From NCBI GenBank assembly GCA_030062745.1, contig CP099839.1:10932802-10996801 (forward strand): DNA of 64,000 nt, given 5' to 3'. The notes under the pieces were generated by a model that searched no databases, was not told the origin of the DNA, and saw nothing but the letters and a program-made list of their open reading frames with translations. Shown one piece after another: positions 1 to 64,000 of the stretch; position 1 is the first letter of the stretch; the number at the start of each line of letters is the position of its first letter. The stretch is from Capitulum mitella. Lineage: Eukaryota; Arthropoda; Thecostraca; Pollicipedomorpha; Pollicipedidae. The position numbers and the translations under genes were made by a program.

Positions 1-3000
1 TGCCAAAATGACACTTGAGATACAGGAGACCGTAGCGCGTACGCGATTTAGATAAACACAGTGGCGTAAAACAGTGTTTTTTATCGTAAATGGCAGTCAG
101 GTGAGAACGAATGTGTCGTATTCCGCTACTGGAGAACGAGAGAACCTACTTCAAGAATACGTCCTCTCAATATATAACCGGCTCACCTCGTTTGCGAGCT
201 TAAAATGGGAAACGTTTTAACCTGCCCTCACACGTCCGTAAAATAAAGACAGAAATTGCAGAATACCAGTGATCATGAAAAACCCTCTGTGACTCCTTTA
301 CAACCACAAAAATCTCAGGTAGAAGTTCAATATTTTTCCGCTGACATAATTGAGACATCATGTTATACAAAAGCGCACGATACGCGCTGAACGCTCGTCT
401 TGGAGAACCGTATCTCCCAGGGCGCGAGGAACAGGCTGATAACATCCCTGCACTTGGTATGAACGGCTGGATTACATCTGTGTTCATGAGCATTAAGCAG
501 ATGGCACGAATGATAACAAAAGATTCCATTGCACTTGAAGCAAAAAGTGGGTTTTTAATTAAAAGGTGACGTGGATCCCAGCACGAATAGCTTGTTTTTA
601 CGGCATGCGATGACCAGGCTATCAGTGCTAGAAAATTTAAACCCATTGTATTGTTTCACGCTCGCTGTTAAAGGCTCAGCATTGTTCTGTTTGTCGGGGA
701 AATCGATCAACATAGATTCTGTTAGTGGGATGTTAGCGCTCCACTCGGCGTACGAGCAAAATAACCGCATGATTATTTCCTCTTTTTTGTCATATTTCAC
801 CCTGTATTTTCTACTGCGAATAAGATCAAAGGATGGACCCGACCGACCAAAAGTTTCAGCACTCATCGTTCAGACGGATCTTCCCTCATTCTGCCGCTCA
901 ACGATAAAATCGTTTTCACGTATTAAAGACATTGGTAAAACTGCTTGAAGCATGTTCATTTACCAGCTCTTCGATGGTTGTTGGCTTAAGAAGTGGTCGA
1001 CCCTGCTCCAGCCAGCTTTCAAAATGCAGCATTTTACCGCAAAATAGCTGCATATCAAATTAACTTTGAAGATAAGTCCCTCATGGCACCAGTGCCGCCA
1101 GCAATGCTCTGTCCCTGGCTGTTCTTGACGGATGGACCCAAAGCTATCATTTTCACACAGGTGTGATAAGAGGGTAGCCACGTGTAGCCTTGCACCAGGT
1201 AATGGTCTTGCGATTCTCAGCACTACCAACGGACAAAATTAGAACAAGCTTCTCTTATTAGCATTTGCCGTCACCTACAACAACTGCTTAAGATATGACT
1301 CCACTTTTTTCGCCATCATGTCTTCGGCTGCCCCGCGTGAGAATGGCTGCCGCTCGCGTGGAAATTTTTTCTTGTTATTTTGCTTTCCCTCTCTTTTTAA
1401 AGACGAGATGTATTTTCAGTTTTGAACAGTGTGATACTTGCTACGATTTAAGAAAAGTTATGTTAGGCTTTTTAGATTATGTCGCGTGTTGTTCAATTCC
1501 ATATCAAATTATTTTAGTCACATGAGCTCTTCTGTCCACCTATTGCAGCTCCGTAGGATTTCTCGTATTTGTGATGAAAAGTAAATGTAATTTCGAGTTA
1601 TTTATGGATAGTGAATAGGTACATTTGAAGTTTTCTAGTTTCGATATAAAAAGCCGGATGTTTTAAAATCAATTTCTCATAAGCTCATGTGCAGGGGTAA
1701 GCAGCTGAATGAAGCAGTTTATGCGCTGTTAAGCGTCCGCGTTAAGTATGCTCCTGCCGCCTTAAGGCATCGATATAAATACATGAGCATTCACATGCTT
1801 ATATATTTTTGTACATTCTTGAAACTAATTATTGGCTCATTTTCTTTTATATCATGAAATAAAATGGCCAAACTAGGAGAATCAGAAATGGAGAACAGGT
1901 GAAGTCTGGATCCAACTTGTATGTCAGCACTTGACAAAAATCCGTGGCGGCACTCCTGGTGTCAGGAATGCAGGAGCAAAGAACACGAACTCATATAACT
2001 TTTGGCATCAGTGCTAACGCAGCACGTTTGTTTTTTCTTCTTCCGCGCTGGCGAAACGTGCCGCAGTACGCTCGGTGATCTCCGCCGGGCGGACGCTATG
2101 TGAGGTGGCGGCGAGGTATTCGAACATTCAGCGCCGAGCCAAGGTGTGAAGTCTAGAGCCTCGAGTCAGTCCATCGGGGGTGGGGGGGGGGGTAGTTTTG
2201 CGTCGCTCGACAATCCTGTTTTTTTGGCGGACATGACTGACGTAGCATTCGCATTTGATGTTGGAATGGAGATCACATTTGAGGTTACGTTCGGACTTCT
2301 TTGACGCAAGAGAGCTGCGTGTCAAGGAGATAATGTGATTGCTAATTGGACCAGATACGGGACACGTAGAAATACCCTTGAGCTGGTCGGATACATCGCC
2401 AAGCGCTGACAGGACCGGAACTTTTGCCGTTCTTTTTTATGTTTCCGGACGTTCGTTTCCGAGCAACCGAGTGCATCGAGAGTATCCGATTTATCTTCTT
2501 TTCGAGACTTCCGCCGTTATCATTTGCCGAAGAATACAAAGCGTTACTTGAATGCACCGTCGTTGTCATAATGCACCGGTACAATGGGCGAATTGTCGTT
2601 CAGATGACTTGTGTTGGCTGCCTGTTCGCGTTTTAATGCGAGGAGACACGCGACAATTGTGTTGCCTAGCATATGAATAAGCCTGGTGAGCCAACATTGA
2701 CACTCATGAAAAACTAGCCGATGATATGTGTCTAAGGCCGTGTTACAGAAACATTTGAAACTGTAATGCATTACTGGCGACAGCTAACAAAGATACATAT
2801 GAACAATGTGTTACATAATTGGTGGTCAAATAGGCACAGCGGGCGATGGACAAATGCCGCTTCAAATGTAGCGCCTTTCGTATGCTGCGCTTCAGTCACG
2901 GACAAGGCACTGGGCCCACAGCCTACAGCATCAAGCATCATTTGGTATTCCAAGTCGCGCTTCGGATCAATTAATCAAAGGAGGCGATTTCCAGCGGCGT

Positions 3001-3575
3001 GGGCATAAGGCCTGGTCAGCTCTTCTGATCAGCGTCTGGCGGCCTCTGACGCCACCCAGCCAGCCTCACTGCCCCGGGCGATTTTGGCGGCCATGCTGGG
3101 TCGGTATACCTCCCAGAGACGTGGCCGCGCGCCGCCCGGACGTACTGTTCCGTTGGAAGGACTCGCTGTCGAACTGTGTCTGCTGGTGCCGTCGATTTCG
3201 TGGGGCGGCAGCATGGTGGCGTGCAGTCCTTCCTGTGAGGGTTTCCACTTGCAGGAGGACGTCCGCGTTCCACTCAACACAAAATTAATTAGTTCTGAGC
3301 AGAAACGCAGACGTTAATTACCTGCTATTGAAATGCCGCAGTTACGCGGTTTCAAGATAAGCTGCAATTCGTGTCAGTGCAACAGAACAAGCAATCTGAC
3401 CTTTTCGACCGTGATGCGACGCCATACCATGCTTTCTGTAGACATTTCGCGATACGCCCTCAGCGAGACGTCCGGTGAACCCTCTCATTTCCTGTCATAC
3501 CAGTGTGGTCTCCATTTGTCTTCGGCTGGAGCTCAGCAGCCCGTGATGCTCGTCCTCGTCTGGTCGTCGGTCGCA
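1..3575. other. No gene recognised
   Basis: Neutral composition, short frames only, one G run near 2180-2192. The small open frames on opposite strands have no family resemblance. Confidence 0.6.
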
Positions 3576-3579
3576 CTGC

Positions 3580-4230
3580 GGACCATGTACTGCATCCTTT
3601 CCCTGTTTCCACTAACCGTGTACCGCGTGCTCCTCCGTTGCCGGGGGACGTGTACCGTTTCCGCGTCTTTTCGGGCCGTACCAGTCCTCCTCCGCCCGCT
3701 GGGGCCGTTTACCGCGTCCTCCTTTGTCCCCGCCGACCGTGTACTGCGACCTCGTCTGTCACCGCGGGCCGTGTACCGCGTCCTCCTCCGTCCCCGGGGG
3801 CCGTTTACCACGTCCTGCTCGGTCACCGCTGACCGTGTACCGCGTCCTCCTCCGTCCCCGCTGATCATGTACCGCGTCCTCCTCTGTCACCGCCGGCAGC
3901 GTACCGCGTCTTTTCTGGCCGTACCACGTCCTCCTCCGTTCCCGCTGAGCGTGTACCGCGTCCTCCTCTGTCACCACGGACTGTGTACCGCGTCCTCCCT
4001 CTGTCCCCGCTGACCGTGTACCGCGACCTCATCTGTCACCGCGGGCCGTGTACCGCGTCCTCCTCTGTCTCCGCCGGCAGTGTACCGCGTCCTCTTCCAC
4101 CCCCATGGGGCGTGTACCACGTCCTCCTTTGTCCCCGCTGACCGTGTACCGCGTCCTCTTCCGTCCCCACGGGCCTTGTACCGCGTCCCTCTCGTCTCCG
4201 CTGACCGTGTACCGCATCCTCCATTATCCC
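3580..4230. repeat. GC-rich minisatellite, about 32-bp period
   Basis: About 20 imperfect units around GTGTACCGCGTCCTCCTC with a variable TGTCCCCGCTGACC half. Units vary by substitutions and small indels. The repeat keeps frames open on both strands, which explains long Arg/Pro-rich frames here that are not genes. Confidence 0.9.
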
Positions 4231-4639
4231 TTCGTGTCGCGTACTCCACCCTCCGGCCCCATCCCCGGTCCGATCGGAAGGAAACCGGCCCTATCTGGTC
4301 ATCAGCAGCGGAGCAGGGGCGCGCGGCGGCAGCCGCCGTCCAGCAGGCCGTATCAGCCGGTTAAATGGCGCTGCTCTGATTGTCCGGCTCGCAGATAATG
4401 CCCTCGGCTCCCGGAACCGTCGCCGGAGTTTCGCCGGCTTAGCAGGTGCAGATCCGGCGGCGGCGGCATTTGCCGCCTCGAGTTTTCTTGTTGCGAGTCG
4501 TTAACGGGCGTCGCCTTGAAGACCTCGGCTGAATATCGGAGTCTTCTGCTAAAAAATGCGAATGCATCGGAAAAATGCGAATGGCCTAGCTCTCGGTTTT
4601 AGCGTTTCGGGGCTAAAAAGGCTATAAACTCCAAGTGAT

Positions 4640-6165
4640 ATACAATTTTATTTTTATTTATTGGACATAATCGGGTCACTCAACAGCAGGGCTATTCTCT
4701 GACCTTCGTCAACGCACATTGTCGCATTACAGGTCGTACGTCAATAAACCACTCTGCAGCCCTCCCCCTCCCCGTCGCATCGCAAATCCCCATCCTATAC
4801 GCAACGCGCGTGCCTCGAATAGCCATGTTTAACGAAAGATGTCGCGAATGCTAATCTTGGACTCACGCATTGACACGCTGGAAACAGACCTCGACTGATG
4901 ACCTCGTTTTGCTGCTGCACCGAGCGATATTGAAATGGTCCGCTTTCCGCGGTTGTTCCCGCACACAAGGCAGAATCGGTTGGTCCCACTGCCGGATATA
5001 ATGGACCACGCGCTCATGGTTGTACGCAAGAGCATAGTGCAGCACGGCAGGTGTTCCAGTGATTAGCACGCTGTGCATCAGGCAGAGATCGAAATGACAC
5101 ACACATTGAGGTGCGGCCAGCCAGCCTAATTGTTTGATGACACCTGATATGTGGTCATATTTTTGTCGACCTGAGAGCATCCTGGCAGTGAAGTTGAAGA
5201 CTTTCTGCAGTTTTGAGGTTTTTGTACCATTTGCGCTGTCATACACTTGCACGCAATAGCGGACATGGGAGAGCACAAGAGCATCAATAATCCTCGGCAG
5301 CACGCTTGGAGGCAGCGCGTGGTTTGCATTCAGAATACCTATCAGGATGCCTACGCATTTGTTTGTAACTTGAGCTATGCGACAGCCATATGACAAAGAT
5401 GGGTCCATGACAATGCCCGAGATTCCACACAGTTTCGGATCATTGTACCGACTGATCCATGAACACGATGGACGAATGTTCTCGAATCTGACTAAGTTGG
5501 CGACGGTCGCCACACAATAACATCTCGGTTTTGGCGGCATTCACTACCGTACCATGCTGGATAAACCATGTGCACGCTACGTCCAGCAACGACTCCGGTG
5601 ACTGCTTCATCTCCGTTAATCGGACGCGAGGGCCTGTGGTGGTCAGCTGCGCGTCGTCAGCGTAACGGACCACTGTGACGCGGAAGCCGTCGATGTGAGA
5701 TGGGATGAAGCATGAGATGTCGGTACTGAAGATGCCATACAGCAGCGGCCTCAGACATGATCCTTGAAATGTGCGAATGGTGCTGTTCTGAATTCCTGAC
5801 AGCGTCTGATCCACTCTCACGTTGCGCGTGTTCCTCCAGGTAACTTTTGATCCAACCAGTGGATGAAACCAGTGGATCAGTGGAACTTTGGAACTGCCGC
5901 AGCTTGGTGACCAACACTGACTGGTCTACTACGTCAAAACAGCGACCCAAATCAATGAAAGTCAGCAGCGTTTCTTCTGATTGGTCCATACCTTGTAATG
6001 TTTCACCAGCGATAGATGAAAGTGCCCCGCATGTTGAGTGATTTTCCATGAAGATATAGTTGTCAAAACTAAAAAGATGATCTTCTTTGAAGTATGAGAT
6101 AAGCTGATGCTGAGCCAGTTTCTCGGCTATTTTACAGATGGCTAGGACAATGGTAACTAACTGAA
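4640..6165 (-). pseudogene. Degraded non-LTR retrotransposon (CR1/L2-like LINE), reverse transcriptase and C-terminus
   Basis: Read on the minus strand from about 6165, the relic shows in order: a KIAEKLAQHQLISYF-like segment, LTFIDLGRCFDVVDQSVL (family DLSKAFDTVDH), WIKSYLEEHAQR (family WFxSYLxxRxQ), TFQGSCLRPLLYGIF (family GVPQGSxLGPLLF), then the RT active site RYADDAQL with YADD at 5653-5664, NAAKTEMLLCG, and finally LSHVRYCVQVYDS...LQKVFNFTARMLSGRQKYDHI. This is the standard motif order of CR1/L2/Jockey-type LINE ORF2. The segments lie in three different frames, so there are at least two frameshifts (near 5820 and near 5460). No endonuclease domain is visible upstream: the copy is 5'-truncated and dead. 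An A-rich ATAAA-type run (minus strand) near 4645-4665 may be its 3' end. Confidence 0.85.
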
Positions 6166-6169
6166 AACT

Positions 6170-7084
6170 TAAAGCTGTTGATGGATCGAAAAAACGATGT
6201 CATTCGTCTGGCAGTTTTGTGGTGTTGGAAACTGCAAAACACTTTCAGAGGTCAGAATCGTGAATGAGTCCGGAAATCGAACATGACATGAAAAGAGCAA
6301 TCCGGCCCGGTCTGCCGTCATGTCATCGAGACATTTACGGCTGCAAGAAGGTAGATGTGTCATCGGACATTAATGTCTGCTGTCTTCTGTCGGCTTTTCT
6401 TTTAGGGCCTTTCTTACTTTTCTGTGCTCGTCTGACGAAAACATTTTACATTTTGATCATCCGTCCGGCTTTAAGCGGGAAGCTTTATTTGCAACTGTAA
6501 CCGTTTTAAACGCCTAATTGTTTGGGCCTTTGAACTGAGAAAAAGCAGGTAGATAAAATGTAAAGAAAAATAAGGTAAGCTGCCAAAAGAAGAAATACAA
6601 AAAGCAAACGAGTACAGACATAGCCGAACAAATACCAGCATCTACCGCTGTTTCCTGTATCAGAAATGGGTGGGAGCCCAAAAAGGTTGTGACTAGTCTT
6701 CGAAATTTACTGCGAGAACCTCAGCAAGGGCCGTCGCAACTGCGACAGCATGCTGTTTTTGTTTGCAATAGTCGAAAAGATGCTTTTATACGAGTTTGAC
6801 AATATTACCTTACTGAGGTTTCATACAAACAAAAATGCCTCACTAAGGCAGCGATCCGAGCCGGTTTCATCTTCGCTACCCCGGAACCCACAAACCTGTA
6901 AAAAAATGGCCCATGGCGGATGTGTACTGGCATCGCTTAGAATCTGTACATCTTTCCATTCGTTTCTCATTCTTTTCTCGTTGTGGCCTCCTGCTACCTC
7001 CATCTTTCTTCCTTTTTCCTTATCTTGTTTCCCTTTCCTCTCCCCTCCCCTCCCCAGTTCCCCCCGTTATACTACGTTTTCGAT

Positions 7085-7086
<2 letters not shown>
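6170..7086. other. No gene recognised
   Basis: Unique-looking DNA becoming pyrimidine-rich (CCTTTTCCTT) towards the TC microsatellite. The 5' part of the LINE is not found here. Confidence 0.6.

Positions 7087-7152
<66 letters not shown>
7087..7152. repeat. (TC)33 microsatellite
   Basis: Uninterrupted TC dinucleotide run. Confidence 0.97.
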
Positions 7153-7156
<4 letters not shown>

Positions 7157-7917
7157 ATACGGGCTGGCTGCCTGCGGGTCAGCTCAGGGCTATGCACGTC
7201 CGTCCGTCAGAACAGACACGCTTCCCGCTCGCGCGCAATCAACCATTGTAGCAGGAAATAATGTGATGCTATCATGCCGGCTTCCATATCCCCGCGCTAA
7301 TGAAAGGTCCCAAAAAAAATACCCGGGGGAATATTGTGGCGCAGAATTCCGCTATATGGCGACGGCTGCCGGTTGATGGAGCTGGCGGTCGCTCTCCCCC
7401 TCCTTGAATCCCTGAGCATTCCGGAAGTGTGACGTCATCGGCGCTGCGAAATCTCTGCTGCGCAAGCGAAAACGTCGTTAACACGGAACAAACCTGAGCA
7501 TTGTGGATGTAGTAATAGCCAACATTCACAACAAAGAAATATCTACACTTGCGGCTTTATGCCTAACGCAGTCGCCCTAAGTGTCGAGTAGTAAGCGTGA
7601 CGTAAAATACCGTTAAATCCAGTAAATTTAAACACTACGGATGAAAGAATTGGTTTCAGTACCAGCTGACGGGCTGGTGGTCCTGCGATCACTGCAACGC
7701 CGTTTGTACCTCCACAGCGCCCGTAGTCTGTGCTTCCAGGGCTCCAGAATGCGACAGGCGCCGATCTGACGTCAAGATATCATTTAATACCAGGCGTTGC
7801 TCCCCGAGTCCAGCGGAGATGATATCACCGGCCGCAGATGAGCGCAGCGGTCGGCCCTCTGGTAGACTGTCCTCCTCTGACGTCATGGCACCAGAGACGG
7901 GGACTGCTGCGGAGGGA

Positions 7918-8206
7918 ACGGCCATGGCTCGTGGTGTGTCCCATTCCTGTCCCCATGGCTCGCGGTGTCCCATCGCTGTCCCCATGACTCGCGGTGTGCC
8001 CCATCGCTGTCACCATGACTCGCGGTGTGCCCCATCCCGGTCCTCATGACTCGCGGTGTGCCCCATCCCTGTTCCCATGGCTCGCGGTGTATCCCATCGA
8101 CGTCCCCATGGCTCGCAGTGTGCCCCATTCCTGTCCCCATGGCTCGCAGTGTACCCCATCCCGGCCCCCATGGTTCGCGGTGTATCCCATTCTCGTCCCC
8201 TCGATC
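7918..8206. repeat. GC-rich minisatellite, about 31-bp period
   Basis: About nine units of ATGGCTCGCGGTGTGCCCCA followed by TCCCTGTCCCC, each diverged by a few bases. Tandem without spacers. Confidence 0.9.
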
Positions 8207-8970
8207 CCGGTCCAGGAGGAAGCGTTCGTCACCACCGCACCTGGCGCCCTTACGCACGCTTTGCGCATAGCCGGTAATTCCGGGGCGATGGGGTCCGGAC
8301 CCTCTAGTGTTGAGGGATTCTGACATTAGTCATATGGCAGTGACTGGTAAGAAACGGTCTGAAATCCTATGTGACTCCTCTCCCCGGCAATAATTTTCGG
8401 AAATCTCCAGCCGTGGCGTTGCGGACAAGGTTGTTTTGCCCACAGACGCCCACGTCCCGCTATTGCATCTGGGCATTCTAGCGGCGTTTCATTGGCGATA
8501 AATGTCTCTGTAAAGCTGTCCTGGCTGCGCTGAACAAAGGTTCGGTGTTACTTAGAGACGATGGCTAGTCCGCTTAGCTCCCCATAATTGATTGCGTAAA
8601 ACTTTTACTTCTATTTGTGGGCGTATGCAGCGCGATGTGCAGATAACGGTGCGGTCCAGTTTATCAGCGAATAAAATACATGTGCTGGCTGAGCTCTGAG
8701 TTCATTGCTACTTTACGATAGTCGAGGACTGAAGTTCCTTACAGTAGTAAGGGACTGAACTGGTCTTAATTCAAATAGTTATCGCCTGCAGAAAGCTTCA
8801 AATCGATTTCTAGTTTGAGGCTCAGGTTATTCGGGAGCCAAGGGAAACATGTTTTCTGTGATTCAAAATGTCGTTTAGCTGAAAGAAAGGTGACCATTGT
8901 CGTCTTATTTAATGTAACTTACGCCTATTAGAGTAAGCCCAATATAACAAGCCATATGTACTTACATAGC

Positions 8971-9032
8971 TTTATACATATATATATATATATATATATA
9001 TATGCTTAACTATATACATATAAATATATATT

Positions 9033-9095
<63 letters not shown>

Positions 9096-9096
9096 T
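8971..9096. repeat. Compound (TA)n-(TG)n microsatellite
   Basis: TA runs with small interruptions followed by a TG run and a short CG piece. Confidence 0.95.
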
Positions 9097-9479
9097 ACTA
9101 GTTAGAGTGAGCCCGCTTCATAGCCACCACTCTGTTTATGCTAGATAGCTGCATAGACATCCTAGAAACTTATAACCTATTTCGTGTCTTCAGAGTTATC
9201 ATCAGGGAAAATATTGAAGAAACGTGGCATGCTATTGTCCTTTTCAGCACGCTCTTCCGGGCTTACATCTTACCTCATTTTCCGAAAACCAGTCCTCAGT
9301 ATTTCGTTTCAAGAACCCTAGTGCTCATTTGCACAAGAATGGAGCGACCTCAGTTCAAACCTGTTGTCACACCTATGTGCACCCGATGCGCGCAGGATAT
9401 CGCTGAGCGTCTCACGCAGCCGGGTCCAGCGCCTGTCCAGGTAGCGCCTGCCGACGGAGACAGCAGCCGGACACGGCTA

Positions 9480-9790
9480 ACCAATTAGAGCTGTCACCGA
9501 GCGCGGCCGGTCGGCCGGGGCACGGCCGGGCCGCCGCGTCCTCGGCGGCCGCCGGCCGGGCGGCCGAACCGCGCGGACGGCCGGGGTCGGCGCGAAAAAT
9601 CCGCCGTCGATGGGCCGATTCTGTCAGGTGGGCGGCGCTGCCGGCCTGTAATCCTGCTGCCGGCCGCGCCGAGTGACGCGGGACTGCTGTCGCCGCGTCG
9701 GCGGCGCGACAGGAGGGCGCTCTGCGGTGGGTGCTAGTGCGCACTGCAGGCCCGAACACAGCTGTCAAAATCGGACAATCGCGGTGGCAA
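9480..9790. other. CpG-rich block, no gene recognised
   Basis: Abrupt rise to dense CG dinucleotides with CCGGCCGG runs. Open frames are compositional. A CpG-island-like regulatory block is one reading. Confidence 0.5.
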
Positions 9791-10648
9791 TCGCCGACAC
9801 CGTTTGGCGGGTCGTTATCGCGCGGTATCAGGCCGTTACGCTCAGCTACCAGGGCCATCAGGTTTTGCTGAAGTGGCTGTAAATGCTGGTGTAAGTGGCG
9901 CACTGGAGTACTTGCTTTGAATCAGCATTTGACGCCTTGTGGACTGGATAACATCAAGCCGTCAGTGTAGCTCCCGCTGCTCGAATCGTTTGCACTTGGC
10001 CTCTGTATTCCAAAGTGAAACAGTGACGAAAAACTATGAATAGTCAGCCTTTGGCTAGCAACCAAGTAATCTGAAGATATCGTTACATGAAAAAGTGAAT
10101 GGCCGCAGCATGTTTGACCATTATGAAAACGTATGGGAATGATTATGACGTAATAGAGGGGAGTGAAACAGTGAAGTAAACTGATTAAGATGTGATCGCT
10201 AAGCCTGTAAACAATATGGATGAATACACTGAAGGATGACTACATTACGTCCTTAATCCCGAACCGTTTGTAGATGATCATGAACAATTAAGCCGCAACA
10301 CCGATCAAAGCGCCGGTGAACTGGGAAGCATCACATCAAGGGTCATAATTGCTTCTTTGTATGCACAAGGCTCGTTCAAAGACCATAAAAGTATCGCACG
10401 TCAAACTACGGTCGTGGCTTTAATTGCATGTAATTTTGATTTATTCCCATTTTTATCTTGTTGCTTTTGGTCTCCATCTTGAAAGGACAAGATGGACCAT
10501 CTACAGGGCCATCTACTGATGTTACCGACCATCAGGACCGAGGCAGGAAGGCGGTGATCCTCGCACCAGACAACCAGAGTCTTTAATGAGCCCTCTTCCC
10601 GAGGTTCGCCCACTGGGTTTTGTCATGCAGTTCTTGTCAATGTTTGCT

Positions 10649-10651
<3 letters not shown>

Positions 10652-10703
<52 letters not shown>

Positions 10704-10706
10704 CAT
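10652..10706. repeat. (TA)n microsatellite
   Basis: TA dinucleotide run with a terminal ATGTATATACATA variation. Confidence 0.95.
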
Positions 10707-11454
10707 AGCTATGTATACGTGAGACACGGGGCGTACTACGCCACCGTTTCAATGGATGTGCTTGAACCTTGTACATTACGTTGCGTGACATTACAACCTA
10801 TACGTCTCGACTTACGTTTCAACCCATCCCAGAATTTTTACGTTCCTTGTTTAATTTGCATTGGGAGGCATTCTTGATTAATTTGCATTGGAAAGCATTT
10901 CTGATAGCTATGCCTGGAGAACTGCTGTCTTTTGGAAGCGGTCACCATCATGTCACCCACCAAACTGTCGAAAATCGCCTTAGAGACGCTATAAATAGCT
11001 TGGCGCGGTGAAGCTGGATGCAAACAAACACTACCAGTAATGACTCTTCTGGCAATGCTATCCTGTACTAGGAAGAAAAATCCAAAAATGATTAGGTAGT
11101 TTCTTCGAAAAAAGAGATTTCTGCAAATAGGAAACAGTCCATGTAACATAACCTTCGTTGTTTCATTTTTATTTGAATGTGCTGTTTCCCAATCCACACC
11201 GCATAATCATAGGCGGCGGAAAGCAAAGGGTTACTAATCGTTAACCAAACTCATATGACAACCCAGTTCATTGAATGCCGACCAAGCGTCGAGAGAACTC
11301 CCACGAAACCGTCGATAAGTTCCCACGAGGCTTTTCACGAGGCTTTCTGCTATTCCGGGACGTTCCCGTCCGTTCTCGAGATCCCTCCTTGCAATACGCA
11401 AGGCCCGCAGTTATCCTTTGCAGAGGCAGCACTCTGCTCACTAGTCGGGGCCGC

Positions 11455-12660
11455 ACCACGCTGAGCCGACGCCGCGTCGTCCCGCCCGGCCCGGCCCGGC
11501 CCGGCCCGGCCAGCTCCGGCCCGGAGCGTCGGCCCGGCGCGGCCCGGCGCGGAATCCGCCGTCAGGTGCGACGCCGCCGTGTCACCGCCATTCATCATCA
11601 AATCTCTATCGGGGCCGACCGAACCCTTGCCTGCCGGCCGATCGGCGGCGTCGCTTAATTGGCGCCATCCATCAGGCCGGTGTCGCGCGCCGCCGCCGCC
11701 GGCCCGCTCCGGTCATCGTTCTCACGTTAGCGGCCGGCCACCTGCCGCGAAGATGAGTGCAAAAAATCGCCGCCGACTCGGCCTCTCGCGCGCCCTTTCA
11801 CTGATTAATTCCGTCATTTCCGCGCATTGATGCGGCCCCGGTTTTTGTTGCGATCCATCAGGCGCGCGGTGCGCGGTGTTGATTTAGCCGATAGCCGGCC
11901 GGCGTGGCCGTTGCCGGGGCGTCCGGGTGACGGCGCCGGCTGACGCGGGCCGGGGTGTTGGCGCAGCCGGAGGTGCCCGCCGGGACGCACCGGCCGCGCC
12001 GCCGCGCCGGCCCCGGCCGCTGACCTAATCAGCGTCCGCGGGCGTAATGGCAGCGGGCGGCGCCGCTCGCCCGCTGCCTGCCAATAATCCCTCCATTGAT
12101 CAGCTTACGCTGTCCGACAAAATATAAGCCACACGACCGTGTTTTGAGTGGGCTGATTTATATGCCGCCGATAATCGGATGGTTCGGCTGCGACGCCCGC
12201 TAATCCTTGGCGGCCGCGCTCCGCGACACGCGGCCATTCTCATGCAGATCCGGCCCGGCAAAGAAGCCGGCCGCCGTGCGCACCATAAGTCAAAGAGTAA
12301 GCGCGCGATGTTCACAAGTATTATACATTAGGGCGGCCGGCATGGCGGCGGGGCCGGCCGCGCCGCCCGCCGGTCTGCATGCATTGGCCTCGCCGCAAAG
12401 GCCGCCGTCTCAGCGCCGCCCTGTCCGTCCGAGATGGTGGCGGGGCTGCCGGACAGGGGGCCCCGGGCCGGCGGCTGGCCACTGCCTTGTCCGCCCGAGG
12501 TGATTGGGGCTGCCGGTCAGGGGGCCCGGGGTCGTTGCCCACTTCAGTGTCGCACGCTGTTATCGGCCACCTTTCGAGGTTGTGTCGCAGAGTGCGCCAG
12601 CGCGGTTTTTGCAGAGTCGGTGCCGCTGACGTCCTCGCCTAGCAGGGAAAAGCGCACGGT
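11455..12660. other. Largest upstream CpG-rich block (1.2 kb), candidate conserved regulatory DNA
   Basis: Dense CpG interspersed with AT-rich motif islands such as CTGATTAATTCC (11800), CATTGATCAGCTTACG (12096) and GGGCTGATTTATATG with GCCGATAATCGG (12150-12180). The mix of GC-rich matrix and short homeodomain- or GATA-like motifs is typical of developmental enhancers. No coding signal found. Confidence 0.45.
11481..11511. repeat. GGCCC pentanucleotide array
   Basis: Five to six CCGGC/GGCCC units inside a CpG-rich block; looser copies continue to about 11550. Confidence 0.85.
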
Positions 12661-14070
12661 GCTGAAAAGTGATGGGAAGGATTCGAAACGATTGTTGACA
12701 CACAGAAGCAACGATTTACCTTGTGGGGCAATTGTTAAAATTCCATTTTAATGAAGCTCTCATCTTTAACAGTACTGCTACAAAAAAGAGCAAAAAACGT
12801 GGTCGCTCTTTCCTTCTCTTAGCATCTCACATACTAGTATACATAATTATAATCCTTCTTGTCATTTCAAAACATAACAGTGGGAACTGTGGCCATATGG
12901 GAACAAAAGGTGGCAACATATGTATGCAATTTATTTAAAGAGTTTTCCAACTAAATGCTCCTGTTACCTTAGTTTTTCTGTTCTTTTTGCAACAAGCCTG
13001 TGTTTTGTCACGCTCAATATTGCTTCTTTCATATATTTACTCTAGCAAACATGCCTCCAGCTAGGCCTTCGTCACATTCACGATTATTGCCTTTATGTGC
13101 CCGTGCCCACTGAGTGAACAACATACCATCGTCAACCACCCGGCTCAATCAATTAGAAGCCTGAACATGGAACGTAGAACCTGGAACATGGGAACAACAC
13201 CCAGATAAAGTGATTAATGCTAGTTTCCTTCGTAAATTTAGCTTGAATTAAACGTTTTCTTATGAAATATTTCTAGCCCTCAATCTGGTTTCTTTAACAA
13301 GGGGCGTTGAGAAGAGAACTACCATTCAGAATGAGATGGTTCAGTTACATAAAACGAATACATTGCGAATGGACGTTGCATTTTTCTAACTAATAAGACA
13401 CATGGGGTCATGAGGAGCAAGGACTATCATGTTTTTATTCAGACTTGAAAATATGCCTTCAAATATCGCCGATGGCATTTCGCCATGCCGACAGATATTT
13501 GTGGACCTATTTCATTATTTTGCAACCAAAGAACTGCGAACTTCAATGTCACGGGGACGAACGATATTTTTGCTGTCTTTACTAAGGATTAACAAAAACA
13601 CCAAAGAGCAAAACCCATCACTCTTGGAAAGACGGAAAAACAAGCCCACGCATTCTGCACGATTTAAAAATGTTCAAGAATTCAGATATGTTGTGGCAAA
13701 GTTGCACGGTGTAATACCAAGTGGTTGCGGAGTGAAAGGCCCTCAGAAAGTGCTACAGTAGGGTCCGGACGGAGCTACGCCGCACCGGTGGCGGCTTAGT
13801 TTGATTTTTTACCTCCGGTATAATGCTCGTTCGTCCCACATCCTTGTCGGTAAAAATGGACATCCAAACATGCCGGCGATTTTGTAGTAGTTGATCAAAC
13901 AGTGAGTTATTTTGCATTTTGTTTGGATCTTGAATTATTTCCCATAACTCCTAAAAGTATATTTTCTTTTAAATATCATTAGAAATTCCCGACACAATTT
14001 AAATGATCGCGGTAATAATGACGTGTAATGGGTAAGCTTTAAGGCCTGCCAACTTCTAGGTCGCATGACG
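12661..14070. other. No gene recognised
   Basis: AT-leaning sequence with a 110-codon + frame at 13429-13761 that resembles nothing known to me. Confidence 0.55.
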
Positions 14071-14337
14071 CACCGGTGCAGCCAGGAGGGGGGGGGGGGG
14101 GAGGGACGGGAGCCTGGACCTCCCTTAGGCCCGCATTTTTTCTTGTTTAACAGTACAGACTCAGGAAGCGAGTTGTCTTGCCATATTCCCTTTACGGAAA
14201 TTGGTACCGATGATCAATAGGAGTCTTCTTAGTGAAACCTAATGCACATTGTCTTCCCGGTAGGCTGTTTTCGTATGATTTCATTTCTCACTGAGCTCCC
14301 CTTCATCCTCCTTAAGTAAATCCTGGCTGCGCCCCTG
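14071..14337. mobile_element. hAT-like miniature element (MITE), copy A, 267 bp
   Basis: Left end CACCGGTGCAGCCAGG; right end AAATCCTGGCTGCGCCCCTG, imperfect terminal inverted repeats around GCAGCCA/TGGCTGC. Flanking 8-bp duplications GCATGACG (14063-14070) and GGATGACG (14338-14345) match 7/8. It contains a G-homopolymer run near 14088-14101 and about 95 bp of extra internal sequence compared with the shorter copies. Non-coding. Eight-bp duplications are the hallmark of hAT transposition. Confidence 0.8.
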
Positions 14338-15339
14338 GGATGACGGAAACGTTTTTGAACTGTGAAATAAAACGCTGGATTTAACCCGTCCCAACCAAAT
14401 CTACAACATAAGATTGTTGTGACCATCACATTATTCAAACATTAAAAAGTGGACAAAAAAAAACGCACTGGAAAGTCCCGTTTACAATATCTGGCATTGC
14501 CATTTCAAAATTCGCAGTCTTCTTTGGCATTGCATTACAATATCATTTCACGCAGTCTTCATAAAATCACTTCCTTCGAAATTGCCGTCATTCGATTCGC
14601 ATGCAAGCGATGCGTTGAGGAGAGAAAAGCAGTGAAGTTATCAGGGCAACACGGACTATTGTGTGTATCCCATTGACCTAAGTTCATTGAGTCGCTTTCA
14701 ATTTGAACGTGTTTATCTTTTTTCTCAATCTTTGTTGACGTTTTCCTCTACACTATTATCAGATGTACTTAGTGGCCCCCGATGCATTCTCAGTTGGAAA
14801 TTCTAGCTAATGCGTCGTGGAAGAAGCCATTTTGTTTTCCGTTATCAGAAACAGTGATGGTACAGGATCAAGCCAAACACACAGCAATGGCCGGAATGGG
14901 ATTTCCACTCGAATGGGATACTGGGCTTTCCCGCAGATCATGCCTACCATATGTCACGACCTGGCTGAAGGCTCCGCACTGCCGCGATCCACAAAAGTTC
15001 CATCGCTTACCTCGAGTTGACTTGATCTCAGAAAAGGCAACGATACAATGGATACATCTGTATGGGTGTCTTTATCATTAGGTATCGTACACACATATCT
15101 GCCGGTATCTTTAGGAAAACTTTTGACTGAATGAGACCCTAATTCACCTATTTTTTCACCAGGTTGTGCGTTCCATGGTATGATGTGTAATGACAAAAGA
15201 GATATGAACCGCAGGCATATCCCAGCTGTGTTTGCAACCAAGAACTTCATGGGTTGGATCGCAGACCAAGGCCAGTTTCACCAGCGGTCTGTTACACTGC
15301 ATATTGTAAGGTCGTCGCTTGAGAATAAACAAGCTTAAG

Positions 15340-15960
15340 CGACGTGAACCATAATATTTTGCCGGCAGCCGATCTGGCGCTAAATTCGGCAGCACAGCGG
15401 AAATTCTTTTCATCATCGCTCTCAACAGCCAATTGGCCGGAAGATATCCTAAATTCGGCCTTATCGGCGGCTCAGCCGCGCCGCAGCGCCAGTGGAGCCG
15501 TTAGTCTCGCCGTAGAATGTGTTATCCAGCCTGCCGTCGGCTGAATCCAACAAGTTTGTGGGCTCTTTATGCTGTTCTGTCACTGCTATGGTAGCTAAGT
15601 CATTTTTATCTGCGTGGCGTCGCCGGTCCCGGCTGCAAAATTGCATATTCTCCAGCGGCTCTGGCGCCGCGCGGGATGATCCGGAAAAATAAGTGCCGTG
15701 ATGCGGGGCTATTGCCATGGTAACGCCCGATAAGACAAGATGGCGGAGATTGGCGGCGCGCCGCGGCCGGCGTGCGCGCCACTCTCGTCTGCGGTCGATA
15801 CTCGGCAGTCGGCAGCCACAATAGCGGCACAAAGGGTGGCGGCGACGCGTCTCGACACACTGCAGCGGTTGAGGGAGGACGCTGCGGTCTGACAGCCACC
15901 GCCGCTTGAAGTTGTCCCGGAATATAACCGGATATGGAGGGAATATGGCGAAGCCAAGCC
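15340..15960. other. CpG-rich block with GATA motifs
   Basis: Contains CTTATCGGC (about 15458) and CGATAAGACAAGATGG (about 15728). No protein-like frame. Confidence 0.4.
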
Positions 15961-16302
15961 TTGTGACTTAGGCCTGGGAGGACAAACAGACAGGGCCTAC
16001 ATTTTTGCCATTGGCTGTCGAAATAACCTGTTGTCTGATTATAAGAAACCACCGATAAATGGCTTATAGTGGGTATGTTCGTAATCACTCACGAAGGCGA
16101 GTAAGAAGGCGATGGATGCCATTTTTGAAAAAGGCCACTAGATTGTGGGGTTAAGCTTAACTTCGGAGTTCGGACATCTTTCATAAAAGTGCCACCATCA
16201 GCTTTGAGCAGTAGCCAAGAAAAATGCATGAGCGAGTCCGAGAACGGCCGCTTATAAATGGGATGTTTTCCTAATGCAAATGCTTTGTCTATAGGGTTAG
16301 AT

Positions 16303-16469
16303 CGCAGGCGCAGCCAAGAGGGGCCCGGGCCCCCCTTAGGCCCGCAGTTTTTGCGCAAACCGTTACACATCGTCTTCCCAGCAGGCGATTTTCGTATGAT
16401 TTCAGTTGACACTGAGTTCGGCCGCCCCCCCCCCCCCCTTCCATTAGGAGAATCCTGGATGCGCTCCTG
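16303..16469. mobile_element. hAT-like miniature element, copy B, 167 bp
   Basis: Left end CGCAGGCGCAGCCAAGAGG; right end AATCCTGGATGCGCTCCTG. Flanking 8-bp repeats GGTTAGAT (16295-16302) and GGATAGAT (16470-16477) match 7/8. Same family and orientation as copies A, C and D: shared internal blocks CTTAGGCCCGC, CATCGTCTTCCC and TTTCGTATGATTTCAG. Confidence 0.8.
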
Positions 16470-16544
16470 GGATAGATGCCAAACGCATTCATACACGGGG
16501 ACTGACTGGAACATTACATATACGGAAAGTGGGATAGTGATGCA

Positions 16545-16716
16545 CACAGGCGCAGCCAAAGGAGGGCCCGGGGGACCCGCCCCCCCCTCCCCGTTAGGCC
16601 CGAATTTTTTTGGTGAAAACCATTGCACATCGTCTTCCCAGCAGGCAGTTTTTGTACGATTCCAGTTCACACTGGGCACCGGCTCCCCCCCTAACAAAAT
16701 TCTGGCTGCGTCCCTC
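16545..16716. mobile_element. hAT-like miniature element, copy C, 172 bp, perfect target duplication
   Basis: Left end CACAGGCGCAGCCAAAGG; right end TTCTGGCTGCGTCCCTC. The 8-bp target duplication GTGATGCA is identical on both sides (16537-16544 and 16717-16724). Same internal blocks as the neighbouring copy B, only 75 bp away and in the same orientation. Nonautonomous. Confidence 0.88.
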
Positions 16717-17029
16717 GTGATGCATCACTTTTTCCCCACCCATTCCTACGCCTATGTTGCATATATTTTCAAAATATATTAAAACAGAATCCCGAATAGC
16801 ATCGACTTCTGTCACGTGAATTAACTGAAACACCAACAGACACAAGCCAAATCTGGCATACTCAATAAAATTCACGATCTAACAAACAGAGCGCTTGATA
16901 CACCCAGGCTATAGATGGTGCGTTGACAAGCCTGAGTTCCATCACGCTCGAGCAGACAATCACATCGGTCAACAAGTTCCGCTCGCCAACAGTGAAGGGG
17001 TCGCAGATAAGCGGCCCGGCCATCACGGC

Positions 17030-17480
17030 CAGCTTCCTATTTCCGGCCGGGCGCATATCGCCGCCAGCATCGGCCATCAATCGCGACAGCCCTTCCCCGG
17101 CCCGGCCTGGTCTGGCCCGCCCGGCCCAGCCCGGCCCGGCCCGGCCGGCGCGGCCCGCGCTAATCGCCCGTCCAGCCGCGTCGTCACCGGCGGCCGCCGG
17201 GCGGCGGCGGACGCGGCGGACGCGGCGCGGCGCGCGGCCGCGTCAAAGGCGCGCCACGAGCCGCTGACGGGAGCCGGCACGGTCCGCCGCCCGCCAGACG
17301 GGCCGCGTCGTCCCCGACGGCCGCCCGTCGGCGCCGATGAGGTGCACTGGCGCCGAACTAAGCGGCGTTAGAGCGGCGCAGCCTCTGTCGGCGTTCCCCC
17401 TGGCCGGCGCTGCCTGGTTATCTCCGTCCGCCGCCGATCAGGGGCGGGGCGGGGAGGGGGTCGATGGCGCACGGTCCGGT
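17030..17480. other. CpG-rich block
   Basis: Very dense CG, including a GGCCC array. All frames open by composition. Nothing recognised. Confidence 0.4.
17096..17150. repeat. GGCCC pentanucleotide array
   Basis: Imperfect CCCGG/GGCCC units inside the 17.0-17.5 kb CpG-rich block. Confidence 0.8.
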
Positions 17481-18520
17481 GCGACGAATCGACGCAGTCA
17501 TCCGGAAAAGCTCGCATGGGCTGCACATGTTTACGAATAGAATTGAAGAAGTCAGGTTAAATCAAACTGCGATTTAATGTGGGCATGAGATATTTATTTG
17601 CCAGCGTTTAATATCTCCACCATTAATTACTGAACATTTTTTGCAATAAAATGGCTTTCGGTTTATATAATTTCCTACGTGTTAACACCATTGCGCCGTT
17701 ATTAGAAATGTTATTACGTGAAGTCGATGCATTATGTTTTATTCATCGGCATCATCGGCATATTACGACTTGGCCTACATAGCCTAAAGCTATTTAGTAA
17801 CCTACATACGACGTAACCCACATAACCAAAAGGCAATGCGTCATAAGTCATTAGTACTTATCTGATTTCAGCTTTATAGTTTGGCGGCTCCCAGCTAAGC
17901 AACCAACATCCGGGGATCTCCCTACCTTTGTGGATTGCTTATATTCATTTATATTGTAATAGCCGTTCCGGTATAAGTGCGTGGATGAGCAAAATAATGC
18001 GATATGTTATCAGTCTTAGAGCATGCGTGTTCTCCGGAAATAATCAGCCATGTCGCACTCCAGAGAAAACTGTTACTTTTTGTTTAAGTTTGATGAGACA
18101 TGAAGAACGCACGGCGTCAGGGCTAGCACACCCCTTTGCCGGTCAGTTGCCAGCTGGCCCGTGGACCAAATATCCAGCACTGCGGCGACTAGGACCCGTC
18201 TTGCCAGGGCGGGGACCTGCTCGACTACCAGCCACGGTTGTGTGGATATGGCACGAACGAATGGAGTTAACAGATCAGATGGGATTGAAATAATCAAACT
18301 GAAGGGCAGTTAAGACTTTCCATGCACCTAGCTGAACAGAACAGGTTATCTACAGGAACAGGCGTCATTTTGCACAAAGTGGATCCCATTTGTGATTTAC
18401 ATCCATTCTGAGTCCAAAGAATAAGCAGCTTGGGATGTTCGTTACAAATATTCATGCATCTTACGACGCGCACTTTGCAGAAAAACGGCTCAGAACAAAG
18501 TCGTCTCGGTCAACGCCGGA

Positions 18521-18593
18521 ACAGTTTTATTCCATGCTACTACTACTAAACAGTTTTATTCCATGCTACTACTACTAAACAGTTTTATTCCAT
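18521..18593. repeat. 29-bp tandem repeat, 2.5 copies
   Basis: ACAGTTTTATTCCATGCTAC followed by TACTACTAA, near-perfect units starting at 18521, 18550 and 18579. Confidence 0.92.
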
Positions 18594-18809
18594 GACTTAA
18601 GATACGCAGTTTTAGATGGCAAACACCAAAAAAAAAAATGCACGTCTGGACATTCACGGGTACAACATTATGTAGAAAACCAGCAGACCCTGGCGAATCA
18701 TCAGACCACGAGGCCTCCATAACAGTGCAACTGTGCGCTATTCTCCTGGGAACGCGGATTCACTGGTCATTTCCACTGATTCAATGGGGCGTGTCTCGTA
18801 TCTGTTTCC

Positions 18810-19330
18810 CTGTCCGGGCCCGGCGTGAATGACGGCCGGACCGTGGCCGGCCCGTCGCGCCGATCCATCTTCATGGGATTCACGCGCGCCGCACGAGCCG
18901 TCCGCGGCCCATTAATACTGGCCTAACCAGCCGGATCCCCCTGCTAATATTCTCCGGCGGCAATTCTAATTTCCCCAAACGGCGGTGGGACGGGCGTTTT
19001 ATCGGCCGTCTGTTTGGGGCCGATTTCTGACCCCTCCGATAGCGCGGCTCCCCCCGCGGCAGCTAGATAGGGCCCCCGGCGCGCGCCGCTGTGTTGACGC
19101 CAGATAAAGACCAGCCATTCACGCCAGATTACCTCTGATTGTCTGCCGGTTTGGCGGCACGCGCCGGCCCGCTCGGCGCGCGTGCCCCCGCTGAGTTATC
19201 GTTTTCGACGCGTCGCGGCCGACACCGGCGGAGAAAGCGCGCCGGAAGGCGCGGCGCCGCCGCTGCGGTCGCGTACAAATTGAAATGGTAATAGCACACC
19301 GCTGGAAATCCATTTCGAACGTAACGGCAA
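18810..19330. other. CpG-rich block with TAAT, GATA and TTATC motifs
   Basis: Includes CCATTAATACTGG, TTTTATCGGCC, CCAGATAAAGACC and GAGTTATCG in a CpG-dense matrix. Candidate regulatory DNA, no coding signal. Confidence 0.4.
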
Positions 19331-19339
19331 GGGAAATTT

Positions 19340-21019
19340 GATGAAATTTCCTCTGCCGAGGTTTTACGAGGGACCGTAACATTAGGGAATTATTGAAGAG
19401 CTGCGCCTATTTCCGCTTGTTACAACGCTGCGCACGCCTCCCTGTTGTAAGCGGCCAACACTCCGAGCTTTGCTATTACGTCGGTCTTGATCAACATGTA
19501 GCTATGTACCATATGTCAATTTGTATTGAAATAATCACATACCATCCTATGTCACACAAATACTGTGCAGCGAAGGATGTTCCACCTGAGAGAAAAAGGG
19601 ACGTATCACGTTCAGTCGTCTAACTGACAAAAGTTTTGATAGAAGTGATAGATGGTACCGAATGATTTCTTCCAACACAAGAGAGCAGCTCTGTTTCGTT
19701 TGGCCAGATCCGCGACTAGTGTAATTAAATGGAGATGCACGGAAGGCTACTTACAATTTTTCTTACTGTTATTGTCGTCTTGTTCTGGGAAGGGGGAAAG
19801 AGGGTTTACCGGAGCGAGAGTTGCTTTTAATGAGATCTATGTGCATGTTGCATTTATAGATGATCTTGGGTGTGCAGCTAGCCGTAGGTCTTTTGGAGAA
19901 AAGATTGGGGGGACTGATTCTTGGTCTTAACATGCACTTATATTTTATTTCCCAAACCCACCCATGCTTACATCGGTTTTCAGGGCATGATGTCATGTAC
20001 ATTATAGGAATGTGCGTCATTTCAGCTTAAAAAAAAATGCAACAGCTATGATGAAGGATGGCATGGAGACAAAGAGGCGTCAGAGATGTTGGTAAAGTGC
20101 GAGATTGAAGACGACTGATGTTCTACAGCCAACAGCTGCTGGAGGTAGGCGGTCCCAACTTTACAGAAGAGTACCATATACTTCAAGTTCCATGCCTAGT
20201 TGCACATTATTGTTGAAGAGACCCGGACCCTCACCAAATCCGCCCCGATGGAAAGCTGCGATGACCTCAAAGCTCCGTTACCTTCCGATGAAACATAGGT
20301 TATGTTGCTAGCTGCCAAAATCTAGAAATGCTCATGATTCGGGTTTTTGACTCCTTTTTATTTGGGATTTTCCTGGGATCTTTTTTCAGACAGTTTCCAT
20401 GAAACCCAGCTTTCCACGCCTTTCAAAACTTGTCTATCTGAGTGGCGATTTTTTCCGAGTAGTATGTAAATTAAGCTGGCTTGATACAAAACCTGCCATA
20501 TTTCTTTTGGTCGCAGCGTGATTGCGAAAGTCTTACAGGGTTGTCCAAACGATTTTTCGGCAAAGGGAATGTTGCGTAACCATGCCCTGGTCATCTTAGA
20601 CGATATCGGCTAACCATCCTCGGCAGGTGTCAGACGGCACTTCCGTTGCCGTGAAGAGCTGACGTAAGATGTCCAAAGATCCGGACTGAAACAAAGAATA
20701 GGAATTCAACTGCACCGAGGTGTCACTTACAATTCAGTCGTTCAAAGATAAGCCTGCCCAAGTTGGGCAGCACGATACACCGCGCGGCAGGTTTATGGTT
20801 TTTGATGAATTCCATGCGGGTCACGCTCCGACCATGAGTGGCTTATATTTTAAGCCGTCGTCTGGTCCGCAGAAAATGGAGGATGCTTTACCAGCTCTGA
20901 TTGCGAGACGTGAACCAACTGAACAAATTTTACGGATCTCTCGTATAGAAACCAACAACCTCAAAAGGCCCACAGACTGGTTTAATGGAACGGTGACAAT
21001 TGCGGCGGTTCTACGACTG
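19340..21019. other. No gene recognised
   Basis: Neutral composition, short frames only, no repeat seen. Confidence 0.55.
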
Positions 21020-21600
21020 TAGCGGCGAATTTTTCGGCGCATTCTCCCTCCCGTCCCGCTGAAGCCAGTGACGCTGCAGCCTGTGACGCGCGGAGCACCG
21101 CTCCGAACCCCAGCTGGCATCAGCGGCGGGCGTGACCGGTTGAGCTCACGACAGGGGCGTCTCACGCGTGCAACACCTGCCAAACTCCACCCTCCCCATC
21201 AAACCGGCGTCTGCTGCGAACGTCAGCCACTCAGGAGGACCGGGCACGGGCGGCGCTCGGGCCGCGGACGCCGCCGCCGCCGGGCCCCGCCCTCCCGGCC
21301 GGGCCGGTCTCAGTTGCACCGGCCCGGCCACAATGGGTAAGCCGAGGCTCGGGGGCGTCGGCGGCCGGCGGCTCCGGCCGGAGATGGGCTGGATACAGGG
21401 GTGATACGGCTGTCTGGAGAGCGGCTGTTGCCGGCCAGGCGAGCAGTCGGCGCCGGCCGGCGAACAACGCCTGATGACCCGGCGATAGGGGCGATCTCAG
21501 GTCACGCCCGAGGCGAGGTGTCGGCCGACGGAGACATAACGGGGAGATTAGCGCTCCCCCGACCATGGCGGCCTGCGAGTCGGCGCGCTGTGTGGCGAAA
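21020..21600. other. CpG-rich block
   Basis: CpG-dense with no recognised motif cluster or coding signal. GTTATCTGTCCTATCTG lies just right of it, near 21886. Confidence 0.4.
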
Positions 21601-22234
21601 TTCAACACCGCTGTTGCGAATAGCTGTGATTAAGTCGTCTCTGATAGCCGAGAAAGCGCCCTATCTCGAGCCGGGGCTGGGAGACAGGGCAATGCTTTAT
21701 CTGCTTTCGGCTCCAACTGATCAGACATCGCTCATCTGACGTGTAGGCGGGAGCCAAGGAGCAAAGGTCGCATCGCCAGCGTGGGCGGCGACGTGGCGCT
21801 GACAACTTCAAACGATCACTGTCGCATCGCCGGTGGAGGGATAGCATGACACGCAGCGGGCTGCCACAGTGAACTACAAACGTGTGTTATCTGTCCTATC
21901 TGTACACATGCGCCAGGGGTGTAGTGGCGTGTAGGGCGGGTCGCATGACGACCCTTCCAAGTTTGGGTAATTTCGATGCAAGCCCTGTGGCGTTGCATGC
22001 AAAGGAACGCCATCAAAATTTATTTCACCCTACCAACTTTAAAAACGCCACTGTATCCATTCCCGTGGCCAATATCTATCTCTGCTTTTTGACACAAAAA
22101 CCATGTTTCGTATGCCAACATACAAGGGCGATGTCAGAGGGCACTGTCGTTACGATCCTCCACCTTGGTCGAGCTTGATAGGTTGCCGACGATCATTCTC
22201 CACATAGCCAAGCCCGTACATCTCAGTCTGGCGA

Positions 22235-22870
22235 CTAAAGCTGCTTAATCAGCCGGCCGTGCCCACGAACCGTCCGGATATCGCATTACATCGCCGTGAA
22301 AATGCCGGACGGTCCGAAAGAGCCCGCATACAATTTCCCGGCAAATGGCCTCGGGCCCTTTTCGTCGTGACGAATAGCTGTGACGCGGCGCCCTCGGCAG
22401 ACATTGGCTCCGGCACATCTCCTTTATATGCCGGGATTGGGGCCGACACCGTGCGGCAGTGAGGGATGGCCTACGGCGCCGAGACGCCCGCGGCATTGAC
22501 TCAGACTCGACGTCTCCGGCCCGCGGGGACGGCGGCACCATTCGGCCGCGCGCGCCGGGCTTCAGAGCCCGCTCACTCATCGGAACGCTCCATTACGACG
22601 ACCGACGGCGCTCGGCAAGCGTCCCCGTGGGACGCGCCGTATCGCCGCCATCGCCGCAATCGTTCAGAAATTCGATTACGGAGCCGGTCTGATGCGCGAG
22701 GGAGCGCGCCGGCGCCGGCGGCCGCCGCGGAACGCCGCCGGCGGCTGGCCGACGCCGGAGCGCGCCGCCATGTCGAGTCGTTCCCCGCGCTGCGCCGATT
22801 CCGGCCGGTGTAAAATCGCGGCCGACAGCGCCGTACGCGGAAACGTCGGCGCGGAAACACCGTAATTCCC
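22235..22870. other. CpG-rich block
   Basis: Begins with CTTAATCAGCCGG and ends near 22870. Contains CTCCTTTATATGCCGGG (about 22420). No protein-like frame. Confidence 0.4.
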
Positions 22871-24738
22871 TTTCTGGTCTGTCGGGAAATTTGGTTTGAT
22901 TTTAGAGGATGGGATAGTGGTTTTTGATAGCCCATCACCGAGCTGTGCCAGTAAATTTGCAGGAAAAATTGGATGCCCTTACGGCCTCAGAATCCCCGTG
23001 GGCATTTTCAGCATGCGTCGTCTTCTGCAATTTATTTGGCGGAAACGGAGATGCATCGTTGTTTTCGGCAGGCGTCACTGGTACGACCAAAGCTTATATT
23101 CCGTTGTATGTAAACTATTCACACACGTGCAAGCTTAACGTCATGGGCTTAAGTGCTAAGCAAGTTGTTGCAACTCATTGTTTATAGGCGGTGCAGCATG
23201 CAGGTTTACTTTAAGCTCTGGTACTCTTTCAAGGCATTTGGCATAAAGTGCTTCAACCCTCGTGGCATGGTAAAGGCGTGAAAATAGCAAAATACCCAAT
23301 TCATATGCATGCAACTTTTCGACCAAAATCCATACAGAAAGTTCAGCCGTTCCCTATTTCTTCTCTGTTTCAGCAAAACTTCTGGCTGCGGAGAGACTTC
23401 TACTTTTAAAACATATGCAGAAGGAACCAAGGATAAATAAAACACCTCAGCACATTCCTTGATGTGCGTCGGTGCCTACAATTACAGACTGCTTGTAATT
23501 TCCCGCCTATTTATGTCTTTACAAACAGTATGAAAGCTGTGGGATTTTCTGTCGAAGACCGCAAATGTCTAAAAATACTGGAAGTTTTTTTTGCGCCTGT
23601 GACAGATGTGTTTTCGTTGCTCCTGATTTCCAGGTTTATGGACATGGCAAATCGTCTGTGCTTTGCTGTTATGATGCGACGCAGTCTCCAAGCTTTTAAA
23701 AGTTCTGCGGTACAGCATATCCAACAAGGCGCTGCGAGTATTACCATGGTCGCTGATCGCTGCGAAAGTACCAATCGCAGCAGCTAGTCCTAGATCGAAT
23801 CGCGGAATTTTGAATGAGGTCTGGCAGGTGTATTTTTATCCCTTGCATGTTTGAAATTGATACTTACCGCATTTATCCTCAAGCTCCTGTTGCCTTAAAG
23901 GTTCCCATGCAAAGTGCGGCACATTGGACATTTTGATAGTCGTCTGAATACAAATCACATTTGGAGATTATTTACTTATCGAGAACGTCTATACCAGTAA
24001 CTTGTTGAGATATGGTAAGAAATTATCTAAAAATCAGTTTCACCATTCTTAGAATGCACTGCGTCCTTAACGATGCGTCGGTTATTACCAAACCCAGTAC
24101 CAGAGCTTTCAGCCAAGAAAGGCCACGTCTTCACGGCCTCATTTCCTATTTCTTCCTCATATTTTCCGGGGTTTTGAGAATACTAGATCAGAACTATCAG
24201 TGTCCCGAGTCTGTGTCTGTGCACCCACAGATTATTTACCTCATAATGACAATGTTCAAATAACGTGAGGCTGCGTCAAAGCAAGTTGCGCGCAAATCAA
24301 ATGCAATGTGCATAATGTAATCCATGTCTGAGGTAAACAAGATTTGACTGTCGTCTACGATGTGTATTTATTTAGTTTTCCTTCTCCTTATTTCGCTTTT
24401 TTTGGCACAGATCTTTTCATCATCAAGATCAAGACTGAGATCTTTTGCTTTTCCATTTTCATTTTTACCTTTGCTGCAAGCGACAACCTCATCGAAAACA
24501 GTCAACTGTGCTGTACGCTACTTAAGTATTCAAAATGGATTTTTCTGAGCAGGGCGACGGTCGCGTCCCTATTTGTGAGAATGCATAGTTTTGTTTAAAG
24601 TAAGAACAATATTTTATGGTTACGAAAATGTGGGAAAGCGTTCGATGGAATCCATGTTTACTAGTCATTTATTTCCTTCTAAATATCTTCATGCTCATTT
24701 TAACTAGCTACGTGTCTCGGTGTTACTAAGGGACGCAG

Positions 24739-24740
<2 letters not shown>
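22871..24740. other. No gene recognised
   Basis: Contains a 107-codon + frame (23464-23787) without recognisable domain, otherwise featureless AT-leaning DNA. Confidence 0.55.

Positions 24741-24776
<36 letters not shown>
24741..24776. repeat. (TA)n microsatellite, left of the putative element
   Basis: Pure TA run. The preceding GGGACGCAGCC resembles a hAT-like terminus, but no partner end is seen. Confidence 0.95.
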
Positions 24777-24779
<3 letters not shown>

Positions 24780-25321
24780 GGGTGGAGGATTGTATTGGAA
24801 AATGGCGTGGCAAAGGTCAGCCCGGTCAGTCCCACATACTCAGTTTTGCTCTCCACCCCCATTATTTTCTCGCCGGATTTCAACCACTTTTTTGGTGAAC
24901 CATTTTCGAATTTGGTGGAAAACTCAGAAAAAAAGTTTTGTTTTTCCCACGAATTGCAGGTTTATACCAATGCATTGCAAAACAACTTCGAAGAGTACAG
25001 TGATCTGCACGGTACACACTGCACCTCCCCTGGCTCGATTGGAGTGTCATATGAAGACATTGTCCCTTAATCCGGATGCTTCCGCTGTGAGATCTGTTTT
25101 TCATTTGTTTTAAATTTCATGACTTCGCAAAAAATAGAGTTTGTGCAACTAGTAAAAATGAGTCCCCAAGACTGACATCTATAAATGCTTCAAATCTGGG
25201 GTATGGGTGGTTCCATGCCACACCCAGTTTTGGAAACACTGAAAAGTCGGTGTTGCATGCTACACCAACTTTTGAACTTGGTGTGGTGGAGGCCATACCC
25301 GCCCCACCGCATTCTGCACCC

Positions 25322-25322
<1 letters not shown>
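24777..25322. mobile_element. Putative short inverted-repeat element embedded in a TA microsatellite
   Basis: A 546-bp segment lies between two (TA)n tracts (24741-24776 and 25323-25369). Its left end CATGGGTGGAGGATTG and the complement of its right end TATGGGTGCAGAATGC are imperfect inverted repeats. The interior holds further imperfect palindromic stretches around 25200-25310 (CACACCCAGTTTTGGAA and GTTGCATGCTACACCAAC). This fits a MITE inserted at a TA target that split one TA tract. Alternatively two TA tracts flank unrelated sequence by chance. Confidence 0.45.

Positions 25323-25369
<47 letters not shown>
25321..25369. repeat. (TA)n microsatellite, right of the putative element
   Basis: TA run with one ATACATA interruption near its start. 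Confidence 0.95.
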
Positions 25370-25373
<4 letters not shown>

Positions 25374-26101
25374 AATACACTATATTTGTCCTTGGAGCCC
25401 GGCTGATAAACGGTAGATAAGGCTTTTTACGACTGTCGAACAACGGATAATCTGTCACAGGGTAACGAATTGTCAAGAAAGATTTTTGTGTCAATATCGG
25501 TAATACTTCGCATGAAAGTCGCTTTTCATTAGCAGAGATCCCTTAATCATTTTGCAATGAGCCTCCGGCAAGAGCGACGTCACGATCAAAACTTGCAGAG
25601 ACCCAGGCTCTTTCAAGCATTATTTCCCATGCAGCGTCCGAAGGTGGATGTCCTTTGTCGGCAGAAACGGGCGGAACTGCTCTCGTTGTCCCTCTCTTGT
25701 AACGTTTGGTGCCATGGACCATAACTTACAGTTCGGTGATGCACTCTGATATGGCGCATATAGCAAGTCCAGCTACCACTTACAAGCAAGATGAATAAAT
25801 TTCTTAAGGAAAAGGCTAAATCCATTGTAAAGAATTGAGGAGGAAGAAGAACAAATCGTTGCCTCGACCGATAAGTGCGGTAAATGGGGATGGGAACAAA
25901 GCCCACAGACGCCAGCTGAGCTCGTTGTGTCATCGCTGCATCAGTACAAAATCTTGTTAGAGGCTAACGGCAGGTAGTGAAACAATTCTGATCGGGGTTC
26001 TGAAGATCATCTGATACCTACTGTCGTCGGGCATTTTTTTTTGCAAATGTGATAAAGCAGCAAATGTCTGAAGGAGCAAACGCTTGTTTTGCAACAGCTC
26101 G

Positions 26102-26290
26102 CGGACCTCCCAGCTATCAAATTTTGTTTTCAAAAGACGTCGGATGTTCGGGGTAAGAACGAGCTTGACTATAACCCATAAACGGTTATACAAATATGTA
26201 GCCTCCCGGATCTCCCAACCGTCAAATTTTCTTTTCAGAAGACGTCGGATGTTCGGGGTAAGAACGAGCTTGACTATAACCCATAAACGG

Positions 26291-26332
<42 letters not shown>

Positions 26333-26360
26333 CCGTTTATGGGTTATAGTCAAGCTCGTT
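26102..26360. repeat. Direct duplication plus inverted repeat around an (AT)19 loop
   Basis: An 89-bp unit occurs at 26102-26190 and again at 26208-26296 (CTCCCA, TCAAATTTT, GACGTCGGATGTTCGGGGTA shared). The last 30 bp of the second unit (26263-26292) are repeated as an exact reverse complement at 26331-26360 across an AT dinucleotide loop. This can form a long hairpin or cruciform. Confidence 0.9.
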
Positions 26361-26381
26361 ATATATATATGTATATATATA

Positions 26382-26398
26382 GAGAGAGAGAGCGAGAG

Positions 26399-26432
<34 letters not shown>
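26382..26432. repeat. (AG)n microsatellite
   Basis: AG run with interruptions, right of the hairpin structure. Confidence 0.93.
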
Positions 26433-26434
<2 letters not shown>

Positions 26435-26499
26435 AGGCTTTTGTGTCTTTACATAGAGACAGCAGGTGACACGACTCATGCAACAGCACGCCCCTCCCT

Positions 26500-27060
26500 C
26501 CTGCTGTCCCGACTCTTGCCTGCAGGACACGGGACGGAGCACCGGCTCGCCGTGCGGCCTGGACTGGTCGCCTGTCGGGGCGGCCGGGACGCCGCCGCCC
26601 GCCCCCGGCCCAGTCCCGGGCAGCCGCCGGCCGGCTCGCGTGACCCGCAGCCGGCCGATGCGAGCCGAGATCAGCGCGCCGCCACGGTCATCGCGTGCGC
26701 GCCGGCCGGCCGAGATCGCATCCGGCCGCCGCAGCGCCGCCGCCGCCAATTAAGGCCGCCGCACAGGCGCGGCATTGTCGGCGCGCCGGCGCCGCGGCGG
26801 CGATAGCGGCGCGGGTTTGTCGTCGGCGCGCCGCTCGCCGCCGCCGGCTTTGTCCGTCGGCGTCGATGGCCGACGACGATAGAGCAGGCGGCGAAAGGGG
26901 CGTAGCGGGTCGCGCGACGAGCCCGCTGATGGTGCGCCGATATTTGACGCGGCGAGACGAGTGTGGCGCACCCTCGACGCGACCGATTCACGGGATGACG
27001 TCGTTGGGGGTGTGTGGGCGAGCGCGAGGTCGGACACGCTATGTTGTTGTATGGGCGGGA
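26500..27060. other. CpG-rich block
   Basis: CpG-dense, rich in GCCGCC/GGCGGC. Includes CCAATTAAGGCCG (about 26748). Long frames on both strands are compositional. Confidence 0.4.
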
Positions 27061-27906
27061 GACTGAAGCGGTGTTATCTGGAAGCGGTTCCGGTGACAAT
27101 CCCCCTACAAAGTCAGGTTTATTCTCAGACAAACATTCTCGGTACATGATGCAGTATGTTTAAGAAGAATTGAAATTTCTCAAGCTGACATCATAGTACT
27201 CAGATGATCGCATAAGACTTACGACTCAGGAAAGCCTTTGATCGCCACTGCAGTCCGCCCACCTCGAGCCTAGACGCAAGCCTGTGTGGATTTTTCTGGC
27301 GCAATGACGTATGTACCATGACTCTATTGCTCATTCTTCCCATTTATATGATAACGTTCTGGTAAAGACAAATTTACTTGGAAGGGTTTAAATCCCAATT
27401 ACTTGTCCATTTTAATGAAGGCTGGAGTACATTTGAAATGAGATACGTATTGTTCACGTATTTCTGTGGGGTCAAGTACACACAACACACTTGTGCAGTT
27501 TCAGGAAACACTTTGGAATAACAGAAGAACTAATGTTGAATAGTATGAATTGTTCAAAATCAAGTTGGGGCTTTCCCAGGCGAATTGCATAAGAAGTGAA
27601 CAATCTGTTATCTTACTTGTTTGGTGCAGTTATTTTTGACTCGATTAATGATATCGCCACGAATGCATTACTCTGAATGGAGCAGTACCTTGGATGTCCT
27701 CTTGATAGCTGGACCGGTCTTTTTCCCTATGCCATTTAGCTGTCATGCTGCGTATCAGTATCTAGTCAAAACGTACAACAAACATGTTAGATGACTGAAG
27801 ATGCCTGCGACTAGTTTTTCCTGTTGACTAATCAAATTGGAGTTCCATGAGGTTTTCAGGCACGTGGACAAATGCAAATGTATCTCAGTTACATGATCAT
27901 AACGAC

Positions 27907-27921
27907 TTCTCTCTCCCTCCA

Positions 27922-27961
<40 letters not shown>
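27907..27961. repeat. (CT)n microsatellite
   Basis: CT run with two interruptions at its left end. Confidence 0.95.
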
Positions 27962-27963
<2 letters not shown>

Positions 27964-28429
27964 CGAAGCCTTCTGCAAATGGCTCACTCATCTCCTGTGT
28001 TTGAGTGCCTAAAGCTGACCTGAACATGGCACAGCCTTTAAAAGAATGGAACTCAGCAAGGACGTATGGACATTTTGAGCTCGGGTCTGGTAGTTCTGAA
28101 ATGTTCAGAAGCTACTGCTTCCTCCATCCATCTTCTGAAGCAGACGGCAGCCATGTTGACATCACTAAATCGTGGCTGGGGACGACTCCGACAAGACTAT
28201 CATGTATGCGTCAGGTCGATGGGTCTGAGTTTGCCCGAAACTGTCATCTCTCCCCAGGTGGAGATCCGTTATTTCATTTACGATCGCGATTGCTACTGGG
28301 CAGTTGTACGGACCCAAAAATATACGACCTTCTGTTCGCTGACTCGGCTTCTGTTGGACGTTTTGGAAATGAAGACACGCTCTTTGAACTGACTTGCAAC
28401 GCCGTTAGTCGGTTTACGCAATTCAAGGG

Positions 28430-28770
28430 TCGTTTCAGCAGCCTCGCAGTGGCCGTGCGCTTGCCCTGCGGCAGCGGCGGCCGCGCCTGCGTGCGACGCC
28501 GTCTGTGGCGTTCCGGCTCGCGCCGCCCGGCCCACGGGCCAGCTATGCCGACTATGCGGCCGGCGGCGCCTCGGCCGGCGATTACAACAAAGCGGCCCGC
28601 ACCAAATCCGCTTTGAGATCGTCTGGCCGAGATAGACGCGAAATACAGTAGCTCCGACGGAGGCGGATAGCGTCAGAGGGGCTGAGCGCCGCCAAAGCCG
28701 GCGGCGGCTCCACCCGAATCCGACATCGCTGCACGCTCTGTTCGGGCGCAGGGCGCGGCCCCAGCCGTCC
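28430..28770. other. CpG-rich block continuing into minisatellite
   Basis: CpG-dense. The 203-codon + frame from 28005 ends here but shows no family similarity. Confidence 0.4.
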
Positions 28771-28771
28771 C

Positions 28772-29022
28772 GCACCGGACACTGATGATCTTCGCTGCCG
28801 CGCCGGACACTGAAGGTCCCCGCTGCCCGCGCCTGGCTCTGACAGTCCCCGCTGCCCGTGGCGGGCTCTGAGGGTCTCCGCTGCCTGCGCCGAACTCTGC
28901 AGGTCTCCCCTGCCCGCCCCAGGCTCTGAGGGTCTTGGCTGCCCGCCCCGGGCTCTGAGGATCTCCGCTGCCCGTCCCGGGCTCTGAGAGTCTCAGCTGC
29001 CCGTGCCGAGCTCTAGGGGGTC
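28772..29022. repeat. GC-rich minisatellite, about 29-bp period
   Basis: Eight to nine units of GGGCTCTGAGGGTCTCCGCT followed by GCCCGCCCC. It abuts a 99-bp tandem duplication on its right. Confidence 0.88.
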
Positions 29023-29031
29023 TCCGCTGCT

Positions 29032-29222
29032 TGCGAAGGGCCCCGGCCGGTGTCTCGAGCTCCACTGAGCCGTTGCCGCCGCTGAGAAGGCTGACAGAGT
29101 TGAGTGGGGGCACAGCTTCCACTGAAGGCCTGCGAAGGGCCCCGGCCGGTGTATCGAACTTCACCGAGCCGCTGCCGCCGCTGACAGGGCTGACAGAGTT
29201 GAGTGGGGGCTCTACTGAAGAT
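29032..29222. repeat. 99-bp tandem duplication (two copies)
   Basis: TGCGAAGGGCCCCGGCCGGT starts at 29032 and again at 29131; both copies continue through TTGAGTGGGGGC. The period is 33 codons, so frames stay open on both strands, but the peptide matches nothing I recognise. Confidence 0.85.
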
Positions 29223-30259
29223 CTCACGGACCGCGGCATCCCTGGCAGACAGATCAGGATCTGCTCGTTACACTTTTGGCGTCATGGACTACTCAGTAGG
29301 CGATTCCACCGCCGGCCTCCGTAATCCGCGCCGTTCCCGGCTGAGGATAATCCTCGGCTGCAGGCAAAGCGGCTTGTCTAATCGGATTTTAATATAGCCC
29401 AAATCGCTGACTGCACAACCGCTACACAGGAGCGGTAGAAACGAGAACGGTGAACCGTCACCGTCACGACACCTCATCCCTAGCGGCAAACGCCGCACGC
29501 GAACAACAGCGTGGAACAAACTGTCTTGACAAGCAGATGTCCTCTCCAAGTGCTAGCAATTCCAGTTGCAATGGCTGGACCCAGTTAAGAGGCTTTAAGA
29601 TTCCTTGCTTGTGAGGCTCCTGGATTCAACCAAATCCATGAACTTAAAAACCCAAACCACAGTTACTTAGCATCCGTGCAAGGAATGCGCCATGCATAAG
29701 AAGTGGTATTTTTGCAGCCTTAGACCACCAGGAATGGGGATACCGTAATCAGCACGGCACGTGGGGAAGACCAGAGGTCAGGGGCATTCTAATTTCTCCA
29801 GGGCACTCCATGGACGTGAAGCTCGTAGACCACCGGGAACGCAAACTAGGGGTGTCAAATGCGACAAATCCAAAAACGCTTCGTGTTGCAGAACAGTTGT
29901 AAAGTCCTGCTGTTGATGTGACCAGAGGACTTTCTTCCAGCATGAATGTTTGATTAAGTTTAACGCAATAATGGCGTTTATTAATGATGTTTATTAATTG
30001 TGCTCATAGCGCAGGACGACTGATACTGCTGGAGACAGGAACATGTATGCATAATATTTTTTATGGACTTATAGGCCCGAGATGAAGCAACGGAATGCAA
30101 AACAAGGCCCTATTATCTGCCTTGTCAGACACCAGTGGTAAAGAAGGAGTGGTATTAGGGTCTAGCAGAAATGTGAAGCGCTTCTGCGCCCCTCCGTTAA
30201 AGTTGTTTTTACTTTTTCGCCCTTCTTTTGTTTGCGCACGTCCTCTCGAGTGGACCCTG

Positions 30260-30660
30260 CCACCACGGTCGCAAATATTTTCATTGGGAAGCTCGTCCGA
30301 CTAATAACCCCACTTAGGGAGTGCCTTAAACCCGCGCCAGTCCATCGGCTGACGTTTTATTTGCCGGCTCGGCAGGAATTTCTCCCGGTCATTTTCCCAG
30401 GTGTTATCGGCGAGGATGCACGCTTTTATCGTAATGGCGCGATGGCGGCGATAGCGTCCATCAGTGGCCGGCTTGTGACGCGCTCGGCCTCGCCCCCCGC
30501 CACCGGCACGGCGCCGCTCAGCTGGCCCTCCAACTGGCCGGCCGCCAGCAGCCCTGTCGACGGCCGGCGCCGCTCCGGAGTCTCCACTTCGCGGCAGATG
30601 GCCGCCGTCTGCAGCTGGGACTCTGGCAGGAATGAGAGTGCACGGCGGAGCAGTTAAAAG
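30260..30660. other. CpG-rich block with TTATC/GATA motifs
   Basis: GTTATCGGC (about 30406), TTTTATCGTAATGG (about 30424) and GGCGATAGCG (about 30447) lie close together. Candidate regulatory DNA. Confidence 0.4.
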
Positions 30661-30853
30661 ACGAGGAGGAAGCAGTGTGGGCGACGTCCCATACCTGTTT
30701 CAGATTTCATCAGTTTATCTGGGGAGAATGCATAGTATACTAACGCCCTCCTCCCACGTTTTCGATGGTTTCCATAGTCTTCAACAGTGAGAAGCCACGC
30801 TACCACTGCATCATCACGATCACCCTGTCGGTTCGTTCTCGCTGGGCGTCAGA

Positions 30854-31113
30854 CAGGCACGTAGCCAGGATTTTCCTCAGGGGAAGGAGGCCAAATGCCA
30901 AATTTTTCATATGACACTGACATATGGCAAAATTTGTAGGAAAAAGTAGCAATTTTATGCAAATTACCTCGTGTTTAATGCACAGCAAAGCATATAATGT
31001 TTGCTTTTGCAACATATATATGATCACTATCACGTGTTCTTCCGAAGTCGCTATATATCTAGTGCTTGACTCAGGGGGGATGACCCTCATGGCCCCCCTT
31101 GGCTACGTCGCCG
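30854..31113. mobile_element. hAT-like miniature element, second subfamily, 260 bp, perfect target duplication
   Basis: Left end CAGGCACGTAGCCAGGATTT; the right end read in reverse is CGGCGACGTAGCCAAGGGG. The 8-bp duplication GCGTCAGA is identical at 30846-30853 and 31114-31121. The interior is AT-rich and unrelated to the 170-bp copies, so it is a different nonautonomous element mobilised through a similar terminus. No coding capacity. Confidence 0.88.
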
Positions 31114-32161
31114 GCGTCAGATCACTCTGGACAGCCTCCGACTCGTCCTGAGATGCCGTCTGGTGTGGGCGTCAGCAGTCCGTGGTGACGTTCCCGGAAC
31201 AGTCGTCACGTCGCCAGCGTGCGACGTGACGACATGTCCCTTCCATGTCATGTTCCTTGTCATGTCATGTCCCTTCCGACAGCCGCCAGGACACAGATTA
31301 TCCTCCGGCTGTCCCGGCTGACTGTCGATTCAGGTGACCGGCAGGCGGTCACAGCTGACCGAAAGGCTGTTCCAGGTGACCGACAAATTCTGAGTGATCG
31401 ACAAGTTCAAATGGCCAACAAGTGGTTTCCGAGTCGTGACCGACAAGCGACCGCCATATGGCCCCGAGTGACGTCACTTGTCCTATCTGGCGTGATTTTC
31501 CGGACTGTTATTGACTGGTGTTAGTGCGCACACTGGATCACTTTCCCGCACGCAATGTGGCATCGCAACAACGCGTGATCAGCTGGCATGAAGATTTTCT
31601 ATTGCCATGTATTTAGGCTGGTATCTAGACTTTTCTAATGAACGAGCGGTCGCATGATGCTTGTAGTGTACGCCGTACGATGCACGGAAATATTTCCCCG
31701 GATGTTGGAGTCGTCGCCGATAAGCAGGAAGAGCATAGCCGGTGCATGCAAAGTAATGCCAGTTCATTGGAAAACTTATGAAAGACTGCAATCACGAATT
31801 CCTATCCAATGACCACCCGTGATCCAGCACAGACGTTTGCATTTGACGCCATCTTTGAAAATCGGGTCTTTCTATAGGTTGCGTGCGTTGACGTGCAGCC
31901 TGGCATTTATCAAAACGTTTGCTTTAAAGGGGGATTTTCGCCGCAACTCAAAATGTGTTAAAACAGAATCGCGTTCATCTATTTAAGTAATCGCCCACAT
32001 ATGCAGAGGCTATGTTGTACGTATTCCACAGTTGCTGTATTTTAAAGTCCAGTTTTATATTTATTTTTACTATTAACTGCCATTGGAAGATAGTATAGAA
32101 AACACGCGCCAACTGGTTCTGATGCTGAATGATAGGCATTGTGGTCGATAGACAAGAGCAG

Positions 32162-32665
32162 CAGTAGTGAAGCCAGGGATTTTTTTCGGGGGTCTTAACG
32201 GATGAGGGGACCCTCAGCGCTGAGGGGGTCCCTTGAACACTACGGAGGGCCCCATGGCCAGGGGTGTCATTTTGTACAAATGATTTGGGGAGGGCTAGAT
32301 CAAAGGGACCTCACAGCCTAACCTGCTCCAAAATGTGAGTTTCTCAACTTCTCAACGGATTTATGGTACCTTGCTTTGGCTAACCGACACAGTCCCGTGG
32401 CTGTCGGCTCCTTTGCAGAGGAGCATCCTTTCCGGTATTCGCCTTTTGGTAGGTGCATGCCGGGGTACTCACTTACCTTTCCTGGTCAGGGGGTATCCCT
32501 CTGTCTGCCAAAGGGGTCTTTGCCTGGGGTCTGGGGGCCCTTTGCAGAAGAGTGGGTTTGCCTTTCCCGGTCAGAAGGCCCCGTTAGGCCAATGCCAGGA
32601 GGCCCCTTCATGGGTCAAATAATCGAGGGTCCCAGGGCCCCTAGGACCCCCTGGCTGCGTTACTG
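32162..32665. mobile_element. hAT-like nonautonomous element, third subfamily, 504 bp, perfect target duplication
   Basis: Left end CAGTAGTGAAGCCAGGG; the right end in reverse is CAGTAACGCAGCCAGGG. The 8-bp duplication AAGAGCAG is identical on both sides (32154-32161 and 32666-32673). The interior has GC-rich imperfect internal repeats (for example CTTTGCAGAGGAG / CTTTGCAGAAGAG, and paired GGCCC tracts). No open frame with similarity to a transposase. Confidence 0.88.
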
Positions 32666-32759
32666 AAGAGCAGAGTTTAGAAGTCTTCGTTCCTCCATGC
32701 TTAATTCAGTTTTCGTCCACAAATTAGTGGGTCAGACTTTGAGGCCCTCACCTGGCTTC

Positions 32760-34335
32760 AGAAATCCTGGACACGTTCCGACAAGGAGTGCAGTCATGGT
32801 TTTTGTGGTGGGGGAGTAGGGGAAGCTGCTCAATTTGCGCTACCTTTTCGAAAAAGGGCACTGTAACCACGATATGGCAAAAGTTGCCTTACTCCTTTCC
32901 CAAAGATCTTCCCTGGTCCTATGACCACCAGAATATTTGGCGTTTCAATACTTCAGTTTTTATTTTCTATTTTTTACGCAAGTTCTAGTAAGACGCTGGA
33001 AAGTGTGCAATAAGGGCAACCTTGCCATATTTGCGCCTCATGATGTGTCGAATGGCGCCACCATGGAGATCATGCAGCGTTTTAGAAATTGTTGCGGCAG
33101 CAAAGGGGATGATAAATCACTATCTGGAGTATTATGAAGAACTCCACTTATTATTCTGTCTGCCAGTGCTTTTCAACAGGCGGGGAGTGTTCGGGCCCCA
33201 ACAGGATGGTGGGCAGACCCCGTGGAAGTGGCTGCAAAGGCGCATCCAACGGGCCTGGGATCCATACCTCTCCTGTGATCCAAAAAGGACGCTTCGCTCT
33301 TGAGCCCGAAATAGAGCAGTTCTGCACTTCCTAAACGCCGAAGTAAGTTGGCCGACATTGTAATAGTTCTGAGGTTTGGGAAGGGTGCACTCTTTACCTT
33401 CATAGTTTATCTTAGCCTGTCAATTAAGGGGGAAATTCCTGCAGTGGCAACTAAATTTTTCAAGGGGAAGTGGACAGCGAGGTCACCTCTTGCAGTCATT
33501 GTGGTCAGCCGTGAGCCACCCTTTCTAAATGAATTGGCCACAATCTGGAAAATGTTTACCCGCAAGATTGGTAGGAGGCTCTCCTTCTAAGGGTGTCGCC
33601 AGGACTCTCGGCCTGGGGGCTGGCAAGACTTGGGAACGTTGATTACTTGGTGAATGGGGCAAAGTGATATTTTACATTAATTTCCGCGGCCCTCGCGGAC
33701 GGCGTGGGGCTGAACGGGCTTCGTGGGAAGGAGGGGTTGATTTCTCCAAACGCGTCGCCAGAGGCGTCGCCAGAGGCTCCCAAGGGGACTCTGGCGTCGC
33801 TTCTGCCTCACTCCCAAGGTGCCCCCCCCCCTGATTCCGAAATCCCCCATGATTCTCACATACGAAACGCCGGAACAACCAAAAGCACACCGTTACCCAG
33901 TCTTGCCTTGATTGAGCTGCTGGCGCAATAAGACTTAACAAATGGTGGCGCAAAAAGGGCAATGGCTCTACCATGAAAAAACTACCCGCGAAAAAAACGC
34001 GCTCACGTTTCACATCTCTTCTAGTCAAACGGAAAACTTCATTCCACAGCGGAGGCACTGTATAGGATCGGTTTGCTTAACAGTACTGGTAACACAGTTT
34101 TACACGGGCAACACAAGCCAGAATGCTATTTTAAACTTGCACTGGAGTTTCACGGACCCACCACACGTTTGTACCGCTGTCAGAGAGGAAGAGGAAAGGA
34201 TCAGAGATGCAGACTGCCATCTCTCTCAGGAAACATCCTTTATCTGGCAGTGAGCTATCTCATTTAGGATATAATGGGGGAGGGGTGCAATCAGGTAAGG
34301 TGGCGTTCATTGGGCAGTTTCCCCTAAAGGCTAAA
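32760..34335. repeat. Dispersed long repeat of unknown type, copy 1
   Basis: Homologous in the same orientation to 51540-53170 over about 1.5 kb. Shared landmarks include GGCTCAATTTGCG/GCTGCTCAATTTGCGC, GCCATATTTGCGCC, CAACAGGCGGGGAG, GGGTGTCGCCAGGA, GGCCTGGGGGCT, GCAATAAG.C, CAATGGCTCTACCA, ACACAAGCCAGAA and TTCACGGACCCAC. Stops interrupt all frames. The minus-strand frame 33672-34058 is the longest and shares only short patches with copy 2. No terminal repeats found; identity unknown. The most likely explanations are a decayed transposon or an old segmental duplication. Confidence 0.7.
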
Positions 34336-37300
34336 ATAAAAAAGCTTAATGGCAATCTTACCATTTCATTGCATATATGGGGAAATTGATCTCAGCAGAC
34401 AGCACGCCTGGATGTTGTGAGAATAAAGTGCATACCTTTTTAACTTTAAATATGTCTGTCTTTTAAACAAAATCCTTTGTGATCCTGGCCATTATTTAAG
34501 CCTCTGAGTATAAGGGGTTAGCAGGTCCCTCTGAGCTCCCCCCACTAACATTTTACGACATTTTACCCCACTATTATTTACGCTATTAGCTCTAAGTTCT
34601 GGTGCGATGCCGTGCTAGTCACATAGATCTGCCCGAGCAAAATATATGTTGTCGGTGTCCTAACTCCAGACCGACTTTTCGAGACCTAAACACTTTCGAA
34701 TTCTGGTCATATATGCAGTTTTCTTGGTGGACGCATTGCATCGCAACGGATGTCCCCAGCCGTACAGACAGCAGGCTGGGCCGGCAGGCGTGGAGAAGGG
34801 AACAGGCTTGGCGGGACTCATCCTCCAGTTGTAGACTAAGAAATACCTGCAATGGGAAAGAGGCCCTTAGTTTTTATTGAGATCCGGGCTGCTAAGTTTT
34901 CGGTGTCCCCACTCTACAGTTTTTTCCCTTTCCATAATTTCAAAGTTGTGCCTTTTTAAACGATTTTTTGCTGGCGATGTGTTTTAGCAGTAGATTGTTC
35001 ACGCCATCTGCCAGTAGTTTTCAGCAAAGCATGTACTGTTGTGAAAATTTCAGTTATCTAGCTTCCAGTGGATCAGCACACCCATTAGCCGACACCGTGT
35101 AGCTGACTGACAGAAAAATATGTTTGCGTCACTGCCACTGTCAATCCAAGACAACATTTTTTGCCATCGACAGAGTCACGGAATCAAATTCGAGCTGCTG
35201 CAAAGTTAGCCAGTTTGGGGTGACAAGATTTAGAGCATGTACGCAGTCGGTCACCTAACACCTACCCGGAGACCGATTTTTCCTACGGCGTTTCCAGTTG
35301 TCTATCGCAAGTGAAAACCTGCAAAAAACAGCCGGGACGTTAATCCCATTTGACGTGGACACTGCGGCCTGAAGCAGTTGCCGTGTCACGCGAGCTGCCA
35401 TGTTGCTCGACGGAAGCTCCCAGTGGAGTATGACACGCGCCCCGGTCTGGAACGCACACGTCTGCAAACACCGAAATCGACCGGCAGCCCTGCGATACAG
35501 CGCTGCAGACCGCGACCGGCTTCCTCAGGGGACTGGGCGGTTAAAAAGAAAACAGCTTTATGCGAACGTGCCTTATTTCTACGTTGGATATGCGGCATTT
35601 TTATGCGACCCTAGTAAACGGCCACCAACTCTTCCGTTTTCCGTCTCAAAGCGACAGCAACATACTGGCGACTGTGATGCGTTCACTGAATCCAAGTAGG
35701 CCACCTTGTTCACCGTTATCTCCCAGGAACACATTCATCGGTGAATGTACCTCAGAGTCTGCCGCCTTCATCGGCCATACCAGTTATGGCCTCTCCAGCT
35801 GCGTCCACGTCCGAAATAAGCACCTCTGACGCGGATCTCTTCGTCCGGAGCAACCAGGCCCGTATTTTGTCGTCATGACATAAATTTGACGCCCTTTTTT
35901 AAAAACTGTTTCGTTTTGGTATTATCAGGCCATTCTAAACTCTCGCCTGTATAGGGGGCTTGATGCAATCCCCCCTGAGGTTTTCCAAGAACAACTTCGG
36001 AACGGTTTGCTTAATCCATCTAAAAGTTGGCTTAGCTCCTGGGGCATTCTTTCCGCATCTTACGGTGGAAAATTTTTCTCTTACGTTGCCATAGTAACGA
36101 GCTATGACGCCATAGCGGGAGCCAGCTCAGCTGTTTTCGCGCGCCGACGGGACCGGTGTACAGCGGTCTCAGTTTTGTCTCACTGTAAGACGGTTAGAGT
36201 ACACAAATAAGACGAAATATATAGCAATTGACTCCAAATTACATGTTCTGTAAGGCTATACGTAGATGTAATAGACTTATGCCAACTGCCGGGATTATCG
36301 AGGGTGTAAACTGAAAGGGTGCGGCGGGGAACACGTTATTTTTTATTTTTGGGAATGCGATCGGAAATAAGTACATCACAGAAACCTATAAATAAACCTA
36401 TATATTGTTTGAGGTGCAAGAAATCGAATAATATAAATTTAGTGCAATTCATCTTTTATTTCATCAAAAGATGACGTAGAGCAGCGAAAGCCTGACTTGT
36501 TCCGACGGGCGGAGCGGCGTCGGCCGCGGACTGATGAGTCTGCAATACCACGGCATGCCTAAAATTGGATTTCGTATTGGATCTCAACTCTGAAAACGCT
36601 TTTAAGGCATCTAAGTTACGATTTTTAGCTAGTCCGAGGTCATTCTAGGTCACTGGCCTTCGACAGCCTTGGATGACCTAAGACGACCTGTATATGTTAT
36701 TCGACAATAGTGTTTGGTAATTGAGGTGCTACATTTTACTTGAGCATCTACTATTATCTACAAAAATGCTTCTGCAGCTCCATGGACGTATTTAAGCGGA
36801 CGTCCCCGAATGGGAAGGATTAACCTAGCATGACCTGGATCAGAATCCATGGGTAAAATACAATCATGTGGAGCGCAGATAAACTTCATAAATGATTGAT
36901 GAACACTATGTTCTCTGTTTTGTTTCGTTTCGTCATCATTTATTATTTGGCGTTCATTTGCGTTTAGACTGAAAAAATACCGCTTTCCGCCAAATCTTGA
37001 TCTTTGACCCGACGTGGAAGGTCATCTGCTAACCCGAGACCTTAAAAAGAGATACCAGTCGCGAGATCTCGTCACGTGCAACACGTCGTTTTTCCGCAAC
37101 GCTCTAGGACACACGGTGTGGAAATAGCCGGGGGGGAGGGGTCCTACCAACCCCTCTATGCGTTCGCGTTATGCAGAAGGCCCTATACGGGCGAGGGTTG
37201 AAGAGTTAACACGGTAACACGCGTTTTAAAGTGAGATAGGAAAGTTGTAGGCAAGTCTTAGAAACCGGTCTCTGATATACATTACGTCTTAAAACTCTAC

Positions 37301-40300
37301 ACCTACTGGGGTCGAAAGCGATTTCCCGCGGTTTTCTTGTGTGTTCTTTTTACAGATGTTGCATGAAGCCACGTGCGGACGCAGGCAAGTGGATGCTTGC
37401 ATTCATCTGGTCTGTTCAGGCCAGTATAGCGTCGGATAGATGAAAACTACAGAATGTCGCTTTTAATTAATTACATTTTCCAAGGCTTCCAAACATTTTT
37501 CGGAACAATCGATATTGAAAACGTTACCTGGAGTGTTTTTTTTTTATTTCTTGCAGACCAACGAAATCTTTTCACGAAAAGTCGATGAAAATGGAATGTT
37601 CCATGTATAGCTGGAAAAAGCAGAATGTTAGTGACAAGCAGCAAGTTAAGACAACGTTCATGCTTCTGGACCAGTATTACTGACAATCTGGACTAGAATT
37701 TCTTGTTCGATTTTGTATTGAAAAACAGTCTGTTGGGACCGCAGCTGTGTCAGGAAGTCATTAATTTATTGCAGACATTAGAAATAGCAAGAAATTAACT
37801 TTTAAACTCATGAATTTAACATGAAATTAAGGTGTTTATGTATCTGAAGTAATTTTGGTACTGTATCCACCGTGCAAAAAAACAATATGTTCCTTAAGGG
37901 CCTCGTATGAACTGCAAAATCAATGGACAGTCATGCCTGGATAGGCATCTGTAGGACCTATTGCTTTTTAGCCCATGTGGGTCCCCCAGTCTGTGTTGCA
38001 TGTTTGCGCAAGCCTTGCTTTTTGACAAACTCTGGTCTTTAACTACACTAAGCTGCCAAAGCATAGATTACAGAAAATGGTTACAAGAATGTGACTCATG
38101 CATACGTTTCATCCGTAGGCACCACCTCATTGATCTGTAACCCAGTGTAGCCAAATATCTAAAGGTTATCATACCTAAGTCGACAGGTTTTTGCGGAAAT
38201 TCCACTCGGAAATGGTCATTTGCAACTTATCTTTTTGCTTGGAACGGTTCCGATACAGGCCACCACGGTGTCAAAATATTTTGAGAAACGAATTTTCCCC
38301 AATGTAGACTGAAAGTACAAAGAACGGCCAACAAAAGAAGCATGCGTGAGCACATTCGGTTTTCTTGTTCAGGTGCCATGGCTACTGGTATCTATTTGAC
38401 AATTTTTTGCCCGCGAAATGAAGATTTTGGGCATCTTTTCAGGGTTAAGGTTCCAAATGGCATATTTCATGCGAACATCTCATTTTTGCTGTGGTGTACA
38501 ACAGGCAAAGTAATACGCTACATTTTGACCGCAAGTTTGCCGAGATCGGCCAAAAACTAATTTGCACAGATAATTTTGCGAAAGAGGCAGAGATACTGGT
38601 CCAGAAATTTGAACGTGGTCTTAAGTAAGAAAACATTTTGCGTATTCGTCTGCCCTTGAACGTGCCATTTTTCGCATTGTCATTGCACTTCCTGTATAAG
38701 CTTCGCAGTTCCGTTTGCCATATCAGTGGGAAGGGAAGGCATGTGAAGCGAAAGCAGATTTAAGTCATGAGAGAAGTGCAATTTCTGGTCGTTTCTATGT
38801 AATTTAATGACGACACATTTTTGGGGAATGAATCTGAATGCTTCTTCATCGGGTTTTGTCTCAGACCGAGGAACGGAATTTTTATATCCTTTGAAAGCCG
38901 CACAACCGTTAACAGGCCGTTCGTGATACGCAGGATTCCAAGGGTTTTCCAGTTGTGCAGCCAAAATTGAGGCAGATTTCCTTTGTCCTTTGCAAAATAC
39001 GGCACGCAAATGTCACAGTTTTCGAATTTCAAGATTGCGAACCGTTTGCACTTCAGAGGTTTCCAAATGCAACATTCGGGTACAACAATTCCTGTAAACC
39101 ACAGCTTGCAAACAGGAAATAGTGGCATAAACTTCGTATGTACTCAAAATATTCCGACGAATCTTGAACAAAAGCATAGTTCTTCGTGACGTGGACGAGC
39201 GGTGTTACATCGGCCAGCATATCACCCTTTGCATCTTTCCGTCAGGGTTGTCATTCAGGAGCGGAGGTTTGTGGTTTTCGGGAGACCTCGTTTTCTGACG
39301 CTCCTTCCAAAGTATCCGGGACTTTTCAGTGCTGCAAATGTGCCACACGTTTACATGTACGTTAGCTGTTATAACGAGGCGCTTAAAGGCAAAATCCCAT
39401 CCCCACCGTGTTGGAATGTTCCCCGACATTTCCTGAAGCCTTCGCCGTGGTCAGTAGTTCCTCACACCAAACATTCTTGCTGGGTGAAAGACGGCTTATC
39501 TCTGTTCTCGTGCAACGGATTTCGCTTAAAATCCATGCTGGGTTAGGAGTGGGGAGAGTGTATCAGCCACACAGAGAGATGACGATCTGTTAGACCGCCT
39601 CCGACCAAACATAATTAAAGGGAAGCTTCCGATCTGAAATAAGTCTAATGAATGTCAACGTACCCCAAAAAAACGTCAGTGGTGTCTTCAGGAGATCAGC
39701 TGGAACATAGGGAATCACTTATCTGCAATCTGTCAGGTTATTTTTTACTTAGGTTTTCCCGGCTGGCTTTACCCAATTTTAACATCCTTACGCTTCACGA
39801 TGGTTACAATCTACCACAAACATTAGCTGCAGGTTAAGGAAACCAAAACAGGGTAACATTGCAAACTGCTTAAGGTGTCAATGGTCTATTGGTAAAACCA
39901 ATCCATCTTACTTAATTTCTTGTTTCTCTGCTTTATTTTTCCTGGATTCGCTCCTGCTGTTGTGTACAACCATATGACGAAAATCAGATTCGCATGAATA
40001 TCACTATTTAGTTCAAATGGTGTAAACCATTGCTAGGACTGATCCAAGTCCGAACCTCTCGAATCTCTGCACCTTGCTCCGTCCTTGATCCTTATTTACG
40101 TCCCCACCACAAAATATATCCTTTGAAGCAATGTTTTGGTATGTGAAAAACGCTTAATTATCCAGCCATATCTTATTTTCAACTCGCAAAACTCACTAAC
40201 ACATGACGCTGCATCAACCCCCGCCCCCTGTGGTGTTTCCTGTACCTGCTCTCGGCATTACAAACACATTTTCTATTCTGTCTGGATGGTTTGTTGCCAC

Positions 40301-42039
40301 ACGTCACTCGGTGACATCATAACCTGGTTAAATATCACCTTACAGCAGCATCTAAATGAGCAAGCATGCATCTGAAACAACTACGTGATGGCCTGACATG
40401 CCTCCCAGAAACGCCTCTCCTGCAGCCGCTCTTAATGCATGCTGGATGTTCAAATTTTGACATAACGTGTAAAAAGAAACCGCATATATTCCTACGAATG
40501 CGTAGAGTCACCAAAGTTCAAAACGTGGTATCGCAAACGGCTTGGCTTTGGTGCCACAAAAACATGAGTGGCCGAACGCCCCCTCCCCCCACGGGATCAG
40601 AACATCCGCATTTGACCGACCAGTCCTGTTGGAAAATGAGATCCGTGGGAATGTCTTTGCACATCCCTTTTTAGGTACGGGGACACGAGCGCACGTAAAA
40701 ACTGCACGGCTGGTCTCTTAATCACCCTCTTAACTCATCGCGATCAGTGTGCATTGTTAAATATTGTTTGGATCACCGCAAGCGCTAGGCGAGAAGTCAT
40801 GGAAACTTCTGTAGCCATCTAACGCCACGCCCACTGTCTCAAAGTACAAAAGAACATTAAATGTGTCTCAAAAAGTCCTAACGTTGATGCGCCAAACGTT
40901 TTTTAGGGCTTTTCCATGCGACGGCAGAATGAGCTTATCACTATATTTTTTTCCTTTAACTTGTGGAGCTTTTGCATCTTTCGCCCGGTCCTACGCCCAT
41001 TGCGAGATACCACAATCGAGAACAGCGATGGTCAGGAAAGTTTTCGTAGTAAAGAAATTGCAAGTGGGAACTTGCGAAAAAACAGGCAGGTTTTTGAAAT
41101 GCTTAACTTGTGTCTAGGATCCATTGTATTTTTATCCGAGTTGATTTTAAGAAACACCTTAACAGACGACAGTGGCGTTCACAATTCCTGGTGAATTTTT
41201 ATGTACTGTAAAAAATTAAATCAGATGCACTTTTAAGACCTGCTGTCTGACAACACGGAGACGCGTTGATAATAAACAAGAGACCAGCGTTCTTTTCGAT
41301 GTATGTGAGATACCACATTTCATGAGCATATGATTCTTTGAACGTTGATGAACAACTGTCTCGGGGTTTTGTGTCTCGGACGTCAGCATCGTTTTGGTTA
41401 TCACTCACGTTAAGCTAAGTCACAAAAGTTTTCCTGAATCAAACCTCATTACTTTTCACAATAGCAAACGGCATTGTGGTAGGCGTCTATTGCATTAGAA
41501 AACACACCGTTGCGTTGAAAAATTATGGTTCCAGCGATGCTACCAGAATGCAGAATCACAGTAATCTCCGTCCAGTACATGTCCTAAGCCTTGGCCAGTT
41601 CTGTTATGGAGCGGAGATTTAAAAAGCAAAAGATGGTTTCTGTTGAAAGTAAAGCCAACTTTCTTAACTCTATGTAGTGTTTCTATTCATATCCTATAGG
41701 TGACAGGTGATGGTGATGCTGGCGCCAAGTGATGAAAGCGTATGAAAGCCCAGACATATGGAAGTTCCAAATGTTTGCCCATCCTGAAAATGGGCTAAAT
41801 CCCCGAAAAACCGCAAAATAGACAGTCATCTAGGTGGACATAGATAGAGGACACCTGTGAGAGTCAAGCCGGCATGACCTGAGAAGACGACGCGTGAACG
41901 CCGCTATCTCGCGAACGAAGGCTGCCGAAGCGTTATCTCGCCTCTCGGCTGCGATGAGAGCTCCTTAGCCACGTAATCTCCGCCCGGGTTTTGGCCATTC
42001 ACCAGCTTCTTCTCTTCCTTCTCTCCTGTGCCCTCTTCA
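34336..42039. other. 7.7-kb stretch with no gene recognised
   Basis: AT-leaning, non-CpG-rich sequence. The longest frames (for example 122 codons on the minus strand at 38760-39128) show no domain. Slightly GC-rich patches near 35.4 kb are not distinctive. Confidence 0.55.
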
Positions 42040-42760
42040 TCCGGGGATCTGGCGCTGCAGCTCCGCGCCGCCACTCGCCGGACGGCGGCATTTCCTGCGC
42101 GGACCCGTATTGATTGCGCCCCGCCTCCGTTCGGCCGGCATTAGACTGCTTTACATATCTAACTGCGCATCTCGATTCGGCGTCATAGCTGTGCTATCTC
42201 AATAAAATGGGCCGATCTCGGCCGGACGGGGCGGAGGGCGCCGGCCGGCCCGCTCCGGTCTGCAATCAGCCGGACCAGCCATCGCCCTCCTCCCGGCCGG
42301 CCGGCCAGCGCCGCCAGGCAGCGGCCCTCTGCCGGCCGCCGCGCCGCCTGCTCTTCTTAATAAACAAACCGCCGCCCATCAGCCATATTCTTCTCCTGAT
42401 GTCTGGCGCGCACATTAGTACACTGAGGGCGATCCCGTTGCCCGGTATTGACTGGGCAGATAAACGCCACATGATTGGCGCATTTATAAAATACCAGCCA
42501 ATCAAGTTGGCTTATCGCGCGATTGCCGGCCTGTGATTGGCTGGCAGCCGGGCCGGCGGTGCCGCGGCCGGCGGGATGGTCCGATAAGCAGATAGTTGCA
42601 GTCGCAGGGAGCGGCGGCCCGATAACGGCCGCCTGTTAAGTGTGATAACGCGCCGACAAAAACCAACGCGCAGATAACGCAGGCGAATCGCAGCCACAGG
42701 TGAGCTTCGGGCGGCCTCGCTCTCCCGCGCCGAGCGGGGATCGGGCCGGCGCCGCCGCGT
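42040..42760 (+). promoter_or_regulatory. CpG-rich block with dense GATA motifs, CCAAT and TATA-like elements and a splice donor: candidate distal promoter/noncoding first exon or enhancer
   Basis: GATAA or its complement occurs at 42459, 42512 (reverse), 42583, 42621, 42644 and 42673, with a further GATA at 42591: seven motifs in about 220 bp. CCAAT-type motifs (ATTGG/CCAAT) occur near 42473, 42498 and 42536, and a TATA-like TTTATAAAAT lies at 42483-42492. A good splice donor, CAG|GTGAGC, has its GT at 42700. This fits a small untranslated first exon (about 42515-42699) joining the GATA gene 12 kb downstream; vertebrate GATA2/GATA3 are known to use alternative noncoding first exons and GATA autoregulation. 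No reading frame here resembles a protein. It could equally be an enhancer; the promoter reading is inference. Confidence 0.45.
42515..42699 (+). other. Hypothetical noncoding first exon ending at CAG|GTGAGC
   Basis: Inferred from a TATA-like element about 25-30 bp upstream of the left edge and a consensus donor at the right edge. The left end is only a projection. No transcript evidence is available. Confidence 0.25.
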
Positions 42761-44929
42761 CCCTCAGACCTCTGGTTTCAGGCCGGATCACGGCGTGTTC
42801 TGCGGCGGAAACGGTCCGCTGGTGCCGGCAAGTGACGCAGGACGTTGTTAGCGTCATTTTGCACGTCCGGCAAGGCATGGACGTCGCGGTTGGGGCGGCT
42901 ACCTGTTTGCGGTTTCCTGTCATGGAGCCGCTGTTTGCAGATGTGTTTCTAGATTCAACTGGCATATATCCGGACGGCTGGTGTGACCGACTTGGCCTTA
43001 TCTTAAGTGTTTGGTGCATCTTAACTTGTAGCTTTATACTTTCGCTTTGCTTTGGCTTGCGGAAAACCCGCTGGATCAATAGTCCACGCTAGCCGGTCTC
43101 GTGCCTGAAATATCTCCGGTATAACCGCATATCCGGACTTGTAAGCAACTCCGTTCGATTCGACTGACAAATAAGGCGTTTGAAGTGTAATCAGTACCAC
43201 CTCCTTGTACTACTAATCGGCAGCCAGTTTGTTTTTGTGTTTTTTTTCAAAGTGAGAAGACTTTGGAAGGCTGTGGTGAGGTCCGTTACCGTGCCGACCG
43301 ATGAAGGACGGCGATATCGTGGCCGGTCATCGGTTCGGTTTCGGCCCAGCACCCATGACGGATGGACAGCTGACGTCGGCGGCCATGCGTGGCGTGCCGA
43401 GAGTTAGAGAGTGCTGGGACGACTTCAGTATATCGATCCTGTCTGTGTGAATCGTGGACGCGAGGCGTAATCTTACAGATTATCGTTATTTAGGTTGCTT
43501 ATTTGGGCACTGCTGTCACTACCTCGGCCAGATAAAAGACGTCGGTCACGGGAGATTAACGGCCCAATTTAGAGATCAGGAGGGACCATGGAATGATTGT
43601 TTTCAACTACAGGCATTGAGACAAAATGAAAACTTCCAGTATCCGGGCATCCGCAAAGCATCAAGAGTAACGTACAGAGATAGATACAGCATAAGATACA
43701 GAGATACTAATTTTGATCCACATATTACTCGCAGTTAAGCGGAGTTACGGTCTTCTTGTGTACTTATTTTTAGCATAACTGACAGAAAATGGCATTTTAT
43801 GGCATAACAACATTTTGTACTGAAACCAGCTATTTTGATCCTTAAAAGAGCAGTTTGTCAGCCTTGATGGAGGCGCAAAATAGTTAAGAAAACACTCTGC
43901 CCGGGGTCACGCATATGTCGGGAGTGGGGCACCTGAACCTTGGAAAGTTCCATAAAGCGTCACGATGCATCAAATCATTGCGTGGTCGGTTCGAAATTAC
44001 TGAGAGCGGCCAAGGCATCTTAGCTCATCTCAAAATAACGACAGTTTACTAATGCACCGGATTGATGTAATATGCAAGGCTTGTGAGACATGAGCCATCT
44101 TTCCCCACACCTTGCGAATGACCTCCAAGCACGGCTGCGATCATCTTCCGGCGGTGACTGGCGACTGTCCTGCAGCGCTGACTGACGAACATGACGTGTT
44201 GATGGCTGGAAACCGTTACACAGGGACTCAGTGGCAACTCTCACATGGGGGCAACTGACCTCCGTCCGTCAAGGGTGACGGAAGAGCACAGAGCAAACGT
44301 AACCGGCGTGCTAACCAGCGTTTCTTCTTGAGGGCTCCCACCGGACAAAATGGCGCGCTCGTTTGCCCTAGGCCATTTTTCATTTTGTCATCTGAGAGTG
44401 GGTGTGCACTGGGAAAGAGAAATAAACCAGAATTAAATCCCACTCTACTGAGTCCAATTTAAAAATCTTCGTAGCTTAAATATGGTCGGATTTGGCGTCA
44501 TTTCAGGAGAGCTGCATAGAGGAAAACGGCGTGAAAAGGCCCACGTTGCTTCTGCAGCTCGAAGCACATCAGGGTGTTGTAGACGACCGTAATCAAATGG
44601 TTCTGTTTACGGCGCCGAAAAGACTCGAACTCTATTAAAACAACACAGAGATTCCCTTTAATTCCTTAAATCCCACTTAGAGTATTCCTTACCGCAATCT
44701 GTTTTCTTAACTACGCGGTAATAAGAGCGTCTGTTGTCGTGTTTTCCTCTGGAAGGAACATTGTAAAAGACGAAACACGTAACAGGCGCTCACTATGAAC
44801 GCGTTTTCAGGTGCGGCTTGGGGATTTCCTATAACTGTAACTTGTCAACGACGTCGCTGCGTTTCAAAAGCTCGACACAATGTGGGCTGCTAATGTGAGG
44901 TGCACGCGAATTTGCACGCATCGCGTGCG

Positions 44930-45310
44930 TGTCCGCGCAAAACTCGCAGCGACGTCAGGCCGCAGCGGCGGTAAACAGCGCCAATACCGCGGCCGAGAAC
45001 GGCTCGGCGCCGTCGCTGTCGATACGTCACAAGCCGGTCATGCGTCGCTGACGTGCGGTCAGCGATGCATGACCGGCGGACGGTGCGCTGTCCCAGGACG
45101 GGCGGCCGCCGCCCCTGCGTCAGTCACCGCCCCTGCGTCAGTCACCGCACCGCGTCCGTCGCAAGCTTGGCCGCCGCGCTAGAGATCAGGCGGCTGCCCT
45201 GACGTACCAGGGGCCACCCTCCGCCGCACTAGAGATCGGCGGCTGCCCCGACGTACCAGGGGCCACCCTTCGCCGCACTAGAGATCAGCGGCCACCCAGT
45301 ATATCGGAGA
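44930..45310. other. CpG-rich block with tandem repeats
   Basis: CpG-dense. The right half is occupied by the 50-bp tandem repeat. No coding signal. Confidence 0.4.
45170..45300. repeat. About 50-bp tandem repeat, 2.5 copies, in a CpG-rich block
   Basis: AGAGATC starts at 45181, 45231 and 45280, each preceded by GCCGC(A/G)CT and followed by GGCTGCCC(T/C)GACGTACC. A shorter direct repeat, CCCCTGCGTCAGTCACCGC, lies just upstream. Confidence 0.85.
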
Positions 45311-46289
45311 CGATTCCGATGATGGTGACGCCGGCGGCGCTCTCGCCCGTCAGCTGTCGGGCCAAATCAGGTGCAGGAGCGTCGTAAAAAAGGCTCATTT
45401 TCTGTTGTTTGCTAGCCCATGGTGTCAGCTGATGTCAGCTGGCAATGGCGTACCCAAGAAATGTGTATCCGTCTGTGACCGTTTTTAAAGTTGTTGATCT
45501 GATTGACTAATATGCCTGAACTTGAATCACACCAGAAACTTACTAGTATGCCATTACTTTTAAAAGGAGTGCTGTTAAAAGAAATATGAATGTGAACTAT
45601 CACTAACCATCCGAATTGTTTGAAAAACTAGATCACCGGGGACGCTGGTAAGACCCGAGTCCTTGAAACCGTCCGATCTGGGTTAGCTTATGATGCTTTA
45701 CAAGTACCTCGCGACACTATTTGTAAATACACAGATCGGTGGACTCTTTAAATGTTAAGATCAAATTATCGAAAATTGTTTTTTCTGTTCAAACGAGGAA
45801 AAGTGAAGATGAACTAGATTGCGTTATGTGGTGTAAAGGCAAGGTATATACCACAGCATTCATATTTTCTGAGATTCACCTATTCAATTTAAGACCTCGA
45901 GTTTATCCCGGAAACTTGGAATCAACCGCGGACCATGTATAGCCAGAGCGCGCTCACTTGCCACATTTCGGAAGGTTTTGTATCTCATTTCCATCTGTAT
46001 GTGATGGAAAGAAAACAAACTGTTTGCTTTCATTGGTGATTTCAAATGCGAGATGCCAAGCCAGAACTCAAGCGCAAGAGAGGCTAAAAAGGGTTTGGGA
46101 ATACGAACTAAGGTGGGATCATTTTATTGTGGAGAAAACTGGCTTATCTAAAGGGTATCGTTTTTTATGGTCGATTGGTGACTACTGTCGTATGTTCATA
46201 ACATGTGTGTTGACCCGGAAAATGATCAGTCGTTAAGGGGAGGTACTCCATTTTGTTACTCTCGGTAACTAGGGCCCTGTCTGCTAGAT

Positions 46290-46342
46290 GCTTTTTCTCT
46301 CTCTCTCTCTCTCCCCCCTCTCTCTGTCTGTCTGTCTGTCTT
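46290..46342. repeat. (CT)n-(TGTC)n compound microsatellite
   Basis: CT run, C run, then TCTGTCTGTCTGTC. Confidence 0.93.
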
Positions 46343-47024
46343 GAGCGTGATTCCTGTCCTGCTGCCTTGATGGAAAGCCCACGCCGTCGTGTATGCCTTA
46401 ACTGACATCGGGGTGAGCTCAGGTGCTCAGTGCGCCATCCGGGCTCCGGGAAGCGACAGGAAATCATGATGTTTCTCCAAAGTGGAAACTAAGGTCACAA
46501 CGCCATTACGTGCGCTTATTTCCATGAAACGCCGCATGAGTCGTGCTAAATTTTGCCAAAGCTGAGACGACATCTCATCCACCCTTTGAACAACCGTCTT
46601 CCCTCGGTCCTCGAGGCTGACGAATGTTACCGCGGCTGACAACCAGATTACTAGGCTCCGATGAAGGTGTTATGTACATGTGAATGTCGCCGGATTATGC
46701 AGAACGCTTCTCATCCAGGCATATCTCACCTTGAAACCCCAGAAACTCTTCCGAATTCGGCGCCGTCGTTTGCGCGCAACTGAGAAGACACGATCGAGCG
46801 CCACGACCGACGGCTGTTTTGCCCCTGGCCGGCCAGCCTGTAACAGGGCGACGCTAATGGGGCCGCTTCGCAGGCTATGTATCACGAGAAGAGATGTTGG
46901 CTTCCTGCAGGCTTGTTGGTTTTTGGTGCGCGTCAGTCTGCACGTCCTGTCAAGTAAAGGTGTTAAATTGCCCCGGGAAGATTTAGATTAAGAGGAGTAA
47001 TGTAGATGTTTGCTGGCCAGTGAT

Positions 47025-47130
47025 GTCGATTTTTGTAAATGACTGGGGGGGGGGGCAAGGCGAGGGCCCGACAACCTAACTTTCTCCCAAACGTGGGTTT
47101 CTCAATGGATTTAACCCACTTTATTTCGAC
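47025..47130. repeat. Fragment related to the 504-bp hAT-like element
   Basis: Resembles 32265-32360: both read TTTTGTA(C)AAATGA followed by a G-rich run, then CAACCTAACTTTCTCC / CAGCCTAACCTGCTCC, then GTG(A/G)GTTTCTCAA...GGATTTA. No termini are recognisable, so it is a truncated copy. Confidence 0.55.
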
Positions 47131-47191
47131 CAAGGGAAATTTATAAGTTTTCTTGTTACTTTTTATGAAATGAGAAATTGCGCTTATCTCC

Positions 47192-47304
<113 letters not shown>

Positions 47305-50300
47305 GAAAGATGTGCCGCTTTAGGCTTTATTCCTTACTTTTGCGTATCTCTTATCTGTTGTGGCCGTTCTTTTCGTTATTATTATTCATTACCCTTTCAA
47401 ACCGACTGAAAACAAGGGAGTGGGGGGACAAACCGACATTGGGTGGATCCAAATCACCACTGGGTGGGCCAGGGTCCTCTCAAAAAATACAAATCGACAC
47501 CCCTATTGCCAGATGAAATACGGTGCTTCAGGTTGTTAACGACAGTCGCAGATGACAGACACGTTAATTTATGCCACAGACATGAAAAGCATGTCACATG
47601 TAGAAATATGTTTAGTTTTGTCTCGACAGCACAAGGAAACTACTGCATGTGCCACGTTTGCTGTTGCACAAAATATTGGAGTGGTTGGCGTCTTTCAATG
47701 AAGTGCACCGCCGGTAGGAATCGGCTACAATAAAACAGAATCAAATCAGCTTACATGCTCTTGCTTGCTTGTTTCAAGCACAGATGCACGACAGATTCAA
47801 AGGGATTGTCTAGATTTGCTGCAAACCTGCCTTTGAGCAACCAGAATCCTTAGAAACAGCCCCTGTAACAGCCGCAACAAAAGGTGGAACGGCTAGGTAG
47901 TGGAATGATGACTGCTTTGGCAGCAGTCCCGACAAGACGCTCGCTGTTGGGCATTGGGGACTATACGCCCAATAAGCGGTGGAGCACCCTCCATGCGCCT
48001 GCTGCTGGACCATGGCACGCTTGCTAGCATTCACAGACAGTTTGATAGTGACCCTTTCCAGAAGGTGGACTGTGTGGGCGGTGAAGTAAAAAGGCATTCA
48101 CGGGAAAGCACTACGTAAAATGGCAGGTACTCATTTGGAGGATATTGCCATTAAGTTGTTTTTGCCCCCTAGAAATACTAATAAATCTGTTTTCAGGGCA
48201 TGGAAAGATGCGCGACAACGGTCAGAGCCGAACAACAAGCTCGGCTTAACTTTGCTCTGATCCCAATGCCAACCATTTCAACACGCTGGAGGCTGAATAA
48301 AACAAAATAGAACAAAACAACACAAAAATAGCATTTACAAACTGTCATGTCCACTAGCTTAAATGGCTTACACACATGGTTTTTGGGGCTGAATATTTTC
48401 CATTTATATGTCCTGTTATATAACTGTCAGTTATAATATCCAGTTATACTTCCTGCTGACGTTGCATCAAATGCTCACATCACAAATACTTCAAGCATGT
48501 CAGCGCATGCCAATATGGCGACCACCCAAGTCTCCGTTTGCCTCATCGCTGCAGTTCTGTGTGCGAATAAAAACCTGAATAGACTAGTGCCCGTTTATTT
48601 CGGCCTGGGATCTGCAAACGCCACCGTAATCCGCCTAAGTCTGTCGGCTAAACTGGAGCCAGAGATAATGTATTTTTCCTTTTGTAGTCTGGTCTCATGT
48701 GTGAATCTGCTTGGAAACAACTTGTAGGAGCGCTACACGAGTCCATGTTCAACATGGGTCGCGCACTAAGCCGCCAGGCCTAATTGGTGTGGATGACACT
48801 AAGCCAGTTCTTTTTCCCCAGCACGGCATTTGAACTGAGCTCCATCCTTAGCTCCACTCCAGGGAACCGTGATGAGGTTGATTCACCGATTCAAACGAAT
48901 GCATCAGGTGTTTTTTTTTTCTCAAATTACTTTGAAGGACTTTCATTGATATCCACATATTTTTTTCCGAACAATATCTTGAAGTGATCACCGCACATTT
49001 GAATGCGCGGAATGGACATGGCCATCAGTCTGTTTGTTTCCGAGTTGACATGAATGATAAGTGGCAGGATCTAAATGCACGAAAAGCACAACCAAAAAGT
49101 CGATTCAACATCAACGATAAAAGGCGGCCTTGGAATAGGAAAAGATGCAACTCTGCATGATTGATGGCTGCATCGATGCCTGATTCCAAATAACGTTGGT
49201 GTTACAATTAAATTTACTGTTAACGATACCAGTATGTGTCGTTAATAGTAAAGAAAATAATGCCAGTACTTCAAAAGCAGGTGCGTTTCAACATGATGCT
49301 TTTACACACGGGACAAGGTTGCGCGAACCGCAGAAAGTTGGACATTTATGATAGCTAAACCGTTTTAGCGCTATAGAGGGCTGGTGCCGCCTTAATGGCG
49401 CTTGTGGCTCGTTGTTTTGAATGTTGTGGGAACGAAACGTGGGCGCAGATCGTATAATCAATGGCCTTTTTGTTTCTTCCCAAGCTAATGATAAACTGAG
49501 CATTTCTCAAAATGAAAGTTGAACTTTACCGAGTACCGCATAATACATGATCTAAGATTATCTAAGATCTGACATCTAAGATCTAGGTTATCACTGATGA
49601 AAACGGATGAGTCACTTCATCTCCTGCACTTCATTGATAATAATCTCCAAGGCTTGGCATCTTGCCAATCCAATACCTTGTTTTTGAAACTGAATTGATT
49701 TTATGGACGATCGAATATCCTGGAATGAGAATGTCAGCCATGAACAAGGGTTTAAATTGACTAGTTTGACATATCTTTGGTCGTTTTGATGATAATTATT
49801 AGCCACAGGGTTTAAAAATTAGTACAGTCCATAATCTGCTTAAAGAATGGACATCGTTGTTCTAATCATTTAGGAGCCACAGCAAGAACAATTATTTTTA
49901 AATAATGAAATATCTTTTTCAACTTGTACTGATCATTCTATACTTCAGAATTGCAAATTGTGTTACGCTGATTGGGAAATGTTGGCTGACTAGGTGGTTC
50001 CAGGGACGTGAAAAAGGGAACTGTCATGGTCGCATTTTCATCAGGATAACTCATACCCTTTAACCTTAGGTGACTTGAATGACCTCAGTCACATAAAATA
50101 GTCTTGGGCTCATTTCTTAGTGTATGAAAACGATTCCGATCATCTGAATTGGCTATATTCCTTAGTATTTTCTTCAAGACAGTCGCAATCAAGGTTCCGC
50201 GCGCCGACATTTTAGATTAGAGCTTCTTGACTTTGCTTGACATAATCTGAAACTTGGAACTAAAGTATAAAACACTCTCCTAAGCCACAAAAATTATTTT

Positions 50301-51539
50301 GTGTCTCCGTTTTGAAAATTGACTTAAAAATATGCTTAGAACCGAATTTTGACCTGTGACCTTGACCTGGCCTTGTGGAATGGCATCATGTCAACAAAAA
50401 TATTTTTGAGTGTTTTCCCTGCCATGTTTTTTATGCGGTCACATTACCGACATACTTATACACTTATGATTTAAACTCTATATTAAAAACTGCTTTTGGC
50501 AGCCATTTTGTGTCTACGCACAACAGTGCCAAAAAAACCTCGATCTGCGTCCCTAAAACTTGGCCCGGCTTAGCCGTTCAGCAAAATAAGGTTGTAAAAA
50601 TTTGATATAATACGTAGAAACAACTGCTAGGCTAATTACTGAGCTTCGTGAAGCTACTCCAAAAATCCTGGCAATAGCAAGCAAAAAGCCGGAGGATGGC
50701 CTCTGAAACCCTTCCCATACGGAAATAGAGTTGAACAGGCGCAGTCCAGAAGCATTTTGAATATGTTATACGGGTGGTATTCAGACAATGAAGGCATCCA
50801 CTAAAGGTTTCATTCGTTAGTACTGAACCAAATACTCATGCGAGGTCTCACTTAAGGCAGCACTTTCCCATCACGCCAGTTTTCAATATATATGTCGGTC
50901 GAATGTTCGTCAAGGTGTTTCTGCCGGTGAGTACCGCTTTCCTCAGAGAAGTGGTGGGAGATGACATTATGTTGGTAAAGAGATGGGAATATGGTTGTTT
51001 TCAACGCTGGTCGCCGTATTGACACTTTGAGATGCGAGCTAGCGAAGATCATAAAGCCTTCCTAGTTGCAAGTTGAGAGAGTGAACTGAAAGTTGCGAAT
51101 CTTTCGAAGACCGCGATCTTTGGAATTTGGTATACGAGGAACACGTTGCTTTGTCGGAAGCTGCACGGGAAAGGAATCGTGCGGCCGCCGTGACCTGGTG
51201 CTTAAGAAGCCGGACAAGCAAGTTGTAAAGCGTGGCAGGCACTGAGTTCAAGTCCTGGAATGGGCACCTGTATTTGGCCCGAGACCGAAAGGGTCAGCCA
51301 GGCACGGGGCGGTTGTGTCGCGGAGTTGCACGGCGCGATAGAGATTCTCCAGCGCCATCTTGTTCGGCGCCTGGGGCAAAATTATTTCACATTCGGGCAC
51401 AGCTCGGTGGCAGGATCGGAATCCATCAACAAGTACGGCCTAGCATGGATACTGGTCTGAATGTCCAACCACTTCAGCACCTTCGGGCTAAATTTGATTA
51501 AAAAGGAACTACAAATATTGGGAACAGAAGCCGTTTGAA

Positions 51540-53170
51540 ACCATTGGAAGTGCGGAGGTAGGGCCTGTTTGGTAAAGGGGAAGTGGCTCAATTTGCGTCA
51601 GCTTTTTGAAAAAGGGAGCACTGAACATGTTCTGCCATGATATGGCAAATATTGTGTTATGTCTTTTTTATTTTCTCTGGTCTTTTGGCCACCAGCATAT
51701 CCTGACGTTTTAGTACTTCAGTATTTGCCTACTATTTCTTATTTTATTTTTAGTGAGACGCTGCAAAAGGAGCAGTTAAGACAACTCTGCCATATTTGCG
51801 CCACATGATGTGCCTCATTGCGCCCGCATAGAAACAAAACAGAGTTCCAGGTATTTTCGCTACGGCAAAGGGACAATGAACCACAATCTGGCGTATTATA
51901 AACAGTTCCACTTATTATAATAAGTGGTATTATAGTATATTATATAACATTAAGTATTACAATAAGCGAATACTTCCCAACAGGCGGGGAGAGGTTTCCG
52001 GACCCCGGCAGGCCACTGGTGGCAGACCGACAGACGACAGATCCCACGGAGGTGGCTACACAGGCATCGATTCGATGGGCTTGGAATCCATACCCCACAC
52101 TCCTCTCGTTATTCGAAGATGTTTTGCTCTTGAGCCCGAATAAAACAGTTCTGCATTTCCTAAACATCGAAGTAAAGTCGTCGAAATCATAAGGTTTTTG
52201 GGATTTGGGAAGGGCTTATTCTCCCTCTCCAGATTCTATTTCAGCATGTCAACTAAGGAGAAGATTCCTTCAGTAGAAGCTAAATCCCCCAATGGGGGAA
52301 ATTTTTAGGCTCCCAATGGGCACAGCAAGATCAGCTGCCTAGAGGGGCCCTGTGAGTGTGGTCAGTGGTGAGCTACTCGTTCTAAACAGATTGACCAAAA
52401 TCTGGAAAAAAATTAATAACGGCGACATTGATAGGAGGTTCTCGTTCCAAGGTGTCGCCAGGAATCTTGGCCTGGGGGCTGCCTGCGAGACTTGAGGTCA
52501 TTGCTTACATGGTGAGTGGAGAAAAATGATGTTTTACATTAGGTTCAGCGGCCGGCGTGAACGGCAGGGGCTGAACGGGTTCCAAGAGGGAATGGGAGCT
52601 GAGGCTGCAGCTTCCCATGGAGGCTCTGGTGACACTTCTGCCTCACTCTCGAAGTCCCTCCTCTGCAGATGAAGTCTCCCTCTCATGATTCTCCCTTTAA
52701 ATGGGTCCCAGACACATACGAAATACTGGAAGAACCACCAGCGCACCGCTACCTAATCTTGCCCCGAGGATGCTGCTGGCGCAATAAGGCCCGGCAAATG
52801 GTGACGCAAAAAAGACAATGGCTCTACCACAACAAAATTAGCCGCGGATAAAAATGCGCGTGCGCATCGCCTCTGTTCTGGTCAAACAGAAAGGGTAACT
52901 CCACAACGGAGGCATCGTATACGATCAATTTTATTACACAGCATTGATAACACAGTTACACACGGGTAACACAAGCCAGAAAATTATTCCATATTCCCAC
53001 TGAAGCTTCACGGACCCACTACATGTTTGTACCGCTGCGAAAGAGAAAGGGGAAAGAATTAAATCTGCAGCCATGCCGTCCGTCTTTATCTGGCAATCAT
53101 CTATGTCACGAGATCATGAGAGGCGACGCAATTAGGCTGGCTGACATTCATTGGTCAATTTCCCCTATAC
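51540..53170. repeat. Dispersed long repeat of unknown type, copy 2
   Basis: Same-orientation homolog of 32760-34335, diverged by substitutions and indels. It carries an extra AT-rich piece at about 51910-51965 that begins with a perfect 20-bp palindrome (51908-51927, CCACTTATTA mirrored). It is interrupted in all frames. Confidence 0.7.
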
Positions 53171-54059
53171 CAACACCGCACAGGCACTTCAGAACTCAAA
53201 ACGCCTCAGTTTCAACACAAAAAGATAAGAATGCAGCTATTGAGGGTGCTCGTTTTGTATTCAGTTTATTACTAATGTTTCCAAAATGTGATTTAACGGC
53301 TCTGGAGCAGAAATATAAGTCGAGTAACTCATCTGGGCCATTGGATGCCCCTGTACATCCCGCATTTCTTCCAATTATAAGCAGAAATGAATTAATCTGT
53401 TTTGATAACAGTATGCAAGTGTGTGAATTGTGCTTTTTATGCTTAAAGTAAATGCAGCAATATCCAAAAACATTTGTCAATGCTGTTATTAGGTATATCT
53501 AAGCAATGATATTACAAATTATAAGACATGCATGAGGAAATACGTTCAGAGGAAATATCATTCATGCGCACATATTGACTTACACTTGACATTGCATTTT
53601 GTATTACAGCTGGCACTTTTGTCCCACAGAACACTTCAAAAACCTTCTTACTTGCTCGTATAGGTGTTCGGTCGCGTGGTAAAGTTGTATATTTACCAGC
53701 TGAATTTTTAGATACTTTCGCGAGAAGGCGCTAAATTTTAATCCATTAGCGGTGAAGTTTGTAAACCACATTTTTAAACTGGCGCCCATGATAAAAACGA
53801 TATCTTCGGACGCCCCTTAAGTCATTGGCCTGGTGGCTGGCTGTTTTGTTCAGCGTTGCGGACGTTGTACAAAGATTCAAGTTTGATTTTAGGACGATAT
53901 TGTTCATTTGGTTTCAAGATGTCCGTTGACTCAAAGGACAGGCTTCTTAGACCAATGACGAAAGCCCCACCTCAGGTGTTCCACAGCCAGCTTCTAAGCA
54001 GCTGTAGCTTAAAAACATTTCAGAAATCCCTTATCGGAAAATAACATCGTCCCCAACGA
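53171..54059. other. No gene recognised, immediate upstream flank of the GATA promoter region
   Basis: A 142-codon + frame at 53023-53451 straddles the end of the long repeat and lacks any known motif. Otherwise neutral DNA. Confidence 0.5.
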
Positions 54060-54646
54060 GACACGTAAATCTTCGCTCCGGGGTTTGGCCGCTCAGTTCA
54101 AGGATGTGGCAACAGATGGCGCTACCGGTCCGATGAAGCTCCGCCCGCCGCCTCGCCGCCGTCGGGCCAGCGATGGTAGTTGGCTCCCGGCCTTTGCAGC
54201 GGTTGGCGGTTGTCGAGACGGTTTTTCTCCGCTCGGTGTGAGGTGATACGACAGATAGACGGTGATTTTTGCGGATCGGCGGTGTGACACAAACTTGGCT
54301 AAATGGTGGAACAGCGGAATTTCACGTCGACGCGGCCGACATAACTTCACGCCGAATTTCCAGGTACCCAAAACAAATTATCCTATTTTGAATCGCCATC
54401 AGCTGAATCCAAAGCCCTGTAAGCATGTCGTCAGCGGCCACGTCGTTGTCCGGAGTCGGCTGCGGCGGTGCGTGGCCGGAGCGCGGGCCGCGTGGCCGCG
54501 CCGCCGTCTGCGCCGCCAGGCCGCCGGGGGCCGGTTTTGCCGGTCGGACGGCCGGCCGCCCGCTGACACGCACGTGCCGGCCTCGGTTCCAGGGCCGCCG
54601 CCGCCGCCGCGACCTGCCGTGACCGGGTCGCCAGCGGGCGCCAGCG
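54060..54646 (+). promoter_or_regulatory. 5' flank / probable 5' UTR of GATA coding exon 1
   Basis: Composition shifts from neutral to strongly CpG-rich between about 54.1 and 54.43 kb and stays so into the exon, as expected for a CpG-rich promoter or leader. There is no TATA box. TTATC motifs lie near 54030 and 54286. Upstream ATGs exist at 54262 (a frame that stays open across the whole coding exon, out of phase) and at 54425 (same phase as the GATA frame, but ending at the TGA 54620-54622). The transcription start and any upstream splice acceptor cannot be fixed from sequence; TTTGCAG at about 54200 is one candidate acceptor. Confidence 0.4.
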
Positions 54647-54896
54647 ATGGCCAGCGACTCCGTTGGCCTGCAGCCGCCGGCCGGCGGCGAGGGCTCCCAG
54701 CCGTTGCCGGCGCACCGCGCGTGGTACGAGGCGCAACGTTCGGCCGGCATGGGCGCCATGGACGCCGGCGGCGCCATCCCGCCCGAGGACATGGAGATGT
54801 TCTTCCCGTCCATCGACGGCTCCGGCAACCGCGGCCGCTACTACGGCGCGTCGCACTCTTCGGCCGCGTACCCGGCGCACACGGCCGACTGGAGCT
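54647..54896 (+). CDS. GATA2/3 (grn): GATA1/2/3-class (grain-like) transcription factor, coding exon 1
   Basis: First coding exon, residues 1-83 plus one base of codon 84, of a nuclear transcription factor expected to bind WGATAR sites through two C4 zinc fingers that lie beyond this window. Residues 44-61 (IPPEDMEMFF...IDGSGN) match the conserved N-terminal block of vertebrate GATA2/GATA3, where a PP/PE-acidic-FF(N)xxD.xGN pattern is followed by a Tyr-rich stretch (here YYG at 65-67, YPAH at 75-78). The ATG has G at -3 and G at +4, and an in-frame TGA at 54620-54622 excludes an N-terminal extension. The exon ends T|GTGAGT, phase 1, and joins exon 2 in frame to give Ser-Arg-Met. Met35 and Met38 are possible internal starts. 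The exon is very GC-rich, so all frames are fairly open; recognition rests on the motif and the splice-phase match. Confidence 0.9.
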
Positions 54897-54917
54897 GTGA
54901 GTACCGTGAGCTGTGAG

Positions 54918-54971
54918 CCGGGCCCGGCCCGGCCCGGCCCGGCCGCCGGCCCGGCCCGGCCCGGCCCGGCC
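54918..54971. repeat. GGCCC pentanucleotide array just inside intron 1
   Basis: About nine GGCCC units in two runs split by GGCCGCC, starting 22 bp after the exon 1 donor. Confidence 0.9.
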
Positions 54972-55289
54972 GAGGTCGGCCGAGGTCGGTCGGGTCGCCG
55001 TCTCCCCCCTGCGTGGTCCGGCTCCGGGGGCAGCGCCGAGAGGGCAGGAGCTACGCGGTAAACCGCCAGCGGGATGAGGGTGCCTTGTCGGTCACATGCA
55101 GCCTTGCTGTGGTCGGCAGCCAGTGCTGAGCTGGGGCGCGCTGGAGAATGTCTGCCCACCCGCTCAATAAGGGCAACCAGTTCTCCCTGAGGCATGCGCT
55201 CATCCTGTATTTCTGAGTCACAGCAGGTCTTGTTGGACTCGCGGTTGGCTGGTCGTTCCTGGTCTCGCGATTCGGCGAAGACAGAATTA

Positions 55290-55850
55290 AGGACAAGAGC
55301 TTTGGTAGAGACGAGGATGGCAAACATGCCGATTTCGGGTTTCCTGTTGATAGGCTCCGTAACAGAGGCACGGTATTCGCACTCTTCGTACGCCGACTGC
55401 GTCACTGAACGGCGTTTCAAATGTTTTGAATGAATATGGGAAACCCCAGAGAGGACGTTGTTGCGAAATATCTTCTAAATCGTCCAACATGAGCACTTGA
55501 TATCTGGTCCGCAGTTCTGCACAGTGGCATTGTATTACAAAGTATTCTATTGATTTTTGTCGGTCGTCATGGCACTGCCATCCACGCGACGAAGCACTCA
55601 TGATAAAATCGTGTTGGCCCGACAAATCCTGTCACCCTTTGGTTCGAACGCGTGGCGGTTGCAGTCATTGTGCATCTATGCGGCTTTCACGTTTCTTGAC
55701 ATCTGATACTCTAGTCTGGAAGCTCGGTTCATATTTGCCATGTTCAGCATATTTTTCAAATGCATTAAAGATTAAATCTCGCAGCTGTTTATTAGCGGTT
55801 TTATTCACAATCAACTTTTCTTCGCACATAAATGTGGGTTTGTAGTTACG
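55290..55850 (-). pseudogene. Degraded LINE C-terminal fragment inside GATA intron 1
   Basis: On the minus strand, after a stop codon, PPRVRTKG.QDLSGQHDFI is followed by WQCHDDRQKSIEYFVIQCHCAELRTRY. This resembles the post-RT/RNase H-side tail of Jockey- and I-type LINEs, which has an RTL..GH..L segment and then a C..C...E...H....C....R knuckle. At least one in-frame stop and an odd His-to-Phe region show that it is degraded. No RT motifs accompany it. It lies antisense to the GATA gene. Confidence 0.5.
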
Positions 55851-57616
55851 CGGATATTAGCATCGGCCACCACGCATTGTTGCCTTCTTGGCTGTTTGTG
55901 CATTGCCAAGTTATTGTCAGCTCTTGCCATCTGCCACTGAAAACGTGTGTTAAAAAAAATGACATCACCACTCCATTATCTCGTCTTACAAATTCTGGTG
56001 TTGATTTACTTGGGTGTATTCTGGTGCTGATTTACCTGGGTGTATTTCCAAGTTTTCTGCACTCCCATCAGAGTATCAGTTTTCTCGAGAATAAAATTGC
56101 AGTCTTTGGGCCATTTTTTAGATTTCCTGGAAATCGTTGGACCTCAGGTATGAAATGTTTCTTGCCATAAGGGTTTATTCTCTGTTTTGTCCTTTCAGTT
56201 TGAAAAGGAATTCTGGAAGTTTCTGTTATGATACCATACTAGTCATACCTTTCTTAAACAGGTAATTTTGAATTGGTTTCGTGTCTCTGCTGTTACTTGT
56301 TGAAACTATTCATGCACCGTCGTTTGTAATTCCTCCCATTTAGAGCAGCATATTCCAGTGAACTGCCAAGCACCTTTTGACAAAATTGCATTCAGCCAGC
56401 TTTGATTAAAAATGAATGTTCTTGGTCCTGATAGAAGCCTTATCACTGCACTAGACACTCAGGCCTTGCGGTTCACTTAAAGAGGCCTTTGGGACTCCTT
56501 TTAAGGATGTCCGAGGGAATGCCCAAGTGTTCTGTAATTCTATGTCTCATCATAGCGATGGCTCAAGCAAAGGGCTTATTTTGTCCGTGATTCGAGTCCA
56601 CGCAACTTTGAAATGATTATTATGTCTGCCTTGTTACGTTTTCGACTGCGTAAGTCGTTCAACGCCATAACCGCACGCGCCGGTTCACACGGCAGTGACA
56701 TTGATATACGCAGTGAGAGCGAAACCCCAGGCTGAAAAGGTGAATAGGCAGTGTAGCAGCCCGTACCACTTCAGGACACGGCAACTCACGTTCACCGAGA
56801 CGCGCGCTACTGACGTCTCACCGTCGATATCGGTCAAAGAGCGACGCATGTTCGTTACCCGTCCCGCCTCGGGTAGCGCTTCATACTCGGCCGCACGAGG
56901 ATCTTAATGCGGCCAGCAGGAGAGCTAAACCCCGGCTAACACCAGGTTCTGGAGCTGTGAATCTGGGCCCCCGGCATGCGCAACCATCTTACGCGGCAAA
57001 CAAAAGGCTTCGGGGCTCTGAGCATGGTAACTGTCCCATATTTGTAGTGGTTGTAATAATCACAGAAATGTTATCCTAATTTCCCGACTAACTGTAGCGT
57101 TCAGGATTGTGAAAGATCCTATTTCGTCCAGAACCAAATCCCGAAATTGTAAATTTAGTGTCCATTGTCGTTTGTTTATTCTGCGATGCTCTTCTTTAAA
57201 TGGTGCGGCGTGTTCAGTTTATAACACAATAGAATGCATATATAAAGAAGACAAATGAGATCTGTCGAAACCAAAAGGCGTAGTTAAAACCAAACAAAAG
57301 TAGTTGATGCTGACAGTCCAGCAACGTGCCTTCTCCTGGACGTGGGCTGAACTTTGAAATATGTTTCGTCATGCTGTTCGTATCCTTCACACGGTAATGA
57401 GGGATGATTCAAACCCGCTTTCTATACATTTCAAAATCGTCTCGAACCCAACTGCGTTATATGTGTGGATCACAGTAGCAGAGGCTGCTCGATTTTGTCT
57501 GTACCGAGGAAAGAAGTGTTCACCCGGAATCGCTGCAATCGGCCGATTTTGCCGATACAAGCTAGGGCTGGTTTTCTAAATCTAGTGGAACATGTTCACT
57601 TGTTTAGCGTTGCTGA

Positions 57617-57782
57617 CATAGGCGCAGCCAAGAGGGGGCGGGAGCCCAGGTCCCTCTTAGGCCCGCATTTTTTGGTGAAAACCATTGCACATCGTCTACC
57701 CGGCAGGCGGTGTTCGTATGATTTCAGTTCACACTGAGCTCTGCCCCCCCCCCCCTTTAAGAAAATCCTGGCTGCGCCCCTG
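57617..57782. mobile_element. hAT-like miniature element, copy D, 166 bp, within GATA intron 1
   Basis: Left end CATAGGCGCAGCCAAGAGG; right end AAATCCTGGCTGCGCCCCTG; same internal blocks (TTAGGCCCGCATTTTTTGG, CATCGTCTACCC, TTCGTATGATTTCAG, a C run). No matching 8-bp duplication is visible, so the flanks have diverged or the ends are rearranged. Confidence 0.78.
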
Positions 57783-58639
57783 ATAAATGTTCTGAGGAGT
57801 TTTGGACATAGCCAATGTTTCAAAATTTTTGTAATTCAGGCACCCGGGGTTTTGTTTTACTTTGTTTTGCTTTTTGTCTTGCTCTGATAAGGAAATCAAG
57901 TTGCGATACTTAGAAATATTAAAGCATGTTGTCCTCACCCATTTTTCTGGAGTGCTGACAACATGGGCTATGCAGCCCGGTTTTACTAAATTCTGGTACA
58001 GATGCTTTCGTCTGCAACCAGAGGTTTGGCATACCCGAATGCTCTGCGCACTCGTTGAGCTTTGGCTATGATGCATTTCATTTGCATTGGGTACGGTTGT
58101 AACCATATGCGGTAGATTCTGCTGACTGAAATTCATCGTCTGATCAGCTTTCTCTTGAATATCATTTGGCTCCGAGATGGCTTCATGCCAGGAAGGTACC
58201 CAGCTGGACAGTGTGTAGTTTTCCCATCATTCGTTCTGCTTAATACGTGGTTTCGTATCCATACTTTACGCAAGGCATTTTTGGCCGAATTTGTAGTTAA
58301 AATCATCGACGAAAAGCTAATGGTTTGTGTGACACATTATATAAACTGTTTGTAGCTGTTTGGGCTTCTTGGATTACATTTTAAGGTCAGCTACTCTCCG
58401 TGCAATTTCACAGTACTCGCACGTCTGATAGCCGAATGCATATAATCGCCTTTGGCTTAACATTCTGCCATCATTAATCGTGAACTCGGTTTCGCACGCT
58501 TTTGAGATGCATACTCTAAAAGATCCTAAGGAGTCAGTGACCACGGAGCCATTCAGGAACATTTTTCCCGCCGTCTCTGCGCCAGCTAATGTGTTTGATC
58601 GTTCTATTTACGGCCTCACTCCACATTAGTCTGATCGGA

Positions 58640-59570
58640 TTTCGCGGCGTGGCCGGCGTGTGCAATTCATAGCGGAGATCGCCGGTGACGCCAGCGCTGG
58701 GCCGGAGCCGGTGCATCCGTTCGGAGGGGGCGCCGCGGACCCCCAATTCGCGCGGTGCCCCTCGGCGGCGGCGGGCGACGGCGTCGACCCGTGCAGCGGC
58801 GTCCACTCCCCGCCGATCGGTCGGTCATCGGAGCCGGCGGCCGGCGGCAGCAGCGGCGGCCCGATCCCAGCGATATCCGACCCCAGAGGCCGGCCCGGCG
58901 CGAACGTTCAGCCCGCGCCAGCGACACTTTATGGATCGTTATGACTGGCTCATAGACACTCAACTTCAGCCGAGGCAAACCCGCAAATCTTTTAAAACGC
59001 CGCTTATCTCCGCGTCTCGGCCGTTCTTTCGTTGCCGAAACTGACGTCTCGCGAGGTCGGTAATCCGCGCCGCCGGATTGCGGAGAGCTGCAGCCGGCGG
59101 CCGCGATTTATTTCGGCGGCGCGCCAACTGCGCCTTGTTTGTCCCCGTCTACACACAGACGTCATGCACGGAGCCGTGTTGAAGTGCGCGCCTGGTCTCA
59201 GGGCGTGCCGGCGCGCGCTCGGACGGACGTGGCACGCGCCTCGCTCGGTTGCGCAACTGTTGGCCGTCGGCACGCGCTCGGCCGACATATGAATCGGCAT
59301 AAGCTCCGACAGAAATGACAGGCCAGGGGTGCCGGCGCTGGCCCGCCGACACGGTCGCTGACAGCGTTGCCGCCCGGTTGTCGGACGTAATGGCAGGAGG
59401 GGTGTGGCCGACCGACGGGAGGGGACGCCGCGTCGAGCCGGCGTGGTGGCCGCCCGGGCCGCCGGGGCCGCCGGCAGCACCCGTTTTTAGGGGCGCCCTT
59501 GGACTTCTGAGCGCGTCCTTGGACAGGGGCTCCCATCTTGATCTGGGATGGGTCCAAGCATGTCGTTAGT
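58640..59570. other. Intronic CpG-rich block
   Basis: Dense CpG within intron 1, with CGCTTATCTCCGCG near 59003. The open frames on both strands lack recognisable domains and no splice pair fits the GATA reading frame. Confidence 0.4.
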
Positions 59571-59689
59571 GGGCACCTGCAAGGTGATAAGCTGGTCGAA
59601 GGCAATGGTTAAAATGTTGGTTTCCGCCTGCGATTCCACGAGTCCTTCTGCCGGAAACGGACAAACTTCCGCCGACTGTCGTTCACCGA

Positions 59690-60090
59690 CCACCGCCGTT
59701 GTTCACGTCCGCTGTCCACCGTCTACTGTCCATTGTCAATCTGTCCGTCGTCTAGACTCCTCCATTATCCGACGTTCATTGTCTGCTGTCCACTGTCTGC
59801 TGTTCACCGTCAGCTTCATACTGTCCATTGTCCGTTGTCCAATATCTATTGTCTTGTGGCCATTATTCATGGTGCTCTGCCCCTGTCCACTGTATACCAC
59901 TGCAAACCGTCTTCCGTTTGCTGTGCAATGCCCGCTGTCCGATTTCCGGTGTCCGCCGTCCAATGTCTGTCTTCCACTGCCCATCCTCCACTGACCACTG
60001 CCCACTCTCCACTGTCCATTGTCCACTACCCACTGTCCGCCGTCCATTGTCCCTGTCCACTGTCCACTGTCCACAGTCGGCTGTCCGGCG
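59690..60090. repeat. TGTCCAC-type degenerate short-period repeat in intron 1
   Basis: About 400 bp dominated by variants of GTCCACTGTCC/GTCCATTGTCC, with a short and irregular period near 7 or its multiples. No gene content. Confidence 0.85.
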
Positions 60091-60094
60091 TGCG

Positions 60095-61160
60095 CGCGGC
60101 GGCCGCCGGTCGGCCGGCCGGGACAACTCGCGGCCGATTTCCAGGCCATCGGCACCGATCGCGACTATCCATTCATCTCTGCAGGCTCGAGCCCACATCT
60201 CTGGCAACCGGCCCGGGACGCAATCGAAGCGTTGATAATCGGCTCGGAGGGCGCCATCTTATCGGGCCATCTGCGGCCGGCTGCCGGCGCCGCCGCCGCC
60301 GCCGCCGCGACCGTCGACCGTAATGGGCTGCCGACGGCTCGGGCGGCGTGTTTTGGCGCGGCGAACGAGCGCGGCGCGTGGGAGGAGTTCACATCAAGGC
60401 AGCAATTAACGGGGCGTGCATTTTTGATTTTACGCGTAATTGGAATAGCTGGACGGCACGGACTGTGGCTTCACAATGATGAATTGACACGTCCGAGGAA
60501 TAGTTTTCGAATTCCGCCGGCGCCGCCGCGTTTGGGAATGCTGCCGGACGGGCGGCGCGTTAACCGGCCGATGATATAGTGAACTGGATCGCTCAACAGG
60601 CCCACAAATTACACCGTCTGAAATTTGGCCGCGCTGGCCTGCAATTACATCGGCGCTGAACCGCGCCGCGCGATGCTATCAAGCTAATGTACAATAAACG
60701 CACTGTAATAGGGCGCGTTAGCAAACTTGAAATATAACTAACCGCTGATTAAGTGAGATTTCAAGCTTGTCTTGGCGTCGGCCAGGTGAGACCCTCGCTA
60801 GCAACGCCCGCCGCCCGTTCTTCTGTCCCCTGCATTGCCGCCGCAGCGGAGGCTCTTTGCAGGGCGGAAAACGAACTAACGGCCTGGCGTTTCGTCCTGC
60901 AGGCAGGCGTTTCCAGACGATTTCTTTCGGACCCGTAGAACTCGTCGGAGCGGCTCGGATTTGGCGATACGGAAAAACGCGTAAAAACGCCATACCCGGC
61001 ACAAAGTAATTAGCACCAGCGATAAGGCCGCAATAAAAGATAGCTCGGAGGATAAACGTGACCGATGGAGCGCTAAGTAGACGCGCCAGTGTCGGTGCCA
61101 CTCTATGCAGGACATCGGCGGCTCCCGCAGCCGCGTAATTGGCTCCGTTCCCAGCAACCC
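60095..61160 (+). promoter_or_regulatory. Intronic CpG-rich block with clustered GATA motifs, candidate intronic enhancer
   Basis: GATA-type motifs: TTGATAATCGG (about 60231), CTTATCGGG (about 60258), GATGATATAG (about 60570), and a tight trio GATAA at 61021, GATA at 61039 and GATAA at 61051. TAATTGG- and GATTAA-type motifs are interspersed. Located 1-2 kb upstream of exon 2. Confidence 0.35.
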
Positions 61161-61617
61161 ATGGCAACAACGGGCTTTTCCAAAGGTAGTCTGCCATTGT
61201 CATTGTCCTGCTTGGTTTCTTCTTTGGATACTTCTTACTAGTTGGTAGATAACTGTCTCGGAGAGAAGCATTAAGGTGTGGTGGGAATTTCCAGCGAGAT
61301 TTCTAGGACAGGCAACTTGTCACGTACAGAGCATTTTGGTTGAACGATGCATAAAATTGGCCAGCTGTGCGCTGGTGTGATATTTTTGGCACTTGGTGAC
61401 AAGCCCCGGCAGGTTTGACCCTGAACTTATACCAGAAAAATTCCCAACTCCTCGACATTGTTGTGCCTCAAGTGTCATTCCTTGCAAGGGATAGCGTATG
61501 ATGTTCTGTCTGCGATGGGATTTGGCCATGTCCCTTCCGACATGCGAGAATGTACGCAATGTCCCAGCGCAGCGTCTTGTCTCAATAGCGTGACTAATGC
61601 CGGCGTGAGACGCCGTC

Positions 61618-61820
61618 TTTGTGTCGCCGGCGAGAGCCATGTGTCGCCGGCGACAGCCCTGTGTCGCTCAGGCGCAGCCAAAGCCGTGCTGTGACAGCGT
61701 TCCTTGTCACTGCTAGCCCCAGTCCGGACGTCTCTACCCCTGACAGCCCCGGTCAGGACGTCTCTGCCCCTGACAGCCCCGGTCAGGGCGTCTCTGTCCA
61801 TGACAGCCCCTGTCGGGACC
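61618..61820. repeat. Two adjacent GC-rich minisatellites in intron 1 (about 22-bp and 30-bp periods)
   Basis: TGTGTCGCCGGCGA units lie at 61618-61670. GACAGCCCCGGTCAGGACGT CTCTGCCCCT-type 30-bp units lie at about 61713-61818 (roughly 3.5 copies). They sit 300 bp upstream of GATA exon 2. Confidence 0.85.
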
Positions 61821-62115
61821 TGTAGAACGTCGTTCGCTGTAGCGCCGACTCAGCGCTGTGTTTTCTCTGTGTTGTTCGCCCTCTGCATCCAAGTCTCCTT
61901 GGTCTTCGCGCTGACTCGGCTGAAAGACGCGTGCTTTACGGCGTTGTTGATTTCGCTGCCGGAATTTGATCTGCCCGCGACGCTCTACCTGTTCGTGACC
62001 GTGTACCGTGTGACCCCAGCCCTGCTGTGATGTCGGCACTCTCTGTCGCCCGACCGCGTGACGTGCCGTGACGCCACCGCCACGTCGTAACGCCGCGTCT
62101 GTGTCGTTCCCGCAG

Positions 62116-62373
62116 CGCGAATGTCGGCCGCCAGCGGGCAGATGTACCGCTCGCACCTGCCGACGTACCCGTGGATCGGCGACAAGGCGATGATGCCGCC
62201 GGCCGCCGCCGCCTGGTGCTCGCCGTTCGCCAAGGCGCAGAGCCCCGGCATCCAGACGTCGATCGCGCACTCCAGCCCGCACCTCTTCCACTTCCCGCCG
62301 ACGCCGCCCAAGGACGGCACGCCCGAGACGTCGTCGGCGCCGACGGCCGCCTCGTCGAGCGTGGCGTCGGCGT

Positions 62374-62404
<31 letters not shown>

Positions 62405-62691
62405 CGTGGCCGGCATGTCGTCCGACTACGGCCAGCACCCGTGCGGCCAGCTGCTGGCCGCGCCCGACGGGCTCGACATCAAGCCGTCGCTCATCCACGG
62501 CCTGTCGAAGCAGCGCGAAGGTAGCGGCCCGCAGCCCGAGCTGTCCGCCGCGCCGTACCAGTACCCGGCGGCCTCGGCGGCCGGCGAGTACGCGCCGGCC
62601 GCCGCCGTCGCCGGGTACGGCTTCCACCCCAGTGCGTTCGCCGCCAAAAGCGTGTCGCCGCGGCCCAAGGCCAAGGCCAGGTCGTCCGCCG
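62116..62691 (+). CDS. GATA2/3 (grn): GATA1/2/3-class transcription factor, coding exon 2 (activation region up to the zinc fingers)
   Basis: Second coding exon, residues 84-275 plus one base of codon 276. It starts after TTCCCGCAG and ends G|GTAAGC, phase 1. Blocks diagnostic of the GATA1/2/3 class appear in the expected order: GQMYR..LP..PWIGDK (91-107; GATA2/3 have QxCRPxLL..PWLDGGK), WCSPFAK (117-123; GATA3 SPWNLSPFSK), SPHLFHFPPTPPKD (137-150; the class signature, not found in GATA4/5/6 or pannier), an Ala10 run at 171-180, GYGFHPSAF about 40 residues before the end, and RPKAKARSSA at the end. The next family residues are EGRECVNCG, and the split G codon at the donor fits GAA (Glu). This region carries transactivation functions in the family. 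The zinc fingers are not within the window. The roughly 275 residues before the fingers are close to GATA2/3 length. Confidence 0.93.
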
Positions 62692-64000
62692 GTAAGCCCG
62701 CGACGCGCGCGCCGCTGTCGGCCGCACGGAGCCCGGTGGTGGAGCACCCGCCCGCGGGACCGGACTAACCAGCACGCCCGGACTAACACGTGCCTGCTGT
62801 ACAGCGCACTGACCACTGAGTCCCTGGGCGGCGAGCCCCAACAGCGTCGGCGTCCGAGCCGCGGCCGGCTGCGTGATATCATTCCTGCCTGCGCCGTCTC
62901 CGGTCGTAGCCGGGTACGAAACATGGCCGGCCGGCGCGGCCGCCTCGCGAGCACCGCCCTCTCGCCGCGCTGACCTGTCAGCACTCCCAGCGCTCAGACC
63001 GCGGGATGGGCTGGTTATTGCCCGAAATTTCTTATCCGTGCAATCCGCCAGACGGGCACGGAGAACGGGACACGCGACGGGTTCGTGAGGGGCGGGCTGC
63101 GGCGGGCACGTGGGAGGAGGAGCCGAGGCCAGGCGGCCGCGCCCGGCGCCGCCTCGGTGGTCCAGCTGGCTCGTGTATCATGTCCGGAACGCAGCCGCCG
63201 CGTGCACTGTTTACCTTCCGTGTCGGACGCGGCGCCGCCGTGCGACCGCTGCCGCCAAAAATACCCGACACGGGGACCTCGGCAGAGAGCAGAGAGCAGA
63301 GAGCGGGACCGGGGCGAGGCCGGGACCATTGGCTTCCGTGCCGGCAGGAACCGGGCGCCCGCCCTGTCCTTCCGCCGAGCCTTCTTCGGCGCGCCGTTCC
63401 CAGGATTCGTGACCGCCTTCCGCCGCACCCGCCGCGTTCTCGCACTGTCGGCGTTCGCGGCGCACTCTCGGCGGTCGCGGCGCGGTAGCGGCACCGGCCG
63501 GCGGCGGCGCCTTTGATGCAGCCGGCGCGGCCGCTCGCCGCCAATGATCCCCACTTAGGCCCGGGCCGAGGGGCGATCGCGTGCGCCGCCTCTGAGGCCG
63601 CAATCCGGACAGCTTCTCGCCGCTGGCCCGCCCCGCCCCGTCGGCGCACTCCCACGTGCGTGAACCGGGCCAGCAGGGGGCTGCTGACCGCCGACCTGGG
63701 GAGCCCGAGCGACTCCTGGGGGCGGCCGACGCTCCGCACCCCGCGCAGAATGCGCCGGCCCCGCCCAGTCATTTCAGCCAGCGCGGGCGCCGGGCGCACC
63801 GTGTAATTATCGGCGGTTGTCGCCCGTGGGCCGCCGCCAGGGTCGGTAACTAATGAGTCGACAGATGACGGCCTCTTGATGGATCGCGCCGGACCTTTAA
63901 CAACTCGCAGAAAGGTTTCTCTCTGCCGCGGTGTTCGGGGTGATCAGGTTTCGCCGGTTTAACGGCAGGGAGGGCACGGTGGGACGGGTCGCGGACGTGC
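62692..64000 (+). other. Start of intron 2 of the GATA gene, GC-rich, runs off the window
   Basis: Begins with a strong donor (GTAAGC). No zinc-finger coding sequence (CVNCGA... / CNACGL...) is present in any frame up to 64000, so the finger exons lie further right. The sequence is extremely CpG-rich, which leaves all six frames open over long stretches; those frames have no recognisable domains. An ATTATC motif lies near 63806. Confidence 0.8.

Follow-up and report, generated by a model that had tools for sequence, protein, structure and literature searches.

Concerning the promoters of GATA-class genes, it is known that the first exon belonging to the distal (1S) promoter of vertebrate GATA2 is untranslated, that the GATA-2 promoter of Xenopus is under CCAAT-box control and that homotypic clusters of GATA sites are a common element of enhancer grammar. 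The distal 1S and the proximal 1G promoter of vertebrate GATA2 are both activated by GATA2 through GATA elements (PMC6961892, PMC4556642), the switch sites of this gene lie kilobases away (-77, -3.9, -2.8, -1.8 and +9.5) and, as one legend indicates, the 1S promoter itself may hold a functional GATA element (PMC6961892). Genes of the GATA1/2/3 class carry two coding exons with class motifs before the zinc fingers (PMC2857956), and one survey of arthropod genomes found a single GATA1/2/3 gene in all of them (PMC2383905). The fly gene of this class, Drosophila grain, is a marker of the midgut primordium and is no longer expressed in serpent mutants, in which no gut develops; the available parts of these papers make no mention of an autoregulated distal promoter in grain (PMC2383905, PMC8844375, PMC8530363). 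No title among the literature matches listed concerns a GATA distal promoter in invertebrates, which is no proof of its absence from print.

In the current study, a prediction made for a 64 kb stretch of Capitulum mitella DNA (the window, meaning the whole stretch that was analysed) was followed up by computational analysis. The original prediction held that a cluster of GATA motifs fits an autoregulated distal promoter with an untranslated first exon, approximately 12 kb upstream of a GATA gene. This gene is of the GATA1/2/3 class, with its ATG at 54647 and with coding exons that are intact as far as read. Coding exon A (54647..54896, plus strand, donor GT at 54897) and coding exon B (62116..62691, plus strand, donor GT at 62692) have matching phases, an in-frame stop precedes the start codon, and both exons together carry the stretches WYE, PPEDMEMFF and FPPTPPKD, which we take to resemble motifs of vertebrate GATA2. 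In exons A and B a Pfam scan detected no GATA domain, in line with their position outside the finger region, and gave a single below-cut-off match (Adeno_PIX) over an alanine run in exon B. The zinc-finger exons follow past the end of the window, namely two N-finger exons (L002:397-542 and 590-735), the C-finger exon (L002:7377-7502) and a lysine-rich 3' exon, VNRPITMKKDGIQTRNRK, at approximately L004:772; the dual GATA fingers lie in separate exons, PF00320 scoring above cut-off at both the N- and the C-finger exons. Published descriptions of GATA1/2/3 genes include two 5' coding exons (PMC2857956), of which exons A and B are the counterparts here. The upstream 50 kb had been called geneless, a description which overlooked a broken retrotransposon reverse transcriptase on the minus strand at 4.9-6.2 kb (4863-6199), the pieces of which are in different frames and, in two of three, match RVT_1 at approximately 1e-6, just under the Pfam cut-off; the Pfam scan of the window covered ten open stretches only, the two GATA exons included.

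The proposed distal promoter and first exon occupy 42440..42710 on the plus strand, the distance from the TATA box at 42485 to the ATG being 12.2 kb, and every motif of the original prediction (GATAA, GATAG, CCAAT, the TATA-like motif and CAG/GTGAGC) was recovered where it had been placed. Six GATAA motifs and one GATAG are spread over 219 bp (42459-42677), with GATAA on the plus strand at 42459, 42583, 42621, 42644 and 42673 and on the minus strand at 42512. The first site (42459..42463) lies inside GGCAGATAA, the second (42512..42516) reads TTATC, the third forms with a GATAG at 42591 the double site GATAAGCAGATAG (42583..42595, plus strand), and the last three read GATAAC and fall within the candidate first exon (42621..42677, plus strand). 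Motif scanning also identified three NF-Y-type CCAAT sites, i.e. TGATTGGC at 42472..42479 (minus strand, CCAAT at 42474), GCCAATCA at 42497..42504 (plus strand, CCAAT at 42498) and a second TGATTGGC at 42534..42541 (minus strand, CCAAT at 42536); with both strands counted, these are the only copies of the 8-mer in the 64 kb, all inside 42472-42541. The first two stand head to head and bracket the TATA box TATAAAA (42485..42491, plus strand), contained in TTTATAAAAT at 42483, and the TATA box sits upstream of two of the three CCAAT boxes. Head-to-head pairs of TGATTGGC and GCCAATCA at a spacing of 5-35 bp occur at 12 places in the genome versus one for the reversed control pattern; part of these pairs look like plain palindromes, so this excess need not be regulatory. 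The GC content of the element is 0.60, and its CpG richness does not discriminate since the entire window already has a CpG o/e of 1.07.

Immediately downstream of the cluster, the splice donor CAG/GTGAGC (42697..42705, plus strand, GT at 42700) ranked 5th of the 3637 plus-strand GT dinucleotides of the window when scored with a weight matrix of splice-site frequencies. The initiator-like TGCAGT at 42597..42602 (plus strand), with a candidate start at the A of 42600, is a weak signal, being one of three matches in 42480-42710 to a loose consensus. The candidate first exon 42600-42699 contains no ATG, as would suit an untranslated exon; a start near 42514 would leave one ATG (42576) in the leader. 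On the acceptor side, the candidate for an exon from 54593 (54593..54646, plus strand) is, among seven acceptors tested before 54647, the only one to leave no ATG in the leader, and it ranked 213 of 3362 compared with 122 for the acceptor of exon B; better-scoring acceptors at 53610-53664, 54200 and 54364 would put between one and nine ATGs into the leader, the best of them (53664) having rank 19. A divergent transcript was considered and rejected, as the only minus-strand donor above 1 bit in 42000-42720 is a weak one at 42002 (2.93 bits).

A Pfam GATA profile search of the species' own genome (477 Mb in 16 contigs) yielded 11 matches, comprising three in the gene described above, an N-/C-finger pair in a second gene, five on C3 and one on C11. 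The second GATA1/2/3-class gene lies on the same contig (C1:11133757-11148492, minus strand), its finger pair being at 11.134-11.139 Mb; the two genes converge, and their start codons are 161 kb apart. Since the two exons A share 45% protein identity over residues 16-83 and the two exons B 47% identity over 60 residues, the second gene is a diverged duplicate and no allele. Alignment of the DNA preceding exon A in both genes gave one strong alignment (60.7% over 366 columns), which is exon A with approximately 100 bp before it; as the remaining rows were short and weak, conserved non-coding DNA ahead of exon A was rejected.

The finger exons of these genes display further features. The first gene possesses a tandem pair of complete N-finger exons (64397-64542 and 64590-64735 in window coordinates), each of 146 nt with its own acceptor and GTGAGT donor, separated by 47 nt and differing at five residues. 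Because 146 is not a multiple of three, so that inclusion of both would shift the frame, and because an intron of 47 nt is very short, the splicing of these exons is predicted to be mutually exclusive. In Drosophila serpent, which belongs to the other GATA class, the duplicate of the N-finger exon no longer encodes a finger (PMC8844375). The exon at L002:397-542 is identical at 142 of 146 nt to the N-finger exon of the second gene (L032; finger match C1:11138845-11138946, minus strand), with three differences among 48 third positions, and at 126 of 146 nt to its own tandem neighbour L002:590-735, while the C-finger exons of the two genes agree at 112 of 124 nt. The near-identity of the N-finger exons despite 45% protein identity in exon A suggests that an exon passed from one copy to the other, by transfer or by gene conversion; the second gene has just one N-finger match in the genome search, and the 800 bp examined there contain no other. 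The C-finger exon of either copy stops straight after YYKLHN (L002:7377-7502, 42 residues in the first gene; L033), and the NRPITMKK part occupies an exon of its own (approximately L004:772 in the first gene). For the ancestral C-finger exon a length of about 54 residues has been described (PMC2383905), and compared with it the position of the C-finger intron seems to have shifted in both copies. The tandem N-finger exons may interest specialists more than the promoter-like element does.

The 12.7 kb of DNA examined upstream of the second gene (L030, L031) includes, approximately 10.5 kb before the start codon, a GC-rich stretch in which a TATA box (C1:11159022) accompanies a cluster of GATA motifs; here TTATC, GATAG, GATAAC and further GATA motifs surround CCTATAAAAACAGG, and 217 bp hold four GATAA. 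About 1 kb upstream of this TATA element lies a separate cluster (L031 8819-9009, minus strand) of five GATAA in approximately 190 bp, three TTATC being nearly adjacent. Windows of 220 bp with a GC content of at least 0.55 were compared, low-complexity windows being dropped and 20 random and eight neighbouring 10-kb stretches serving as controls. The maximum GATAA count per window is six in the first element, five (in the separate cluster) over the 10 kb preceding the second gene, and at most two in all 20 random and all eight neighbouring stretches; for plain GATA, the maximum is seven in the first element, seven in the second TATA element and at most five in the 28 controls. Without the GC condition the plain GATA count is uninformative alone, because random or neighbouring stretches then reach 10 and the window elsewhere, at 15042, reaches eight. 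When GC-rich 300-bp tiles were searched for at least five GATA motifs plus a TATA box, using thresholds fixed after both elements had been viewed, no tile qualified among the 3644 from the 28 other stretches, against seven of 721 in the window (all overlapping 42440-42710), six of 91 in L031, which share a single location, and none of 54 in L030. The pattern GGCAGATAAN{5,25}TATAAAA, that is GGCAGATAA followed after 5-25 bp by TATAAAA, has nine matches in the 477 Mb genome (reversed control, five), two of which are the two GATA-gene elements; having been picked after seeing both sequences, it illustrates the likeness and is no test of it.

Each of the two genes thus has an element of this kind at a comparable distance, and the two distal elements are approximately 184 kb apart. 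The second element is without the CCAAT triplet, and the donors there (near C1:11158555) are weaker and about 470 bp off. Homology of the whole elements was rejected, since their alignment score does not rise above that of shuffles (equalled by 101 of 400, or by 82 of 400 when the partner sequence is shuffled instead) and is equally high in 68 of 750 GC-matched tiles. Descent of both elements from one ancestral promoter is possible. The presence of a comparable element at both genes suggests that GATA proteins contribute to switching on GATA genes here, as in vertebrates.

The GATA motif excess at 42440-42710 holds up against chance. The expectation of well under one GATAA is borne out by local dinucleotide shuffles of the 271 bp, which gave a mean of 0.46, and none of 5000 reached six; three CCAAT motifs were reached by 267 of the 5000, making the CCAAT count weak evidence by itself. 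In favour of a chance cluster within a GC-rich patch, a plain Poisson score places GATAA no higher than 19th among 510 pentamer classes (of the 18 that outrank it, 12 are AT-only or CG-only words and six are mixed), and unmasked whole-window block shuffles produce a six-site cluster as tight in 10 of 300 cases; the cluster had, moreover, originally been chosen by eye. Against this, masking of tandem repeats reduces the figure for whole-window shuffles to 3 of 1000, and shuffle calibration leaves GATAA among five of 512 pentamer classes lying beyond all 250 shuffles, the other four being C/G-only. When the numbers of GATAA and CCAAT motifs per 250 bp are multiplied, one of 300 shuffles attains the value observed here. 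The densest 219 bp of each of 20 random 10-kb genome stretches holds two GATAA in 14 cases, three in four and four in two, that of the eight 10-kb stretches adjoining the window holds two to four, and none of the 28 exceeds four. These shuffles and stretches, together with the replicate element at the second gene, make chance a very improbable explanation.

Functional readings were weighed next, a cis-regulatory role of 42440-42710 being regarded as very probable on the sequence evidence. The cluster might be a GATA-responsive enhancer that loops to a promoter beside exon A, the TATA box and the donor being incidental; homotypic GATA clusters are common in enhancers, a GC-rich stretch at 54.1-54.9 kb with initiator-like motifs lies right before exon A, and the element as a whole lacks sequence conservation relative to that of the second gene. 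Yet a TATA box is rare in GC-rich sequence (4 of 364 tiles of 250 bp, one strand) and is nonetheless present in both elements, the CCAAT triplet and the top-ranked donor favour a promoter, and no E-box-GATA composite occurs inside 42440-42710, unlike the +9.9 kb GATA2 enhancer, at which an E-box and a GATA site were both tested (PMC4556642). We judge an enhancer unlikely. The element could instead serve a separate transcript such as a non-coding RNA, given that the link from the donor at 42700 to exon A is a predicted one and that the next 12 kb have room for another exon. This appears still less likely, and quite improbable, as the three open frames at 42.2-43.1 kb have no Pfam match (E up to 1), the window has no Rfam match above gathering score and an element of this type also lies about as far upstream of the second GATA gene. 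On the same Pfam and Rfam results coding sequence and structured RNA were rejected as identities of the element, as was a repeat, the 271 bp being a single match in the species' own genome (E up to 0.001).

The element is thus probably a GATA-responsive distal promoter of the GATA1/2/3 gene, with a predicted spliced untranslated first exon. The strong donor straight after the cluster, the ATG-free exon and the TATA box at both genes weigh in favour of a promoter, while the order of TATA and CCAAT, which is odd for a single start, and the fact that no acceptor before 54647 is outstanding weigh against it. In such a promoter, transcription of the gene with its ATG at 54647 would start inside 42440-42710, at one of two candidate positions: near 42514, approximately 30 bp past the TATA box, or the initiator-like CA at 42600, which follows the last CCAAT site by about 62 bp. 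A short untranslated exon ending at 42699 would be spliced to the start-codon exon some 12 kb on. Relative to the A at 42600, the CCAAT centres lie at about -62, -100 and -124, distances within the usual range for NF-Y, which may bind these sites, keep the promoter open and set the start. GATA proteins would occupy the sites at and near the start, driving or maintaining expression; they might be encoded by the gene itself, by the second copy or by a gene of the GATA4/5/6 class. Autoregulation by the gene's own product is plausible, at a lower confidence than the promoter itself. More speculatively, one may picture two convergent genes, each with a GATA-loaded TATA promoter that predates the duplication, whose products drive themselves and each other, the first gene also making N-finger isoforms; this composite scenario is offered as a tentative and rather doubtful one.

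Should the promoter reading be correct, distal promoters driven by GATA proteins would, in genes of the GATA1/2/3 class, be no vertebrate speciality, GATA self-activation would be tied to the core promoter as well as to far enhancers, and the two diverged copies would constitute a natural test of which promoter parts are selected, namely the GATA sites and the TATA box and not the CCAAT array.

With respect to known systems, the CCAAT sites recall those of the Xenopus GATA-2 promoter, from which this element differs in having three putative sites, two of them head to head around the TATA box; CCAAT control of the Xenopus promoter was found in none of the literature matches listed. The gene shares its orthology class (GATA1/2/3) with Drosophila grain, and differs from the single copy in the arthropods studied in being present as two copies. 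The comparison with vertebrate GATA2/3 made in the original prediction stands as a likeness of design. Like GATA2 1S, which is a distal CpG-rich promoter (PMC6961892, PMC4556642, PMC2936534), the element would be a distal promoter with its own first exon and GATA responsiveness, as predicted from its sequence signals; unlike the named GATA2 switch sites, its GATA sites lie inside the putative core promoter and the candidate first exon. By its design, the Capitulum mitella element is likely, if not proven, to be a member of the GATA2 1S-type kind of distal promoter.
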